Shown here: in pieces, positions 1 through 64,000 of the stretch
Position numbering within the stretch: the stretch's first letter is position 1
Layout of the letters: each line of letters starts with the position of its first letter
Assembly: GCA_951812805.1 (NCBI GenBank)
Contig: CATOSZ010000001.1
Location: 372,001-436,000, forward strand
Reading direction: 5' to 3'
Length of the DNA: 64,000 bases
Origin: an uncultured Alphaproteobacteria bacterium
Lineage (GTDB): Bacteria > Pseudomonadota > Alphaproteobacteria > GCA-2731375
Translations under genes and position numbers: made by a program
The notes under the pieces: generated by a model
Told to the model about the DNA's origin: nothing
The model's database searches: none
What the model saw: only the letters and a program-made list of their open reading frames with translations

Positions 1-1
1 G

Positions 2-127
2 CCGGTGATCATGGGCGCGCTGATGGACGTCGGCGTCTCGGTCGAGACGATCTGCGCCCTCTTCGCCCTGTTCTGTATCGGGGCGACGATCTCGATGCTG
101 TTCGGCCTGCGCGCGTTGCCGCGTTAG
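2..127 (+). CDS. C-terminal fragment of a membrane transporter, probably MFS
   Basis: The reading frame is already open at the window edge and ends at TAG 125-127, giving the last 41 residues of a protein. They form one strongly hydrophobic helix (rich in Ala, Leu, Phe, Ile) ending in a short Leu-Arg-Ala-Leu-Pro-Arg tail. This looks like the last membrane helix of a 12-helix transporter such as the major facilitator superfamily. The family is a guess from this helix alone, and the rest lies outside the window. The stop abuts the stop of the convergent amidohydrolase gene with no spacer. Confidence 0.5.
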   Translation, partial: PVIMGALMDVGVSVETICALFALFCIGATISMLFGLRALPR

Positions 128-1816
128 CTAAGCGGCGAACTCGCGCAGGACCTGGCCGGGGCCGTTGCCGGCGGCGACATAGTCCGTGCCGTCGAAGACC
201 TCGGTGCCGTTGACCCAGACGCCGTGCACGCCGGTCGGCTGGCGGATGGTGCGCGGGCCGCCGCCCGGCAGGTCCGAGATCCGGCTCGGCTGGCTGACGC
301 CCACGGTCGCGGGATCGAACAGCAGCATGTCGGCACACGAGCCCGGCACCAGGCGACCGCGGTTCGCTATGCCGTAGAGGTCGGCGGGGTGGCTGGTCAG
401 GCGGCGCACGCCCTCCGCCATCGTGAAGTGGCCGAGTTCGCGCACCCAATGGGCCAGGAAGTGCAGGCCGAAGCCGGCATCGCACATGTAGATCAGGTGC
501 GCGCCTGCGTCGGACAGGCTGATGACGCCCGACTCGTGCTTCAATAACCGGCCGACGCCCTCATCCCCGACGTTCAGGAACTTGCCGAGGAAATAGGTCC
601 CGAGATCCTCTTCCAGCGCCAGATCCAGCATGGTGTCGAGGGGGTCGGTGCCGCGTTTCGCCGCCAGCTCGGCGATCGTCATGTTTTGCAGCGGCTCATT
701 TTCCGCTTTGGCGACGGCGGCGATGAAGACCTGGTCCCAGTTGCCCTTGAAGATCGTGCCGACCACCGGGTTCTCCAGGTCCTTGCGGAAGCGGGCGCGG
801 AACTCGGGGTCGCGGTAGACCGGCAGCAACTCGTCCGGACCATAGGCCTTGATCGCCGAGAACGTCGCGTGGCTGTGGAAGGGATAGGCGTTCGCCATGG
901 TGAAGTCGAAGCTGAGCGGCTGGCAGGGGATCTGGATGTAAAACGGGTTGCCGCGTGTGCGGGCTTCGGCGCAGGCCTCGAACCATTGGATCGAGCGGTC
1001 CGGTTCGCTGGCGCTGTACATGGCGGCGCCGGTGGTGAGGAACATCGGCCGGCCGTTTCGCGCCACGATCGGCTCCAGCGCCTCGACCGTGCCGCGCCCG
1101 CCGGCGGCGATCTGGCAGATGCCGCGGCCCGCGGCGCCCAGGGAATCGGCGAGGCGGCCGAACTCCTCCACACTAGCGATGGTGGACGGCATGGGGATGC
1201 CGCCATAGCCCGAATGGTTGATCGAGAAGGAGGAGGCGAAGCCGACCGCGCCGTCCGCGAGGGCCCGGTCGATCAGGCCTCGCATCTCCGCCATTTCATC
1301 CTCGCTCGGTGTTTCACGGGTCCAGGCCTCGTCGCGCATGACGGCGGTGCGCACGGCGGAATGCCCGGCCAGCACGGCGAGGTTGGGTGCCGGCTTCAGG
1401 GCCGCCAGCACGTCGAGATACTCGGCGAAGGTCTCGAAGCGCCAGTTGGTGCCGACGCGGAGCGCATCGAGATCCATCCCCTCGACGACGGAAAGGTTGC
1501 GCAGGATGGTATCGCGAATGTCGGGCGGGCTCGGCACGATGCCGAAGCCGCAGTTGCCCATGACGCAGGTCGTCACACCGAGGGAGGGGGAGGGCGAGCA
1601 GGTCGGATCCCAGGTCACCTGGGCGTCGTAGTGGGTGTGCAGGTCGACGATGCCCGGCATCAAGGTCAGGCCGCCGGCATCGACCTCGCGCCGTGCTTCG
1701 GGCGCCTCTCGGCCGATCCCCGCGACCTTGCCATCCTGGATCCAGAGGTTGCCATGGACCGGCGCCGAGCCCAGTCCGTCGTGAATCTCGGCGTTGCGAA
1801 TGATCAGGTCGTACAT
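128..1816 (-). CDS. N-acyl-D-amino-acid deacylase family amidohydrolase
   Basis: This 562-residue protein belongs to the D-aminoacylase branch of the amidohydrolase superfamily, zinc enzymes that hydrolyse N-acyl-D-amino acids or related amides. It has the N-terminal amidohydrolase strand region, the metal-binding HTHYDAQ motif (His60, His62) and the GNCGFG motif at about residues 87-92. The C-terminal part carries the usual closing beta domain with GSCADMLLFDP. The length fits the subfamily. A Shine-Dalgarno-like GGAGG lies just before the ATG. The actual substrate cannot be read from sequence; many relatives are annotated as D-aminoacylases without assay. The gene is monocistronic and convergent with the transporter on its left. 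Confidence 0.85.
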   Translation of the reverse strand: MYDLIIRNAEIHDGLGSAPVHGNLWIQDGKVAGIGREAPEARREVDAGGLTLMPGIVDLHTHYDAQVTWDPTCSPSPSLGVTTCVMGNCGFGIVPSPPDIRDTILRNLSVVEGMDLDALRVGTNWRFETFAEYLDVLAALKPAPNLAVLAGHSAVRTAVMRDEAWTRETPSEDEMAEMRGLIDRALADGAVGFASSFSINHSGYGGIPMPSTIASVEEFGRLADSLGAAGRGICQIAAGGRGTVEALEPIVARNGRPMFLTTGAAMYSASEPDRSIQWFEACAEARTRGNPFYIQIPCQPLSFDFTMANAYPFHSHATFSAIKAYGPDELLPVYRDPEFRARFRKDLENPVVGTIFKGNWDQVFIAAVAKAENEPLQNMTIAELAAKRGTDPLDTMLDLALEEDLGTYFLGKFLNVGDEGVGRLLKHESGVISLSDAGAHLIYMCDAGFGLHFLAHWVRELGHFTMAEGVRRLTSHPADLYGIANRGRLVPGSCADMLLFDPATVGVSQPSRISDLPGGGPRTIRQPTGVHGVWVNGTEVFDGTDYVAAGNGPGQVLREFAA

Positions 1817-1967
1817 CGGGGAGCCTCCGGGCCGTGTCGTCGATCGGGAGCACCGATGGTAGTCCGCGGCCCGTCACCTGTCGATGTGGTGTCGCCGCTT
1901 AAGCCTTCCCTAACCATGTGTCGCCAACATGGCGCCGGCGGCGGGCGCGACAGGAGGAGCGATAGCA

Positions 1968-3032
1968 ATGCACAGTCTGGAGCTGGAAGACGTTACGGGC
2001 GAGGTGCTGACGGATTTCGCCGATGACGCGGCGCGGTTGCCGGAATTGGTCGAGACGCCGGGCTTCGCGGCGGCCGAAGCCTATTTCTCGGATTATCCCG
2101 AGCGCGTCCTGGCCTCGCCCCGGGTCCGCGCCTTCATGTATCAGCTGGTGCGCGCCTGGCGGCCGCGGCTGATGGTGGAGATCGGCACCTATTTTGCCGG
2201 CACGACCGAGATCGCCGCCCGCGCGCTCTGGGCCAATGGCGACGGCGGCCGGTTGGTCACCACGGATCCCTATGGCGGCCACCGGGTGCCCGGCATCCTC
2301 GCCGCCTGGCCCGAGGCGTTGCAGGAGCACGTCGTCTTCACCGACAAGACCTCAATGGATTTCTATATCGAGTTTGGCCAGCACAACCCGCTGCTCGACC
2401 TTTCGTTCATCGACGGCAATCATGCCTACGAATTCGCCTTCTACGACCTGATCACGCTCGGCCGATGGACCCGGCCGGGAGGGCTGGTCGTGCTGGACGA
2501 CTGCGATCAGCCCGGCGTGTTCTGGGCCGCCAAGCATTTCCTCGAGCTCAATCCCGGTTGGCGCGAGATCGGCGGCGCCTTCGATTCTTTCGACCCCGCC
2601 CGCCCGTTCGAGACCATGCGGTCCTCCGTGCCCGGAGTCGGCTACCTGATCCTGCAGGCGCCCGAATGCTTCGAGATCACCGCCACGCCCGTGAGCTTCA
2701 CCTACTCCCGGTTCCGCCAGCGCGGCATCAGCGGCTTTCGCGTTCACCCGACGGCGGGAAGCGGCATGGGCGAGCTGCACGCCAAGATTTTCCTCCGTTC
2801 CTTCCCCGACGACGAAAGTCAGGGCAAGCCGCAGCAGCTGGTCACCACCTATTCGGCGCCCATCGCCTCGGCGGGCTGGGAGGAGACGGTGACCCTGGCC
2901 GAGCCCTTCCGCACCGATCTCGACACCTGGACGACGACGCGGGAGGCGGAACTCGCCTTCGCCTGGTATCCCACGACCGACGGCGCGCCGTTGACCTTGG
3001 CGCAACGCCCGGAACTGATCGTCACGGACTGA
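1968..3032 (+). CDS. Class I SAM-dependent methyltransferase
   Basis: This 354-residue cytosolic protein has a Rossmann methyltransferase core. MVEIGTYFAG near residues 70-80 is the SAM-binding motif I. FIDGNHAYEF near residue 150 and PGGLVVLDDCD near 175 correspond to later core strands of the Methyltransf_24 type. A beta-rich C-terminal region of about 150 residues follows and is not recognised. The start is the ATG at 1968 because AGGAGG sits at 1952-1957; an in-frame ATG at 1929 lacks a ribosome site. The substrate is unknown. Its 3' end overlaps the convergent ceramidase-like gene by 11 bases. Confidence 0.75.
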   Translation: MHSLELEDVTGEVLTDFADDAARLPELVETPGFAAAEAYFSDYPERVLASPRVRAFMYQLVRAWRPRLMVEIGTYFAGTTEIAARALWANGDGGRLVTTDPYGGHRVPGILAAWPEALQEHVVFTDKTSMDFYIEFGQHNPLLDLSFIDGNHAYEFAFYDLITLGRWTRPGGLVVLDDCDQPGVFWAAKHFLELNPGWREIGGAFDSFDPARPFETMRSSVPGVGYLILQAPECFEITATPVSFTYSRFRQRGISGFRVHPTAGSGMGELHAKIFLRSFPDDESQGKPQQLVTTYSAPIASAGWEETVTLAEPFRTDLDTWTTTREAELAFAWYPTTDGAPLTLAQRPELIVTD

Positions 3033-3834
3033 GGTCGTCCGATCCGCGCGCGCGCCGGGCCAGCATATGCGCCAGCGCGCCGCCGGCCGCCGCGGCCAGC
3101 AGGTGTTTTATCGAGTGGCCGCTGATCGTCTCGCCGAGGGCGGCGTAGATCTGGTGGTCGAGCTTTTCCGTGACGAAGGCCGCGGCATAGAAGCCGGCGG
3201 CCCATGCCAGCCCTTTTGCCTGGGGGCGGCGGGCCGGAAACAGCACCATAATCACGACCAAGAGTAGCGCCGGCAGGATCTGCACCGCGAGATAGATCCA
3301 GAGGTTGCCGGCGCCGGCCGCTTCGGTGAAGGTCCAGATGGTGGTGAGGATGACGCCGAAGGCGACGGCGTTCGGCAGCAACCACCTGGCGGTCGAGGCG
3401 GGGCCGCGCTCGGTCACGATGGCCGCGAAGAGGGCGAGGAACGCGATCGCCATCGCCAGCCGATCCCAATAGAGCGTCGCCGTCGTCGGATCGGCGTGAT
3501 AGTAGGCCGAGCCGGCGGCGACCAGGATCAGGCCGACGAAGAAGACCCGCCAGGGCAGCGCCTCCCAGCCGTCCTCGAACAGGCGCCGGCCGCGCGCGCC
3601 GAAGACGACGGCCAGGCCCGTCAGGCCCGCCAGCGCGAAACCGAGGTTCGAGACCACGTCGCCGAAGCGGGCAAGCCCCCACACGACCCGCGTGTCGGCG
3701 AAGGCGTGGTAGCCGAGCGGTTGCGGGAAGGGCGGCGCCAGCATCAGAAAGATGATGGCGAAGCCGGCGACGCCCACCAGGATCTGCCCGCGCGCCTTGG
3801 GCGAGAGGGCGCGCGCGGCGGCGAGAAACGCCAT
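3022..3834 (-). CDS. Ceramidase-like CREST-superfamily membrane hydrolase
   Basis: This 270-residue integral membrane protein has about seven hydrophobic helices. Its polar residues match the CREST metal-dependent hydrolase pattern (alkaline ceramidase, PAQR, Per1): Ser109 and His113 in GSAYYH, Asp124 in YWDRL, and a C-terminal HxxxH in GHSIKH. Known members hydrolyse amide bonds in ceramides or related lipids using a zinc ion inside the membrane. The bacterial substrate is not known. The gene lies three bases downstream of the arylformamidase-like gene on the same strand, so the two are probably co-transcribed. Confidence 0.7.
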   Translation of the reverse strand: MAFLAAARALSPKARGQILVGVAGFAIIFLMLAPPFPQPLGYHAFADTRVVWGLARFGDVVSNLGFALAGLTGLAVVFGARGRRLFEDGWEALPWRVFFVGLILVAAGSAYYHADPTTATLYWDRLAMAIAFLALFAAIVTERGPASTARWLLPNAVAFGVILTTIWTFTEAAGAGNLWIYLAVQILPALLLVVIMVLFPARRPQAKGLAWAAGFYAAAFVTEKLDHQIYAALGETISGHSIKHLLAAAAGGALAHMLARRARGSDDLSP

Positions 3835-3837
3835 CTC

Positions 3838-4707
3838 TCAGCCGAGGCCCATCTGCGCCAGCATGGCCCGGGCGAGGGGACTTTCCACCTCGCCCATCGA
3901 GGCGGTGACGGTGAAGTGATCCAGGCCGTCGGGTTCCAGATAGGTGACGGCGAAGCCGTGCGCCCGGCAGAGCTCGGCATAGTCGCGCGACATCTGCACC
4001 CAGCTTTCCGTTTCCGCCCCGCCGACGGCGACGACCACGGGATAGTCGCCGCGCGGCGGGTTCTCCATCGGATTGACGGCGCCGACGTCCGCGGGCGCAA
4101 GACGGATTTGCTCGTTGACCGAGATGTGCGGCACCGGGCTCACGTCGTGCACGCCGGTAATCGGCACCGCGCCCTTGATCAGGTCCGCCGGCAGTCCCTC
4201 GGCCGCCCAATCATGCGCCATCGCCATCGCGGTGATATGCCCGCCGGCGGAACTGCCGGAGAGGAAGAGTTTGTCGGCATCGCCGTTGAAGCCGGCGATA
4301 TTGGCATGGGTCCAGGCGATGGCCCGCCGGGTCTGGGCCAGCAGTTCGGCCAGCGTCACGTCGGGGCAGAGGTCGTAGTTCGGCAACACGACACAGGCGC
4401 CGGCGTCGAGAAAGGGTTCCGCGACGAAGGCGACATCGGCCTTATCGCCGCCGCGCCAATAGCCGCCGTGGAAATAGACCTGCACCGGCGCCCCCGGTGC
4501 CGCGGCGGGAAAGACGTCGAGGGTTTCCTTCGGCCCGGGGCCGAAGCGGATGTCGAGTTCGCAGGCATAGCGGGCCCGCGTCGTTTCAGACTGGACCGCC
4601 CGGGTCGAGATCTTCTCGCCGTGATCGGGCACCGCGACCCGGGGGTTGTACTGACGCTCGCGCTCTTGCGGCGTGAAATCCAGATTGGCCATTCGATCCT
4701 CGCTCAT
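3838..4707 (-). CDS. Alpha/beta hydrolase, arylformamidase/esterase-like
   Basis: This 289-residue cytosolic alpha/beta hydrolase shows the oxyanion motif FHGGYWRGGDK near residue 100, the nucleophile elbow GSSAGGH near residue 140 and a C-terminal GLDHF that supplies the histidine. This combination is characteristic of kynurenine formamidase (arylformamidase)-like and hormone-sensitive-lipase-like esterases. No tryptophan-degradation genes are nearby, so the kynurenine role is only a family association. It is the first gene of a two-gene unit with the downstream ceramidase-like protein. An alternative ATG five codons in is possible. Confidence 0.75.
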   Translation of the reverse strand: MSEDRMANLDFTPQERERQYNPRVAVPDHGEKISTRAVQSETTRARYACELDIRFGPGPKETLDVFPAAAPGAPVQVYFHGGYWRGGDKADVAFVAEPFLDAGACVVLPNYDLCPDVTLAELLAQTRRAIAWTHANIAGFNGDADKLFLSGSSAGGHITAMAMAHDWAAEGLPADLIKGAVPITGVHDVSPVPHISVNEQIRLAPADVGAVNPMENPPRGDYPVVVAVGGAETESWVQMSRDYAELCRAHGFAVTYLEPDGLDHFTVTASMGEVESPLARAMLAQMGLG

Positions 4708-4820
4708 TCAGCTGTTCGCGGGGGAATCTAGCAGGCGCCGGGCCCGGCGGGAACGTTCCCTCGGTACGGCAAATGGGCTAAATCTCGAATGGACATTCAG
4801 ATCGGTAAGGAGGGGGACGC

Positions 4821-5687
4821 ATGGTCCAGGTCGACGAAGCGAAACTGCGCGAGCATATCGGTACCAAGATCACCGCCGAGGACGTGGTGACCGCCTATCC
4901 GGTCCGCGCCCTGGCGGCGACGCTCGGTCGCGACGAGGGTACCCCCGGCGAGGGCAGCGAAGTCCCGCCCGGCTGGCACGGCCTCTATTTCCTCAACACC
5001 GACGGGCCGGAGAGCTTAGGGCCGGATGGGCTCGCCGTCAGCGCGGGCGTGCTGCCGCCGATGCCGTTCCCCCGTCGGATGTTTGCGGGCGAGCGCGTGC
5101 GCTTTCACCGGCCGCTCAAGGTCGGCGACAAGCTGACGCGGGAGACGGAACTGCTCGACATCACCATCAAGCAGGGCCGCACCGGCACGCTCGGCTTCAC
5201 CAACCAGATCCATCGCATCTACGGCCCGGACGGCCTGGCGGTCGAGGAGGAACGCGACGGCGTCTTCCGCGAGGAGGTGCCGGCGGGCGCCGGCAACCCG
5301 TCGACCAGGCGGGAAGAGCCGCCGGCCGGCCTGCCGTGGCGGCGGGAAGTGACGATGGATACGGTGACGCTGTTCCGGTTTTCCGCCCTGACCTTCAACG
5401 GGCACCGCATTCATTACGATCGTACCCACGCGATGGAGGTCGAGGGCTATCCGGGCCTGGTCGTGCATGGCCCGCTTTCTTCCACGCTGCTGCACGACTT
5501 CGCTCGCGACCACAATCCGGGGCGGCGCTTCGCCGGGTTTCACATGCGGGCCCGGGCGCCGTTGTTCGATATCGCACCCTTCACGCTGCAGGGACGTCCG
5601 AACGAGGCGGGGGACGGCTGTGATCTCTGGGCGGTCACGGCGGACGGCACCGTGGCGATGAGCGCCGGCGTGAGCTTCGCCGACTAA
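4821..5687 (+). CDS. MaoC/FAS1-type dehydratase (mesaconyl-CoA hydratase-like)
   Basis: This 288-residue protein looks like a double hot-dog hydratase. The N-terminal half matches the FAS1-like dehydratase domain (MPFPRRMFAGERVRFHRPLKVGD). The C-terminal half has the MaoC-type hydratase segment FNGHRIHYDRTHA followed by GYPGLVVHGPL, where the Asp and His of HYDRxHA are the catalytic pair. Relatives hydrate mesaconyl-C4-CoA or act as 3-hydroxyacyl-thioester dehydratases. The length fits the mesaconyl-CoA hydratase-like group. A GGAGG-like site precedes the ATG. It stands alone on the plus strand and overlaps the convergent ctaA stop by four bases. Confidence 0.75.
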   Translation: MVQVDEAKLREHIGTKITAEDVVTAYPVRALAATLGRDEGTPGEGSEVPPGWHGLYFLNTDGPESLGPDGLAVSAGVLPPMPFPRRMFAGERVRFHRPLKVGDKLTRETELLDITIKQGRTGTLGFTNQIHRIYGPDGLAVEEERDGVFREEVPAGAGNPSTRREEPPAGLPWRREVTMDTVTLFRFSALTFNGHRIHYDRTHAMEVEGYPGLVVHGPLSSTLLHDFARDHNPGRRFAGFHMRARAPLFDIAPFTLQGRPNEAGDGCDLWAVTADGTVAMSAGVSFAD

Positions 5688-6739
5688 CCGCCTTCGCGGG
5701 GCCGGGTCATCCGTTCGTAGGCCAGGACCCAGGCGGTCAGCAGGACGAGGGCGCCGCCCTGGTGCAGCACGCCGAGAGAGGTTGGCACCACCAGCAGCAG
5801 CGTCGCCACGCCGAGCGCGAACTGCCCCGCCACGGCGATCAGAAGGAAGAGGCCGGCGGTGCGTGCCGGGCCGTCCCGGCGCAGGCAGGGAAGCGCATAG
5901 GCCAGCACCGCCAGCACCGTGACGACGGCGCCCAGGCGATGGTCGAACTGCACCGTCGTGGTGTTTTCGAAGGCGTTCAGCCACAGCGGTTCGAGCGCCA
6001 GGAGTTCCGTCGGGAACCAGACGCCGTTCATCGTCGGGAACGTATTGTAGTGCCGCCCGGCATCGAGCCCGGCGACCAAAGCACCGGAGAGGGCCTGCCC
6101 CAGCACCACCGCACCGACCGCCAACCCGCCGAGGCCGGCACGGTGCGGCGTGAAGACCGCTCGTCCGTCGTCCCCCCGCACGCCGAACGCCAACCAGAGC
6201 ACGAGGACGAAGAGCAGCAGGGCGAGGCCGAGATGCACGGCGAGGCGGTATTGCGAGACGTCGGGGTCGTCGACCAGGCCGCTTTTCACCATCCACCAGC
6301 CGACCAGGCCCTGCAGGCCGCCGAGGACGAACACCACGCCGAGACGCCAGGCCAGTCCCGACGACAGCCGGCGTCGAAAAAGAAACCAGAGGAAGGGCAG
6401 CAGGAAGGCCAGGCCGATGACCCGGCCGAGCAGGCGGTGGGCATACTCGAACCAGAAGATCGCCTTGAACTCCGCAAGGCTCATGCCGTGGTTGATCTGC
6501 TGGTATTCCGGGTAGGCTTGATATTGGGCAAACACCGCCTGCCAGGTCGCCGTGTCGAGCGGCGGGACGATCCCCATGAGCGGGCGCCAATCGACCATCG
6601 AGAGGCCGGATTGCGTAAGCCGCGTCGCGCCGCCCAACAAGACCATGGCGAAGATCAGCCCGGCGACGACCCAAAGCCACTGGACGACGGCTCTCGACCC
6701 GTCGGATAAAGGTGCGATTAGGGTTGAAGGTGTCGTCAT
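5684..6739 (-). CDS. ctaA: Heme A synthase (COX15/CtaA)
   Basis: This 351-residue inner-membrane protein converts heme O to heme A for aa3-type cytochrome c oxidase. It has eight predicted membrane helices, the N-terminal GGATRLTQSGLSMVDW signature, FEYAHRLLGR with a heme-ligand histidine, and further conserved histidines in QFDHRLGA and LHQGGA. The length fits the alphaproteobacterial type. It lies downstream of tRNA-Pro but is separated from it by a strong terminator, so it probably has its own promoter in the short gap before 6753. Confidence 0.93.
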   Translation of the reverse strand: MTTPSTLIAPLSDGSRAVVQWLWVVAGLIFAMVLLGGATRLTQSGLSMVDWRPLMGIVPPLDTATWQAVFAQYQAYPEYQQINHGMSLAEFKAIFWFEYAHRLLGRVIGLAFLLPFLWFLFRRRLSSGLAWRLGVVFVLGGLQGLVGWWMVKSGLVDDPDVSQYRLAVHLGLALLLFVLVLWLAFGVRGDDGRAVFTPHRAGLGGLAVGAVVLGQALSGALVAGLDAGRHYNTFPTMNGVWFPTELLALEPLWLNAFENTTTVQFDHRLGAVVTVLAVLAYALPCLRRDGPARTAGLFLLIAVAGQFALGVATLLLVVPTSLGVLHQGGALVLLTAWVLAYERMTRPREGG

Positions 6740-6752
6740 AGCTCATTGAAGC

Positions 6753-6783
6753 AAAAAGGGGACTGGCCACAGCCAATCCCCTT
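6753..6783 (-). terminator. Rho-independent terminator after tRNA-Pro
   Basis: On the minus strand, three bases after the encoded CCA of the tRNA, there is a 12-position stem (6756-6767 with 6772-6783, one mismatch) with a four-base loop, followed by five T residues at 6757-6753. This is a textbook intrinsic terminator for the tRNA transcript and any read-through from ihfA-merR. Confidence 0.88.
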
Positions 6784-6785
6784 GA

Positions 6786-6862
6786 TGGTCGGAGCGGCGG
6801 GACTCGAACCCACGACCTCTAGCTCCCCATGCTAGCGCGCTACCAGGCTGCGCCACGCTCCG
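6786..6862 (-). tRNA. tRNA-Pro (anticodon GGG)
   Basis: This is a 77-nt cloverleaf on the minus strand. The acceptor stem pairs CGGAGCG with CGCTCCG, and the CCA end is encoded. The anticodon stem CTAGC/GCTAG encloses the loop ATGGGGA, giving anticodon GGG. The T-loop has GGTTCGAGTCC. It lies downstream of the MerR-family gene, as is common in alphaproteobacteria. Confidence 0.97.
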
Positions 6863-6931
6863 TCGAAACCGCCGCATCCGGCGGCGGGAAGGCCTGCAAT
6901 ATAGTGACCCTGCCCCGGGCGGGCAATGCCG

Positions 6932-7369
6932 TCAGTTGGGCGCGCGCAACATTCTCGCGATCCCAGTGAGATCGGTCAGAATCGTCGTCAACCGTTCCCG
7001 GGTGAGCGGGTCGAGACCGTCCTCCGTCACCGGCTCCTCCACGGGCAGGCCGACGGGACGGCCTTCGCTCGCCGCGCTCACCAGCTCGCGCGCGCCATGC
7101 GCCCGCAGCAGCTTCTGCACGCCCTTGATCGTATAGCCTTCGGTATAGAGGAAATGCTGGATCGCGCGCAGCAGGTCGACATCCTCCGGCCGGTAGTAGC
7201 GACGCCCGCCGCCCCGCTTTAAAGGCTTGATTTGATTGAACTTGCTCTCCCAGAAGCGGAGCACGTGCTGCGGGACGTCCAACTCGCCCGCGACTTCGGA
7301 AATCGTGCGGAAGGCGCCTGCGGACTTGCCGCCGCGCCGGTTGCCGGCACTCTGATTAACATCGGCCAT
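6932..7369 (-). CDS. MerR-family transcriptional regulator
   Basis: This 145-residue DNA-binding protein has an N-terminal MerR-type winged helix-turn-helix (residues about 20-90: [33 protein letters not shown]) and a short C-terminal helical region. It has no obvious metal or ligand site. Genes of this kind sit directly after ihfA in many alphaproteobacteria, and their targets are mostly undefined. It starts 10 bases after ihfA, so the two are co-transcribed. Confidence 0.88.
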
Positions 7370-7379
7370 TCAGCGCCCC

Positions 7380-7688
7380 TCAGCCCCCCTGCGAGAGGGA
7401 TTGATCGACCTGGTCCTTGAGCACATGGCTCGGCCGAAAGACCAGCACCCGGCGGGGGGAAATCGGCACCTCCTCACCGGTCTTCGGGTTGCGTCCCATG
7501 CGGCCGCCCTTGTGCCGGACGACGAAGCTGCCGAAGGAGGAAATCTTCACCGTTTCGCCTTCGACGAGGGAATCGACGATTTCGTCCAACACGGCCTCGA
7601 CCAATTGCGCCGATTCGTTGCGCGACAGTCCCACCTCCTGGTAGACCGCCTCGCTCAACTGCGCGCGCGTGACCGTGTTCCCCTGCAT
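7380..7688 (-). CDS. ihfA: Integration host factor alpha subunit
   Basis: This 102-residue protein of the HU/IHF family bends DNA sharply as a heterodimer with IhfB, in recombination, replication and transcription control. The DNA-binding arm shows [17 protein letters not shown], and [11 protein letters not shown] is the conserved beta segment. The length is right for IhfA. It lies in the conserved run fabH-ihfA-merR. Confidence 0.95.
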
Positions 7689-7748
7689 GGCGTGACCCTC
7701 ATCCCGACTTGCGGCGAAGCGTAAAGCGCAAGCCGAAATGCGTCAATG

Positions 7749-7775
7749 TTCAAGGGGATGAAAACATGCCTTGAA
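7749..7775. other. Inverted repeat in the fabH-ihfA spacer
   Basis: TTCAAGG at 7749-7755 and CCTTGAA at 7769-7775 form a perfect 7-bp inverted repeat with a 13-base loop in the 109-bp gap between fabH and ihfA. It has no T-run, so it is not a clear terminator. It may be an operator or mRNA hairpin near an internal ihfA promoter. Confidence 0.3.
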
Positions 7776-7797
7776 GTGGGTTGGCAGGCGTTTTGGG

Positions 7798-8775
7798 CTA
7801 CCAACGGGCGAGCGCGGCGCCCCAGGTGAAGCCGCCGCCCATCGCCTCCATCAGCACCAGGTCACCTTCCTGAATGCGCCCGTCGCCGACCGCTTCCGAA
7901 AGGGCCAAAGGCACCGAAGCGGCGGAGGTGTTGCCGTGTCGATCCACGGTCAGGACGATCTTGTCGGAGGAAAGCCCCAGTTTTCTGGCGGTCGAGTCGA
8001 TGATCCGCTTGTTGGCCTGGTGCGGCACCAGCCAGTCGATGTCGGCGGCCGTCAGGCCGTTTGCGTCCAGGGTCTCGTCGACCACGCGGGCGAGGTTGGT
8101 GACCGCATGGCGGAAGACCTCGCGACCGTTCATGCGCAAATAACCGGTGGTCCGGGTCGAAGACGGGCCGCCATCGACATAGAGCGCATCATGGTGGCGT
8201 CCATCGGCGTGCAAATGCGTCGAAAGGACCCCGCGATTCGCCGCCGCGCCGTTGCTTTTCGCGGCTTCGAGCACCAGGGCGCCGGCGCCGTCGCCGAACA
8301 GTACACAGGTGCCGCGATCCTCCCAGTCGAGGATTCGGGAGAAGGTTTCGGCGCCGATCACCAGGGCCCGCTTCGCCTGTCCCGCCTTGACGAAATTATC
8401 GGCGACGGCGAGGGCATAGATGAAGCCGGAGCACACCGCCTGCACATCGAAAGCCGCACCCTGACGGATGCCCAGGCGGGCCTGCACCACGGTCGCGGTT
8501 GCGGGGAAGGTCTGATCGGGGGTCGAGGTGGCGAGGACGATCAAGTCGATGTCGCCGGCGTCGATACCCGCGGCTTCGAGCGCACGGCCGGCGGCCATGC
8601 AGGCGAGATCGGAGGTCATTTCACCTTCGGCGGCGATGTGGCGCTGGCGGATTCCGGTGCGCTCGACGATCCATTCGTCGCTCGTGTCGACGGACTGGGC
8701 GAGTTCGCTGTTGCTCAAGGCGCGAGAGGGCAGATAGGCGCCGCAGCCGCGGACAAGGCTTCTGATGTCACTCAT
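7798..8775 (-). CDS. fabH: Beta-ketoacyl-ACP synthase III
   Basis: This 325-residue condensing enzyme starts fatty-acid synthesis by joining acetyl-CoA (or another primer) to malonyl-ACP. The active-site Cys is in [11 protein letters not shown], His in [11 protein letters not shown], and Asn in the [10 protein letters not shown] loop; these form the FabH Cys-His-Asn triad. The C-terminal [10 protein letters not shown] glycine loop is present. Its ATG overlaps the plsX stop by four bases, so the genes are translationally coupled. Confidence 0.96.
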
Positions 8776-9827
8776 GTTCCACTCGCCGCTGATTGCTCGG
8801 AAGCCTCCCGCGGGCCGCCGAATCGCCGATAGTCTTCGATGATCCGGTCGGTCAGCCGGTCGCGCGCCATGTCCGCGGCGACGCCGATCGCTGCGGCGAA
8901 GCCCGTCTCGTCAGCACCGCCGTGGCTCTTGACGCTAATACCGTTCAGGCCGAGGAACACGCCGCCGTTGTGGGTCCGCGGATCCACACGCTCGCGCATC
9001 GCATTCAGGCTCGATCTGGCCAACAGATAACCAAGGCGCGAGAGCAGGGACTGCTCGAACGCGCCCCGCAGATGCTGGCTGTAGAGCTTGGCGCTGCCTT
9101 CGGCCGCCTTCAGGGCGACATTGCCCGTGAAGCCGTCGGTCACCATCACGTCGGTGGTGCCCTTGAAGAGGTCGTCGCCCTCGATGAAGCCACGGAATTC
9201 CAACGGCAGCTCGACATCCCGCAGCATCTGCGCGGCGAGTCGAACCGTGTCGTTGCCCTTCAGCTCTTCCTCGCCGACGTTCAGCAGGCCGACGGTCGGA
9301 CGCGACTTGCCCAGCACCGTGCGCGCGAAGGCCGCGCCCATGACGGCGAACTGCACGAGGTTGTTGGCGTCGCATTCGATGTTGGCGCCGAGGTCGAGGA
9401 CCACGGATTGACCGTCGAGAGCCGGAAATACGCTGGCGATCGCCGGGCGATCGATGCCGGGCAGGGTCCGCAGCACAACCTTGGAGATCGCCATCAACGC
9501 GCCGGTGTTGCCGCCCGAGACGATGCCGTTCGCCTCGCCCGCGGCCACCGCGTCGATCGCCAGGCGCATGCTGGTATTGCGGCCACGTCGCAAGGCCTGC
9601 CTCGGCTTCTCGTCGGCGCTCACCTGGGCAGGCGCATGACGGATCTCCGCGACCGCGGCGAGCTTCGGCCGCCCCTCGAGCAGAGGGGCGAGGCGCGCCT
9701 CGTCGCCGAACAACAGAAATCGGACGTCCGGGTGCCGTTCACTCGCCAGCCGCGCGCCGTCGAGCACGCTTTTTGGCGCGTGATCGCCGCCCATGGCGTC
9801 GAGCGCGATGACGATGGAAGACGACAA
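8772..9827 (-). CDS. plsX: Phosphate acyltransferase PlsX
   Basis: This 351-residue peripheral membrane enzyme makes acyl-phosphate from acyl-ACP and phosphate, the first step of phospholipid synthesis with PlsY. The [12 protein letters not shown] motif is at the N-terminus, and [11 protein letters not shown] and GFTGNVALK are conserved. The only reasonable start is TTG at 9827, preceded by an AGGGA site, since no ATG or GTG lies in frame between the upstream stop and the conserved region. It sits between rpmF and fabH, as in most bacteria. Confidence 0.94.
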
Positions 9828-9850
9828 CCCCCGCGTTCCCTGTCTGGTGC

Positions 9851-10033
9851 TCAGGCGTCCGTCGGCTCGAGAACCTCGCGGTCGTCATAGTGCCCGCACT
9901 TGGCGCAGACGTGGTGCGGGCGTTTCAATTCGCCACAATTGTTGCATTCGTGATGCGTGGCGGCCTTCAGCGCGTCGTGCGAGCGACGGTTGTTGCGCCG
10001 CGACGGCGTCACCTTCCTCTTGGGAACAGCCAT
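9851..10033 (-). CDS. rpmF: 50S ribosomal protein L32
   Basis: This 60-residue protein is the ribosomal large-subunit protein L32. It has the basic N-terminus [13 protein letters not shown] and two CxxC pairs (CNNC and CAKC), the zinc-binding version. It is located between DUF177 and plsX, its near-universal position. Confidence 0.97.
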
Positions 10034-10095
10034 TCTTTCAAACCTTCATCTCTGGGCCGCGCGCCGCCGAATGGGCCGCGCGGCCATGCCTCGTT

Positions 10096-10671
10096 TCAAT
10101 CCTCGGTCCGCAAGCGCGCCAGCGCCGCGAACGGATGACCGCCGCCCGGCGTGTCATCCTCTGCATTCTCCCCCGCCTCCGTCACCTCGACCACCGCCTC
10201 CGGGTGGCGAGGATAGGGATCGATGACCGTCGACAAATGTTGGGCCACGACCTCGCCCAGATCGATATGACCGTCGACCACCGCCTCGGGCGGATCCTCG
10301 TCCTCGAACTCGAAAACGATTTCCTCCACCGTATCCACCGCATCCGCTACGGCGAAGTCCACGCTGAAGGTCTCGGTTATGGTCGTGGCCACTGGCTCCA
10401 AAGTGACGACGCAAGACTGTACCACATCGGCCTCGAATGTCACCCGGGCGCGTATTCGATCGTCCGCCATGACGGCAAGCCGGGCGGTGCCCGAAAGACG
10501 CTCCATGGCCTCGAGTTGGAACCGTCGCGCCAGCGCGGAGCGTTCATCTACGTTTGCGGTGAACGCGAACGTCAAGCCGTCGATTTCAGCGGAATCGACG
10601 GCGATGCGACGGCTGAACTCAACCGTTTCATCTTCGATGTCGGTCCGTGCGACCACCTGAAGCCTCACCAC
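10096..10671 (-). CDS. DUF177 / YceD family protein
   Basis: This acidic protein of about 191 residues belongs to the DUF177 (YceD) family, usually encoded before rpmF and implicated in 23S rRNA maturation or accumulation. It carries the family core CVVTLEPV (with the conserved Cys) and the acidic FEDEDPPEAVVDGHIDLGEVVAQHL segment in two parts. The start is uncertain: GTG at 10671 or 10668 fits the usual family N-terminus, while TTG at 10749 would overlap the upstream stop by four bases but adds an unconserved 26-residue leader. Confidence 0.82.
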   Translation of the reverse strand: MVRLQVVARTDIEDETVEFSRRIAVDSAEIDGLTFAFTANVDERSALARRFQLEAMERLSGTARLAVMADDRIRARVTFEADVVQSCVVTLEPVATTITETFSVDFAVADAVDTVEEIVFEFEDEDPPEAVVDGHIDLGEVVAQHLSTVIDPYPRHPEAVVEVTEAGENAEDDTPGGGHPFAALARLRTED

Positions 10672-10745
10672 ATCAGTTTCTTTTCGGCAGGGAAGATGCC
10701 GGCCGCCGCCGGCGCGCGGGAACATAGGGCCGAGACCTGGAAAGG

Positions 10746-11303
10746 TCAATGTTTGCGTGCGTTTGCTTCTTCCGGCGCCTCGAAGGAAACATGACCCGCC
10801 AGCAGCGCCGGACCGGCCTGCGTGGCCAACAGACCGTCGAGGCCGCGAACATGCGCCGCCAGGTCTTCGAGTTTGTCGCGCGCGATGCCGATATCACGGT
10901 AGACGTTGCGCGAGAGTGCCGTTTCCAACGTGTCCTCGCCACCATCCAAGGCCTCTTCGTACGCCTGGGCACGACCGTAGAAGGCACTGATCATCTGTTT
11001 GACCCGTCTACCGATCGAATGGTCGCCCACGCCCATTTCTCTCAGGCTGCGGTCCATATCGGCGAACATGAGGTCGAACAATTCCTGCGATAGCTCCCGG
11101 GCGGTCTCGCCCTCGCGCTTCAGCCGGCGCAGCAAGAGGACCATATGCAGGACGAGGGCATCGAAGCGACCGTCGAGGGTGTCGGGAATCTCCAACTCGC
11201 GAAACAGCTCAGGCCGGCGCGATTGCGCCATGGCGGCGCCATAGAGCGCCTCCGCCGCGCGACGTCGCCGGCGCTTCCCGGCATTGAAAAGGCCAAGCGC
11301 CAT
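10746..11303 (-). CDS. Ubiquinol-cytochrome c chaperone (CBP3-like)
   Basis: This 185-residue protein is of the ubiquinol-cytochrome c chaperone family, related to mitochondrial Cbp3, which helps make cytochrome b of the bc1 complex. Conserved helical segments include DGRFDALVLHMVLLLRRL and FDLMFADMDRSLREMGVGD. The ATG at 11303 begins the family region; upstream in-frame codons reaching 11495 would run into the bamE promoter region and look non-coding. It is the first gene of the rpmF-plsX-fabH block and diverges from bamE. Confidence 0.85.
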   Translation of the reverse strand: MALGLFNAGKRRRRRAAEALYGAAMAQSRRPELFRELEIPDTLDGRFDALVLHMVLLLRRLKREGETARELSQELFDLMFADMDRSLREMGVGDHSIGRRVKQMISAFYGRAQAYEEALDGGEDTLETALSRNVYRDIGIARDKLEDLAAHVRGLDGLLATQAGPALLAGHVSFEAPEEANARKH

Positions 11304-11339
11304 CCCGTGTCCTCCCCTCGGTGACCCGCCGCGCAATCG

Positions 11340-11368
11340 TTGACAGTCCGTGCAACGGCTGGCATAGC
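11340..11368 (+). promoter_or_regulatory. Candidate sigma-70 promoter for bamE
   Basis: A perfect -35 hexamer TTGACA at 11340-11345 is followed, 17 bases later, by CATAGC at 11363-11368, a weak -10. It lies in the 149-bp divergent gap, about 85 bases before the bamE start. Confidence 0.4.
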
Positions 11369-11452
11369 AGGGCACGGGCCTCCCCAGGGCCCGATTATAG
11401 CGGGAATGGAGTGCCGTCAACCGACGCGTCGCCGGCTGGCGGTACCGGTGGG

Positions 11453-11962
11453 ATGGACATGGCAACGACGGTGATGGCCGCCTCGAATTCGACAAACCCG
11501 GGCACTGGCTGGCGGCGAATCGCGACGGTCGCCCTGGTCACGCTGACTCTCGCCCTCGGCGCCTGCGCGCCGCAAGAGAGGCGCAGCGGCTTCCTGCTGG
11601 ACGAAGACCAGGTCGGCGAAATTCGCACCGGCGTGCACGATCGGGATTCGATCGCCCAGCTTTTGGGCTCGCCGACCAGTATCGCCACCTTCGAGGACCA
11701 GACCTGGTATTACATTTCCCGCCGGTCCGAGAAGCTGGTGTTCCTCGACGCGCAAACCATGGACCAGCAGGTGGTGGCGATCCATTTCGACGATTCCGGC
11801 GTGGTCAGCGAGGTTAAGCGTTACGCTATGGAAGACGGCCAGATCGTCGATCCGGTCGGCCGCAAGACGCGCACCCGTGGCCGTGAACTCGGTTTCCTCG
11901 AGCAGATCTTCGGCAACCTCGGTCGCTTCAACGCGCCGGAAGAATCGCCCCTCGGCTTCTAG
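11453..11962 (+). CDS. bamE: Outer-membrane assembly lipoprotein BamE (SmpA/OmlA)
   Basis: This 169-residue lipoprotein belongs to the BAM complex that inserts beta-barrel proteins into the outer membrane. An N-terminal hydrophobic stretch ends in a lipobox with Cys38 (LALGAC). The SmpA/OmlA fold follows, with VGEIRTGVHDRDSIAQLLGSP and TWYYISRR. Start codons at 11453, 11459 and 11474 are possible; the first is used here. It lies divergent from the cytochrome bc1 chaperone, a common alphaproteobacterial pairing. Confidence 0.9.
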   Translation: MDMATTVMAASNSTNPGTGWRRIATVALVTLTLALGACAPQERRSGFLLDEDQVGEIRTGVHDRDSIAQLLGSPTSIATFEDQTWYYISRRSEKLVFLDAQTMDQQVVAIHFDDSGVVSEVKRYAMEDGQIVDPVGRKTRTRGRELGFLEQIFGNLGRFNAPEESPLGF

Positions 11963-11963
11963 T

Positions 11964-14660
11964 TCAGACCGTCAGCGAGAAGGTCCCCGCCGGCCCGCCG
12001 CTCGACAGGCGGAGGAGGGCTGTGCGCAGTGCATCGATTCGTGCCTGATCGGCCGGCGAGGGGGTGAGAGCCGCGAGATCCGCCAAGGGATCACTCTCGG
12101 GGACACCGAGCAGGCGATCGTGGATCTCCTGTACCGTACGCATGGCGTCTTCCAACACGAAGCCGGCGTCCTGCGCCGCCTGGCCACCGTCGAGGCCCAG
12201 TCCCGCGAACAGGCCAAGGGCGAAAACCCGGGGCCCTTCGCCGTCGCCGGGCGAGAGGTCGTCGCCGACGGCCTCCCCGCCGTCGAACAGGGTGACCGGC
12301 GCCAGACCGATCGGCGCCAACGCATCGCGCGTCCCGGGGCCGGCACGCAATTCGATCAGCGAGCCCGCCGCGGCCTCGATGCGAAGCCGCATGCCGTCGA
12401 CGTCGCTCTCGTAGCGCGCGGTGCCGGCGGCGCCCAGCAGGCTGTTGATCTTGAGCGAGAGGAACGTGAAGGAGTCGTCGGCCTCGATCTCCACCCGGCG
12501 GAAGGCGCCGCCGTCGACCGCGAGTTCGAAACTCTGCCCGGCCCGGGCGCTGGTCAGATTGACGATCTCGCGCGCCGGCTCCAGCGGCAGGGCGGTGGTC
12601 GGCAGACCCAGCCGCGTGATCACCGAGCTGGCGTCGTCGTCATAGGCGACCGCGCGCGCCGAATGGGCGAAGGCTCCGCCGAACTGCTGCGTCCAGAGCG
12701 TCGCGCCGGTATCGTCGAGCTTGGCGGCGAAGCCGTCGATCGCGCCGACCTGGCCGCCGGGCGCGAGCGCGCTCGCCGTGCTGCCCGAGAGATAGATCTC
12801 GTCGCCCGTCGCGTCCGCCTTCACCGCGAGGCCGAGGCCGAAGTCGTCGCCGCTGCCGCCGACGTGGCTCAGCCAGTCGATGGCGGCGCTGGCGCCGGAA
12901 TCCGTCACCCGCGTGACGAAGCCGTCCGATCCGCCGGAATGGGCCTGCACAATCGCGCCGTTCAGTCCGGCCCCGTCGATGGCGCCCGCAATATAGAGGG
13001 CGCCGCCCTCGCCGAGCGCCAGGCCGGATACCTGGCCCGTGCCGAGGCTGCCGAGATCGACCTCCCAGATCGGCGCCGAGCCGGCATCGGAGTCGGCGTA
13101 TTTCCGTAGCACCGCCTGGCCATCGACCTCGCCCGCGAGCAAGATATCGCCGGCGGCGTCGACAGCCAGCGCCGTCGCCCGGTCCTCGCCCGCACTGCCG
13201 AACTGCTTGCTCCAGACAATGGCACCGTCGGTGTCGAGCTTGCGGAGGTAGGCATCGCCGCCGCCCGCATGGCTGACCGTCGCGTCGAGGGCCGAATGCG
13301 TCGTGCCGGCGAGGAAGATGTCACCCGCGGCGTTGGTCGCGAGCGCCAGGGCGCCATCGTCGGCGACCGGGCCGGTCTGCCGGGTCCACAGTTCCCGGCC
13401 ATCGCCGTCGAACTTGGTGACGAAGGAATCCTTGCCGCCGCCGACCGCGGTGCCCGTCAGCAGACCCTGAACCTCGCCGGCGATGACGACATTGTCGTCG
13501 CCGTCGATTGCGATCGCCGCGCCGGCCGCCGTTTCGCCGGCGCCGAGCAGGCGCGACCAGAGCAAGGTGCCGGCGGCGTCGTATTTTTGCAGGAAGGCGT
13601 CCGGTGTCGATTGATTGACCTGGTCGCCGAGATCGCCCGACGTCGTGCCGACCACATAGACGTTGCCGAAGCTGTCGACGGCGGTACCGGCGGCCTGGTC
13701 GCCCTGGTCGGTGGAGATGGCGGAGATGAAACCCTCCACCGGGGCGGCGGCGCCGAGATCGTCGAGCTTGCGGAGGAAGCCGTCGGCCGAGTTTCCGCCG
13801 CCGCTGCCGCCGGCCAGCAGCAGGCCCGCCTCGCCACCGCCCGCGTCCGGCGTGAAGGTCACGGTTTCCGCACTGCTCATCTGCAGACGGAAGCCATAGG
13901 CGAATTCGTGGAACCGCTCGACGGTAATGCGGGTCAGCGCGCCCGCGCTCTCCAGCGCGTCGTTGATATGGGCTGCGACATTGTCGACGTTGAGCGTGCC
14001 GGAAATGCCGGCGAGATCGATGGCGACGCTCTGACTGCCGGTCGAGGTTTCAAGTTCTATGGTGAAGGTCTCGTTGCCGACGAGGCCGGGGATGGCATCC
14101 TCGCGCACCGTCGTCAGGACCTGACCGATATGCTCGGGCAGGGTTTTCTCGATCGGCTTGGGCAGCGGCGTCGTGGTCTCGATGCTGCCGCGTTCGCTGC
14201 CCGGCACCACCGTGATATCGGGCAGTTCAAGGCCGGCGGCGTAGCTGCGCACCTCTTCGAGGTAGCTTTGGAAGCGGCGCTCCAACAGCGGGCGGAGGCT
14301 GTCGGCCCGCGCGCCGGTCTCGGCGTATTGCGCAAGCTCCCGCAGCCGGGAAAGGCCGCGCCAGAGCGCGAAGAGGGCGCCGGAATCCGCGTCGTCGCCG
14401 GCGAAGCCTTCGCCGGCTTCGAGTTTGGGCTCGGCCGAGAACAGCCGCTCGAGCAGCTTGTCCTCGCCGGCCGTATCGGGGATGTCCCAGGGCGGAATTG
14501 CGGCGGGGCCGTCGCGCGGTCCGCGCTCGAGGCCCTGCGCCCTGAGCGCCCCGACCAGGACGCTCCGCTCCAGCGCCGCGCCGCTCGCGTAATAGCTCGC
14601 CAGCAGGTTGGAATCGAAGCCAACCAGAGTGGGGGCGGGGGCGCCGCCGGGAATGATCAT
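11964..14660 (-). CDS. Large SBBP-repeat beta-propeller protein with flagellin-like segments (FlaEY-like)
   Basis: This is an 898-residue acidic protein. Residues about 1-200 are helical. Two regions, at about 215-300 and again around 690-780, resemble the flagellin hook IN element (SVAIDLAGISGTLNVDN, AHINDALESAG; then FELAVDGGAFRRVEIEAD, SLKINSLLGAAG). Between them lie repeated blades of about 50 residues of the SBBP propeller type, each with DGF/DAF-LxK-DxxG and a following WxxxxG. No signal peptide is visible. Proteins of this design are annotated in Caulobacter-like bacteria as the flagellar regulatory protein FlaEY; that match is from memory of architecture and is tentative. It lies divergent from the sugar-nucleotide genes, which could serve flagellin or surface-glycan modification. 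Confidence 0.6.
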   Translation of the reverse strand: MIIPGGAPAPTLVGFDSNLLASYYASGAALERSVLVGALRAQGLERGPRDGPAAIPPWDIPDTAGEDKLLERLFSAEPKLEAGEGFAGDDADSGALFALWRGLSRLRELAQYAETGARADSLRPLLERRFQSYLEEVRSYAAGLELPDITVVPGSERGSIETTTPLPKPIEKTLPEHIGQVLTTVREDAIPGLVGNETFTIELETSTGSQSVAIDLAGISGTLNVDNVAAHINDALESAGALTRITVERFHEFAYGFRLQMSSAETVTFTPDAGGGEAGLLLAGGSGGGNSADGFLRKLDDLGAAAPVEGFISAISTDQGDQAAGTAVDSFGNVYVVGTTSGDLGDQVNQSTPDAFLQKYDAAGTLLWSRLLGAGETAAGAAIAIDGDDNVVIAGEVQGLLTGTAVGGGKDSFVTKFDGDGRELWTRQTGPVADDGALALATNAAGDIFLAGTTHSALDATVSHAGGGDAYLRKLDTDGAIVWSKQFGSAGEDRATALAVDAAGDILLAGEVDGQAVLRKYADSDAGSAPIWEVDLGSLGTGQVSGLALGEGGALYIAGAIDGAGLNGAIVQAHSGGSDGFVTRVTDSGASAAIDWLSHVGGSGDDFGLGLAVKADATGDEIYLSGSTASALAPGGQVGAIDGFAAKLDDTGATLWTQQFGGAFAHSARAVAYDDDASSVITRLGLPTTALPLEPAREIVNLTSARAGQSFELAVDGGAFRRVEIEADDSFTFLSLKINSLLGAAGTARYESDVDGMRLRIEAAAGSLIELRAGPGTRDALAPIGLAPVTLFDGGEAVGDDLSPGDGEGPRVFALGLFAGLGLDGGQAAQDAGFVLEDAMRTVQEIHDRLLGVPESDPLADLAALTPSPADQARIDALRTALLRLSSGGPAGTFSLTV

Positions 14661-14707
14661 GGCCGTTGCTCCTCTTGGGCGTGGGCCTGCTGAGAGTCTG
14701 GCGGGGA

Positions 14708-14752
14708 AGCGTTAACGGCCGGTGAAGGAGCGCTTTACCCGATGTTAACGCT
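14708..14752. promoter_or_regulatory. Inverted repeat AGCGTTAAC and CtrA-like half sites
   Basis: AGCGTTAAC at 14708-14716 and GTTAACGCT at 14744-14752 are a perfect 9-bp inverted repeat in the 149-bp divergent gap between the propeller gene and the kinase gene. The left copy also gives TTAA-N7-TGAA (14712-14726), one base off the CtrA box TTAA-N7-TTAA. This may be an operator for one or both genes. Confidence 0.35.
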
Positions 14753-14809
14753 GATTTCCGATAAATCGGGACGAGCGAGGCGCACGAGTAGGCGTCGCGA
14801 AATGGTGCG

Positions 14810-16396
14810 GTGACGATGGCGATGGCTTGGACGGAAGACGCGGCGATCACGGCCGCGGCACGCAATCCCCGGGCGCGGGACAAGATCACCTCGGTCGATG
14901 CGATCGCCACCGTGGTCGAACGCTGGCGGGCCGCCGGCCAGAGCGTCGTGCTGGCGCATGGCGTCTTCGACCTGCTGCACATGGGCCACGTCCGCCACCT
15001 CGAGAGCGCGAAGGCGGAAGGCGATCTGCTGGTCGTCACACTGACGGCGGACCGTCATGTCAACAAGGGCCCCGGCCGCCCGGTGTTTCCCGAGCTGCTG
15101 CGCGCCGAGATGATCGCGGCGCTGGAATGTGTCGACTATGTCGCGATTTCGAACTGGCAGAGCGCGGAAGGCGTGTTGCGCCTGATCCGCCCGACCGTTT
15201 ACGTCAAGGGCCAGGACTATGCGCGCGAGGCGGAGGACATCACCGGCAACATCCGCCGCGAACGCGAGCTGGTCGAAAGCCTTGGCGGCCGCCTGGTCTT
15301 CACCGACGACATTACCTTCTCGTCCTCCTCCCTGATCAACCGGCATCTGGACGTGCACGGCTCCGAGCTTACCGGCTATCTCGGGCGGCTGCGCGACCGC
15401 GACCTGCTGGGCGAGATCATGACCGGCTTCGAGGCGATCCAGGACAAGCGGGTCCTGTTCGTGGGCGAGGCCATCGTCGACGAATATCAATACGCCGTGC
15501 CCATGGGGAAGTCGGCCAAGGAGAACATCATCGCGACCCGCTATGAAGGGCGCGAGGCCTTCGCCGGCGGTGTCGTCGCGGCGGCCAATCATGTGGCCGA
15601 CTTCGTCGCCGAGGTCGAGATCATCACGGTCATCGGCGAGGAGGATCCCTACGACGACCTGATCCTGGAAACCGTAAAGCCGAACGTGAAAGTACGGTTC
15701 CTGCGTCGCGCCGGGCGTCCGACGACGCGCAAATGCCGCTTCGTCGATCCGGGCCACACCCGCAAGCTGTTCGAGGTCTATCACTTCGACGAAACCCCGC
15801 TGGGGGTGGCAGAGGAAGACGAACTCTGCGCCATGATCCGGACCAGCGCGCCGCAGGCGGACGTCGTGGTGGTGAACGATTTCGGACACGGCATGATGAC
15901 CCCGCGCGCCATCCGGACCGTCGAGCGGACGGCCTCCTTCCTCGCGGTGAACGCCCAAACCAATTCCGCCAACCATGGCTACAATCCAGTGACCCGCTAC
16001 GAGCGGGCCGACTATGTCTGCATCGACGCGCCGGAAGCGCGGCTGGCGCTTCGCGACCGCTTCCGTGACCTGGGCGAGCTGATCCAAGGCCCGCTGCGCG
16101 AGCAGGTGGCCTGCGACCACATCGTGGTCACGCACGGCCAGAACGGCTGCCACACCTTCTCGCTCGACGCCGGGCTCGGGCGGGTGCCGGCCTTCACGCG
16201 CAAGGTGGTCGATACGGTGGGCGCGGGCGACGCCTTTCTCAGCGTGACCTCGCCGCTGGTCGCCGCCGGCCTCCCCATGGAACTGGTCGGCATCGTCGGC
16301 AACGCGGTCGGCGCCCTGAAGGTCGGCATCGTCGGCCACCGGGAGAGTGTCGAGCGCGTGCCGTTGCTGAAATTCTTGACCGCGCTCTTGAAATGA
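14810..16396 (+). CDS. Fused nucleotidyltransferase and PfkB-family sugar kinase (HldE-like, reversed order)
   Basis: This is a 528-residue bifunctional protein. Residues about 40-180 are a cytidylyltransferase-like domain with HGVFDLLHMGH (HxGH at 57-60) and YVKGQDY. Residues about 210-520 are a PfkB/ribokinase-type kinase with the catalytic DTVGAGDAF motif at 468-476. HldE joins the same two activities (heptose-phosphate kinase and ADP-heptose synthesis) but with the kinase first; here the order is reversed. A role in making an activated sugar for a surface glycan is inferred. The stop overlaps the ATG of the epimerase gene by four bases. Starts at GTG 14810 or ATG 14816/14822 are possible, with no strong ribosome site. 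Confidence 0.8.
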   Translation: MTMAMAWTEDAAITAAARNPRARDKITSVDAIATVVERWRAAGQSVVLAHGVFDLLHMGHVRHLESAKAEGDLLVVTLTADRHVNKGPGRPVFPELLRAEMIAALECVDYVAISNWQSAEGVLRLIRPTVYVKGQDYAREAEDITGNIRRERELVESLGGRLVFTDDITFSSSSLINRHLDVHGSELTGYLGRLRDRDLLGEIMTGFEAIQDKRVLFVGEAIVDEYQYAVPMGKSAKENIIATRYEGREAFAGGVVAAANHVADFVAEVEIITVIGEEDPYDDLILETVKPNVKVRFLRRAGRPTTRKCRFVDPGHTRKLFEVYHFDETPLGVAEEDELCAMIRTSAPQADVVVVNDFGHGMMTPRAIRTVERTASFLAVNAQTNSANHGYNPVTRYERADYVCIDAPEARLALRDRFRDLGELIQGPLREQVACDHIVVTHGQNGCHTFSLDAGLGRVPAFTRKVVDTVGAGDAFLSVTSPLVAAGLPMELVGIVGNAVGALKVGIVGHRESVERVPLLKFLTALLK

Positions 16397-17412
16397 CGAG
16401 CGCCGGGGAGGGAGCCATGGACGAGACGAAGCGATTTTCCCGCGTTCTGGTAACCGGCGGGGCCGGCTACGTCGGCAGCCGGCTGGTGCCGAAGCTGCTG
16501 GCGGCCGGCTACAGGGTCACGGTGCTCGACCTTTTCATCTATGGCGACACCTTGGCGGCGCATCCGGCGCTGCGGCTGGTGCGCGGCGATCTGCGCGAGG
16601 CGGCATCTGTGGGTGATGCGCTCGCCGGCTGCGATGCGGTGATCCATCTCGCCTGCATCTCCAACGATCCGAGCTTCGAGCTCAATCCGGACCTCGGCCG
16701 CTCGATAAACTTCGACGCCTTCCGTCCCCTCGTGCGCGCCGCCAAGGATGCCGGTGTCGGACGGTTCATCTACGCCTCCTCCTCCTCCGTCTACGGCATC
16801 AAGGACGAGCCCGAGGTGACCGAGGAGCTGGCACTCGAACCCTTGACCGACTATTCGAAATACAAGGCGATGTGCGAGGAGGTGCTGGAGGCGGAACGCG
16901 AGCCGGGCTTCGTCACGCTGACGCTCAGGCCCGCCACGGTCTGCGGCTATGCGCCCCGCCTGCGCCTGGATCTCACGGTCAACATCCTGACCAACCATGC
17001 GATCCACAACGGCCGGATCACGGTGTTCGGCGGCGCACAGCGGCGCCCCAACATCAACATCGAGGACATGACGGACCTCTATGTGCGTTGCCTCGAGTAT
17101 CCCGATGCGGCGATCGACGGACGCGTCTTCAACGCCGGCTACGAAAATCACCGGGTCGGTGAGCTGGCGGAGATCGTTCGCAGCTCCGTCGGGCAGGGCA
17201 TCGAGATCGTTACCACGCCGAGCGACGACCATCGCTCCTATCACGTCTCGTCCGCCCGTATCGGCCGCGAGCTCGGCTTCACCCCGCGCCACAGTATCGA
17301 GGACGCGGTCAAGGGGTTGAGCGCCGCCTTCACCGCCGGCCGGATCGTCAACGCGATGACGGACGACCGCTACTACAACGTGAAGCGGATGCAGGCCCTC
17401 GGGCTCGCCTGA
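16393..17412 (+). CDS. NAD-dependent sugar epimerase/dehydratase (extended SDR)
   Basis: This 339-residue protein is an extended short-chain dehydrogenase acting on nucleotide sugars. The NAD site is VTGGAGYVGSRL near residue 20, an active-site Ser is in YASSSSVYG near residue 130, and the YxxxK pair is YSKYK near 155. Substrate candidates are NDP-hexose or ADP-heptose epimers. It is translationally coupled to the upstream fused kinase (ATGA overlap), so both likely build one activated sugar. A second ATG at 16417 with GGGAGGGAG in front may be the real start. Confidence 0.85.
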   Translation: MTSAGEGAMDETKRFSRVLVTGGAGYVGSRLVPKLLAAGYRVTVLDLFIYGDTLAAHPALRLVRGDLREAASVGDALAGCDAVIHLACISNDPSFELNPDLGRSINFDAFRPLVRAAKDAGVGRFIYASSSSVYGIKDEPEVTEELALEPLTDYSKYKAMCEEVLEAEREPGFVTLTLRPATVCGYAPRLRLDLTVNILTNHAIHNGRITVFGGAQRRPNINIEDMTDLYVRCLEYPDAAIDGRVFNAGYENHRVGELAEIVRSSVGQGIEIVTTPSDDHRSYHVSSARIGRELGFTPRHSIEDAVKGLSAAFTAGRIVNAMTDDRYYNVKRMQALGLA

Positions 17413-17416
17413 CGCC

Positions 17417-19843
17417 TCAGCGCGCCGCCGCGTCCAGCCGGGTGGCGGGCATTTTCGTCGCGACGTCGCCGATGTGATAGTCGTGACAGGTCGTACAGTC
17501 GTTGCCGGCGGCGGTCGCCGTGTGGCACTCGGCGCAGACCGCCTGGCGGATCGGCTTGAAGTTCGAGACGAAATCGTGCGGATCGCGTTTGCTGAACGCG
17601 GCCGTGTAGTCTGCCTTCGTGTCGAGCTTGTGGCACTTGCCGCATCCGGGCATGCCGTCCAGCACTTCGAAATGGGGGGCATGCGCGAACTCGGTGAAGT
17701 CCTGCACATTGGGGCGGGCCTGCAGGCCTTGCCAGTTGATTGCCGCCGTGCCGTCCTCGCGGGCATCGATGCTGTGGCACTTGGCGCATTTACCGGGCGC
17801 CTTGACAGTGGCGAGATCCTCGAAGATCTCGCGGGGCACGCTGCCCGCCTTGCTGTCGGCGCCGAGTGTCATCCAGGCGCGCAGGAACGGATCGGCATGG
17901 CCGCGCGGGCGATACCAGACCGCGAAGCCGTCGACGTACCAGCCGCCGAGCTCGCTCCAGTTCTCCGGGATCGGCTCCTCGATGCGCACGATCTTGGCCG
18001 GCGCGCCGGTGCTCGCCGGTGTGTCGGTGCCCGTGTCGCCATCGCCGCCAAGAATGTCATCGGAGGATGCATCGGCCGTGCCGTCACCGAGAATGTCGTC
18101 GGAGGCGCCGTCGGTCTTGTCGCCGCCGAGGATGTCGCCCGAATCCGCTTTGTCGTCGCCCAGAATGTCGTCGGACCCCGTATCGGCCTTGTCGCCGCCC
18201 AGAATGTCGTCGGAGCTCGTGTCAGATTTGTCGCCGCCCAGGATATCGCCCGAGTCGTTGCCTTCCTTGCCGTCCAGAATATCGCCGGAACCGTTGGCGT
18301 CCTGCGCCGGTGCGGTGGCGGTGTCCGGCGCGGTGGGGTCGGCGGGAAGGGGAACGCTCTCGCCGGCACGGTGGCGTCGGATCTCGTCGGCGAGATCGGG
18401 GAACCAGTCGCGCTGCGCCCGTCTGGCGATATCGATCGACAGGCCACCCAGGAGATCGCGGGGCGCCTGTTCATCCAGCCCGGGGCCCAGCTGCCGTCGC
18501 AACGTCGGCAGCAGCGAGGCCGGTCCTTCCGCCAGCAGGTCGTGCACCATCGCCTTGCTTGCCCAGGCGACGGTGCGAACCGTTTCCAGATCGTCGGCGG
18601 AGGCGTCGGTGAGATCGAGAGGATCCAATTCCTCGAAGCGGGCGAGCGCCGTCGCCGTCGCCGCATCCCGGGCCAGCAGCAAGCGCATGAAGGGGGTCGG
18701 TTTGCCGTCGGCCAGTTCGGGCCAGGCACCGATGGCGACGTTCCTTTCGCGCAAGGTTTCGATATCGAGGCCCGGCAAGGCGAAAACCGGCAGGCCGAGG
18801 GCGCCGGCGACGCCGATGCCGCGCACCTCTTCGTCGTGGCAGGCGGCGCAGGTCGCCTCGAACCCGCGCAGCAGATTGTGCCGTCCCGTCGCGTCGCCGA
18901 CATGGCAGGTAGCGCAGGTCTCCGGCGCGGTCTTGTTTCGTTTGGCCGCCTCGGCGAAGTGGCGGGTGATGTGGTGGGCATGGTCGAACTGGATGCGGGT
19001 TCGGCGCTTGTGCGGATAGCCCTCGAAAGGGGGATGGCCAGCGCCGAAGGCGTCGAACTTCAATTCATGGCAGGACTGGCAACGCGGGTTCGCCACGTGG
19101 CGCAGGTTCGCTTGCGTGCCGCCATGCTCGGCATGGCAGTTGGCACAGCCGATGCCGCCCTGCGTCTTCATCGGCGAGCTGAAAGCGGCGTTCGCCAATC
19201 GCAGATCGACGGGCGTGCTGTGCTCGGGGAAACGCTTCCGGGTCGCGTCGGTCAGGGCGGCCAGCTTGGATGGTTCGACGCTATGTGCGGCGAAGGGCTG
19301 ATCGCCGTGCCGGTGACAGTTCAGGCAAAGCTTGCCGTCGCCCGCGTCCGCCTCGGGCAGGCCGGCGACGGCCTGGTGGATCCAGCCGACGGGGCCCTGC
19401 TTGAAGCCGTCATGACAGCCGCCGCAGTCGTCGATCTGCGCGTGGTGCATCGTCAGCTCGCCGGGCGATAACCAGGCGCCGACATTCTCCCGGCCGAACA
19501 GGATGGCCAGGATGCCGATGGTCACCACCGCCGCCCACCGCACCGCCGCGCCCCGCATTGCACGGAAGCTGCGAAGCGGTTGGCAGGGCCGGATCGGACG
19601 GCAGCAGCGCCCGTCGGGCAGCGGGCCGTCCGCACAGGCGCCGCCCGCGTGGTTGGCGCGGGTGCAAATCCAATTGTCGCCGTCCCGGCGCGGCTCGCAT
19701 GCGGCCACGACGCGGCAATGACCACGCCGGTCCGGGCCGAGCGGGCAGGGCCGTCCATGCGCCAGGCGCCCGCAGACCCAGGGTTGGTTCGGGCGATGAT
19801 AGGCGCCGTCGCCGGTGAGATCGCTTTCGCCGTCGATGCTCAT
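17417..19843 (-). CDS. Membrane-anchored decaheme c-type cytochrome with Cys-rich N-terminus and acidic repeats
   Basis: This is an 808-residue protein. Residues 22-88 hold two tandem modules with aligned cysteines (24, 33, 43, 49 and 60, 70, 80/81, 87). Residues 102-117 are one membrane helix with Arg-rich residues before it, so the N-terminus is probably cytoplasmic and the rest periplasmic. CxxCH sites are at about 140, 173, 233, 255, 310, 332, 686, 734, 770 and 783, giving ten hemes. Between hemes 6 and 7 lie about 170 helical residues and an acidic repeat (518-600). It is the last gene of the operon, and its ATG overlaps the stop of the b-type cytochrome gene. It was not recognised as a named enzyme; a role as an electron carrier across the periplasm is inferred. 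Confidence 0.85.
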   Translation of the reverse strand: MSIDGESDLTGDGAYHRPNQPWVCGRLAHGRPCPLGPDRRGHCRVVAACEPRRDGDNWICTRANHAGGACADGPLPDGRCCRPIRPCQPLRSFRAMRGAAVRWAAVVTIGILAILFGRENVGAWLSPGELTMHHAQIDDCGGCHDGFKQGPVGWIHQAVAGLPEADAGDGKLCLNCHRHGDQPFAAHSVEPSKLAALTDATRKRFPEHSTPVDLRLANAAFSSPMKTQGGIGCANCHAEHGGTQANLRHVANPRCQSCHELKFDAFGAGHPPFEGYPHKRRTRIQFDHAHHITRHFAEAAKRNKTAPETCATCHVGDATGRHNLLRGFEATCAACHDEEVRGIGVAGALGLPVFALPGLDIETLRERNVAIGAWPELADGKPTPFMRLLLARDAATATALARFEELDPLDLTDASADDLETVRTVAWASKAMVHDLLAEGPASLLPTLRRQLGPGLDEQAPRDLLGGLSIDIARRAQRDWFPDLADEIRRHRAGESVPLPADPTAPDTATAPAQDANGSGDILDGKEGNDSGDILGGDKSDTSSDDILGGDKADTGSDDILGDDKADSGDILGGDKTDGASDDILGDGTADASSDDILGGDGDTGTDTPASTGAPAKIVRIEEPIPENWSELGGWYVDGFAVWYRPRGHADPFLRAWMTLGADSKAGSVPREIFEDLATVKAPGKCAKCHSIDAREDGTAAINWQGLQARPNVQDFTEFAHAPHFEVLDGMPGCGKCHKLDTKADYTAAFSKRDPHDFVSNFKPIRQAVCAECHTATAAGNDCTTCHDYHIGDVATKMPATRLDAAAR
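18044..18292 (-). repeat. In-frame acidic tandem repeat (DILGGDK units) in the decaheme cytochrome
   Basis: About seven imperfect units of 11-13 codons encode variations of S-D-D-I-L-G-G-D-K-A-D-T. The segment is Asp/Gly-rich and probably an extended, acidic, unstructured linker between the two heme groups. Slippage between units could change its length. Confidence 0.85.
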
Positions 19844-20661
19844 GGGCTGGTGCCTGCGAACGCATGGACCAGGACCACATGGACGGCTATCAGCAGGACC
19901 GCCGAATAGGTCAGGGGAATGTGGGCGAACAGCCAGATCTTCAGCAGACGCTGCCAGGCGTGCTGGTGATCGAGGTCGTCCTTCGCGACGACGAGGCTTT
20001 GCAGTCGGGCCATGATGTCGCGCCCGCTCGGCGGCAGGTAGCGTTCGAGGTCGCGCAACTCGTCGAGCATTTGCACCGAGGCGCGGCGCGAGCCGAACAG
20101 ATGGCTCCAGAAGTGCCGCGGCCCGAGGAAGAAGGCGCGCAGGCGCTGGCCGTAATAGTCGGCGATCGTGCCGAGTGCCGTCTCGTCGACGGAGCGGGTG
20201 ACCAGCAGTTCCGCTTCACCGGCGATGCGGGCGCGGCGGATCGGTATGGTCTCGTGGATCACGGGCGCGCCCTGCTCCCCCAGTCGGCTCGGAACCAGGC
20301 GGGTAATGGCCAGGCCGAACAGGCCGCTCACCAGCACGCCGACATAGACGCACCAGAGTAGCGTTTCGAAGACGCCGCTCGGCCAATCCAGGCCGACATG
20401 GAGGGCGAACAGCCAGACGGCGAGAAAGCCGCCATAGACATGCAGCTGAAACCATGACGAGGCGCGGCCCAGCGGCAGCACCGGGATCTTCTTTCTGAGG
20501 TTGTAGGCCATCAGCAGCAGCGTGATGGCGACCAGCAGCCACCCGGTCGGAAAGCTGGCGTCGCGCAACATCGCCGCATACAACAGGATCGCCAGGGTCA
20601 CGAGGACCAGCAGGATCGTGGTCAGCAGCGAGAAACGCCAGCGTCGGGTGCGCAGGTTCAT
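19840..20661 (-). CDS. Diheme b-type membrane cytochrome
   Basis: This 273-residue inner-membrane protein has about five helices. Four histidines are placed as two pairs with the same spacing: His74-His88 in helix 3 and His247-His261 in the last helix, suited to hold two b hemes, as in ferric-reductase-like and cytochrome b561-like proteins. A soluble loop of about 110 residues (125-235) lies between. It overlaps both neighbours by four bases. It would pass electrons from the cytoplasmic ferredoxin to the decaheme protein. The ATG at 20661 is preferred; a longer frame upstream is the neighbour's shadow. Confidence 0.8.
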   Translation of the reverse strand: MNLRTRRWRFSLLTTILLVLVTLAILLYAAMLRDASFPTGWLLVAITLLLMAYNLRKKIPVLPLGRASSWFQLHVYGGFLAVWLFALHVGLDWPSGVFETLLWCVYVGVLVSGLFGLAITRLVPSRLGEQGAPVIHETIPIRRARIAGEAELLVTRSVDETALGTIADYYGQRLRAFFLGPRHFWSHLFGSRRASVQMLDELRDLERYLPPSGRDIMARLQSLVVAKDDLDHQHAWQRLLKIWLFAHIPLTYSAVLLIAVHVVLVHAFAGTSP

Positions 20662-22379
20662 GACCAGCGATCCGCCCATTCGGCCAGCGGGCGCGGGTCG
20701 CGCAGGCTGATCCGGACCAGGGCGTCGTGCGGACAGGCGCGTTGGCAGGCCGGCCCGCCCGGCTGGTCGTAGCAAAGGTCGCACTTGGTCGCCTTCAGGA
20801 TCGGCTCGTGCGTTTCGGCATCGACGACGAGGGCGCCCGACTGATCGCGGATCCCGACCATGCGGATGTTGCCGTAGGGGCAGGAGGTGGCGCAGGTCCC
20901 GCAGCCGATGCAGGTCGCGTCGTCGATGATCACGGGGCCGGTCTGGTGGCGATGGATCGCCCCGGTCGGGCAGCCGATCAGGCACACCGGATCGACGCAG
21001 TGCATGCAGGCGTTGGTGATCTGCAGGTTGGCGTGCCGTTCGCCCTCGCGGCGAAAGCGCGGGTTGTTGTTGTGCGCCGTCGCACAGGCGCGAACGCACT
21101 CATCGCAGCCGATGCAGCGGTCGGTGTCGATGACCATGGTCTGTGTGCCGTTGATGGTTCGGCTGTCGACCAGGAAATCGACCAGCGACTGGCTGAGGCC
21201 GACATCGCCGCGCCGTTCGTTCCAGGGCGCCGGCCGTTCTTCCTCGATGACCAGCGCGTTCCGCTCCGCCTCGGTGAGGCGGGGGATGACATATTGTTCG
21301 ACGATCGCCGTCGGCACCCGGATGATGTCGACGTAGCCGACGGCGCGCAGGCTGCGGGCGAACGTCGGCGGGCGTCCCTGCTCGATTTCCGCCAGGATCT
21401 CGGGCAGGCCGAAGACGTCGTTCCGGGTCGCATACCCGACGGTGCGGTGGCCGGCGTCGACCCGCTCGCTGATCCGCGCGAAGCCGGAGCGGATCATCAG
21501 CAGACCGTCGAGGTAGTGCCCTTCTTCCGCGATCACCGGTTCATGTGCGATCACCTCGCCGCCCACATCGGCGCGAATGCGCTTGAAGTCGTGGAACCAA
21601 TCGAAGGTGCCATGGGTCTCGAACTGCACACGCCCGGCGATGGCGCGCATGGTGCCCGCGTCGAGATTGGCGAAGAGGGGTGATTCCGCCAGGTGTTGGA
21701 CCAGGCTCCGTTCGCGATAGAGCGCGTCGATATACTCACGGAAGCGGGTGTCGCGGTGACGGATATCGCGGACACCCTGCCAGCGCACCTCGACGACATC
21801 GGTCACGGTTTCGGCGATGACCGTCGCCGTGCGGGGCGACCGTGCCATGGCCGCGATCTCACCGAACACATCGCCCGGGCCGAGCGCCGTCGTCTTATGC
21901 TGGCCGAGAAAACCTTCGACATTCTCGAGATAGACCCGGCTCTCCGCCGCCGCACCCCGAAGATTGACGCCGGAACCGATCGCCCGGTAGGCGTCGAGAT
22001 CGCGGACCTCCGGTTCGACATCGTTGCGCCAAAGCTGGCGCAGCGCCGACCAGACGCCACGGCGCCGTTCGCGGACGTTCCGGCCCAACTCCTTGTCCGT
22101 CACCCGGTCCAGCACGACCCGGATCTTGCCCTCCTGGATGGCAAAGAGGGAGGAGCCGTAGTCGCCCTCGATGACGACGACGTCGCCGGGCTCGAAGCGG
22201 CGCAGGCGGGCATCGTTACGGATGATCTCGCGCAGCGGCAAACGGTCCGAGAACTGACCGGGATCGAGTTCTCGGAACAGAGGATGGTCGAGCACGGCAT
22301 CGATTTCCGTCTCGCCCATATCGGCGCCGAACGGCCGATCCCAGCGGCGCGGCTGCTCGGTCCGTGTCTGCACCACCAT
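20658..22379 (-). CDS. Two cyclic-nucleotide-binding domains fused to a four-cluster ferredoxin
   Basis: This 573-residue protein has no signal peptide. Residues about 25-210 are a cNMP-binding fold with the phosphate-binding cassette PGDVFGEIAAMARSPRTA (168-185), interrupted by an insertion of about 70 residues. Residues about 230-375 are a second, more divergent cNMP fold (NDVFGLPEILAE in place of the cassette). Residues 420-550 contain 16 cysteines in four groups (422/425/428/432, 458/461/466/470, 490/493/496/500, 533/536/545/549), as in the FeS subunits of NrfC/DmsB/HybA. It likely shuttles electrons at the cytoplasmic face, with ligand control through the cNMP domain. The control is inferred from the fusion. 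Confidence 0.88.
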   Translation of the reverse strand: MVVQTRTEQPRRWDRPFGADMGETEIDAVLDHPLFRELDPGQFSDRLPLREIIRNDARLRRFEPGDVVVIEGDYGSSLFAIQEGKIRVVLDRVTDKELGRNVRERRRGVWSALRQLWRNDVEPEVRDLDAYRAIGSGVNLRGAAAESRVYLENVEGFLGQHKTTALGPGDVFGEIAAMARSPRTATVIAETVTDVVEVRWQGVRDIRHRDTRFREYIDALYRERSLVQHLAESPLFANLDAGTMRAIAGRVQFETHGTFDWFHDFKRIRADVGGEVIAHEPVIAEEGHYLDGLLMIRSGFARISERVDAGHRTVGYATRNDVFGLPEILAEIEQGRPPTFARSLRAVGYVDIIRVPTAIVEQYVIPRLTEAERNALVIEEERPAPWNERRGDVGLSQSLVDFLVDSRTINGTQTMVIDTDRCIGCDECVRACATAHNNNPRFRREGERHANLQITNACMHCVDPVCLIGCPTGAIHRHQTGPVIIDDATCIGCGTCATSCPYGNIRMVGIRDQSGALVVDAETHEPILKATKCDLCYDQPGGPACQRACPHDALVRISLRDPRPLAEWADRWS

Positions 22380-22418
22380 GGCGTTCCGGCTCCCGTCCCG
22401 TGATCGCGCTCGCCGCGC

Positions 22419-23450
22419 TCAGCGCGCCGGCTTCGGCGTGCCCTTCCACTTCTTCTCGCCCGGCAAGGCCTTGTCGATACCGCCGAAGCCGGAACCGTCG
22501 TGCTTCATGGCGAGCGTCGTGGTAAGCGCGGCGATCTCGTCCGCCGCCTTGCTCAGCGCCGGACCGTTATTCAGCTTCAGCTTGGCGCCGGCGGCGACCT
22601 TGGCAATGGCCTCCATCTCCTTCGGTTTGCCGAGCAGCTCGCTCGCCTTGGCGAAGCGTTTGCGGGCGCGGTTGGCCCGTTTTGCCATGGCGACGGCGTA
22701 GCCCGCTTTCGCCGTGGCCTTGCCGACGGCACGAAGCGCCACTTCGAGTTCCACCGCCATGCCGATGACGAACATCAGCCGCTGCCGGTTATGGCTCGCC
22801 GGCGGATTGGCCTTGCCGTCGTTGTACCAGACGTTGTGGCGCACCTCGCCCTGCGACCAGGCGACCAGCTCGAAGCTGCTGCCGGCCGGATGCCCGCCGA
22901 CGTTCACCAGCTTCTCCTGCGGGACCACGTGGCAGCTGTAGCAATTGCGGGCCAGGCGGGGGAGGTCGTGCGGGCGGATCATGCCGGCAGCTTCCGACTT
23001 GGCCCAGCGCGCCTTGGCCTCCGCCTTTGTTTCGTCGGCCTTCTTCTTTTTGCCGGAGAAGCTGGAATGCACCTTGATGTAATCGGCGCCGGAGGCATGA
23101 CACGACTCGCAACTAATGCCGGCGATCGGTTCGGGCTTGCCGTCCTTGATCTGGTTGGTGAAGTGGCAGTCCAGGCAGATGCTGCCTTCCTTGATGCGTT
23201 TCAGGCCCATCTTGCGGGCGATCTCGATGCCCTTCTTGTTGCGGGGCATTTCGCGGAAGGTGGCGAAATGGTGCGTGTTGCGCCAGATCTCGGTGGTGAC
23301 TTTGTGGCATTCCCCGCAGGCCGCCGGCCCGGTGGTCTTGGCCGGGTCGCGTTCGACCTGGGCCCGGACCCCGCCGGGGAGCGCGAGCAGCAGGACGGCC
23401 AGCAGGCCCAGGGCCGCCAGCGGAAGACTTCGGCGGGTATCGGTGGTCAT
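22419..23450 (-). CDS. Periplasmic tetraheme cytochrome c (c554-like)
   Basis: This 343-residue secreted protein starts with a Sec-type signal peptide (hydrophobic stretch about 8-24, cleavage near VRA-QV). Four CxxCH motifs lie at about residues 45, 92, 114 and 170 (CGECH, CLDCH, CESCH, CYSCH), with extra His residues for axial ligation. The C-terminal 150 residues are Lys/Ala-rich helices without hemes. The layout resembles cytochrome c554-type carriers. The ATG at 23450 is chosen because AAGGGGG lies nine bases upstream; ATG at 23459 has no spacing. It is the fourth gene of the operon. Confidence 0.85.
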   Translation of the reverse strand: MTTDTRRSLPLAALGLLAVLLLALPGGVRAQVERDPAKTTGPAACGECHKVTTEIWRNTHHFATFREMPRNKKGIEIARKMGLKRIKEGSICLDCHFTNQIKDGKPEPIAGISCESCHASGADYIKVHSSFSGKKKKADETKAEAKARWAKSEAAGMIRPHDLPRLARNCYSCHVVPQEKLVNVGGHPAGSSFELVAWSQGEVRHNVWYNDGKANPPASHNRQRLMFVIGMAVELEVALRAVGKATAKAGYAVAMAKRANRARKRFAKASELLGKPKEMEAIAKVAAGAKLKLNNGPALSKAADEIAALTTTLAMKHDGSGFGGIDKALPGEKKWKGTPKPAR

Positions 23451-23497
23451 GTGACGCATCCCCCTTGCTTGGATGATCTCGTTCGATTGCATTTTCG

Positions 23498-24769
23498 TCA
23501 GGCGTCCAGCACCAGCGGCCCGGAGGGCACGGCGATGCAGGCGAGGCAGGATCCGGCCTCCGGCGGTGATCCGGGACGGTGCAGATAATCCACCTCGCCA
23601 CTCTTGATCGCGGTCAGGCAGGTCCCGCAACTTCCGCTCCGACAGCCGAAGTCCAGGCGCACGCCGTGCGCCTCGGCCAAATCGAGCAGGGCGCCCGCAT
23701 CGGGTCGCCAATCGACGGTCTTGCCGGAGCGGTCGAAACAGACTTCGATCGCCGCCGCTTCGCCGGCCGCTTTCGCGGCGGCCGGTAGCGGGGCCGACTG
23801 GATCGTCTTGGCGGAAAACGCCTCGGAATGAATACGCTCGCCCGGAACCCCCCATTCCTCGAGGTCGGCTATCACCGTCGCGATCATCGGTGGCGGGCCA
23901 CAAATGTAGAAGTCGTAGTTCTGCACGCCGAGAACTTCCCGGACGATCTCCACCCGGCAACGGCCTTCGTAATCATAATGCTCGCCGAGGCGGTCGTCAG
24001 GCTCGGGATCGCTGTAGAAGGTGACGATGTGGATGTTGGGATGATCGCGGGCGAGGTCGGCGAAATGCGCCCGCATGGCGTGACCCGATCCGCCGAGGAC
24101 ACCGTAGAACAGCCAGGTTTCGCGGTCGTCACCGCTGGCGGCGATGGTGTTCACCATGGACAGCAGCGGCGTGATTCCGACCCCGCCGGCAATCAGCGCC
24201 ACCGGCCTCTCGCTCGTCATATCGAGTGTGAAGACGCCACCCGGCGCCCGGACATCGACGGTATCGCCGACCGCGAGGGCCTCGTGGAAAAAGTTCGAGC
24301 TGACCCCCCGCGGGGCGCTCGGCTCGTTCGGCGGCGGATCCAGGCGCTTGATGGTGACGCGGTAATACTCCCGCTCCAGCGGTGTCTCGGAGAGTGAGTA
24401 GCAGCGAATCACCGGCTTCGGCTGGTCGGGAATGCGCAGCTGGAAGGTGAGAAACTGGCCGGGATCGAAGGGCGGCAGTGGCTTGCGGTCGTGCGGCTCC
24501 AGGTAGAAGGAGACGACGTCCTTCGCTTCCTCTTCCTTGAGTGTCACGGTGAACTTGCGCAGGCCGGTCCAGGACAGCAGCTGTTTGTCACGTTCGACCT
24601 CGGCGGCGCGCAGCATCAGCGCGGCGCGGCGGCGAAAGAACTCCGCGTCGGCCGCATCGCGGCGACTGCGGTTGAGGCGGCCGCGCGCGTTGCCGATCAG
24701 GCTGATCGCCGTCTGCGCCACGGCACCCGCCAGGATCAGGCCGCCGCCGATTTCCAGCCAGCCGGGCAT
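23498..24769 (-). CDS. Membrane-anchored FAD/NAD(P)H oxidoreductase with C-terminal [2Fe-2S] domain
   Basis: This 423-residue protein has one N-terminal membrane helix (about 4-26). Its FAD domain carries RCYSLS (122-127), its NAD(P) domain GGVGITP (195-201) and CGPPPM (290-295), and it ends with a plant-type [2Fe-2S] ferredoxin domain (Cys376, 381, 384 and 408). The order FAD-NAD-FeS matches Hcr/VanB-type reductases. It would deliver electrons from NAD(P)H to the ferredoxin or b-type partner. The start lies two bases after the beta-barrel gene stop, so they are coupled. Confidence 0.9.
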   Translation of the reverse strand: MPGWLEIGGGLILAGAVAQTAISLIGNARGRLNRSRRDAADAEFFRRRAALMLRAAEVERDKQLLSWTGLRKFTVTLKEEEAKDVVSFYLEPHDRKPLPPFDPGQFLTFQLRIPDQPKPVIRCYSLSETPLEREYYRVTIKRLDPPPNEPSAPRGVSSNFFHEALAVGDTVDVRAPGGVFTLDMTSERPVALIAGGVGITPLLSMVNTIAASGDDRETWLFYGVLGGSGHAMRAHFADLARDHPNIHIVTFYSDPEPDDRLGEHYDYEGRCRVEIVREVLGVQNYDFYICGPPPMIATVIADLEEWGVPGERIHSEAFSAKTIQSAPLPAAAKAAGEAAAIEVCFDRSGKTVDWRPDAGALLDLAEAHGVRLDFGCRSGSCGTCLTAIKSGEVDYLHRPGSPPEAGSCLACIAVPSGPLVLDA

Positions 24770-24771
24770 GC

Positions 24772-26040
24772 TCAGAACTGCACCGAGAATTCGGCCCGCA
24801 GCCCCGCGCCGCCGCCGGAATGCTGGTCCATCGAAAGGAAGCCATCCAAGGTCAGCACATAGCGATCGCTTATCGCCTGGCGCAGACGTGCGCCGACGGC
24901 ACCCTGATTGTTCACGCCCCGGTCCGTGCCGACACGACCGCCGGCCTCCAGGATCAATTGGGTGCGCTCGTTGTTCCAGAACATCTGGTAGCCGAGCGCG
25001 GCGCCCACCACGTCGTCGGCCCGGTTCGAGAGCGCAGGGCCGTAGTCGCCGAGGCCGACGGCGGCGAACAGAATGCCGGTTCGCCCGAGCGGTCCTCCCG
25101 CATCACCGTCGCGGGATGCCGAATTGTAGCCGCCGAGCGCATAGAACGCGTCGAGGTAGAGGATGTCGTTGGAGGCGGTCGGCGTCGTCGAAAACTGGCC
25201 GAACAGCAACAACCCGTCGCTCACCCGCGCGTTCTCGTCCTCCAGCGCGAGTGAGACGTTGGCGCGCAGGTCGGTGTTGATCGTCTTGCCGAACATCGCG
25301 ACCCGCTGCACGCTGCCGAGCCCGAGATAAAGTCCGTCCTGGCGTGCGTTCACATAGGCCGCGTCCAGGGTCAGGGTGGAGTTGCCCCAATCCCCCTCGG
25401 AGAACAGACCGAAAAGCTGCGCCGAATTGTCTTCGCGGTTGTCTTCCCGGTTCACCTCGTGAAAGGCCCAGAGCGCGGAGACCCGCGTGTCGATGCTGAA
25501 GCCCGGGATCATGATGGTATCGCGGGTCAGGCTGACGACATCCATCGAGTCGTTGATCATCAGTCCGTCCTGAAACAGGATCGGCTGGCGACCGACGGTG
25601 AAGCCGAGGTCGTAGAGGCCCCGGTCGTCGGGATCCAGGCGCGGGAAGATTTCGGCGATTTCTCCCTCGGCGAAGAAGTGGCTGACCCGGGCGTTGAATT
25701 CCTCGAAGCCGCCATCGGCGCTTCCCGGCTCGAAACGGCGACCGGTGAATTTGTTGCCCCGATGCAAGGGCTGCATGCCGAAGAGGATGCGTTCCGTGCC
25801 GCTCAGCCTCAGATTGGCGAACAGCTCGAGGCGGTTGGCCCATTCGAGGCTTTCCCGGCCGTTGGGATTGTCGTGATAGTTCAGTGCGGTCCGGTAGGAG
25901 CCGAAGACCCAGAGCGCCGGCAGCCAGACCGCACCGGTCGGCAACTCGATGCCCTTGGGCAAATTGCCGGTGCCGAGGAAGTCGGGACCGATCTCGATCA
26001 GCGGCGGCGTGCGCTGCGGCAAATCTTCCTCGGTCGCCAT
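24772..26040 (-). CDS. Outer-membrane beta-barrel protein of the cytochrome operon
   Basis: From the first ATG this is a 422-residue protein made mostly of alternating amphipathic strands and ending in Phe (AEFSVQF), the usual C-terminal signal of outer-membrane barrels. Strand segments such as LGFTVGRQPILFQDGL and LELFANLRLSG suggest about 16-20 strands. It resembles alginate-export/phosphate-porin-like barrels, but the exact family is not recognised. The ATG form lacks a signal peptide; a good one is encoded in frame just upstream (see 26041-26151). Its place in the operon suggests it is the outer-membrane sleeve for the cytochromes, as in Mtr/Pio systems; this is inference. Confidence 0.75.
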   Translation of the reverse strand: MATEEDLPQRTPPLIEIGPDFLGTGNLPKGIELPTGAVWLPALWVFGSYRTALNYHDNPNGRESLEWANRLELFANLRLSGTERILFGMQPLHRGNKFTGRRFEPGSADGGFEEFNARVSHFFAEGEIAEIFPRLDPDDRGLYDLGFTVGRQPILFQDGLMINDSMDVVSLTRDTIMIPGFSIDTRVSALWAFHEVNREDNREDNSAQLFGLFSEGDWGNSTLTLDAAYVNARQDGLYLGLGSVQRVAMFGKTINTDLRANVSLALEDENARVSDGLLLFGQFSTTPTASNDILYLDAFYALGGYNSASRDGDAGGPLGRTGILFAAVGLGDYGPALSNRADDVVGAALGYQMFWNNERTQLILEAGGRVGTDRGVNNQGAVGARLRQAISDRYVLTLDGFLSMDQHSGGGAGLRAEFSVQF

Positions 26041-26151
26041 CGGAATGGGCTCGTCGGAGAGCGCGCTGCCCGCGCCATGGGCCCCGCCCGCGGCGAGCGA
26101 GACGGCGAGAAGCCCGGCGGCGGCGCGACGGGATAGCGGGAAAGTGCTTAT
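26041..26151 (-). other. In-frame signal-peptide coding stretch lacking a canonical start
   Basis: The 37 codons before the annotated ATG of the barrel gene stay open and encode a classic signal peptide (Ser-Arg-Arg, hydrophobic Ala/Leu core, cleavage after Ala-His-Gly-Ala). The first codon of this stretch is ATA at 26151-26149, overlapping the upstream TAA stop as ATAA. A G in place of A at 26149 would give the ATGA overlap seen at two other junctions of this operon. So either ATA is used or the start was lost. Confidence 0.6.
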
Positions 26152-28292
26152 TTGATCGTTACACTGATTTGCTGTTCGGCCACCAGATCGGCGCCTGCCA
26201 CGACCCGGTCGCCGATTTCCTTCGGCGTCATGCCGAAGTCGAAGCCGACGGATTGGATATCGGCCAACAGGTTGACCGGGACCATCTGCGAGACGAAGCG
26301 GGCCTGGATCGTATAGGGGCCCGGACCGGTGAGCGCGGCGCCGTCGACCGCATAAGTCGCCGTCTTATGGCTGAGCGGCATGATGCCCATCTTGTGCTTG
26401 CGCGCGCCGCGCGGCCGGCCGTAGAGCGAGGTCGCGCGGACCTCCGGGCGGATGAAGGGCTGCGGCGAGATCGAGTGGTTGAGGGCCAGCACTTCCTCCC
26501 GCTCGCCGCCGCGGTTGAGACGCACGACGAAGCGGCTTTGCAGGCTGAACAGGTCCTCGTCCAGCGGCGCTTCGCCGTTGTGGACATAGAGCGAGTGGGA
26601 GTCGCGCACATCGCCGTTCGGATCCCGGTCGCCGGAGGCATAGACCAGCTTGCCGCCGGCGTCGCGAACCTCGATCTCCAGGAACATCAACCGCTCGGCA
26701 TCGAAGCCGGTCGGGATGGCATGCCCGCTGGTGATGTTGTGCACGTCGACCTCGAAGCGGAGGCCGTCCGACGTCGCCTGGGTGACGCGGATCGGTTTTA
26801 TCTCGAAGGCGTTGCGCAACACTTCGAGGCGCTGCTGTTTGGCCCAGTCCAGGCGGCGGAACTGCTCGTCCAGGATCTTGCGCGCGTCATAGCGATCGTC
26901 GGCGGAGATCCAGGACTCGGGGAAGGAATGGTCGAGGTCGACCTTATCCTCGAAGACGTCGGTCCCCCAGCCGGCTTCGTGATCGAATTGCAGCCATTCG
27001 CGCAGGCTCTTGAAATTGGCCGCCTCGACGTTGTGGGGGAAGAGGCCGGGGTGGATCACCGAATAATCCGGGCCTGCGAAGAAGTGGTTGGTGACCTTGC
27101 GCGGCCGCGTCGGCACGTCGCCGACGACGGCGGCCGGTGCCGTCTCGTAGCCCGCCGCGACACCCTGCACCTTGCCCATGTGACAGTCCTGGCAGCTGAC
27201 CTTGTCGCCGGCCGCCTTCGATTGCTGGAACTCGGCGAACGCTTCCTCCAGGCGGAAACCGTTCAGCAGGGTGACGTCGTGGCAGCTGCCGCAGAAGCCG
27301 GGCTTGGTGAGCTGGAAGAACTGTTCGGCCTCCGTATGGATGGCGCGCCCGGGTTTGTCGCGTTCCGTGACCACGCGGTATTTCTGCGGCAAGGTGAGGA
27401 TGCGTTTCAGCTCCTTGTCCCCGGTCGGCCCGTAGACGGGACTCAAAAGGTCGCCCTCGTTCAGGGGCAGACGGCCGGAGATCTTGCCGTAATCGCGATT
27501 GACCCGGTGGCAGACCGTGCAGGTGATGCCCTCGCGGCTGGTCGGATGGCGGTCCAGGTTCGAGGTGTAGACCGATTCCCCGAGGTTCATGCCGACCTGA
27601 TTGTGGCACCGGATGCAGAAGTCGCCGTTGGTCCCGGCCGTCTTGGCGTTTACCGCCATCTGGAAGGCCATATAGATCGGGCTCAGCTGTGCGTAGGCAT
27701 GCTGGGAGACGGACCACTGCTCGTATTGGCGGGGGTGGCAGGTCGCGCAAGCGTTGGCGGAGGGGTAGCGGGAGCCCGCGTCCTCGAACACGGCACGATG
27801 CAGCTCGGCGGCGGGCGGGCCGTCAGAAGCCTTCTCGTCCGCTGCCTCCTTCAGCAGGCTGCCGTCGTCGCCTTTTTTGTCGTCCTCGGAGAGCAGGCTG
27901 TCGCCGTCGTCCTTCTTGTCGTCTTCGGAGAGCAGGCTGTCGCCGTCGTCCTTCTTGTCGTCTTCGGAGAGCAGGCTGTCGCCGTCGTCTTTCTTGTCGT
28001 CCTCGGAGAGGAGGCTGTCGCCATCGTCCTTCTCGTCGTCCTCGGAGAGGAGGCTGTCGCCGTCGTCTTTTTTGTCGTCCTCGGAGAGCAGGCTGTCGCC
28101 GTCGTCCGTCTTCTTCTCGCCGTGACTGGCGGCATAATGGCGTGGTGCGACCGTCTCCGGGAACGGACGGACGGGCACATTGTCGGCGTCGACCCGGTCA
28201 TAGACCGCGTCCCTGTCGGCGCTGACGAGCGTGGCCGACGCGAACAGCGCCAGCCCGGAGACCAGGATCATGTGGGCGTAACGACTAAGCAT
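26148..28292 (-). CDS. Secreted pentaheme c-type cytochrome with six-fold acidic repeat
   Basis: This 714-residue protein begins with a signal peptide (hydrophobic core about 8-22, cleavage near VSA-DR). Residues 63-140 are six 13-residue acidic repeats. Five CxxCH sites follow at about 182, 226, 258, 334 and 367. The C-terminal third is beta-rich with TSGHAIPTG, a segment shared by several large multiheme cytochromes of the c554 kind. It is the first gene of the seven-gene operon and the nearest to the palindromic operator at 28398-28421. It is probably periplasmic or at the outer face with the barrel protein. No known reductase active site (for example NrfA CxxCK) is present. Confidence 0.85.
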   Translation of the reverse strand: MLSRYAHMILVSGLALFASATLVSADRDAVYDRVDADNVPVRPFPETVAPRHYAASHGEKKTDDGDSLLSEDDKKDDGDSLLSEDDEKDDGDSLLSEDDKKDDGDSLLSEDDKKDDGDSLLSEDDKKDDGDSLLSEDDKKGDDGSLLKEAADEKASDGPPAAELHRAVFEDAGSRYPSANACATCHPRQYEQWSVSQHAYAQLSPIYMAFQMAVNAKTAGTNGDFCIRCHNQVGMNLGESVYTSNLDRHPTSREGITCTVCHRVNRDYGKISGRLPLNEGDLLSPVYGPTGDKELKRILTLPQKYRVVTERDKPGRAIHTEAEQFFQLTKPGFCGSCHDVTLLNGFRLEEAFAEFQQSKAAGDKVSCQDCHMGKVQGVAAGYETAPAAVVGDVPTRPRKVTNHFFAGPDYSVIHPGLFPHNVEAANFKSLREWLQFDHEAGWGTDVFEDKVDLDHSFPESWISADDRYDARKILDEQFRRLDWAKQQRLEVLRNAFEIKPIRVTQATSDGLRFEVDVHNITSGHAIPTGFDAERLMFLEIEVRDAGGKLVYASGDRDPNGDVRDSHSLYVHNGEAPLDEDLFSLQSRFVVRLNRGGEREEVLALNHSISPQPFIRPEVRATSLYGRPRGARKHKMGIMPLSHKTATYAVDGAALTGPGPYTIQARFVSQMVPVNLLADIQSVGFDFGMTPKEIGDRVVAGADLVAEQQISVTIK
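27873..28106 (-). repeat. 39-bp tandem repeat, six copies, in frame
   Basis: Six nearly identical 39-bp units encode D-D-G-D-S-L-L-S-E-D-D-K-K, followed by a decayed seventh. Unit differences are mostly silent or Lys/Glu swaps. Length change by slippage would stay in frame and alter linker length only. Confidence 0.95.
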
Positions 28293-28397
28293 GAGCCTCT
28301 TCGCGCATTGTTTCTGTACCCGAGGTGTTCATCCAGGGCGCGCATTCTAGCCAAGGACGCGCGAGCTGGTCACCAGGGAATCTTATCAAGAGTGTGT

Positions 28398-28421
28398 CAT
28401 CACGTGCCGTGATGCGCATCA
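28398..28421. promoter_or_regulatory. Palindromic operator array of Crp/Fnr type
   Basis: Three alternating half sites occur in 24 bases: CATCACG (28398-28404), CGTGATG (28408-28414) and CATCACG (28418-28424 partly beyond). The second and third form TGATGCGCATCA at 28410-28421, matching the Fnr/Crp-type core TGAT-N4-ATCA. It lies 118 bases before the pentaheme gene (possible minus-strand -10 TAGAAT at 28349-28344) and 104 bases before the GMC gene. Confidence 0.45.
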
Positions 28422-28452
28422 CGTCCGCCCGGAAATTTTCACCGGCATCGGT

Positions 28453-28480
28453 TTGTGGCGGCGGCCGGGCCGGCTAGACT
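28453..28480 (+). promoter_or_regulatory. Candidate promoter for the GMC oxidoreductase gene
   Basis: TTGTGG at 28453-28458 and TAGACT at 28475-28480, spacer 16 bases, resemble a sigma-70 promoter 46 bases before the start codon. The palindrome centre at 28415.5 would then lie near -71, a usual class I activator position. Confidence 0.3.
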
Positions 28481-28525
28481 CCGCCGGTGGACCGATGTGG
28501 ATGCTGGGGTAGGGAGTGATTTGGC

Positions 28526-30169
28526 ATGGCGGAAAGCTTCGACTTCGTGGTGGTCGGTGCCGGCTCGGCCGGCTGTATTCTGGCGAATCGGCTGAGTGCC
28601 GGGGGCGAGCACAGCGTCTGTCTGTTGGAGGCCGGTGGTCGCGATTGGAACCCCTACATCCACATTCCCGCCGGTTTCATCAAGCTCTTGACCAATCCCA
28701 GCGTCAACTGGCTCTACCAGGCGGAACCCAGCCATTGGACCGGCGGGCGGACCATCGACGTGCCGCGCGGCAAGACACTTGGCGGCTCGTCCTCGATCAA
28801 CGGCCAGATCTACAATCGGGGCCAGCGCATGGACTTCGACACCTGGTCGCAGCGGGGAAATCGCGGCTGGGGTTATGCGGACGTCCTGCCCTACTTCAAG
28901 CGGTGTGAGCGGCGGGTCGGCGGCGCGGCGGACGATGATTTCCGTGGCCGCGAGGGCAATCTGACGGTGAGCGACCTCGGCTATACGCATCCATTGTGCG
29001 AGGCCTTCATCCGGGGCGCCGAATCGATCGGTATTCCGCGCAATCCGGATTACAACGGGGCACGGCAGGAGGGTATCTCTTACGTGCAGCGGACCCACCA
29101 GGGCCGCACGCGGATGAGTTCGGCCCGCGCCTTCCTTGGCCCGGCTAAATCCCGCCCCAACTTGACCATCCGCACCGGCGCCCATGCCACCCGCCTGCTG
29201 TTCGAGGGCAAGCGGGCGACCGGCGTCGAGTATGCCAAGGGCGGGCGCGGCGGCGCCACGGTCGAGGTGCAGGCCCGGCGCGAGGTCATCGTCGCCGGCG
29301 GCGCCATCAACTCGCCGCAGTTGCTGCAACTCTCGGGTATCGGGCCCTCCGGCCTGCTGGGCGAGCTGGGCATCGAGGTGCGCCATCATCTGGCGGGCGT
29401 CGGCGAAAACCTGCGCGACCACTACGCGCCGCGTTTCTCGATGCGGGTGAAGAACGCCGAGACCCTCAACGAACGCAGCCGCGGGCTGAACCTCGCCGGC
29501 GAGATCGCCAAGTACCTGTTGGGCGGCAAGAGCATCGTCAACCTCTCCCCCTCCATGGTCTACGGCTTCTGGCATTCGGACGAGGCGGCGCGCAGCAACG
29601 ACCTGCAGTTCATCTTCACGCCGGCGAGCTACAAGGTCGGCGTGCACGGCCTGCTGGACGACCATCCGGGTTTCACGACGGCCTGCTGGCAGCACCGGCC
29701 GCTTTCCAAGGGCTGGATCCGGGCCCGTTCGGCCGATCCCTTCGAAAAGCCGATGATCCAGCCGAACTATCTCGACCATGAAGAAGACCGGCGGATCACC
29801 GTACAGGCCATGCGCTTCGCCCGCCGGCTCATACATACGGAGGCGATGCAGCCCTATCTCGACGGCGAGGAGTATCCGGGCGAAGCGGTGCAGAGCGACG
29901 ACGAGCTGCTGGAGGCGGCGCGACATTACGGCTCGACCACCTTCCATGTCATGGGCAGCTGCCGCATGGGCCCGGCCACGGACCCGACGGCGGTGGTCGA
30001 CGACGAGCTGCGCGTACACGGGACGGAGGGGCTCAGGGTGATCGATGCCTCGGTCATGCCGGTGATGCTGTCCGCCAACCTGAACGCCGCCACCATGATG
30101 ATCGCCGAAAAGGGCTCGGACATGGTCCTCGGAAAGCCGGCGTTGGAGCCGATCATCATGCCGGAGTGA
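28526..30169 (+). CDS. GMC-family FAD oxidoreductase (choline dehydrogenase-like)
   Basis: This 547-residue flavoprotein oxidises an alcohol. The N-terminal dinucleotide motif is VVGAGSAGCILANRL, the GMC signature GKTLGGSSSINGQIYNRG is near residue 90, the second is GAINSPQLLQLSGIG near 255, and the C-terminal active-site region contains HVMGSCRMG. Many family members act on choline, polyethylene glycol or long-chain alcohols; the substrate here is not predictable. A Crp/Fnr gene follows on the same strand. Confidence 0.92.
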   Translation: MAESFDFVVVGAGSAGCILANRLSAGGEHSVCLLEAGGRDWNPYIHIPAGFIKLLTNPSVNWLYQAEPSHWTGGRTIDVPRGKTLGGSSSINGQIYNRGQRMDFDTWSQRGNRGWGYADVLPYFKRCERRVGGAADDDFRGREGNLTVSDLGYTHPLCEAFIRGAESIGIPRNPDYNGARQEGISYVQRTHQGRTRMSSARAFLGPAKSRPNLTIRTGAHATRLLFEGKRATGVEYAKGGRGGATVEVQARREVIVAGGAINSPQLLQLSGIGPSGLLGELGIEVRHHLAGVGENLRDHYAPRFSMRVKNAETLNERSRGLNLAGEIAKYLLGGKSIVNLSPSMVYGFWHSDEAARSNDLQFIFTPASYKVGVHGLLDDHPGFTTACWQHRPLSKGWIRARSADPFEKPMIQPNYLDHEEDRRITVQAMRFARRLIHTEAMQPYLDGEEYPGEAVQSDDELLEAARHYGSTTFHVMGSCRMGPATDPTAVVDDELRVHGTEGLRVIDASVMPVMLSANLNAATMMIAEKGSDMVLGKPALEPIIMPE

Positions 30170-30261
30170 TGTGTTTCGGCAGCGACAAGTTGCTTTCGCG
30201 GGCAAATCGCTGGAGACTCCGACGCGAACCATGAGTTTGAGCGAAACCGGGAAACCCTACC

Positions 30262-30978
30262 GTGGAACGTGATTCAACGGACGATCTCAGCCGGATCGAG
30301 CTGTTGTCGAAACTCGACAGCGAGACCCTGCGCAACCTGACGCGGCGCTGTCGCTGGCGTCGGATCGCCGCCAAGGAGACCATCGTCGACAGCGACGACG
30401 ATCAGGGACACGACGTCTTTTTCGTCGCCGAGGGCCGGGTCCGCATCGTCAACTTCTCGCCCGCGGGAAAGGAAATCGCCTTCGCCAACATTCCCCAGGG
30501 CGGCTATTTCGGCGAGCTGGCGGCGCTGACCGACCGGCCGCGCACCGCCAGCGTCGTGGCCGTCACCGCCTGTCGTATCGCCTCCCTCGCGCCGTCGATC
30601 TTCCGCCAGCTGTTGCTCGACCACCCCGAACTCGGCATCGATGTGATCCGTCAGCTGGGCGAAATCGTCCAGCAGTGCGATCAGCGGATCATGGACCTCA
30701 GCACGCTCAGCGCGGTCCAGCGCGTCCATGTCGAGCTGTTGAACCAGGCCGAGGTGGACGAGAGCAATCCGGAACAATGGATCATTCGCCCCTTCGGCAC
30801 CCACTCCGAGATCGCCGCCCACGCCAGCACGACCCGGGAGACCGTCGCACGCACCATGACGGCCCTTTCCGTCGCCGGCATCGTGGAGCGCAAGGGCCGC
30901 GAACTGTTCATCTACGATCACGAGCGGCTGGAAGAAATGGTCGAAAGCGGCGCCGCCCAGATGCTGGCCGCGAGATAG
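30262..30978 (+). CDS. Crp/Fnr-family transcriptional regulator (cNMP-binding type)
   Basis: This 238-residue protein has an N-terminal cNMP-binding beta roll with the cassette GGYFGELAALTDRPRTAS (about residues 75-92), including the Glu and Arg used to hold cyclic nucleotide, and a C-terminal winged helix (HSEIAAHASTTRETVARTM). It has no N-terminal Cys cluster, so it is not an oxygen-sensing Fnr. The start is GTG at 30262; no in-frame ATG is available upstream. Given the TGAT-N4-ATCA palindrome 1.8 kb away and the cNMP-ferredoxin gene in the operon, it may control that operon; this is inference. Confidence 0.88.
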   Translation: MERDSTDDLSRIELLSKLDSETLRNLTRRCRWRRIAAKETIVDSDDDQGHDVFFVAEGRVRIVNFSPAGKEIAFANIPQGGYFGELAALTDRPRTASVVAVTACRIASLAPSIFRQLLLDHPELGIDVIRQLGEIVQQCDQRIMDLSTLSAVQRVHVELLNQAEVDESNPEQWIIRPFGTHSEIAAHASTTRETVARTMTALSVAGIVERKGRELFIYDHERLEEMVESGAAQMLAAR

Positions 30979-30997
30979 CCGCGCCGCCTGACCCCGG

Positions 30998-31720
30998 CTA
31001 CTTCACCCATTCCATGAGCATCGTGAAAGGGGTTTCGGCGTATCTTTCCACCCGGTCGGTTGGGCCGCCGACGGGTGCAGGCTCGTCGAAGAAGGTCAAT
31101 CGCAACCCTTCCGCCAGCAGCGCCGACATGTAGGTGCCGAGCGGCCTGTGCCAGTTGCGAATGCGCACGCCGTCCCATTCGAACCAATCCGCCCTTTCCT
31201 CGAGATAGCGGCCCAAGGGGTGGTGGCGACGGCCGTCCTCACCGGTGATCCAGCCGATCGTTCCGTTGGAGGTGAAGAAGCTGGTGAGGTTGGCGATCAG
31301 AAGCGTTCCGCCGGGCCCGAGGACCCGAACGGCCTCGCGGATCGCGAGGTGAATGTCCTCGATATCCATCAGGCTGAGATAGAAGACGACGAGCTCGAAA
31401 TCGCCGTCGTCGAACGGCAGCGCCTCGGCATAACCGGTGAGATAGCGGCCGTCCGGATCCCGGCTTCGCGCCTGATCGATGAACGGCCCGACCGGATCGA
31501 TGCCCGTGGTCTGGACGCCATGGCGGGCCATCATGCGGCAGAAGCGTCCTTCGCCACATCCGACGTCCAGCATCGTCGCGGCCCGGGATCCCAAGGCGCG
31601 CTGCACCATCAGGGAATCGAGGATGAACTCCCGTGCGAAATCGCCCGTATCGGGCATTCGGTCCAACCAGGCTTGCGATGAGCTGAGCCAACCGTTTTCG
31701 TCTGGATCTCTATCCGTCAT
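30998..31720 (-). CDS. Class I SAM-dependent methyltransferase (UbiE/COQ5-like fold)
   Basis: This 240-residue soluble methyltransferase has motif I MLDVGCGEGRF near residue 55, an acidic end of strand 2 (GIDPVG), YAEALPFDDGDFELVVFYLSLMDIED as motifs II/III, and LGPGGTLLIANL. The C-terminal part has aromatic substrate-cap residues. The substrate is unknown. It lies 21 bases downstream of the CocE-type hydrolase on the same strand. Confidence 0.82.
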   Translation of the reverse strand: MTDRDPDENGWLSSSQAWLDRMPDTGDFAREFILDSLMVQRALGSRAATMLDVGCGEGRFCRMMARHGVQTTGIDPVGPFIDQARSRDPDGRYLTGYAEALPFDDGDFELVVFYLSLMDIEDIHLAIREAVRVLGPGGTLLIANLTSFFTSNGTIGWITGEDGRRHHPLGRYLEERADWFEWDGVRIRNWHRPLGTYMSALLAEGLRLTFFDEPAPVGGPTDRVERYAETPFTMLMEWVK

Positions 31721-31740
31721 GGAAGCGCCTCGGGCAGGAA

Positions 31741-33735
31741 TTAGACGAACTTTCTCGGGATCTGGCGCCGCCAGGTCTGTTCATGGACTGGCGTTTCGTC
31801 CTCGAAGGCTTCGAGGCGGCCTTCCAGGTAGAAGCGTTCGCCGTCGGCGGTCAGGCTCGTGTGCGCCTCCGTGCGAACGTTCCAGTCGCCGCGGGCAAGC
31901 GTTTGCGTCCAATGGCATTCGGCCCGGGCGCTCAACGGGTCGTCGGGTTGGATGCGGTAGCGCTCTCGCGCCCGGCTGCCGGTGACGAGGCCGTGGTCCG
32001 CATGGCGGTAAGCGCCGAAATCGTCCAGCAAGGTCGTCACTTCCGCGCCGTCCGCGAGATCGACCCGAACCTCGCGCCGGTGCTCGGGCGCGCGCAGCTC
32101 ATGGAGTTCGAGCGGCGGGGCCGTCTCGGCGGGCGGCATGTCCGCCGGGCGCCATTCAGGGCCGGCGCGGGGAACGTCGAGGCTGGCGGAAGCGGTGTGG
32201 ACGATGACCTGCGTGGGCGCGGCGCTCGGCCAAAGCAGCGGCCAGTAGCTGGTCGACAGCGCGAGCCGCAGGCGATGTCCGGCCGGTACACGGTAGCCGA
32301 TGTCGTCCATCTGCAGGGCGATCCGGTAGCGCCGCCCCGGTTCCAGGGGCATCGGTTCCCCATGGCCGTCGCGGTGACAGAGGTTCAGCACACCGTAGGT
32401 AATCCGGGTCGAGGCCCCGTCGGGGTGGAGATGGCAGAGCCTCGCCGCCAGCAGCGCCTGGGGGCGATCCACTTCGACATCCAGGCACACGCGCGGTGCG
32501 CCCAGGATATCGATCGGTGCGGCGAGCGGCGCGCCGTCGAAGCAGAGCGAGCGGCCGTCGTCCTCGCGCTGATCGCCCGGCCAGTCGGGGCCGAGCCAGA
32601 TGGCGCAATACTCGCCGCCCCGGCTGCCGACGGTTTGTGGTGAGCGGACCGTCAGGGTCGCATCCGCGCCGGGCTTGTCGAGGAGCCGCCCCGGGCCGAG
32701 GTGATAGCGATGATCGCCGGCGCCCGGCATGCCGCCCAGCCAGCGGCCGGCGCGGCTCTCGTAGAACGTGCGAGGGCGAACGCCGTCCATCAGATAGGCG
32801 CGAAGTGGGGGATCGGCCTCGACGCCCGTATCGATATCCTTCAGCCAGCGATCGAACCAGCGCAGCGCTTCTTGCAGGAACCCGCCCGCCGGTTCCGGCA
32901 CGGCGAAGTGGGGATATTTGTGCACCCAGGGCCCGATGATGGCGCGGCAGGGCGTCTCCAGGCCGGCGAGCAGCCGGGGAATGGCATTGCGGTAGGCATC
33001 GCCCCAGCCGCCGACCGCCAGGACGGCGGCCTGGATGGCGCCGTAATCCTCGGTGATGGAGCCATGGCGCCAATAGGCGTCGCGGTGTTGGTGGTCGAGC
33101 CAGAGGGCCGGCAGAAACGGCATCTTTTCCAGCCGTTCGAGCCAGGCCGCGCGCCAGCCCTCGCCATACAGCAGCGGATCGGGCGGGCGGGAGGAATAGG
33201 ACAGCATGGTGGTGCCCCAGCCCAGGTTCTCGTTCAGCAGGCAGCCGCCCTTGTAATGAATATCGTCGCCGTAGCGGTCGTCGGTGGAGCAGAGCGTAAC
33301 CACGGCCCGCAGCGCTGTCGGCCCGCGGGCGGCCACCTGCAATCCGTTGAAGCCGCCCCAGGAGATCCCCATCATGGCGACCCGGCCGGTACACCAGGGC
33401 TGCCGCTCCAGCCAATCGATCACCTCGAGTGCGTCGTCCTGTTCCTGCACGGCATATTCGTCGGCCATCAGGCCGTCGGAATCGCCGTTGCCCCGCATGT
33501 CGACCCTGAGGCAGGCATAGCCATGGCCGGCGAGATAGGGATGGGTGAGCTGGTCGCGCACCGCCGTCCCGTCGCGTTTGCGGTAGGGCAGGTATTCGAG
33601 GATTGCCGGCACGGGATGCACTTCGGCGCCCTCCGGCAGCCAGAGGCGGGCCGCGAGACGGCAACCGTCGGCGAGGGTAATCCAGAGGTGCGGTACCTCG
33701 CGCACGGCATGGGGGAAACTGTCGACGATGGTCAA
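31741..33735 (-). CDS. CocE/NonD-family hydrolase (X-Pro dipeptidyl-peptidase-like)
   Basis: This 664-residue alpha/beta hydrolase is of the cocaine esterase/X-Pro dipeptidyl peptidase S15 family. The oxyanion and early fold show LEYLPYRKRDGT, and the nucleophile Ser is in MGISWGGFNG. The C-terminal jelly-roll domain covers about 380-560 and includes YRVPAGHRLRLALSTSYWPLLWPS. Relatives cleave esters, lactams or peptides, so the substrate is open. It is the upstream partner of the methyltransferase gene. Confidence 0.87.
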   Translation of the reverse strand: MTIVDSFPHAVREVPHLWITLADGCRLAARLWLPEGAEVHPVPAILEYLPYRKRDGTAVRDQLTHPYLAGHGYACLRVDMRGNGDSDGLMADEYAVQEQDDALEVIDWLERQPWCTGRVAMMGISWGGFNGLQVAARGPTALRAVVTLCSTDDRYGDDIHYKGGCLLNENLGWGTTMLSYSSRPPDPLLYGEGWRAAWLERLEKMPFLPALWLDHQHRDAYWRHGSITEDYGAIQAAVLAVGGWGDAYRNAIPRLLAGLETPCRAIIGPWVHKYPHFAVPEPAGGFLQEALRWFDRWLKDIDTGVEADPPLRAYLMDGVRPRTFYESRAGRWLGGMPGAGDHRYHLGPGRLLDKPGADATLTVRSPQTVGSRGGEYCAIWLGPDWPGDQREDDGRSLCFDGAPLAAPIDILGAPRVCLDVEVDRPQALLAARLCHLHPDGASTRITYGVLNLCHRDGHGEPMPLEPGRRYRIALQMDDIGYRVPAGHRLRLALSTSYWPLLWPSAAPTQVIVHTASASLDVPRAGPEWRPADMPPAETAPPLELHELRAPEHRREVRVDLADGAEVTTLLDDFGAYRHADHGLVTGSRARERYRIQPDDPLSARAECHWTQTLARGDWNVRTEAHTSLTADGERFYLEGRLEAFEDETPVHEQTWRRQIPRKFV

Positions 33736-35003
33736 CGGCCCGTCTCCTTCGAGATTTGCCGCAGCTTAGCGACTTCGGCCGGCGGAATCCGCTTCGCCGC
33801 GGCCGCGTTGCTGCACTATCCTCGTGACCGACGACACGGCGAGGGAGGACGACATGAGCTGGCACGGCACATCGGTGGTGGCGCCCGACCATGGCTTGCC
33901 GGAGGTCGCCGAGGTCGACGTCTGCGTCGTCGGCGGCGGTGCGGCCGGCGTCGCGGCGGCGGAGACGGCGGCGCGCCATGGCCTCTCGGTCCTGGTGATC
34001 GAGCGCTATGGCTTTTGCGGCGGCAATGCGGTCGCCGGCCTCTCCGGCACGATCTGCGGCCTCTATCTCTCCAGCGAACGGAATACCAATCGCCCGGAAC
34101 AGGCGGTCTTCGGCTTTGCCGAACGGTTTCGCGCAGGCATGGCGGCGGCGGGCGGCATCACCGCGCCGCAGCGCTATGGTGCCACCTGGACCGTTACGCA
34201 CGATCCCCTGGTCTGGCGCGAAGTCGGCGAGGCCTTCCTGGTCGATGCCGGGGTGCGAGTGCTCTACCACGCGATGATCACCGGCGTGGTGCGGGAGGAC
34301 GACACGATCCGGGGCCTGGTGGTCGACAGCAAGGCGGGGCGCGGCGTCGTCCGGGCCCGCCGGGTGATCGATGCCAGCGGCGATGGCGACGTCGTCTTTC
34401 GTGCTGGCCTCGGCTTTACCATGGGCCAGGACGGTACGGTGCAAAATCCGACCATGATCTTCCGTCTGGCCGGCGCGGACGTTGCGCGTTTCCTTGAATA
34501 CTGGGGTCCCGACACGATCTCCGGCCCGCAAGTTCAGGGCCTGTTGAAACGCGAGCACGAGGCCGGGCGCTACGACCTGCCACGGGGCAAGATCTGGCTG
34601 TTTCCGACACCGCGGCCGGGCGAGGTCCTGTGCAACGCGACCCGTCTGATCGGCCGCGACGGCCGCATGCTGGATACCACCGACCCCTGGGATCTGAGCG
34701 AGGCGGAGTTCGTCGGCCGCGCCCAGGTGCGCGAATACGCCCGATTCCTGAAAGACCATATCCCGGGCCTGGAGGCGAGCTTCGTCAACGATACCGGCGT
34801 CCAGGCCGGTATTCGCCAGAGCCGTTCGATTCAAGGTGTCGAGCGGCTCGCCAATGCGGACGTCACCGGGCGGCGCAAGCGGACCGACGGCATCGCCCGT
34901 TCCCCCTGGCCGATCGAGCTGCATGTCGGCGACCGGCCGAAGTTGGAATGGCTGCACGACGACGTTTACGAGGTGCCCTACGGGGCGCTTGTCCCGGCGG
35001 TGG

Positions 35004-35013
35004 GGGAGAACCT
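35004..35013. repeat. Left copy of the 10-bp target-site duplication
   Basis: GGGAGAACCT directly abuts the left IS end and is repeated exactly at 36223-36232. Confidence 0.93.
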
Positions 35014-36222
35014 CAGGGGAATCGCATTTGGAATTGCCTTGACGTGCGTGTTTGATCTTGAGGTATTGGCGCGAATCGATTCTACCCGGTCTTTTCACGG
35101 GTGGAGGTTGCGATGGAAGGCTTTCTGGAGTGCTTTGAGGGTCTCGAGGATCCGCGGACTGGCAATGCCGGGCGTCACGATCTGCTGGAGATCTTGACGA
35201 TCGCCCTGTGCACGGTCCTCTCGGGCGGTCAGACGGCGGTCGACATGGCGATCTTCGCGCGTGAAAAGGAGGCGTTCCTGCGGGGATTTCTCGTACTCGA
35301 ACATGGCGTGCCGAGCCACGACACCTTCAGCCGGGTGTTCCGGTTGCTGGATCCGGAGGCGTTCGGCGCCTGCTTCCAGCGCTTCATGGCGCGCTTTTCC
35401 GAGACCTGCCAAGGGGTCATTGCGATCGACGGCAAGGTGGTGCGGCGATCCTACGACAAGGCGAGCGGCACGTCGGCGCTGCATATGGTCTCGGCCTGGG
35501 GCTGTGATCAGCGGCTGGTGTTGGGGCAAGTCGCCACCGACGCCAAGTCCAACGAGATCACCGCCGTGCCGAAGCTGTTGAAACTATTGAGCCTCGAGGG
35601 GACGATCGTGACCGTGGACGCCCTCAATTGCCAGCGCGCCATCGCCAGCCAGATTATCGAGCAGGGGGGTGACTACGCCCTGGCGTTGAAGGGCAATCAA
35701 GGCACGCTGCATGACGACGTGAGAACCTTCCTCGACGATCCGAAAGCCGAAGCGACCACCACCGACACCACGGTCGATGGCGATCATGGCCGCATCGAGA
35801 CCCGTGCCGCTCTCGTCTCCAGCCACGTCGAGTGGCTGCAAGAGCGCCATCATTGGCCGGGCCTGAAGGCGGTCGCCAAAGTCACCCGGACCCGCGAGTG
35901 CGCGGAGAAGACGTCGAGCGAAACCGCCTACTACCTGCTCAGCCAGCCGCTCGACGCCGAGCGCTTCAATCCCGTTGCCCGGGCGCACTGGGGGGTCGAA
36001 AACCGCCTGCACTGGTGCCTCGATGTCCAAATGAACGAAGACCAAGACAGAACCCGCAAAGACAATGGACCGCACAATCTCGCCGTCCTGCGCCACATGG
36101 CGCTCAATGTCATGCGAAAGGATCCACGAAAAGACTCGCTGCGCGCCAAGTTCAAAATCGCCGCTTGGAACAACGACTATCTCCTGTCACTCCTCGGCAA
36201 ATTCTGAAATGCGATTGCCCTG
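35014..36222 (+). mobile_element. ISAs1-family insertion sequence, 1209 bp, complete
   Basis: The element runs from CAGGGGAATCGCATTT at the left end to AAATGCGATTGCCCTG at the right, inverted repeats matching in 15 of 16 positions. It carries one transposase gene covering almost its full length and is flanked by a perfect 10-bp duplication. Size, ends and duplication length fit the ISAs1 family. It sits in the same orientation as the gene it interrupts. Confidence 0.95.
35113..36207 (+). CDS. ISAs1-family DDE transposase
   Basis: This 364-residue transposase has an N-terminal region typical of ISAs1 (FEGLEDPRTGNAGRH, PSHDTFSRVFR). Catalytic residues are Asp in IAIDGKVVRRS, Asp in VTVDALNCQ and a Glu in HWGVENRLHWCLDV. 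It is full length and intact, so probably active. The ATG at 35113 follows GGAGG at 35103-35107; a GTG at 35101 is less likely. Confidence 0.95.
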   Translation: MEGFLECFEGLEDPRTGNAGRHDLLEILTIALCTVLSGGQTAVDMAIFAREKEAFLRGFLVLEHGVPSHDTFSRVFRLLDPEAFGACFQRFMARFSETCQGVIAIDGKVVRRSYDKASGTSALHMVSAWGCDQRLVLGQVATDAKSNEITAVPKLLKLLSLEGTIVTVDALNCQRAIASQIIEQGGDYALALKGNQGTLHDDVRTFLDDPKAEATTTDTTVDGDHGRIETRAALVSSHVEWLQERHHWPGLKAVAKVTRTRECAEKTSSETAYYLLSQPLDAERFNPVARAHWGVENRLHWCLDVQMNEDQDRTRKDNGPHNLAVLRHMALNVMRKDPRKDSLRAKFKIAAWNNDYLLSLLGKF

Positions 36223-36232
36223 GGGAGAACCT
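36223..36232. repeat. Right copy of the 10-bp target-site duplication
   Basis: GGGAGAACCT abuts the right IS end and is identical to 35004-35013. Confidence 0.93.
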
Positions 36233-36431
36233 GATCACGGCCGGACGGTGCCTGTCGGCGGAGCACGAGGCGCTCGCCTCGTCCCGGGTGACGGCGCAGT
36301 GCTTTTCCTATGGCCAGGCGGCGGGCCTCGCGACGCTGGCGTCGTTGCGCGACGACGTCGCCTACCGCGATATCGCGGGCGAAGAGGTGCGTGCCATGCT
36401 CGACGCGGACGGTGCCCGGCTGGAGGGTTGA

Positions 36432-37157
36432 ATGCGGCAGCTCGCGATCCTGGTCGTGGTGGTGCTGGCGGCGTGGCCGGCCCGGGCCCGGGACGGCGCC
36501 GTCGACCTCGCGCTCGTGCTGGCGATCGATTGTTCCTATTCCATCGATGCGGCGGAGTTCGACCTGCAACGCCACGGCCTCGCCGCCGCCTTTCTCGATC
36601 CCCGGGTAATGCGCGCCGTCCGCGGCGGCGAGTTCGGCGCCATCCGGGTGACCGTGGTGCAGTGGTCGAGCCACAGCTCGCAGGTCCAGGCCATTCCCTG
36701 GATCCGCGTCGCCGGTCCCGCCGACGCCGCGGCCCTGGCCGCGCGGCTGGTCGCCATGCCACGGCGGACGCAGGACGGTGGCACCTCGATCTCGGCCGCA
36801 CTCGACTTCGCGCGCGGCCTGCTGGTCGAGGCGGGTGTGCCTGCGAAACGGCGGGTGATCGATGTCTCCGGCGACGGGCGCAACAACAACGGCCGCGGGG
36901 TGCGTCCGGCGCGAGATGAGGCGCTGGCCGCCGGCATTACCATCAACGGCCTGGCGATCCTTGATGCCGTACCGACCCTCGACTACTACTATCGGCGCGA
37001 CGTTCTGGCGGGGCCCGAGTCCTTCGTCGTGCCGGCTGCGAGCTGGGCCGATTACGGCGATGCGATCCTGCGCAAGCTGGTGCGCGAGATCACCGGCAGC
37101 CTGTTTTCGCAGGCGGGTAAGCGATTTGCCGAGGCGGGCGGGGAGAACTGGCCATGA
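36432..37157 (+). CDS. DUF1194 secreted von Willebrand A-like protein
   Basis: This 241-residue protein has an N-terminal signal peptide (hydrophobic stretch about 4-15, cleavage near ARA-RD). A vWA-like domain follows with the metal-site motif DCSYSID (Asp33, Ser35, Ser37), a later DGGTSIS, and DVSGDGRNN. It matches the DUF1194 family, periplasmic proteins with no assigned function. Its start follows the stop of the interrupted oxidoreductase without a gap, so IS polarity may reduce its expression. Its end overlaps the next gene by four bases. Confidence 0.85.
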   Translation: MRQLAILVVVVLAAWPARARDGAVDLALVLAIDCSYSIDAAEFDLQRHGLAAAFLDPRVMRAVRGGEFGAIRVTVVQWSSHSSQVQAIPWIRVAGPADAAALAARLVAMPRRTQDGGTSISAALDFARGLLVEAGVPAKRRVIDVSGDGRNNNGRGVRPARDEALAAGITINGLAILDAVPTLDYYYRRDVLAGPESFVVPAASWADYGDAILRKLVREITGSLFSQAGKRFAEAGGENWP

Positions 37158-38326
37158 AAATCACCGGCATCCGGGATCTGCATTGCGATGCGGGCTGGCG
37201 CAACCTGTCGTTCCTGAAAATCGAGACGGATCAAGGCCTCGTCGGCTGGTCCGAGTATAACGAGAGCTACGGCGCCAAGGGGCTGACGGCGGTCATCCAT
37301 TCCCTCGCCTCGGGCCTGATCGGCGAGGATCCGCGCCCGGTCGAGCGGATCATGGCACGCCTTTACGCCAAGACCCGGGCGGCGCCGGGCGGCTTGAACC
37401 AGCAGGCGATGGCGGCGATCGAGAATGCGCTGGTCGACCTCAAGGCCCGGGCGCTGGAGATTCCGGTTTATGAGCTGCTCGGCGGGCCGGTGAACGATCG
37501 CCTGCGGCTCTACTGGTCGCATTGCGGTTCCTACCGGGTCGATCATGCGGCGACCATGGGCGTTCCCCCCTTGCGCAACCTCGACGACGTGCGCGACCTC
37601 GGCGCCCATGTCCGCGACCAGGGCTTCGGTGCGCTGAAGACGAATATCTTCCTCTTCGACGAGGGTGAGCCCTTCATGTACATGCCGGGCTTCACCCGCT
37701 CGGACGGCTGGCCGGAACTGAACTGGAGTCCGCGGCTGATCCGCGCGATGGATGCCCAGCTCACCGCCTTTCGCGAAGGCGCCGGCCCGGATGTCGAATT
37801 CCTCCTCGACCTCAATTTCAACTTCAAGACCGAGGGCTACGTCCGGGTTGCCCGCGCGCTCGAGGAACACGGCCTCATGTGGGTCGAGATGGACATCTAC
37901 GATCCGCGCGCGCTGGCCAACATCCGCAACGCCATCACCACGCCGGTCGCCAGCTGCGAGTCGCTCTATGGCCGGCGCGAGTTCCGTCCCTTCCTCGAAA
38001 ACTATTCGATGGACGTGGCGATCGTCGACGTGCCCTGGAACGGCATTCTCGAATCCCTGAAGATCGCCCGCATGGCCGAAGCCTTCGAGGTCAACTGCGC
38101 GCCGCACAACTTCTATGGCCACCTGTCGACGCTGATGAGCGCACATTTCTGCGCTTGCCTCACCAACTTCCGGATCATGGAAATCGATATCGACGACGTG
38201 CCCTGGAAGGATGATCTGGTGAGCGAACCGCCGCGGATCGAGAACGGCCACCTCATCCTGCCGACCGGCCCGGGCTGGGGCGCCGAAATCGACGAGGCCG
38301 CCATCGCCCGCCATCCGCCCAAGTAG
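37154..38326 (+). CDS. Mandelate racemase/muconate lactonizing enzyme family protein
   Basis: This 390-residue enolase-superfamily enzyme abstracts the alpha proton of a carboxylate. Metal ligands are probably Asp219, Glu245 and Glu269. A catalytic Lys is at 162, but the usual KxK pair reads Lys-Thr-Asn, so the second Lys is replaced. A His in CAPHNFYGH near 325 suits the opposite-side base. The substrate is likely an acid sugar or similar. Translationally coupled to the DUF1194 gene. Confidence 0.87.
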   Translation: MKITGIRDLHCDAGWRNLSFLKIETDQGLVGWSEYNESYGAKGLTAVIHSLASGLIGEDPRPVERIMARLYAKTRAAPGGLNQQAMAAIENALVDLKARALEIPVYELLGGPVNDRLRLYWSHCGSYRVDHAATMGVPPLRNLDDVRDLGAHVRDQGFGALKTNIFLFDEGEPFMYMPGFTRSDGWPELNWSPRLIRAMDAQLTAFREGAGPDVEFLLDLNFNFKTEGYVRVARALEEHGLMWVEMDIYDPRALANIRNAITTPVASCESLYGRREFRPFLENYSMDVAIVDVPWNGILESLKIARMAEAFEVNCAPHNFYGHLSTLMSAHFCACLTNFRIMEIDIDDVPWKDDLVSEPPRIENGHLILPTGPGWGAEIDEAAIARHPPK

Positions 38327-38335
38327 GGCGGAGGC

Positions 38336-39019
38336 CTACCACTCGATCGTGCCGCCGTCGTAACGCAGGAAGCTTCCCGTCATCTCCGGCGTTAATTCGG
38401 CGAGGCGCGCGCGCATGCCGGCGACGCTTTCCGATACGGCGATCTGCCCGCCCTTGCGGGTTTCCGTGGCGACGGAGCCGGGGTGGAGAGCCACGGCTGT
38501 AATGCCGCTCGGCGCGAAGTCGATCGACAGGCTTTTGACCGCCATGTTGAGCGCGGTCTTCGAACAGCGATAGGCATAGTGGCCGCCCGAGCTGTTGTCG
38601 CCGATCGAGCCGGAGCGGGTCGAGAGGAAGGCCATGCAGCGCATCTCGCTACGTGCGACATGCGCCTCGAAGGCACCGGCGACATAGACCGGGGCCACGG
38701 CGTTCACGCGCATGACCCGGGTGAACTCGTCGATGTCGGGCAGTTGCAGGGTGCCGGGCCCGTCGGGCGCGAAGCTCGCGGCGTTGGAAATCAGCAGGTC
38801 GATCGCCTCGTCGCCGAGCCTGCCCGCCAGCGCGGCGAGGCCGGCCTCGTCGGTGATGTCGAGGCGGTGAAAGTGCACATCCGCGCCGAGAGCGCCCAGC
38901 TTGTCCTGGCTCGCTTCGTCCAGGCAGATGGCGTGCACACGCCAGCCCTCGGCGGCGTATTGCCGCGCGAACTCGAAACCAATTCCATAGTCGCAGCCGG
39001 TGATCAGGGTGGTGGGCAT
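38336..39019 (-). CDS. Short-chain dehydrogenase/reductase
   Basis: This 227-residue classical SDR has a cofactor motif TGCDYGIGFEFA (GxxxGxG), an active-site Ser in FLSTRSGSIG, and YAYRCSKTA where YxxxK is read as Tyr-Arg-Cys-Ser-Lys. The LDITDEAGL acidic residue binds the adenine. The motif NAAS replaces the usual NNAG. The substrate is unknown. Convergent with the upstream enolase-family gene, 9 bases apart. Confidence 0.87.
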   Translation of the reverse strand: MPTTLITGCDYGIGFEFARQYAAEGWRVHAICLDEASQDKLGALGADVHFHRLDITDEAGLAALAGRLGDEAIDLLISNAASFAPDGPGTLQLPDIDEFTRVMRVNAVAPVYVAGAFEAHVARSEMRCMAFLSTRSGSIGDNSSGGHYAYRCSKTALNMAVKSLSIDFAPSGITAVALHPGSVATETRKGGQIAVSESVAGMRARLAELTPEMTGSFLRYDGGTIEW

Positions 39020-39088
39020 CGCTGGCTCCTATTGTTGATCGCCCGCCCGTGCTATTGGGCTCGTCGACGTGAGAGGAGCAAATCTAGC

Positions 39089-39718
39089 ATGGACACGGAA
39101 CCGATCGGCGAGATCGTCGATTACTGGCTGGGGCCGGCCCTCGACGGCCCCGAGGCGACAGCGGGACGCCGGGATTGGTGGTACCGCGGCGGCCCCGCGG
39201 TCGATGCGGAGATCGAAGCGCGCTTCGGCGACCTGGTGGCCAAGGCCATTGCCGGGGAATTCTCGCACTGGCCCGCGACCGCGGATGGCGCCCTGGCGAT
39301 GATCCTGCTGTTGGATCAGTTCACGCGCAATCTCTATCGCAACACGCCAGAGGCCTATGCCGGAGATGCACGGGCCTTTCAAATCGTCAACGCCACGATC
39401 GAGAAGGGCCTGGATCGGATGTTGCACCCGGTTTCGCGGATCTGGCTCTACCATCCGTTTCATCATGCGGAGAGCCTGCGCGACCAGGATCACGGCATCG
39501 CCTTGCTGCATACGGTGCATGCGGCGGCGCCGGAGGCCTGGAAACCCGTGGTCGAGCGCTCGATCGAGGGCTGGGGCCGCCACCGCGATATCGTCGCCCG
39601 CTTCGGCCGCTTTCCACATCGAAACGAGGTTCTGGGTCGGGAAAGCACGGCCGAAGAGATCGCCTACCTGGCGGACGGCGCCGAGACCTTCGGCCAGGGC
39701 CCGGCAACGGCGAACTGA
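39089..39718 (+). CDS. DUF924 family protein
   Basis: This 209-residue soluble helical protein contains the DUF924 core: VDYWLGP at the N-terminus, MILLLDQFTRNLYRNTPEAYAGD in the middle and LYHPFHHAESLRDQ later. The family has a TPR-like fold and no settled function. The ATG is preceded by GAGAGGAG at 39071-39078. It stands alone on the plus strand. Confidence 0.87.
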   Translation: MDTEPIGEIVDYWLGPALDGPEATAGRRDWWYRGGPAVDAEIEARFGDLVAKAIAGEFSHWPATADGALAMILLLDQFTRNLYRNTPEAYAGDARAFQIVNATIEKGLDRMLHPVSRIWLYHPFHHAESLRDQDHGIALLHTVHAAAPEAWKPVVERSIEGWGRHRDIVARFGRFPHRNEVLGRESTAEEIAYLADGAETFGQGPATAN

Positions 39719-39813
39719 CCGACCATCCTCGATTGTCGCACCGGGGACGGTTTGTTAGGGTCCGCGCCAAGCCGCTGTTGCGTCGGCGGAGCGGTCATAG
39801 CGGGTAGATATCG

Positions 39814-41082
39814 ATGGGGCGTTTGGTCATTCGCGGAACGGCGTGGGCCCTCTTGCTCGCCGTGTTTCTCGTCGGTGGTGGCGCGCGGGGGCAGGAGGCA
39901 CTGCTTCTGCCGGTGCCCCAATTCGGCGCCGGTCCGGCGGCATTGCACGGCGCCAAGGACTTCATCGCCCTGTTGAACGCGCGTGACGGCGGCATCGGCG
40001 GCGTCGCGCTCGAACTCATCGAATGCGCGGACCGTAAATCCTGCACCTCGGGGGCGCGGAAGCCATTGGTCCTGTTTCCCTCTCCGATCGAGCATGCGGG
40101 ACTGCGGGTGGCCGACGGCATTCCCGTCCTGGCGCTCGGCCACGGCCGTCCCGCGATCGCCGACGGCCGTGTCTTCGAATGGCATTTCAACGCGCCGGCC
40201 AGTGCGGCCAGCCAGGCGAGCGCGCTTGTCGGTCATCTCGCGCGGGCGAGTGGCGGCCCGCAACGGCTGAAGGGGCGAAAGCTCGCCCATCTCCATCTCA
40301 ACACGCCCTACGGCAAGGCTGCCAATCGGACACTGGAAGCGCTCGCCCGGCGATATGGCCTCGACTTCAAGGCCCTGGCCGTGCAGCCGCCGGGTGGGGA
40401 ACAACGGGCCGTATGGCGGGAAGTCGGCCGCTTCGAGCCGGATTTCATTTATCTGTCGGGTTGGGGGGAGATGACGCGGGCCGCACTCGCGGGTGCCGCC
40501 GAACTGGACTTTCCGATGGATCGCCTGATCGGCAATCTCTGGTCGGCCTCGGCGGACGAAGTCCGACCGTCCGGCCGCGCGGCGCTCGGCTATACCACCG
40601 TGACGTTTCACCCCGCCGGTCCCTGGGGTCGCCTGCACGACGACATTCGCCGGCACGTCTACGACGAAGGCCAGGGCGCGGCCGAAGACGCCGCGGGAAT
40701 CGGAGGCGTCGCCTACAATCGTGCGATCTTCGCGCTCGCCATCGTGGTGGAAGCGATACGGCGCGCCCAGGATCGTTTCGCCACGCCTGGGGTGAGCGCC
40801 CAAGAGGTGCGCTGGGGGCTCGAGAACACGGACATATCGGCGGAACGCTGGAGCGCAATGGGCCTGGCCGGGCTAGCGCCGCTGCGCCTCGGCTGTCGTG
40901 ACCACGAGGGCGCGAGCCCGGTGTTGTTCCAGCAGTGGGATGCCCGGGTGGGCGAATGGAAGATCGTCAGCGATTGGACCCCGGTGATGCCGGAGGTGCC
41001 CCGGGCCGAAGCCGAGGCGGACGCTGCGGCCTTCGCCCGTTCAGAGGGCATAACCCCGCGGGCTTGCGAGGCGGGCCGCTGA
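39814..41082 (+). CDS. ABC transporter substrate-binding protein, branched-chain amino acid type
   Basis: This 422-residue periplasmic protein has a Sec signal peptide ending near ARG-QE. It has a two-lobed Leu/Ile/Val-binding fold of the Peripla_BP_6 type with AAKDF-like helix 1, LHLNTPYGKAANRTLE, and FIYLSGWGEMTRAAL. No matching permease or ATPase genes are adjacent, so it is an orphan that may serve a transporter elsewhere. Ligand unknown. Confidence 0.8.
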   Translation: MGRLVIRGTAWALLLAVFLVGGGARGQEALLLPVPQFGAGPAALHGAKDFIALLNARDGGIGGVALELIECADRKSCTSGARKPLVLFPSPIEHAGLRVADGIPVLALGHGRPAIADGRVFEWHFNAPASAASQASALVGHLARASGGPQRLKGRKLAHLHLNTPYGKAANRTLEALARRYGLDFKALAVQPPGGEQRAVWREVGRFEPDFIYLSGWGEMTRAALAGAAELDFPMDRLIGNLWSASADEVRPSGRAALGYTTVTFHPAGPWGRLHDDIRRHVYDEGQGAAEDAAGIGGVAYNRAIFALAIVVEAIRRAQDRFATPGVSAQEVRWGLENTDISAERWSAMGLAGLAPLRLGCRDHEGASPVLFQQWDARVGEWKIVSDWTPVMPEVPRAEAEADAAAFARSEGITPRACEAGR

Positions 41083-41172
41083 CGGGTCGCGTCGCCGGGG
41101 ACCACGAATTTCGCTACAGTGACCAGCCAGGCCCCGTCGACCGGTTCGGCGCTTACGAGGGAGATGTTGTCC

Positions 41173-42414
41173 ATGGCCGCTGACGAGCACTATGACGAGC
41201 TCGAAACCCGCGATCCCGAAGCCCGGCGGGCGCAGCAGATGGAAGCGCTGCGAGCGCAGATCGCCCACGCCAAGGCGAAGACCGATTTTTTCGCCGCGCT
41301 GCTGGCCGACATCGCCCCGCAAGACATCACGGACCAGAAGAGCCTCGCCACCCTGCCGGTAACCCGCAAACCCGATATCGCCCGTGCCCAGGAGGCGGCA
41401 CCACCGTTCGGCGGCCTCGCCGCACGCGACGCCGGACATGCGCCCCAAGTCTTCATGTCGCCGGGCCCGGTCTACGAGCCGGGCGGCGGCAGACCGGACT
41501 ATGGCCGTTTCGCGCGTTGTCTTTGGGCCGCCGGCATGCGGCCCGGCGATCTGATTCACAACACCTTCGCCTACCACCTCACGCCCGCCGGCGCGATGGT
41601 CGAGAATTCGGCGCATGCGATGGGCTGCAGCGTCTTTCCCGGCGGCGTCGGCAACACGGAAATCCAGGTCCAGGCGATCGGCCGCCTGCGCCCGCGCGGC
41701 TATGTCGGCACGCCGTCCTTCCTGCGCATCCTGGTCGAGAAGGGGGACGAGATGGGCGTCGACATGTCGTCCCTGCAATGCGGCGTGGTCGGTGCCGAGG
41801 CCCTGACGCCCGCCGTGCGCGACCTGCTGAGCGCGCGCGGCATCGAGGTCACCAACAGTTATGGCACCGCCGATATCGGCCTCATCGCCTATGAAACCTC
41901 GGCGCGCGACGGCATGCTCGTCGACGAGGGTATCCTGTTCGAATTGGTCGAGCCGAACGGCACCGAGCCTGTCGCCGAGGGCGAGGTCGGCGAGATCGTC
42001 GTCTCCACGTTCAATTCCGTCTATCCGCTGATCCGCTACGGCACCGGCGATCTCAGCCAGCTCCTGCCCGGCCGCAGCCCTTGCGGGCGCAGCAACACCC
42101 GGATCCGGGGCTGGATGGGGCGGGCCGATCAGTCGGCGAAGTTCAAGGGCATGTTCGTGCATGCTTCCAACGTCATGGAGCTGGCCGCGCGCCACCCCGA
42201 GATCAAGAAGGCGCGCCTAGTGTTGGAGAACCCGGACAGCGTGGACCAAATGACCTTGAAGGTCGCCGTTTCCGAGGCACGCAATGGACTGGCCGCGGAG
42301 ATCGAACAATCGATCCAGAACGTGCTCAAGCTGCGCGGCGCGGTGGCCATCGTCGAGGCTGGCGATCTGCCGGACGATGGCCGGGTGATCGACGACGCGC
42401 GCAAGCTGGATTAG
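41173..42414 (+). CDS. Phenylacetate-CoA ligase-like AMP-forming enzyme
   Basis: This 413-residue protein of the PaaK branch of acyl-AMP ligases has NSYGTADIGLIAYE as the A5-like segment, YGTGDLS with the ribose-binding Asp, and RGWMGRADQSAKFKGMFVH at the C-terminal hinge. The classic Ser/Thr-rich phosphate loop is replaced by MSPGPVYEPGG. No paa genes are near, so the substrate is unknown. The ATG at 41173 is about ten bases after GAGGGAG; ATG at 41164 is too close to it. Confidence 0.82.
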   Translation: MAADEHYDELETRDPEARRAQQMEALRAQIAHAKAKTDFFAALLADIAPQDITDQKSLATLPVTRKPDIARAQEAAPPFGGLAARDAGHAPQVFMSPGPVYEPGGGRPDYGRFARCLWAAGMRPGDLIHNTFAYHLTPAGAMVENSAHAMGCSVFPGGVGNTEIQVQAIGRLRPRGYVGTPSFLRILVEKGDEMGVDMSSLQCGVVGAEALTPAVRDLLSARGIEVTNSYGTADIGLIAYETSARDGMLVDEGILFELVEPNGTEPVAEGEVGEIVVSTFNSVYPLIRYGTGDLSQLLPGRSPCGRSNTRIRGWMGRADQSAKFKGMFVHASNVMELAARHPEIKKARLVLENPDSVDQMTLKVAVSEARNGLAAEIEQSIQNVLKLRGAVAIVEAGDLPDDGRVIDDARKLD

Positions 42415-42436
42415 GCGTGGCTGCCGGGGCGTTCAC

Positions 42437-43048
42437 GTGACACTCGCGGTGGAAGCGCTCGCCTGTCGGCGGGGGGAAAGGCTGGTCTTCGAGGGGCTGG
42501 CCTTCGAGTTGCCAGCCGGCGGTGCCCTGTTGTTGACCGGGCCGAACGGTAGCGGCAAGAGCACGCTGCTCCGTTGCCTTGCCACGCTGCTGCCCGTCGA
42601 GGCCGGCCAGGTGCGCTGGGCCGGCGTCGATATCGCCGCGGATCTCGATGCCTACCGCCGACATCTGGCCTATATCGGCCACCTGGACGCGGTGAAGCCC
42701 CTGTTGACCGTGCGCGAGAACCTCGCGTTCTGGGCGCGGCTCGCGGCGGCCGGCGACGATGCCGTCGAGGCCGCGCTCGCGGCGTTGCAGATCGCACGGC
42801 TCGCCGAGGTGCCGGCCGCCCGGCTTTCGGCCGGCCAGCGCAAGCGTGTCGCGCTCGCCCGCCCGTTGCTGGGGAACGCCGCGCTCTGGCTGCTGGACGA
42901 GCCGAGCGTTTCCCTGGACGCCGACGGGACCGACCGCCTCGCCGGATTGATCGAGGCCCACCGGGCGGAGGGCGGCATGGCGATCATCGCCACGCACCTG
43001 CCCCTCGACCTGGCAGCGGCGGAGACGCTGCGCCTGGGTGCCGCGTGA
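42437..43048 (+). CDS. ccmA: Heme exporter ATP-binding protein CcmA
   Basis: This 203-residue ABC ATPase of cytochrome c maturation works with CcmB, CcmC and CcmD to release heme-loaded CcmE. Walker A is GPNGSGKST, the signature is LSAGQRKRVALAR, and Walker B is LWLLDEPSVSLD. The start is GTG at 42437. Its stop overlaps the ccmB ATG by one base. Other ccm genes are not in the window. Confidence 0.93.
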   Translation: MTLAVEALACRRGERLVFEGLAFELPAGGALLLTGPNGSGKSTLLRCLATLLPVEAGQVRWAGVDIAADLDAYRRHLAYIGHLDAVKPLLTVRENLAFWARLAAAGDDAVEAALAALQIARLAEVPAARLSAGQRKRVALARPLLGNAALWLLDEPSVSLDADGTDRLAGLIEAHRAEGGMAIIATHLPLDLAAAETLRLGAA

Positions 43049-43713
43049 TGGGCGGGTTCTGGACCATCGTCGCCCGTGATCTGCTGCTCGCGCGCCGGCA
43101 GGGCGCGGCGACCCTGTTGGTGGTCGTCTTTTTCGCCATGACCGTGACGCTTTTCCCCCTCGGCATCGGGCCGGAGCGGGTGGTCCTCGCGCGCATCGCT
43201 TCGGGCGTCGTCTGGGTCGCGGCCTTGCTGGCGACCTTGATCGCGCTCGATCGGATGTTCCAGGCGGACCACGAGGACGGCACTCTCGAACAGCTGCTGC
43301 TCGCGGGGCCGGCGCTGGAACTCGTCGTCCTGGCCAAGGCGCTCGCCCATTGGCTGAGCTCGGGCCTGCCCCTGATCCTGGCGGCACCGGTGATGGCGCT
43401 CTCCCTGCATATGGACGCGCGCGGCCTGCTGGTCCTGCTGGCGGCCATGGGGCTCGGCACACCGATTCTGAGTCTGGTGGGTGCCATCGGCGCGGCGCTC
43501 ACCGTCGGGTTGCGCCGGGGCGGCGTGCTGATCACCCTGCTGGTCCTGCCGCTCTACCTGCCGGTGCTGATCTTCGGCGTCGGCGGCACCGAGGCGGCGA
43601 TCCTGGATACGTCGATCCGCCCGCATCTGCTGCTGCTGGGCGCCGGCCTGCTGGGCGCCATTGCGCTCACCCCCTGGGCGGCCGCGGCGGCCTTGCGTCT
43701 CGCCCTCGAATGA
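43048..43713 (+). CDS. ccmB: Heme exporter protein CcmB
   Basis: This 221-residue membrane protein has six predicted helices and forms the CcmAB part of the cytochrome c maturation system. Typical features are the N-terminal VARDLLLARRQ, the FFAMTVTLFPLG segment and LDRMFQADHEDGTLEQLLL near residue 70. Coupled to ccmA. No ccmC follows; a beta-lactamase-like gene comes next. Confidence 0.93.
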   Translation: MGGFWTIVARDLLLARRQGAATLLVVVFFAMTVTLFPLGIGPERVVLARIASGVVWVAALLATLIALDRMFQADHEDGTLEQLLLAGPALELVVLAKALAHWLSSGLPLILAAPVMALSLHMDARGLLVLLAAMGLGTPILSLVGAIGAALTVGLRRGGVLITLLVLPLYLPVLIFGVGGTEAAILDTSIRPHLLLLGAGLLGAIALTPWAAAAALRLALE

Positions 43714-43762
43714 GACGCCACAATGGCGAGATGTGCCACGTCGCAATGAGAGGAGTGCGGGA

Positions 43763-44935
43763 ATGAATATCGAAGCCATGGGTCGTGAGCTCGACCGCCT
43801 GCTGGGCGAAGCGGTCGCAGCGGGGGAGGTGGCCCATGCGGCCGGTATCGTCACCCGGGCGGACGGGCCGATCTGGCAGGGTCACGCGGGTCCGCGCCGC
43901 TTGGATGAAGCAGCACCCCTCACGGCGGACACGGTGTTCTTGATCCACTCCATGACCAAGCCGCTGACGGCGGCGGGCGTCATGGGGCTGGTGGAGCAGG
44001 GCCGCCTCGACCTCGACGAAGATTGCGGCCGGCTGCTGCCGGCGCTCGCCGAGCCGAAAGTGCTCGAAGGGTTCGCGGCGGACGGAACACCGCGGCTGCG
44101 CGCCGCGCGGGGGAAGATCACGTTGCGCCGCCTACTGACCCATTCGTCGGGCTTCGTCTATGACATCTGGAATCCCAACCAACTCGCCTGGCAAGAGGCG
44201 AGCGGCATCGGCCGGGAGGACTTCTACGACGATCCGGCCCACTGTCCGCCGCTCGGCTTCGATCCCGGCGCGCGATGGGAATACGGCATCGGCATCGACT
44301 GGGCCGGCAAGGTGCTGGAAGCGGCGACGGGCGAGACCTTGCACGACTATCTGCGCGACAATTTGTTCGGCCCGCTCGCCATGACCTCGACGGGATATGT
44401 GCCCGACGCGGCGATCACGGCCCGGCTGGCGGGCGTGCACCAGCGGGGTGAGGACGGCGTCATTCGCGCGGCCGAGGCAGGAATGCCAAGCGATCCGGCC
44501 GGCTTCACCGGCGGCGGCGGGCTTTACAGCAGTGCCGCCGACTACGCCCGGTTCATGGCCATGATCCTGAATGGCGGCGAACTGGACGGCCAACGCGTGC
44601 TGTCGGCCGAAACGGTGCGGGCGATGGGGGAAAACCAGATGGGCGACCTTCGGGTGACGCCCTTGCCGGCGGCGATGGTGGAGATGACCTATCCGGTCGA
44701 CCTTTACCCGGAGGTCGAGAAGGGTTGGGGCCTCAGCTTCATGATCAATCTCCAGGACCTCGACGGCCGGCGACGCGCCGGTTCGCTCGCCTGGGCGGGG
44801 CTGCGCAACAGCTATTTCTGGATCGACCCGCAAAGCGGCCTCGCCGCCGCACTCTTCACCCAGATGCTGCCCTTCGTCGATCCTGCGACCTTGGCGCTGC
44901 TGGACCGCTTCGAACGGGCGATCTACGCCGCTTAG
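43763..44935 (+). CDS. Serine hydrolase of the beta-lactamase family (class C/EstB-like)
   Basis: This 390-residue protein has the penicillin-binding-type fold. The nucleophile is in IHSMTKPL (SxxK), and the second motif is YGIGIDW (YxN-like, Tyr kept). A later GGGGLYSSAADYARF fits the family. No signal peptide is seen, which favours an esterase (EstB-type) or D-aminopeptidase role over antibiotic resistance. Its end overlaps the convergent phytanoyl-CoA dioxygenase gene by four bases. The ATG at 43763 follows GAGAGGAG. Confidence 0.82.
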   Translation: MNIEAMGRELDRLLGEAVAAGEVAHAAGIVTRADGPIWQGHAGPRRLDEAAPLTADTVFLIHSMTKPLTAAGVMGLVEQGRLDLDEDCGRLLPALAEPKVLEGFAADGTPRLRAARGKITLRRLLTHSSGFVYDIWNPNQLAWQEASGIGREDFYDDPAHCPPLGFDPGARWEYGIGIDWAGKVLEAATGETLHDYLRDNLFGPLAMTSTGYVPDAAITARLAGVHQRGEDGVIRAAEAGMPSDPAGFTGGGGLYSSAADYARFMAMILNGGELDGQRVLSAETVRAMGENQMGDLRVTPLPAAMVEMTYPVDLYPEVEKGWGLSFMINLQDLDGRRRAGSLAWAGLRNSYFWIDPQSGLAAALFTQMLPFVDPATLALLDRFERAIYAA

Positions 44936-45765
44936 GAAACCGCCCACTCACCCGCGGCGTCGCGCATCAGCACACTCTTGGTCGCGGCGAGGGACGCTTC
45001 GCGGTAGGCCCGCGCTTCGGGCGAAAAGTCGCTCTTGGGGCGTGGCTCGTGCTCGAAGTGATCGTAGGTATCGGTGCCGCGGGCCAGCGTCGCCGTCGTC
45101 CGCGCGCCCAGCTGGCGGACATGGGTCGGGATATAGCGAATGGCGAAGCCGACGCGCGGCATGTCGCTGTCGTTGGCGCCGGAGCCGTGCACCAGGGCGA
45201 CGTGGTGCAGCGACATTTCGCCCGGCGCCAGGGAGATGTCGAGGGCGTCGGCCTCGTCGACCTCGACTTCGACCTCCTGGCCGCGGCTGAGCAGGTTTTC
45301 GGCGGCGAAGGTATCCCGGTGGGCGAGCTGGCCGCCCCGGTGGCTGCCCGGCACCACGCGCATGCAGCCGTTCTCCGGCCGGCTGGGGGTGAAGGCGACC
45401 CAGGCGGTCAGGATCTCGTAGGGCTCCAGGCCCCAATAGGTCGAGTCCTGATGCCAGCTGACGAACGAGGGATCGGCGGCATCCTTGGCGAAGAAGCTGG
45501 TGCTCCAGACCAGCAGGTTCGGACCGAGGATCGATTCCACCGCGTCCACGATGCGCGGATCGCGCACCAGGTCGTAGAGCCAGGGGAACAGCAGGTGCGG
45601 CTTGGTCCGCAGGACGCCCGACGCGTCTTCCGGATGGGCCTCGCGGAAGGCGCAAAAGCGGTCGTGCAGGTCCGCCGCCTCGGCCGCCGAGAGAGCGGGG
45701 AGGGGGGTGACCACGCCCTCGTTCGCGTAGCGCTCGACGTCGCTGTCGGCGAGATGTCCGGCCAT
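44932..45765 (-). CDS. Phytanoyl-CoA dioxygenase (PhyH) family protein
   Basis: This 277-residue Fe(II)/2-oxoglutarate-dependent oxygenase has iron ligands His and Asp in WHQDSTYWG and a distal His in the LVHGSGAN segment. An Arg for 2-oxoglutarate is in GFAIRYIPTH. The ATG at 45765 is chosen because AAGGAG lies seven bases before it; an earlier ATG at 45783 lacks a site. The gene follows the BMP-type binding protein by 21 bases. Substrate unknown. Confidence 0.87.
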   Translation of the reverse strand: MAGHLADSDVERYANEGVVTPLPALSAAEAADLHDRFCAFREAHPEDASGVLRTKPHLLFPWLYDLVRDPRIVDAVESILGPNLLVWSTSFFAKDAADPSFVSWHQDSTYWGLEPYEILTAWVAFTPSRPENGCMRVVPGSHRGGQLAHRDTFAAENLLSRGQEVEVEVDEADALDISLAPGEMSLHHVALVHGSGANDSDMPRVGFAIRYIPTHVRQLGARTTATLARGTDTYDHFEHEPRPKSDFSPEARAYREASLAATKSVLMRDAAGEWAVS

Positions 45766-45786
45766 GGCGATGCTCCTTGTCATTGA

Positions 45787-46866
45787 CTATTTCGGCAGTT
45801 CGCCGTCGACGCCCTGGACGTACCAGTCCATCGACAACAGCTTGCCGTCGTCCAACCGTTCGCCGGCGGCGACGACCGTCTTGCCGGCCTGGTCGCGGAT
45901 CGGGCCCGCGAAGGGATGCAAAGTGCCGGCGGAGATCTTCGCCTGTGTCGCGGCCGCCAGTTCGGCCACGTCCTTCGGCATGTTGGTGAAGGGCGCCATT
46001 TCGACCATGCCCGTATCGAAGCCGCCCCAGGTATCGCCCGACGTCCAGGTGCCGGCCATCACCGCCTTGGCCCGGGCGACGTAGTAGCCGTCCCAGTTGT
46101 CGACGATCGCCGTCAGCTGCGCCTTGGGCGCGAAGGCGATCATGTCGGAGGCCTGGCCGAAACCCTGGACGCCGCGCCGCTCGGCGACCTGCAGGGGGGC
46201 GGGGCTGTCGGTGTGCTGGGTGATGATGTCGGCGCCCTGGTCGATCAGCGCCTTGGCCGCGTCCGCCTCCTTGGCCGGGTCGTACCAGGTGTTGACCCAG
46301 ACGACCTTGATCGTGGCGTCCGGATTGACCGTGCGCGCGCCCAAGATCATCGCGTTGATGCCGCGCACGACCTCGGGTATCGGAAAGGAGGCGATATGGC
46401 CGATGACGTTGGATTTGGTCATCTTGCCGGCAACGATCCCCGCCACGTAGCGGCCCTCGTAGAAGCGGGCCATATAGGTGGAGACGTTCTTGCCCCGCTT
46501 GTAGCCGGTCGCGTGCTCGAAGTGCACGCCGGGATGGCGTTTGGCGATCTTCACCGTCGGGTTCATGAAGCCGAAGGATGTCGTGAAGATCAGGTCGTGC
46601 CCGCTCTTGGCGAGCTGATTGACGACCCGTTCGGCATCCGGTCCCTCTTTCACGTTCTCGACGTAGCTGGTCTTCACCTTGTCGCCGAGCGCCTTCTCGA
46701 TCGCAAGCCGGCCGACATCGTGGCGATAGGTCCAGCCATGGTCGCCGATCGGGCCGACATAGACGAAGCCGACCTTCAGGTCCTCGTCGGCGGAGACTGG
46801 TGCCGCCAGGGCGATCGCCATCATGCTCGTGGCCAGCCACAGGCCTTGCATTAGTCTTCTCGCCAT
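45787..46866 (-). CDS. BMP-family ABC transporter substrate-binding protein
   Basis: This 359-residue periplasmic protein has a signal peptide (hydrophobic stretch about 8-22, cleavage near VSA-DE). The PnrA/Bmp-type fold shows VGFVYVGPIGDHGWTY, DLIFTTSFGFMNP and NTWYDPAKE. Such proteins bind nucleosides or purine-like ligands. No transporter membrane genes are adjacent. It is probably co-transcribed with the downstream PhyH-family oxygenase. Confidence 0.88.
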   Translation of the reverse strand: MARRLMQGLWLATSMMAIALAAPVSADEDLKVGFVYVGPIGDHGWTYRHDVGRLAIEKALGDKVKTSYVENVKEGPDAERVVNQLAKSGHDLIFTTSFGFMNPTVKIAKRHPGVHFEHATGYKRGKNVSTYMARFYEGRYVAGIVAGKMTKSNVIGHIASFPIPEVVRGINAMILGARTVNPDATIKVVWVNTWYDPAKEADAAKALIDQGADIITQHTDSPAPLQVAERRGVQGFGQASDMIAFAPKAQLTAIVDNWDGYYVARAKAVMAGTWTSGDTWGGFDTGMVEMAPFTNMPKDVAELAAATQAKISAGTLHPFAGPIRDQAGKTVVAAGERLDDGKLLSMDWYVQGVDGELPK

Positions 46867-47000
46867 CGCGCCATTCTCCCCAAAAGTTCGGTTCCGCCCC
46901 TGGATTCATACCGAATTCCGCGCGGCCGGCAAGTACAGTGGCCCGGCGCCATGCTATCGTTCGCCGCCGCGCCCCGGCGCGTTTCGCTGGATCCGCCCTC

Positions 47001-47894
47001 GTGCCGACATCACTTCTCACCAGCCGGCCCGTTCTGGCGGGCATCCTGTTCATGCTGGCCTCCGGCATGGCGATGTCGCCCGTGGCCACCGCATCGGCGA
47101 AGTTTCTCTCCGGGCATTTCAGCGTGCTGGAGATCGTCTGGATCCGGGCGGCGGGGCAGACCTTCTGGATGCTGGTGATGTTCGTGCCGCGGCACGGCTG
47201 GTCGGTCTGCGTCTCGAAGCGGCCCGGGCTGCAACTGATCCGCTCCGCCATCATGTTCTGCGGCACCGTCAGTTTCATCCTCGGCGTCGTTCACATCGAC
47301 CTGGCGACGGCGCATACGATCCAGTTCACCGCGCCCTTCATGGTCGTCGCCCTCTCGGTGCCGCTGCTGGGAGAACGGGTCGGCATGCATCGCTGGTCGG
47401 CGGTCGCCGTCGGTTTCCTCGGCGCCCTGATCGTCATCCGGCCCGGCACCGACGCGATACCGCTGGCCGCGCTCTGGATCCTCGTCTCGGCCGCCTGCTG
47501 GGCCGTGGTCCAGGTTATGAACCGGCGGATGTCGACCCTCGACAGTGCCGAGACCTCCGGCCTCTATACCTACCTCGTCGCCCTGGTGGTGACGACGCCC
47601 TTCGCGCCGCTCGGCGTGGAGATGGGCACGCTGCCGCCGCTCGCCTGGGTGGCGATGGCCGCCATCGGCCTGTTCGGCGGGGTGCGCCATTACACCGCCG
47701 TCAGGGCCTATCAACTCGCCCCCGCCTCCCTTCTCGCGCCCTTCGGCTATTTCGAGTTGGTTGGTGCCACCTTCATGGGCGTTGTCGTCTTCGCTCAGCT
47801 TCCCGACGGCTGGACCTGGCTCGGCGCCGGCGTCATCATCGCCAGCGGCCTCTATATCGGCCGGCGCGAGCAGCTGGCCAAGCGGGGAGGATGA
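47001..47894 (+). CDS. DMT-superfamily EamA-type transporter
   Basis: This 297-residue membrane protein has ten predicted helices in two EamA repeats (about 10-140 and 150-290), with FTAPFMVVALSVPLLGERVG at the end of the first repeat and APFGYFELVGATFMGVVVF near the end. The family exports or imports small metabolites, often amino acids or purines. The start is GTG at 47001 to fit the family length. The stop is one base before the ggt ATG. Confidence 0.87.
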   Translation: MPTSLLTSRPVLAGILFMLASGMAMSPVATASAKFLSGHFSVLEIVWIRAAGQTFWMLVMFVPRHGWSVCVSKRPGLQLIRSAIMFCGTVSFILGVVHIDLATAHTIQFTAPFMVVALSVPLLGERVGMHRWSAVAVGFLGALIVIRPGTDAIPLAALWILVSAACWAVVQVMNRRMSTLDSAETSGLYTYLVALVVTTPFAPLGVEMGTLPPLAWVAMAAIGLFGGVRHYTAVRAYQLAPASLLAPFGYFELVGATFMGVVVFAQLPDGWTWLGAGVIIASGLYIGRREQLAKRGG

Positions 47895-47895
47895 G

Positions 47896-49581
47896 ATGGC
47901 ACACAGGCGCATGACGGTTCTGGCCATGGGGCTCCTTTGCGCCATGGCGACGTCTGCCTTCGGGGCGGATCGGCACATGGTCGCCGCCGCCCATCCGCGT
48001 GCCGCCGAGGCGGGGCTGGCGATGCTGGAGGCGGGCGGGACGCCGGCGGACGCCGCGGTCGCGGTGCAGACCGTGTTGGGATTGGTGGAACCGCAGTCGT
48101 CCGGGCTCGGCGGGGGGGCTTTCGCGCTTTATTGGGATGCCTCGGAACGCAAGCTGTATACCTTCGATGCGCGCGAGACGGCGCCGAAGGCCGCCCGCCC
48201 CGAACGCTTCCTCGAGGCCGACGGCAAGCGCATGAAATTCTGGCGTGCCGTCATCGGCGGCCAGTCGGTCGGCGTCCCCGGAACCGTGCGGCTGTTGGAG
48301 GTGTTGCACAAGAAGTTCGGCAAGCGGCGCTGGGGCGATCTGTTCGCGCCGGCAAAGCGGCTCGCCCGGGACGGTTTCGAGGTTTCCCCGCGCCTCGCCG
48401 CGTCGATCGCCAAGGCTCGCGGCCTGGATCGCTTTCCCGAAACGAAGGCCTATTTCTTCGCTGCCGACGGTGCCCCGCTGGCTCCGGGCGCGCGGCTCGG
48501 CAATCCGGCCTACCTGAAGACCTTGCGCGCCCTGGCGGACCGGGGCGCCGATGCCTTCTACACCGGTGACATCGCGGCAGAAATCGTCGCCGCGGCGCGG
48601 GCGACGACGATCGGCCCGCCGACGATCACGGCCGAGGACCTGGCCGCCTACCGGGTGATCGAGCGATCGCCCGTTTGCCTCGACTACCGGGGCCGCAACG
48701 TCTGCGGCATGGGGCCGCCCACCTCGGGTGGGATCGCCGTCGGCCAGATCCTGGGGCTGCTGCGCGGCTTCGACATGGCCGCCCTCGGCCCGGGTCCGGC
48801 GAGCGCTCATTTGATCGCGGAGGCGGAAAAGCTCGCCTATGCGGACCGCGCGCGCTATCTCGGTGACAGCGACTTCGTGCCCGTACCGGTCCAGGGCCTG
48901 CTGGACGCCGGCTATCTGGCGGACCGAGCCAAGGCCATCGATCCGAAGCGGGCCGGGCCCAAGGCGGATGCCGGTGAGCCGCCTTCGCGCCGCGGCTGGC
49001 GCCCGCCCGCCGGCGACCCGCGCGAGGGCAACGGCACCAGCCACTTCGTCATCCGCGGCGCCAATGGCGACGCGCTGTCGATTACCACGACGATCGAAAG
49101 TGGCTTCGGCAGCCGGGTGATGGTGGCGGGTTTCCTGCTGAACAACGAGCTGACCGATTTCGACTTCCAGCCGACACGCGAAGGCCGTCCAGTCGCCAAC
49201 CGGGTGGAGGGGGGCAAACGCCCGCGCTCCTCCATGTCGCCGACCATCGTCTTCGAGGACGGCGCGCCGGTATTGCTGATCGGCTCGCCGGGCGGCAGCC
49301 GCATCATCACCTATGTCGCCCAAGCCCTCGTCGCCATTCTCGACTGGAAGATGACGCCGCAAGCCGCCGTCGCCCAGGGCCATGGGCTGCACCGTAACGG
49401 CAAGGCTTTGGAACTGGAGGCCGACACGGAGGCCGCCGGCTGGGCGGCGGCGCTGCGCGTACTTGGCCATACGGTGAAGCTTCGCCCGCTCACCAGCGGC
49501 CTGCACGCCATCCAGATTCGCGACGGCGCACTAACGGGCGGCGCGGACCCACGCCGGGAAGGGGTCGTGCTCGGGCGTTGA
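47896..49581 (+). CDS. ggt: Gamma-glutamyltransferase
   Basis: This 561-residue periplasmic enzyme cleaves gamma-glutamyl bonds such as glutathione and matures by self-cleavage. It has a signal peptide (cleavage near AFG-AD), the early ASE-like GGTPADAAVAVQTVLG and SSGLGGGAF, and the catalytic Thr region GNGTSHFVI near residue 380. The C-terminal subunit has GSPGGSRIITYVAQ. GGGGAGG lies before the ATG. Possibly coupled to the upstream EamA transporter. Confidence 0.9.
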   Translation: MAHRRMTVLAMGLLCAMATSAFGADRHMVAAAHPRAAEAGLAMLEAGGTPADAAVAVQTVLGLVEPQSSGLGGGAFALYWDASERKLYTFDARETAPKAARPERFLEADGKRMKFWRAVIGGQSVGVPGTVRLLEVLHKKFGKRRWGDLFAPAKRLARDGFEVSPRLAASIAKARGLDRFPETKAYFFAADGAPLAPGARLGNPAYLKTLRALADRGADAFYTGDIAAEIVAAARATTIGPPTITAEDLAAYRVIERSPVCLDYRGRNVCGMGPPTSGGIAVGQILGLLRGFDMAALGPGPASAHLIAEAEKLAYADRARYLGDSDFVPVPVQGLLDAGYLADRAKAIDPKRAGPKADAGEPPSRRGWRPPAGDPREGNGTSHFVIRGANGDALSITTTIESGFGSRVMVAGFLLNNELTDFDFQPTREGRPVANRVEGGKRPRSSMSPTIVFEDGAPVLLIGSPGGSRIITYVAQALVAILDWKMTPQAAVAQGHGLHRNGKALELEADTEAAGWAAALRVLGHTVKLRPLTSGLHAIQIRDGALTGGADPRREGVVLGR

Positions 49582-49587
49582 GCCTCG

Positions 49588-51273
49588 TCAGTTCCCGCTG
49601 CCCGGCAGGCTCGGCGCGGTGCCGGCGGCGCGGCGTTCGAGCAGGCCTTCCAGCCAGTCGGGATCCATCTCCGGCACCGAGGAAAGCAGCAGCTCCGTGT
49701 ATTCGTGGTGCGGCGGGGAGAGGACGTCCTGCTTCGGGCCGTTTTCCACCACCTCGCCCTGCAGCATGACGTAGATCTCGTCGGCGATCGCGCGCACGGT
49801 GGCGATGTCGTGGGTGATGAACATGTAGGCGAGGCCGAGTTCGTCCTGCAACCGTTGCAACAGCTTCAGGATTTCCTCCGCCACCAGCTGGTCGAGGGCC
49901 GAGGTCACCTCGTCGCAGATGATCATCTCCGGCTCCGCCGCGAGCGCCCGCGCGATGCAGACGCGCTGCTTCTGACCGCCCGACAGCTCGCCCGGCAGGC
50001 GGGCGTAGAACTGATCGGGATCGAGCTCGATCATTTCCAGCAGGTCGCGGACCCGTTGCTCCTTCTCATCCCCGCGCAGGCCGAGATAGAACTCAAGCGG
50101 TCGGCCGATGATGTCGGCGACCCGCTGGCGCGGATTTATCGCCGTGTCGGCCATCTGGTAGATCATCTGCAGGCGACGCAGCTCGTCCTTGTTGCGCTTG
50201 CGATAGTCGCGCGGCAGGGTCTGGCCGTCGTACTGGATTTCCCCCTCGAGTGGCGGCAGCAGGCCGGTGATGACCCGGGCTGTCGTGCTCTTACCGCTAC
50301 CGGATTCGCCCACGACCGCGACCGTGCGCTTCTTGTGGATTTCCATGCTGACGCCCTTGAGGACCACCAGCTTGCCGTAGGCCGCGGTCACATTGTCGAC
50401 CTTGACCAGGGGGATTTCCGGATTTTCCTCGTTGATCGGCGGCTTGCGGAAGGAACGGACCGCGAGCAGGTCCCGCGTATAGTCCTTCTGCGGGTCCTGG
50501 ATCATCTGGCGGGTATAGCCTTCCTCGACCAGGTTGCCGTAGCGCAGGACCATGATCCGGTCGGCCATCTGCGAGACGACGGCGAGGTCGTGGGTGATGT
50601 AGATCGCGGCCGTGTCGAATTGCTCGACGATGCCCTTGATCGCCGAGAGCACTTCGATCTGCGTCGTCACGTCGAGGGCGGTCGTCGGCTCGTCGAAGAC
50701 GATGAGGTCGGGCCGACAGGCCATGGCCATCGCCGTCATGGCGCGTTGCAGCTGTCCGCCGGAGACCTGATGGGGATAGCGGAAGCCGATGTTTTCGGGA
50801 TCCGGCAGTTGCAGGCGGCGATAGAGGTCGATGGCCTCGGCCTCGGCCTCGCGGCGCGGCTGGATGCCGTGCTGGGTCGGCGCCTCGCAATACTGGTCGA
50901 TCAATTTGTGTGCCGGATTGAAGGAGGCCGCGGCGCTCTGCGCCACATAGGCGATGCGCGAGCCGTGATAACGTCGCAACTCCTCGTCCGAAGCCTTGGT
51001 GAGGTCGACGCCGTCGAACATCACCGTGCCGCCGGAGATGCGGCAACCGTCGCGGCTGAAGCCCATCGCGGCGAGGCCGATCGTGCTCTTGCCCGCACCG
51101 GATTCACCGATCAGGCCCAGCACCTCGCCGCGCCGCAGCACGACATCGACGCCATGCACGATCTCGTGCCATTCCTCGTCGGCGCGACCCTCGATGCGCA
51201 GGCCGCGCATCTGCAGGATGACTTCGCCCTTGCGGTCGCCGCCCGCTTCGGCGGTAGTGCTGTCGGTGCTCAT
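49588..51273 (-). CDS. Peptide/nickel ABC transporter, fused dual ATP-binding protein
   Basis: This 561-residue protein has two complete ABC ATPase domains joined head to tail (DppD- and DppF-like). Domain 1 has GESGAGKST, SGGQLQRAM and LIVFDEPT; domain 2 has GESGSGKST, LSGGQKQRV and MIICDEVTSALD. It powers the Dpp/Opp-type importer whose permeases and binding protein are just upstream. The start is two bases after the DppC-type stop. Confidence 0.93.
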   Translation of the reverse strand: MSTDSTTAEAGGDRKGEVILQMRGLRIEGRADEEWHEIVHGVDVVLRRGEVLGLIGESGAGKSTIGLAAMGFSRDGCRISGGTVMFDGVDLTKASDEELRRYHGSRIAYVAQSAAASFNPAHKLIDQYCEAPTQHGIQPRREAEAEAIDLYRRLQLPDPENIGFRYPHQVSGGQLQRAMTAMAMACRPDLIVFDEPTTALDVTTQIEVLSAIKGIVEQFDTAAIYITHDLAVVSQMADRIMVLRYGNLVEEGYTRQMIQDPQKDYTRDLLAVRSFRKPPINEENPEIPLVKVDNVTAAYGKLVVLKGVSMEIHKKRTVAVVGESGSGKSTTARVITGLLPPLEGEIQYDGQTLPRDYRKRNKDELRRLQMIYQMADTAINPRQRVADIIGRPLEFYLGLRGDEKEQRVRDLLEMIELDPDQFYARLPGELSGGQKQRVCIARALAAEPEMIICDEVTSALDQLVAEEILKLLQRLQDELGLAYMFITHDIATVRAIADEIYVMLQGEVVENGPKQDVLSPPHHEYTELLLSSVPEMDPDWLEGLLERRAAGTAPSLPGSGN

Positions 51274-51275
51274 GG

Positions 51276-52448
51276 CTATTCCTTCAACCCGCTCGCCTTG
51301 TGCAGGAACCAGTCGACGACGAAGTTGACCCCGACCGTCAGCAGCGCGATGGCGCCCGCCGGGATCAAGGGGGTCGGTTCGCCGAAGGTGATCAGCGTGG
51401 CGTTGTCGCGCACCATCGAGCCCCAGTCGGCGGTCGGCGGCTGGATGCCGAGGCCGAGGAAGCTGAGCGCGCTGATGAAGAGGAAGACGAAGCAGAAACG
51501 CAGGCCGAATTCCGCCACCAGGGGCGGCATGATGTTCGGCAGGATCTCATGACGGATGATCCACCACAGGCCCTCGCCGCGCAGACGGGCCGCTTCGACG
51601 AACTCCATCACCACGACGTTCATGGCGACGGCCCGGGCGAGGCGGTAGACGCGGGTCGAGTCCAGAAGCGCGATGACGATGATGAGGGAGAGGACCGAGG
51701 TGCCGAAGATGGTCAGCAGCAAGAGGCCGAAGATCAGCGAGGGGATCGCCATCAGGATATCGACGATGCGGCTCATCACTTCGTCGGTCCAGCCGCGCAT
51801 GGTCGCTGCCAGCAGGCCGCAAAGGCCGCCGATGACGAAGGCGAGCACCGTGGTGACGAAGGCGATGCCGACGGTATTCCGCGCGCCGTAGACGATGCGC
51901 GTTAGCATATCGCGGCCGAGGTTGTCGGTGCCGAGCAGGTATTCCTCGCCCCACTCCTCGTATTCGGAGCCGACGATTTCCGTTTCGCCGAAGGGCGCGA
52001 TGATCGGTGCCGTCGCTGCAATCATGATGTAGAGCATGATGACGATCAGGCCGAACCAGGCGGTCGGCGGGGCTTGGCGCAGTTCCTTCCAGTAGGTGAC
52101 CGCCGCGAAGGCGACGACCTGCACCATCACCAGGCCGAAGAAGGTCGACCAGGGCCAGGACCGGAAATCGTCCCAGAACAACAACACCATGACGACGTAT
52201 TCGAGCATCAAGGTGACGATCAGGGTGTCGCCCGCCGCCGTCCGCTCCATCTTCGACCAGTAGGCCAGCACGAGGACGCTGTATAAGTGGATGAAGAGGA
52301 AGCCGCCGATCGAGGCCCAGGTGTCGGCGCCCGTGTTCTGCAGGAACAACACCATCAGGAAGAAGTGAACGGCGGCAACCGCGATGCGGCTGGCCCAGGG
52401 CGAACTCTGACCCGAGAAGGCGCCGCCGGAGAGACTTGTCATGCTCAT
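51276..52448 (-). CDS. Peptide ABC transporter permease, DppC-type with extra N-terminal membrane domain
   Basis: This 390-residue membrane protein has its DppC-like core from about residue 130 (LLGTDNLGRDMLTRIVYGAR; EAARLRGEGLWWIIRHEILPN is the EAA loop). Before that lie about 120 residues with four predicted helices (about 22-37, 45-63, 76-91, 102-118), not usual for DppC, which is near 300 residues. The start at 52448 has GAGGGAGGG in front. It pairs with the DppB-type permease upstream. Confidence 0.9.
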   Translation of the reverse strand: MSMTSLSGGAFSGQSSPWASRIAVAAVHFFLMVLFLQNTGADTWASIGGFLFIHLYSVLVLAYWSKMERTAAGDTLIVTLMLEYVVMVLLFWDDFRSWPWSTFFGLVMVQVVAFAAVTYWKELRQAPPTAWFGLIVIMLYIMIAATAPIIAPFGETEIVGSEYEEWGEEYLLGTDNLGRDMLTRIVYGARNTVGIAFVTTVLAFVIGGLCGLLAATMRGWTDEVMSRIVDILMAIPSLIFGLLLLTIFGTSVLSLIIVIALLDSTRVYRLARAVAMNVVVMEFVEAARLRGEGLWWIIRHEILPNIMPPLVAEFGLRFCFVFLFISALSFLGLGIQPPTADWGSMVRDNATLITFGEPTPLIPAGAIALLTVGVNFVVDWFLHKASGLKE

Positions 52449-52461
52449 GTCCGTCCCTCCC

Positions 52462-53418
52462 TCATCGCGGATGCAGCAGACGGGGGTTGCTCAGGATCGA
52501 GAGCACGTCCGCCAGCAGGTTCAGGAGGATGAAGGTCATGGCGAAGACCAGGCAACAGGCCTGCACCACGGGGATGTCACGCTTCGAGACCGAGTCGACC
52601 AGCAACTGGCCGAGCCCCGGATAGACGAAGACGACCTCGACCACCACGACGCCGACGATCAGATAGGCGAGGTTCAGCACCACGACGTTGATGATCGGCG
52701 CCAGCGCATTCGGCAGGGCATGCTTGGTGATGATCCGGCCGGGCTTGAGGCCCTTCAGGCGCGCCATTTCGATATAGGGGCTCGCCAGCAGGTTGATGAT
52801 CGCCGCCCGGGTCATGCGCATCATGTGCGCCACCACGACGAGAGTCAGCGTCAACGCGGGCAGCACGGCCCGTCGGAGTCTCTCCCCCGCGTCCAGGTCC
52901 TCGGAAATGTTTGATATCGAGGGTAGTAAGTCCAGATGCACGGAGAGCACGAAGATCAGGATATAGGCGACGAAAAACTCCGGGAAGGAGATCGAACTCA
53001 GCGTCGTCACGTTGACCGTGCGGTCGTAGATGCCGTTGCGATAGAGCGCCGCCAGAATGCCGAGGAACAGCGAGAGCGGCACCGAGATCACCGCGGCGAT
53101 TGCCGCCAGGTACAGCGTGTTCTTCAGGCGTACGCCCATCAGCTCGCTGATTTCGCGCTGATTGGCGAGTGATTTGCCGAAGTCGCCCTGGACCATGCCG
53201 CCGAGCCAGGTGAGGTAGCGCTCGTAGACGGGCTTGTCCAAGCCCAGTTCCTTGCGGAACTGCGCGAGGTTCTCCTCCGTCGCGGATTGGCCGAGAATTT
53301 CCTGCGCGAGATCGCCCGGCAAAAGCTCGACCGCCCCGGCAATGATGATCGACACGGCGAGCAAGGTGCCGAGGCCGAAGCCCAGGCGCCGCGCGATCAT
53401 CTTCAAGATGTCATGCAT
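52462..53418 (-). CDS. Peptide ABC transporter permease, DppB-type
   Basis: This 318-residue membrane protein with six helices has the conserved N-terminal helix, QFRKELGLDKPVYERYLTWL, and the EAA loop ARLKGLKPGRIITKHALPNAL. It forms the channel with the DppC-type partner. A UUCG-capped hairpin lies between it and the upstream binding-protein gene. Confidence 0.93.
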   Translation of the reverse strand: MHDILKMIARRLGFGLGTLLAVSIIIAGAVELLPGDLAQEILGQSATEENLAQFRKELGLDKPVYERYLTWLGGMVQGDFGKSLANQREISELMGVRLKNTLYLAAIAAVISVPLSLFLGILAALYRNGIYDRTVNVTTLSSISFPEFFVAYILIFVLSVHLDLLPSISNISEDLDAGERLRRAVLPALTLTLVVVAHMMRMTRAAIINLLASPYIEMARLKGLKPGRIITKHALPNALAPIINVVVLNLAYLIVGVVVVEVVFVYPGLGQLLVDSVSKRDIPVVQACCLVFAMTFILLNLLADVLSILSNPRLLHPR

Positions 53419-53427
53419 GACAGGCGC

Positions 53428-53449
53428 GGGTCGGCCCGAAGGCCGACCC
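53428..53449 (-). other. Intercistronic hairpin with UUCG tetraloop
   Basis: On the minus strand GGGTCGGCC-TTCG-GGCCGACCC is a perfect 9-bp stem closed by a C(UUCG)G loop, in the 39-base gap between the binding-protein and DppB genes. No T-run follows. It probably protects the binding-protein mRNA end or attenuates the permease genes. Confidence 0.75.
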
Positions 53450-53457
53450 TATCCCTC

Positions 53458-55047
53458 TCAGCCGAACCACCAGCGTTCGGAGGCTTTCGTTCCATCCATG
53501 TCCCAGTTACCGGCCATGGAATCGCGATGCATGACGTTCTTGGCACTGGCGAAGACATAGTTGGCGAAGGCCGGGATCACGGTGCCGCCTTCGTCGCGTA
53601 CGATGGACTGCATTTCCACATACATCTCGCGGCGCTTGTTCTCGTCGAGCTCGGCCCGGGCCTGGATCAGCAGCTTGTTGAACTTGTCGTGGTCGAGATG
53701 CGACTCGTTCCAATCCGCGCCCTTCGCATAGGCCTGGGAGAACATCCAATCCTCGGTCGGACGACCGCCCCAGTAGACCATGCACCAGGGCTTCTTCAGC
53801 CAGACGTTGGACCAGTAGCCGTCGTTCGGCTCGCGCACGACCTCGATGTCGATGCCGGCCGGTGCCGCATGCTCCTTATAGAGGACGGCGGCGTCCACCG
53901 CGCCCGCGAAGGCGGCGTCGGCGGCCGACAGCTTGACCTTCAGGTTCGACAGGCCGGCCTTCTTCATGTGGAACTTGGCCTTGTCGATGTCGTAGGTGCG
54001 TTGCGGCAGATCGCCTGCGTGGTAACGGTTGGCCGGGCTGATCGGGTGATCGTTGCCGAGCACGCCGTGGCCGCGCAGGATCGTCTTCAACAGCGCCTCG
54101 CGGTTGAGCGACAGCTTCAGCGCCATGCGGACGTCATGATTGTCGAACGGCGCCACGTCCATGTGCATCGGCATCGTGTAGTGCAGGGTGCCGGTGACTT
54201 CCTCGATCTTGATGTTCTTGCGCCGTTTCAGCAGATGGACCGTCTTCAGGTCGACACGGTCCATCGTGTCGATCTCGCCGGTCGTGAGCGCATTGGTCCG
54301 CGCCGCCACGTCGGCGATAGTGATGATCTCGACCTCGTCGAAATTGCCGTAGCCGGACTTCCAGTAGTTCGGGTTCCGCTTGCCCTTGTAGCGCACGCCC
54401 GGCTCGAAGCTTTCGACCGTGTAGGGGCCGGTGCCCACGCCCGACTGCCAGTCGACAGTGCCGTCCGACTTCGCCGGCATGATGGCGACATGGTAGTCCG
54501 ACACGATGAAGGGGAAGTCCGCGTTGCCGCCTTCGAGCGTGAAGACGACCTTGTCCGGACCGTCGGCCTTCAGCTCCTTCACCGCGGCCAGGATCGGCTT
54601 CGCCGCCGATTTGGTCTCGCCCCGGTGGTGGTTGATGGAGGCGATAACGTCTTCGGTCGTCATCGTCTTGCCGTTGTGGAATTCGACGCCCTTGCGAAGC
54701 GTGAAGGTCCACTGCGCCGCGTCGTCCGATGCCGACCAGCTTTCCGCCAGTTCCGGCACCAGCTTGCCGCTATAGTCGACCTCGGTCAGGTGATTGCGCA
54801 GCGAATAGCCGATCTGGTTGATGCCGCCGTTGGCGAACTGGCCGGGATCGAGCGAGTCGGTGGTGCTGCCGTGCGAGGTGCCGAAGCGCCACTTGCCGCC
54901 CTTTTTCGGCGCGGCGAGCGCGGTGCCGGCCATCAGCGTCGTCGCCATGCCCGCGGTGATGCCGGCGGCGGCCGCGCGTTCCATGAATTCGCGCCGCGAG
55001 ATCCGGCCCTGTTTGGCCAAGTATTCGAGTTCCTGGATCTTAGACAT
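53458..55047 (-). CDS. Peptide/nickel ABC transporter substrate-binding protein (SBP_bac_5)
   Basis: This 529-residue periplasmic protein is of the DppA/OppA group. The N-terminus has SRREFM followed by an Ala-rich hydrophobic run, a Tat-type twin-arginine signal. FTLRKGVEFHNGKTMTTEDV is the family signature. It is the first gene of the operon binding protein, DppB, DppC, fused ATPase. Ligand unknown; peptides, nickel chelates or similar are possible. Confidence 0.92.
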   Translation of the reverse strand: MSKIQELEYLAKQGRISRREFMERAAAAGITAGMATTLMAGTALAAPKKGGKWRFGTSHGSTTDSLDPGQFANGGINQIGYSLRNHLTEVDYSGKLVPELAESWSASDDAAQWTFTLRKGVEFHNGKTMTTEDVIASINHHRGETKSAAKPILAAVKELKADGPDKVVFTLEGGNADFPFIVSDYHVAIMPAKSDGTVDWQSGVGTGPYTVESFEPGVRYKGKRNPNYWKSGYGNFDEVEIITIADVAARTNALTTGEIDTMDRVDLKTVHLLKRRKNIKIEEVTGTLHYTMPMHMDVAPFDNHDVRMALKLSLNREALLKTILRGHGVLGNDHPISPANRYHAGDLPQRTYDIDKAKFHMKKAGLSNLKVKLSAADAAFAGAVDAAVLYKEHAAPAGIDIEVVREPNDGYWSNVWLKKPWCMVYWGGRPTEDWMFSQAYAKGADWNESHLDHDKFNKLLIQARAELDENKRREMYVEMQSIVRDEGGTVIPAFANYVFASAKNVMHRDSMAGNWDMDGTKASERWWFG

Positions 55048-55203
55048 ATGTCGCTACGCCCGGCTTGTCGCCGGTACGCCTCCCTTGCTTTGTTCAACGC
55101 CCCTAGAACTTGCCGCCATGATGCGGCAGTCCGCCCGATCTGGCAAGCGTCCGCCGTTTCCGCGACATACTTCTATCGCGGGTGCGACATGATTGCCGTC
55201 GTT

Positions 55204-56357
55204 TCACCCGGCGCCCTCGTCACCAAATATCCGCCCCCGGTGCGCGCCGAGCGCGGGTGCGGGGCTTCCTGGACGTGGCCGGTCGCCGTCGAAGGTGATC
55301 GGCAATGCGGCGAGCGCCAGGGTCATGCCGGGCACCTCCTGGAGGATTCCGAGCGCCTCGGTCTGCGGATCGGCGGCCACTTCGCCCGCGTCCTGGACTG
55401 GCGCGCTCGGCACGCCGGCGTCGTCCAGACGGGCCCGCCAGTGGGCCCGGTCGCCGCCGGCGAGGACGGCGCCCATCGCCGCATTCAGTGCCGCCTTGTT
55501 CTCCGCCCGCGCCGGGCCCGTCGCGAAACGGGCATCGTCGATCCATTCCGGCGCGCCGAGCGCCTCGGCCAGGCGGGCGAACATGCGATCGTTCGGCGCC
55601 GCGATCATCAGCTGGCCGTCGGCGCAGCCATAGGCTTGATAGGGCGCGATGCCGAGGGAGCCGGAGCCCTGCGGTCCCGGCACCGTGCCGGAGACGGCGA
55701 ACTGGGCGAGGTGCAGGCTCATCCAGGAGATCGCCGTCTCGAACAGCGAGGTGTCGACGATGCCGCCCCGGCCCGTCTCCGCCCGGCGGGCGAGCGCCGC
55801 CAGGATGCCGATCGCCGACCACATGCCGGAGCCGCAATCGATGATCGAGACGCCCGCCCGGGCCGGTTCCGTGCCCGGATGGCCGGTCACGCTCATGATC
55901 CCGCCGTAGGCCTGCATCAACGCGTCGTAGCCCGGCCGCTCGGCCAGCGGGCCCCGGGCGCCGAAGGCGCGCAGCGAGCAATAGACCAGGTCCGGCTTGG
56001 CGGCGGTCAGCGCATCGGCGCCGAGGCCGAGGCGGTCCAGCACACCCGCGCGCATGTTCTGCAAGACGACGTCGACCTCGGCCATGATGAAATCGCGGAT
56101 CCGTGCCACCTCGCCCGCGTCGCGCAGATCCGCGGTCACCGACTTCTTGTCGCGGTTCAGCAGGTGGAAGACGGCGGAGGACTCGTCCACGAAAGGTGGC
56201 CCCCAGGCGCGCGCGTCGTGCCGGCGCCCGGCCGCTCGATCTTGACGACCTCGGCGCCGAGCTGGGCGAGGATCCAGCTGGCGTAAGGGCCGGCGATGTT
56301 GCCGCCGAATTCCAGCACCGTCACGCCGTCGAGCGGCCGCGCCCCTTGTCCGTCCAT
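55204..56357 (-). pseudogene. CaiB/BaiF-family CoA-transferase gene with a frameshift
   Basis: The N-terminus (from ATG 56357, with a good ribosome site) reads [19 protein letters not shown] and [10 protein letters not shown] in one frame. Near 56220 the coding continues in another frame with [20 protein letters not shown] and the rest of the protein. Adding one C after 56219 (forward) restores the family sequence GAG-DDARAW. The remainder is intact: the active-site Asp region GYDALMQAYGG and SLFETAISWM. Either a single-base deletion or a sequencing error. The full product would be about 384 residues, a class III CoA-transferase. Confidence 0.85.
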
Positions 56358-56414
56358 TTCTCCCGCCCCTCATGCTATATCCGCGTTCACGAAACGAAGC
56401 GCGAGGGTAGCACC

Positions 56415-57296
56415 ATGACCAAGACGATTTCCGCCGCCGATCCCCATCCCCGCAAACGGGTTTATGTACTCGACAGCGAAATGACCTATGTCGATGTCGG
56501 GGAGGGCAAGCCGATCGTGCTGTTGCACGGCAATCCGACCTCGTCCTACCTCTGGCGCAATATCATTTCCGAACTCGCCGGCAGCGGGCGTTGCCTGGCG
56601 CCGGACCTGATCGGCATGGGCGACAGCGGCAAGTCGGCCGAGGGCCGCTACACCTTCGCCGAGCACACCCGTTATCTGGACGCCTGGTTCGAAGCGATGG
56701 GTCTCGAGCGGGACATCACCCTGGTGATCCATGATTGGGGCAGCGCGCTCGGCTTCCACCGCGCCTTCCGCTTTCCCGACAGCGTTCGGGGCATCGCCTA
56801 TATGGAAGCGATCGTCTGTCCGTTGACCTGGGAGGACTTTCCCGAGCCGGGGAAGAAGATCTTCGAGGCCATGCGCTCACCCGCCGGCGAGGAGATGGTG
56901 TTGGAGAAGAACGTCTTCGTCGAACGCATCCTGCCGGCAAGCGTGCTACGCGGCCTGGGCGAGGCGGAGATGGCGGTCTATCGCAAGCCTTATCTCGAAG
57001 CCGGTGAAATCCGCCGGCCGACGCTGACCTGGCCCCGCCAGATCCCGATTTCGGGTGAGCCGGCGGACGTCGTCGAACTCGTCGCCGCCTATTCCGCCTG
57101 GCTCGCCGCCGGCGGGCCGGCGAAGCTGTTCATCAATGCCGATCCGGGCAGCATCCTGATCGGCCCGCAGCGCGAGTTCTGTCGAGCCTGGCCGAACCAG
57201 CGCGAGGTCACGGTCAAGGGCAGCCACTTCGTGCAGGAAGACTCACCGCACGAGATCGGCGCCGCGATCCGCGACTTCGTCGAAGGACTGGACTGA
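56415..57296 (+). CDS. Haloalkane dehalogenase
   Basis: This 293-residue alpha/beta hydrolase breaks carbon-halogen bonds by water. The HLD-II catalytic residues are present: nucleophile Asp107 with halide-binding Trp108 in HDWG, Asn40 in LHGNPTSSYLWRN, Glu131 and His271 in GSHFVQED. The length matches DhaA/LinB types. It starts a tight five-gene run on the plus strand. The ATG at 56415 is preceded by GCGAGGG. Confidence 0.9.
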   Translation: MTKTISAADPHPRKRVYVLDSEMTYVDVGEGKPIVLLHGNPTSSYLWRNIISELAGSGRCLAPDLIGMGDSGKSAEGRYTFAEHTRYLDAWFEAMGLERDITLVIHDWGSALGFHRAFRFPDSVRGIAYMEAIVCPLTWEDFPEPGKKIFEAMRSPAGEEMVLEKNVFVERILPASVLRGLGEAEMAVYRKPYLEAGEIRRPTLTWPRQIPISGEPADVVELVAAYSAWLAAGGPAKLFINADPGSILIGPQREFCRAWPNQREVTVKGSHFVQEDSPHEIGAAIRDFVEGLD

Positions 57297-57304
57297 AGCC
57301 GGCG

Positions 57305-58138
57305 ATGGCGTACGAAAAGCCCGCGCACTGGGCCGAGCCGCGCAACAAGCTGTTTCCCCACCAGGTCGGCTTCACTTGCCCGCCGCACGACTTCGATGCC
57401 GCGCCGAGCGACTTCCTGCGCATGGCGCCGGAGACGGTGGGCGTGCATGGCCGGATGCTGCATGTTCCGGACTACCGCCATCAGCTCAGCCAGCGCCGCG
57501 ACAACTTCGCCCTGCTGGAGGAATTCGTCGAGTGCATGGCCAATAACGGGGTGGACGTTTGCGGCCAGGTCGGCTCCAACTGGGTGCACGCCAGTGGTCT
57601 GGGGGTCGACGGCATCCGCGACTATTGCGCCCGGCTTTCGGAAACCTACGAGACGCCCTTCCACATGGCCGGCTTCGCCATGGTCGAGGCGTTGCGTGCG
57701 CTGAACGTCGAGAAGGTCGCGCTCAACGCGGTCTATCATTGGCCGGACTGGTGGCGGGGAACCGCGGACTTCCTGCGCGAGGCCGGGTTCGACGTGCTCT
57801 GGGCCGGCAACTTCGTGGACCAGGGCTGGTTCGCCAACCAGGCGGAGGTGAACGCCCAGATCTGGTGTTTCGACGGCGACCTGGCGGCCAAGTCCTTCCA
57901 GTATGTCGCCGAGCAGGCGCCGGGGGCGGAGGCCTATCTCGCCGCCGGCATGTGCAACTTCCGCCGCCCGGGCGACGGCCTGGCGCAACGGTTCTGCAGC
58001 CTCGAGGTCGGGCTCGAGGCCATGCTCGGCAAGCCGCTGGTGACGCACGACAACGCGCTCTATTGGCGGCTGTTCAAGACCCTCGGCCTGGCGCCGGTGC
58101 GCGAGCAAGGTCGATTGCTCTCCTCGCTTCGGACCTGA
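57305..58138 (+). CDS. Asp/Glu racemase-superfamily protein (maleate isomerase/arylmalonate decarboxylase-like)
   Basis: This 277-residue protein has the fold of maleate cis-trans isomerase and arylmalonate decarboxylase, with candidate catalytic cysteines Cys86 (VCGQVGSNW) and Cys217 (GMCNFR). Family members isomerise, racemise or decarboxylate a small diacid. Starts eight bases after the dehalogenase stop. The exact reaction is not known. Confidence 0.7.
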   Translation: MAYEKPAHWAEPRNKLFPHQVGFTCPPHDFDAAPSDFLRMAPETVGVHGRMLHVPDYRHQLSQRRDNFALLEEFVECMANNGVDVCGQVGSNWVHASGLGVDGIRDYCARLSETYETPFHMAGFAMVEALRALNVEKVALNAVYHWPDWWRGTADFLREAGFDVLWAGNFVDQGWFANQAEVNAQIWCFDGDLAAKSFQYVAEQAPGAEAYLAAGMCNFRRPGDGLAQRFCSLEVGLEAMLGKPLVTHDNALYWRLFKTLGLAPVREQGRLLSSLRT

Positions 58139-58146
58139 GCCGGCCG

Positions 58147-58884
58147 ATGCCCCGCATCGTCGCGCTCTGGGCCGTGCCGCGTTCCACCTCGACCGCCTTC
58201 GAGTGGATGATGCGCCAACGTGGCGACATCGACTGCCTGCACGAGCCCTTCGGCGAAGCCTGGTATCAGGGCGAGGCGCCGCTCTGGCCCCGTGCCACGG
58301 CCGACAGCGTCCGCACGCCCGGCCTGACGCTGGCAGGCGTCCGCGCCGACCTCGAAGCGCGGGCGGCGGCCGGGCCGCTCTTCATCAAGGATTTTCCCCA
58401 TTTCATCGACCATATGTGGGATGCGGCGCTGTTCGACCTCTTCACCCATTCCTTCCTCATTCGCGATCCGGCCAAGACGCTCACCTTGATGCACGACAAA
58501 TGGCCCGAGTTTCATGCCAAGGAGGTCGGCTTTCCCGAGCAGCGCGCCCTCTTCGACCGGGTCGTGGCGGCGACGGGGCGAATTCCGCCGGTGATCGACA
58601 GCGACGACCTGCTGGCACGGCCGGTCGAGATCGTCCGCGCGTGGTGCGCCGCGGTCGGCTTGCCGTTCATCGAGGCGGCGCTTTCCTGGACGCCCGGCGC
58701 GCGGGACGAGGTGAGCTGGTGGGACGGCGGATCGTTCCACGCGAACCTGCGAAACTCCGATGGCTTGAAGCCGCAGGATCGCACGGCCTACGTCGACATC
58801 GAGGCAGCACCCGCCTGGATGCGCTGCCTGCACGACGAGATGCTGCCGCACTACAGCCATCTTCACCGCCACCGACTGGCCTGA
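58147..58884 (+). CDS. Sulfotransferase-like family protein
   Basis: This 245-residue protein starts with WAVPRSTSTAFEWMMRQR, a PAPS-type phosphate loop, and has LHEPFGEAWY and FIKDFPHFIDHMWD. These fit the bacterial sulfotransferase-like P-loop family. It would transfer a sulfuryl group, though many members are uncharacterised. The gap to the previous gene is eight bases and to the next one base. Confidence 0.7.
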   Translation: MPRIVALWAVPRSTSTAFEWMMRQRGDIDCLHEPFGEAWYQGEAPLWPRATADSVRTPGLTLAGVRADLEARAAAGPLFIKDFPHFIDHMWDAALFDLFTHSFLIRDPAKTLTLMHDKWPEFHAKEVGFPEQRALFDRVVAATGRIPPVIDSDDLLARPVEIVRAWCAAVGLPFIEAALSWTPGARDEVSWWDGGSFHANLRNSDGLKPQDRTAYVDIEAAPAWMRCLHDEMLPHYSHLHRHRLA

Positions 58885-58885
58885 G

Positions 58886-60121
58886 ATGACGGCCGAGGCG
58901 CGCCTGAACCGTATCGTCGAGGACGGTCTCTGCATCGGCTGCGGCCTCTGCGAGGCGATCGCCGGCCCGGACCGGGTGCGCATGGCCCGCGCGGCGAACG
59001 GCGAGTTGCGGCCCGAGGCGCGGGAACCACTCGGCGACGAAATCGTCGCTTCCATCTATGCGAGTTGTCCCGGCACCCACGTCAGCGGCCTGCCGCCCGC
59101 GCTCGCCCGCACTGCACCGCATAACGATCTCGTCTGGGGACCCCATCACCGGTTGGTCCTCGCCTGGGCCGGCGACGATGAGGTCCGCCATCGAGGCTCG
59201 ACCGGTGGTGTGCTGACCGCGCTCGGCCAGTATCTGCTGCGCAGCGGTCGCGTCGCCTTTCTGTTGCAGGTGAAGGCGGGGGGTGCCGCGCCCTCGCACG
59301 GCGTCGCGACCTTCTCCGGCACGGAGGCCGACGTGCTGGCGGCGGCCGGCTCGCGCTATGGCCCGGCGGCCCCGCTCGCCGCGTTGGAGACGGCGCTCGC
59401 CCGCGGTGAGCCGTTCGCCCTCATCGCCAAGCCCTGCGATCTGTCCGCCGTGCGCGCCCGCGCCCGCGAGGATGCGCGCATCGATGCGCTGGTCCGCTAT
59501 TGGCTGACGCCCGTGTGCGGGGGCTATATGCCCGACGCCTCGTTGACGGCGGTGCTGGCGCGGCACGGCATCGCGCGTGCCGACGTCGCCGCGCTTCGCT
59601 ACCGGGGGTTCGGCTGTCCCGGGCCGACGTCGATCAGGCTTGCCGACGGCACGGTGCGCGAACTCGACTATCTCGACTTCTGGGGCGAGGACGAGGCCAG
59701 CTGGTCGTTGCCCTTCCGCTGCAAGATCTGTCCCGACGGCAACGGTGAAGCGGCCGACATCGCCGCCGCGGACAGCTGGCCGGGCGGCGCGCCGTCGCGC
59801 GAGGCGGCACCGGGCGATCCCGGCACCAACGCACTGATCGTACGCACCGCTGCCGGCCTCGAACTCGTCGAGGCGGCGGCGCGCGACGGCGCCCTGGTGC
59901 TCGGCGACGAGGTCGACGTCGCCTTCATGAGCGCGGTGCAGCCGCACCAGGTGAAGAAGAAATACGCAGCCCTCGCCCGTTTTCAGGGTCTCGTGGAGGC
60001 CGGCCGCCTGGCGCCCGAAACCCGCGACCTGCGTCTCGACGCCCTGGCCGCGGCGAATGGTGAAGACGCCAATCGGCGGGAGCGCGAGGGCGCGCGGCGG
60101 CGGGCGGCACGGCGCACGTGA
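58886..60121 (+). CDS. FrhB/FpoF-family iron-sulfur flavoprotein (coenzyme F420 hydrogenase beta subunit-like)
   Basis: This 411-residue protein has an N-terminal [4Fe-4S] site (CIGCGLCEAI, with a fourth Cys at YASCPG) and a central FrhB region including RGSTGGVLTALG, KPCDLSAVRAR and RCKICPDG. Relatives handle electrons between FeS, flavin and sometimes F420; the name does not prove F420 use. The C-terminus is very basic (Arg/Ala-rich). Its TGA overlaps the transporter ATG by one base. Confidence 0.85.
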   Translation: MTAEARLNRIVEDGLCIGCGLCEAIAGPDRVRMARAANGELRPEAREPLGDEIVASIYASCPGTHVSGLPPALARTAPHNDLVWGPHHRLVLAWAGDDEVRHRGSTGGVLTALGQYLLRSGRVAFLLQVKAGGAAPSHGVATFSGTEADVLAAAGSRYGPAAPLAALETALARGEPFALIAKPCDLSAVRARAREDARIDALVRYWLTPVCGGYMPDASLTAVLARHGIARADVAALRYRGFGCPGPTSIRLADGTVRELDYLDFWGEDEASWSLPFRCKICPDGNGEAADIAAADSWPGGAPSREAAPGDPGTNALIVRTAAGLELVEAAARDGALVLGDEVDVAFMSAVQPHQVKKKYAALARFQGLVEAGRLAPETRDLRLDALAAANGEDANRREREGARRRAARRT

Positions 60122-61098
60122 TGGGCCCGCTCGCCTGGCTCGGCCGCCAGCGTTCACGCGCCGTCGCCGGAATGGTGCTGCTGGCCCTGGCCTTGCCGCC
60201 GCTCGGCCAGGTGTTACGCCCCTACGTCACCGAGGCGGTGATCGTGCTGCTGGCGATCAGCTTCATGCGGGTCGACCTCGGCGCCTTCGCGCGGCATCTG
60301 CGCCGCCCCGCCCTCGTCCTGGCCGCCACCGGTTGGAGCCTGCTGGCGGTGCCGGGCATCGTCGCCGCGATCGGTCTCGCGACTGGCGCCGATACGGCGC
60401 TGCCGGGGCTGTTTCTGGCGCTGATGCTGCAGGCCGCGACGTCGCCGATGATGGCGGCGCCCGCCTTCGCCGCGCTGCTGGGCCTGGACGCGGCCCTGGT
60501 CCTGGCGGTGCTGCTGATCGCCAGTATCGCGACCCCGCTGACGGCACCCCTCGTCGTTGCCGTCCTGGGATTGCCGCTGTCGCTATCGCCGCTCGATCTC
60601 GGGGTGAAGCTGCTGGCGATCTTCGCCGGCTCCGCCGCTATTGGCCTGGCGGCCCGCCGATTGCTGGGACCCGGGCGGCTGGCGCGCTTCGAGGACGAGA
60701 TCGACGGCGTCAATATCATCACGCTCTTCGTCTTCATCTCCGCCGTCGTCGGCGACGTCGGCGTGCGATTCGTCGGCGAGCCGCTGTTGATGTCGGGTCT
60801 GGTCGCGCTCGCCTTCGCGGTGTTCGCCGGGCTCGCGCTCGCGACCTATCTGCTGTTTCTGAAGGCGGGCGCCGGGACCGCCTTTGCGCTCGCCATCGTC
60901 GTCGCGCTGAAGAACATCGGCCTGATGCTGGCGGCGACCGGCGGTGCGGTGCCGGAACTCGCCTGGCTCTACTTCGCGGTCAGCCAGTTCCCGATTTATC
61001 TGGCACCGTTGCTGTTGCAGCCGCTCGCCCGGCGGATTACCGTCGCGGCAGCGGCACCGAAAGATAGACCCCGAGCTCCCGACCAAAATCGCAGCTGA
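60121..61098 (+). CDS. Bile acid:sodium symporter (BASS)-family transporter
   Basis: This 325-residue membrane protein has about ten helices and follows the BASS pattern, with the TSPMMAAPAFAALLG segment and KNIGLMLAATGG near the C-terminus for sodium and substrate. It is the last gene of the dehalogenase run and may import or export the pathway substrate. The 3' end overlaps the convergent ureidoglycolate-lyase-like gene by 62 bases. Confidence 0.75.
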   Translation: MGPLAWLGRQRSRAVAGMVLLALALPPLGQVLRPYVTEAVIVLLAISFMRVDLGAFARHLRRPALVLAATGWSLLAVPGIVAAIGLATGADTALPGLFLALMLQAATSPMMAAPAFAALLGLDAALVLAVLLIASIATPLTAPLVVAVLGLPLSLSPLDLGVKLLAIFAGSAAIGLAARRLLGPGRLARFEDEIDGVNIITLFVFISAVVGDVGVRFVGEPLLMSGLVALAFAVFAGLALATYLLFLKAGAGTAFALAIVVALKNIGLMLAATGGAVPELAWLYFAVSQFPIYLAPLLLQPLARRITVAAAAPKDRPRAPDQNRS

Positions 61099-61699
61099 CG
61101 CGGGCGTGCACGGCGCCCTGGCGGTCGAGGAAGCGTTGTTCGTCGGCGATCGGAAAAATGCCCTCGTGCCAGACGTTGGGATGGATATAGAGCCCCCTGG
61201 TGCCGTCCAAATGAAAGGCGACGACCTTGTCGGGCGTGATGTCGTCGCCCGGCAAGGCGGCGGGAAAGACGAAGGGGTGCCCGTCGAGCGGAAAGAACAG
61301 CTGGCCACCGTCGGGATGGTAGTTCAGGTGCCAGAGGCGCACCGCGTCCCGGGCGACGCTCGCGGTCTCGGTCCCGGCCTGGCTGGGGTCTTCGGTCGAC
61401 CAGCCGAGCACGTAATGGCCGCCGACCGCCTCGTTCCGGCCATAGAGCACGTCGCCCCGCCAGAACCCGGTGAACAGGCCTTCGACATGACCGGCCTCGT
61501 CGCCGGTATCCTCATCGACCGGTCGCCAGCCCTGCGCGGGCCAACGGACGATTTCGATCTCGAAGCCCTCCGCCCGGTCGACCAGGCAGCCATAGCCGTC
61601 CAGGGTTTCCGCACTCGCCTCGATCAGCGGAACCTCGTGCAACGGCAAGCGAGGCTTGTCCGCCGTGTCGAAGATATAGGTGGGGGCGTTGGTGGTCAT
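61037..61699 (-). CDS. Ureidoglycolate lyase (AllA)-family protein
   Basis: This 220-residue protein has the C-terminal core of the AllA cupin family, with LYIHPNVWHEGIFPI and VHARVSCDFGRELGVYLSVPL-type ending. AllA releases urea from ureidoglycolate in purine breakdown and is usually 160-170 residues, so this one has a longer N-terminal part. No other allantoin genes are close, and the long convergent overlap with the transporter gene is unusual. Name kept tentative. Confidence 0.7.
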   Translation of the reverse strand: MTTNAPTYIFDTADKPRLPLHEVPLIEASAETLDGYGCLVDRAEGFEIEIVRWPAQGWRPVDEDTGDEAGHVEGLFTGFWRGDVLYGRNEAVGGHYVLGWSTEDPSQAGTETASVARDAVRLWHLNYHPDGGQLFFPLDGHPFVFPAALPGDDITPDKVVAFHLDGTRGLYIHPNVWHEGIFPIADEQRFLDRQGAVHARVSCDFGRELGVYLSVPLPRR

Positions 61700-61724
61700 G
61701 CGGCGCTCGCCACGAGCCCGGGCA

Positions 61725-62504
61725 TCAGCTTTCGATGGCGAGGCTCATCTCGCCGATGCCGGCGAAGTGGGCGGTAATCTGCTGGCCCGGGCCGCCGGGA
61801 ACCGGCTGGCAGGCGGTGCCGGTGGTGATCAGGTCGCCAGCCTTCAGGCCGAGACCGCGGGCGGAGAGGAAGTTCGCTGTCCAGACCAGTACCCATTTCG
61901 GATCGCAGCGCGCGTCGCCGGAAAGGGACGGGCCCGCCGGCTCGCCGTTTACCGTCAGGCTCGAGTCGATGCCGGTGGTGTCGCGGTTGCGCCAGTCGGG
62001 AACGGAGGGGCCGGCGATATAGGCGCCGGTCGCCGCATTGTCGGCGGTCAGCAGGGGAAGCGGTATCGGCAGGGGGGCATCGTAGCGATTGTCGGCGACC
62101 TCGACACCGACCACCATGTCGGCGACCGCGTCGAGGACCTCCGCCTCGCCGTAGGCCGAGGCCCGTGGCGGCAGGTCGGCGGCCATCCGGTAGGCGTACT
62201 CCGCCTCCAAGATGCAGTTGCGGAAGGCGTCGCGGGGAAAACGGGTGCCCGGCTCGAACAGCGTGTGGCGGAACAGGCGCCCGCACATCGGGTCGTCGAT
62301 GCCCGCACCGGCCATCGCCGCCTTCGACGAGGCACCGACCTTCCAGCCCGCCACCTCGTGGCCGAGCCGGCCGACGAGCGCGTCCTGAATCCGCAGCCCC
62401 TCGGCCATGTCGGCTGCCGGCACCTTGTCCGGCGCGACGCCCGCGCCGCCCTGCCAGGCCGCCTGTAGTGCCGCTGCCGCCCGTTCGATCGCCTCGTCGC
62501 CCAT
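61725..62504 (-). CDS. 2-keto-4-pentenoate hydratase/MhpD-type enzyme
   Basis: This 259-residue enzyme of the fumarylacetoacetase-like fold adds water to 2-hydroxypentadienoate-like substrates in aromatic meta-cleavage, or decarboxylates related acids. Metal residues lie in ILEAEYAYRM (ExE) and VGVEVADNRY, and KVGASSK near residue 55 is the conserved Lys region. Co-directional with the AllA-like gene 25 bases downstream. Confidence 0.82.
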   Translation of the reverse strand: MGDEAIERAAAALQAAWQGGAGVAPDKVPAADMAEGLRIQDALVGRLGHEVAGWKVGASSKAAMAGAGIDDPMCGRLFRHTLFEPGTRFPRDAFRNCILEAEYAYRMAADLPPRASAYGEAEVLDAVADMVVGVEVADNRYDAPLPIPLPLLTADNAATGAYIAGPSVPDWRNRDTTGIDSSLTVNGEPAGPSLSGDARCDPKWVLVWTANFLSARGLGLKAGDLITTGTACQPVPGGPGQQITAHFAGIGEMSLAIES

Positions 62505-62635
62505 GCGTCCATCCTCCCGCGTTTCGTCAGTGGTGGGAGAGGCTATACGGCGCGCCGCGCAAAGGGAATGGCGGGTGGCAATCGCACCGGCCTCGGGCCA
62601 TTATCCGTGCCGTGAAGCGGGGGCGACGGAACGGA

Positions 62636-64000
62636 ATGACGGTGGTCGAGGACGCAAGGGACGAGGCCCCGCCCTGGGTCGGGCGGCCGGTGCCGCGCAA
62701 GGAAGACGCGGCGCTGCTGACCGGCCGGGCGCGCTTCATCGACGATCTGGCGCCACTCCCCGGGCTCGCCCACGCGGCGATCCTGCGCTCTCCCTATCCG
62801 CATGCCGAGATCCGTGCCATCGACGCTGCACGAGCGCTGGCCCTGCCGGGGGTGCTGGGCGTCGTCACCGGGGCCCAAATCGCGGAGATGACGGAAACCG
62901 TGCCGAGCGTGGTGCGCACGGCGCCGCCCTACCGGCCGATCGCCGTCGACAAGGCACGCTATGTCGGCGAGCCGGTCGCCGTCGTCGTCGCCGAGGACCG
63001 CTATCTGGCGGAGGACGCCTTGGACCTGATCGAGGTCGACTATGCGCCGCTTGCCGCCGTCACCGACGTCATGGCGGCGCTGGACCCGGCGGCGCCGGTG
63101 CTGCACGAAGCCCTGGACGGCAACCTCGCGCAACGCCGCGACTTCACCTATGGCGATCCCGATGCGGCCTTCGCCCGGGCCGATCGCACCTTCCGCCTGG
63201 ACTATACCTTCCCACGCTCCAGCGCGACGCCAATGGAGACCTTCGGCCTCGTCGCCCACTTCGAGGAGGCGCCGGCCCGTTACACGGTCTGGTCGAACTT
63301 CCAGGGGCCCTTCGTGCTGCACCCGTTGATGGCCCGCGCGCTGCGGGTGCCGGGGAACCGGTTGCGTTTGATCACCCCGCCGGCGAGCGGCGGCAGCTTC
63401 GGCATCAAGCAGGCGGTGTTCGCCTACATCGTCCTGCTGGGCGCGGTCAGCCGCAAGCTCGGCCAGCCGGTGAAGTGGATCGAGGATCGCCTGGAACATC
63501 TGATAGGGTCGTCGGCCGCCGGCGCCCGGGCCGGCACGGTCGAAGCGGCTTTCACCGAGGAAGGCCGGCTGCTGGGCCTGCGCTACGACAACGTCGCCAA
63601 CATGGGCGCCTGGATGCGAGCGCCGGAACCGGCCTCGGTCTACCGCATGCATGCGACGGCGGGGGGCGGCTACGACGTTCGCGACATCGCCATTTCGAAC
63701 CGGCTGGTCCTGACCAACACGGTGCCGATCGGCCTCAACCGCGGCTATGGCGGCCCGCAGTTCTACTTCGCGCTGGAACGCATCATGGAGATCGCCGCCC
63801 GCGGCCTCGGCCTCGATCCGGGCGAGTTGCGGCGCCGTAACTTCGTCGCCCCGGACGCCTTCCCCTATGAATGTGCCGGCGGCTCGAAGCTCGACGCCGG
63901 CGACTATCACGCCGTCCTCGACGAGGCGAAGCGACTGATCGATTACGACGCGCTTTGCGCCCGCCGCGAAGCGGCCCGGGCCGAGGGGCGGCGTTTCGGC
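62636..64000 (+). CDS. Xanthine dehydrogenase-family molybdenum hydroxylase large subunit (partial)
   Basis: The frame is open to the window edge (455 codons). The N-terminus has WVGRPVPRKEDAALLTGRARFIDDL, split here between the conserved GRPVPR-ED and LTG-A-FIDD pieces, followed by IDAARALALPGVLGVVTG. The molybdopterin-binding domain begins with TPMETFGLVAHF, PASGGSFGIKQAV and NRGYGGPQFYFALERIME. It resembles CoxL/carbon monoxide dehydrogenase and aldehyde-oxidase large subunits; the substrate-deciding active-site loop is mostly present only in part. The rest lies beyond position 64000. Confidence 0.88.
   Translation, partial: MTVVEDARDEAPPWVGRPVPRKEDAALLTGRARFIDDLAPLPGLAHAAILRSPYPHAEIRAIDAARALALPGVLGVVTGAQIAEMTETVPSVVRTAPPYRPIAVDKARYVGEPVAVVVAEDRYLAEDALDLIEVDYAPLAAVTDVMAALDPAAPVLHEALDGNLAQRRDFTYGDPDAAFARADRTFRLDYTFPRSSATPMETFGLVAHFEEAPARYTVWSNFQGPFVLHPLMARALRVPGNRLRLITPPASGGSFGIKQAVFAYIVLLGAVSRKLGQPVKWIEDRLEHLIGSSAAGARAGTVEAAFTEEGRLLGLRYDNVANMGAWMRAPEPASVYRMHATAGGGYDVRDIAISNRLVLTNTVPIGLNRGYGGPQFYFALERIMEIAARGLGLDPGELRRRNFVAPDAFPYECAGGSKLDAGDYHAVLDEAKRLIDYDALCARREAARAEGRRFG

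Follow-up and report, generated by a model that had tools for sequence, protein, structure and literature searches.

Organization of the locus

The window, by which we mean the whole 64-kb stretch of DNA analysed, contains 19 CxxCH heme-binding motifs, and all of them fall inside three genes, A (five), D (four) and G (ten). Shuffled sequences gave 2.10 ± 1.46 such motifs, and none of 100 shuffles reached 19. These three genes belong to a set of seven, which we designate A to G in the order of their transcription:

26148–28292, minus strand: A, pentaheme cytochrome c of 714 aa (motif count, domain search, homologue alignment, profile match to 5ZE8)
24772–26151, minus strand: B, outer-membrane beta-barrel of ~459 aa including the signal peptide, mature part at 24772–26040 (structure model, fold match)
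23498–24769, minus strand: C, membrane-anchored FAD/NAD(P)H reductase with a Fer2 [2Fe-2S] domain at the C-terminus (domain and family search, alignment)
22419–23459, minus strand: D, secreted tetraheme cytochrome c, c554-like (motif count, domain search, profile match to 1BVB)
20658–22379, minus strand: E, soluble protein with two domains of the cNMP-binding type and a C-terminal ferredoxin region with 16 conserved Cys, four 4Fe-4S sites (domain search, alignment)
19840–20661, minus strand: F, inner-membrane diheme cytochrome b with five helices (helix prediction, motifs)
17417–19843, minus strand: G, 10-heme cytochrome, comprising a Cys8 N-terminal domain, one transmembrane helix, six hemes, an acidic linker and four hemes (motifs, alignment, topology prediction)
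28293–28525, no strand assigned: region between A and a divergent GMC oxidoreductase gene, the likely site of the operon promoter, judging from the gene layout

The sequence-only reading of this DNA had proposed seven genes in one direction, from 28292 to 17417, with cytochromes c of 5, 4 and 10 hemes, a barrel, an FAD/NAD(P)H-[2Fe-2S] reductase, a cNMP ferredoxin and a diheme b-type protein, and all of these are borne out in position, heme count, domains and motifs. It had also counted two 4-bp overlaps between genes. There are in fact three, B/C (24772–24769), E/F (20661–20658) and F/G (19843–19840), with a probable fourth between A and B. This last one is likely because the signal peptide of B is encoded in frame only upstream of the first ATG of the gene (26040), from an ATA at 26151 that shares bases with the TAA stop codon of A, while no ATG, GTG or TTG precedes the signal peptide in the interval 26040–26160. 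B probably starts at this ATA, which is either a rare AUA start codon or a base error, and a 4-bp A/B overlap occurs at the corresponding place in three relatives (L084, L051 and L086). Adjoining the start of the operon, at 28526–30978, there are the divergent GMC oxidoreductase gene and a gene for a Crp-type cNMP-binding regulator.

A previously named gene cluster

The same set of genes was described from genomes as “PCC4” by He, Barco, Emerson and Roden (2017; PMC5566968), whose available text defines it by a porin, an inner-membrane protein, other redox genes and three multiheme cytochromes (MHCs), which carry 4, 5 and 10 heme motifs. The inner-membrane protein is described there as having five transmembrane segments, with WX3HX13H on the third and fifth and SGXXG on the fourth, and subgroup II as carrying a pfam13247 Fe-S gene upstream of it. 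In the window, a porin and MHCs with 4, 5 and 10 hemes lie in one cluster; F carries W70/H74/H88, W243/H247/H261 and S112-G113-x-x-G116; E matches PF13247 (3.7e-8) and is encoded directly upstream of F; and C, a redox gene, directly precedes the tetraheme gene D, as in PCC4. Nor is an extracellular MHC predicted for the window, another point in common with the published clusters: CxxCH is confined to A, D and G, whose locations are predicted to lie elsewhere. Every defining sequence feature examined is thus present, and the operon of the window belongs to PCC4 subgroup II. The sequence-only reading had considered the set to have no known name, a view that it had itself staked on the lack of an earlier description and that falls with the paper of He et al., as available to us: the gene cluster is already described, and its name, though provisional, is published.

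PCC4 was first found in the genomes of Fe(II) oxidisers, and in the accessible parts of PMC5566968 its electrons are drawn as flowing from an extracellular donor to the quinone pool, extracellular electron transfer being put forward as a hypothesis there as well. The open-access literature yielded no experiments on PCC4, and under that name only genome studies were found. In its available text, that paper names neither the window organism nor several of the additional phyla as hosts, and it likewise makes no mention of the barrel fold, the Cys8 domain, the DDLL-type arrays or the conserved cNMP pocket. What the present analysis adds to it is the type of barrel, a set of spare histidines for the 19 hemes, the cNMP pocket, the Cys8 domain, the acidic arrays and an alternative porin/decaheme pair.

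The inner-membrane module

The reductase C combines FAD_binding_6, NAD_binding_1 and Fer2 domains (Pfam), with the reductase domains of Hmp as its best family match (2.9e-68), and the four cysteines of its Fer2 domain (C376/381/384/411) are conserved at 0.98 in the homologue alignment. E contains cNMP_binding and Fer4 domains, PF13247 among the latter, and the 16 cysteines of its ferredoxin region are conserved at 0.97–1.00. The phosphate-binding cassette of its cNMP domain, FGExAAxxRxPR, keeps G173 and E174 at 1.00 and R183 at 0.98 in 65 homologues; with both the glutamate and the arginine of the cassette in place, E is predicted to bind a cyclic nucleotide.

F, whose start lies at 20661, is predicted to contain five helices, and its W70/H74/H88 and H247/H261 are invariant (1.00), with W243 at 0.99. 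This protein had no match in Pfam or NCBIfam, nothing significant in a profile search of the PDB and no relative among viral contigs. Two HX13H pairs are also found in NOX enzymes and ferric reductases (FRE), where electrons pass from NAD(P)H through FAD to two transmembrane b hemes. Those enzymes differ from the window in that an FRD-family membrane domain and the flavin domain are on the same chain, whereas F carries no such fusion: here the flavin module is separate, on C, a cNMP/4Fe-4S protein (E) is added, and a long chain of c hemes follows.

The cytochromes D and G

D has a Cytochrome_C554 domain (Pfam) and matches cytochrome c554 itself (1BVB, profile E 3.6e-13), a remote relative that aligns over part of the protein. 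Its four hemes are accompanied by four invariant histidines outside the heme motifs (H64/131/190/208, all at 1.00). G, which contains a domain of the cytochrome c7/c3 type (Pfam), has ten conserved histidines of this kind for its ten hemes, eight of them at 0.93 or more and two at 0.72–0.78, and A has at least five for five hemes. The conserved spare histidines therefore suffice for all 19 hemes, and, although conservation is not coordination, this fits electron transfer through bis-histidine hemes with no vacant catalytic heme. Catalysis of the HAO or NrfA type was considered and rejected, as the models of the catalytic cytochromes score far below their cut-offs and the spare histidines are enough for every heme. 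In keeping with the earlier reading, no catalytic mark of MtrA/MtrC, NrfA or HAO is recognisable in the domain and family models or in the alignments.

Ahead of its hemes, G bears a domain (residues 15–90; 19574–19801 of the window) made of two four-cysteine repeats, C24, 33, 43, 49 and C60, 70, 80, 87. Since this Cys8 domain is followed by arginines and by one transmembrane helix (~98–116), it is predicted to face the cytoplasm. Neither G nor this N-terminal domain gave anything significant in the PDB profile search; the model of the domain (pLDDT 81.8, pTM 0.57) had no Foldseek match, and no relative of G was found among plasmids. Most homologues of G keep the Cys8 domain, which is absent from the Hyphomicrobium types and from locus L053. 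The Hyphomicrobium clusters lack E too, and the idea that the domain always accompanies E was rejected with L053, which has E without the domain.

Another peculiarity of the cluster is the presence of acidic DD(L/I)(L/F) arrays in disordered parts of A and G (L037, L040, L041, L043, L046, L065, L068 and L072). In the window they are located before heme 1 of A (residues ~55–150) and between hemes 6 and 7 of G (~515–605), where the acidic linker shows repeats of the SDDILGGDKAD type. The motif was counted 78 times in A, against 11.6 in shuffles, and 111 times in G, against 26.6, while the counts in the other five proteins are far nearer to those of shuffles. Within a locus, the motif count of A is correlated with that of G (Spearman 0.59, n=28, a statistic that ignores descent). 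The two proteins sometimes share the same local variant of the array, such as SLLPP in L048. A role of the arrays as electrostatic tethers for a basic D is unsupported, as D is acidic in the array-bearing loci L068, L049 and L102.

The outer-membrane pair

The pentaheme protein A consists of a signal peptide, a disordered N-terminal region with ~6 DGDSLLSEDDKKD repeats, the five CxxCH motifs and a C-terminal region with an invariant SGHxxPTG histidine in the homologue alignment. It carries a Cytochrome_C554 domain (Pfam) and resembles the pentaheme c552 of Thermochromatium tepidum (5ZE8, profile E 3.4e-15), the match including the histidine-bearing C-terminal domain; this relative is remote as well and covers A in part. 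B gave no match in Pfam and nothing significant in the PDB profile search. Its AlphaFold model (pLDDT 88.6) shows about 18 barrel strands, and its best fold matches are the OccK/OprD porins and AlgE (Foldseek E down to 7e-11; VIA Z 24–28).

A barrel gene beside a multiheme cytochrome gene, together with periplasmic and inner-membrane carriers, is what the cluster has in common with MtrCAB, MtoAB and PioAB, and it invites the notion of an insulated wire, in which A would be inserted in B and make direct contact with solids. All 29 of the listed A/B pairs that share a strand are indeed adjacent, most of them separated by about 100 bp or less, and the published name, which in the available text of PMC5566968 stands for porin-cytochrome complex, conveys the same idea. 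The proteins themselves, however, make a wire of this kind quite improbable. Conduits of the MtrB type have 26 strands and hold a decaheme cytochrome of the MtrA type. B is modelled at about 18 strands with the OccK/OprD/AlgE folds, and A is a large, two-part protein with five hemes, related to pentaheme c552 and unlike the linear MtrA; A reaches 31.8 bits with TIGR03508, the DmsE/MtrA-type decaheme family, where the cut-off is 192.2. The window differs from those systems, moreover, in its reductase on the NAD(P)H side. MtrB was not among the 50 VIA-align entries listed for B, which by itself is no proof of difference. Judging from the model of B, the barrel would be too narrow for a wire of the MtrAB type, and A is unlikely to sit inside it. 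With B (modelled alone) as an ~18-strand porin fold and A being large, the step at the outer membrane would more likely be the entry of a solute than a wire.

The trans-envelope conduit of the sequence-only reading consequently stands in part: the carriers do form a candidate chain that begins with NAD(P)H chemistry in the cytoplasm, crosses the inner membrane and ends in cytochromes of the periplasm and outer membrane, but a conduit in the MtrAB sense is doubtful for a barrel predicted to have the fold of a solute porin.

Distribution and modularity

When 84,980 species genomes were scanned with the alignment of G, 75 loci emerged, and linkage was counted in the 50 of them whose sequence extends 6.5 kb or more upstream of G. 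All 50 also have F and C, 49 have D and 47 have E, so that the neighbourhood search confirmed a gene order kept far beyond chance. The three loci without E belong to Hyphomicrobium/Filomicrobium and match the published PCC4 subgroup I. At least six phyla have the core, and the full arrangement A-B-C-D-E-F-G occurs in Poribacteria, Nitrospinota, Hydrogenedentota, Planctomycetota, Verrucomicrobia, and Gamma- and Alphaproteobacteria. That the seven genes lie together by chance, with no functional unit, is a notion for which nothing was found and which the same linkage in six phyla makes practically negligible.

Within the class of the host, 19 of 289 sampled genomes have an N-terminal domain of the G type. 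In the tree of E, the copy of the window groups with other alphaproteobacterial copies and apart from those of a genus (g2) of its own family, and both types coexist in one genome (G004; L029 and L030). These sequences point to at least two lineages of the cluster in the family of the host, a pattern that falls short of proving transfer.

The outer pair is less constant than the core: 25 of the 50 loci have A and B next to it, and the other half have no A and B in the sampled stretch. An alternative pair, in which the barrel protein is large (about 800 aa) and the cytochrome has 10 hemes in about 1300 aa, occurs near the core, or near part of the core, in Verrucomicrobia of the Opitutus type (L093, L096, L101, L104; also L099, L100, L107 and L108). 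It is also present in one relative of the host (G014, L035), with a barrel protein of 626 aa and with an E-like protein fused to an FAD-dependent reductase. As judged from published descriptions, this pair probably corresponds to the verrucomicrobial porin-MHC cluster (He et al. 2017 mSphere, PMC5615132) and to the ghost-rock group 1 PCC (PMC13264449), which have the ~800-aa barrel protein and the ~1300-aa cytochrome in place of A and B; a ferredoxin-NADP reductase near such porin/MHC pairs was noted in PMC13264449. The combination of one inner module with two different outer modules supports a role spanning the envelope.

Two other arrangements were observed. One genome (L025 and L055) has a small separate unit, convergent with the C-E-F-G cluster, in which A and B are joined by another tetraheme gene of the D type. 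A glutamate dehydrogenase gene lies near five clusters from Alphaproteobacteria, Nitrospinota and Poribacteria (L038:5433–6803, L040:9312–10691, L041:13018–14397, L060:11035–12414 and L064:10723–12015).

Proposed direction and control of electron flow

From the genes, their cofactor motifs, the conserved ligands, the predicted topology and the linkage, we infer an order of carriers, a direction, a control and a kind of acceptor, which together make up the reading that we hold to be probable, if by no means assured: a cNMP-gated export of electrons drawn from NAD(P)H. C would take these electrons onto its FAD and [2Fe-2S] centre at the inner face of the inner membrane, and the four [4Fe-4S] sites of E would receive them next; from there they would move to the two b hemes of F and so across the membrane to the ten hemes of the membrane-anchored G, reaching into the periplasm. 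The soluble tetraheme D would carry them from G to the pentaheme A, and B, a porin of ~18 strands co-inherited with A, would serve as the entry port that admits a soluble acceptor or shuttle to A, more likely than as a heme wire. Binding of a cyclic nucleotide to E may switch this drain of NAD(P)H on or off.

Export is favoured by the conservation of an NAD(P)H reductase, by the host genome, which has two heme-copper oxidases and gave no match to RuBisCO, and by thermodynamics, as electrons travelling from NAD(P)H to the periplasmic side move downhill in potential and also with the membrane potential. The opposite direction is the one proposed by He et al. (2017), in which Fe(II) or Mn(II) would be oxidised at the outer membrane and the MHCs would carry electrons inward to F and the quinone pool. 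The first finding of PCC4 in Fe(II)-oxidiser genomes, as given in the available text of PMC5566968, speaks for such an uptake, and so does the resemblance of the two HX13H motifs of F to those of quinone-active cytochromes b; indeed, F could be a quinone-active protein that bypasses C and E, which counts against export. However, uptake has no need for C or E, yet C is linked to G in 50 of 50 loci and E in 47, the host lacks a RuBisCO match, and an onward flow to NAD(P) would be uphill. Taken together, these points render uptake rather unlikely.

Another explanation is a non-respiratory enzyme in the style of NOX or ferric reductases, devoted to assimilatory ferric reduction, metal detoxification or periplasmic redox homeostasis, with electrons moving from NAD(P)H through the b hemes to the periplasmic cytochromes and on to a substrate entering via B. 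The HX13H pairs, the NAD(P)H-FAD module, the small-solute porin fold of B and the two heme-copper oxidases of the host all suit it, but nineteen hemes look excessive for assimilation, and an unsystematic look at the neighbours revealed no gene for siderophores or iron uptake, so that we regard this explanation as unlikely.

As for the control of NAD(P)H-fed export, gating is supported by the conserved cNMP cassette of E and by the class III cyclases that are encoded beside several clusters. Such cyclases, with or without CHASE2, adjoin the cluster in eight loci of verrucomicrobial type and four of planctomycetes, and genes for class III adenylate/guanylate cyclases, many of them carrying CHASE2, lie beside or near it in L097–L100, L105–L107 and L109, in L069, L075, L076 and L080, and in L072, L037 and L045. 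The host genome (7.4 Mb) has 89 PF00211 class III cyclase matches. Adjacency as a general proof of gating is weakened by this number and is confounded in cyclase-rich genomes. The clusters of the Hyphomicrobium type, which have no E, imply that gating would not be universal.

A bolder proposal, possible but doubtful at present, is that C-E-F-G constitutes the core of a split, NOX-like and cNMP-gated reductase from NAD(P)H to the envelope, and not a porin-cytochrome wire, with interchangeable outer modules (A and B, or the large barrel and its decaheme cytochrome), where the DD(L/I)(L/F) arrays on A and G would tether the chain at both ends to one partner that they share across the periplasm.

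Implications

Clusters of the PCC4 type are widespread in marine and soil bacteria. If they export electrons from NAD(P)H under the control of a second messenger, to an acceptor met behind an ordinary porin, then the presence of PCC4 in metagenomes would be misread when it is taken as a marker of Fe(II) oxidation or of contact with minerals.
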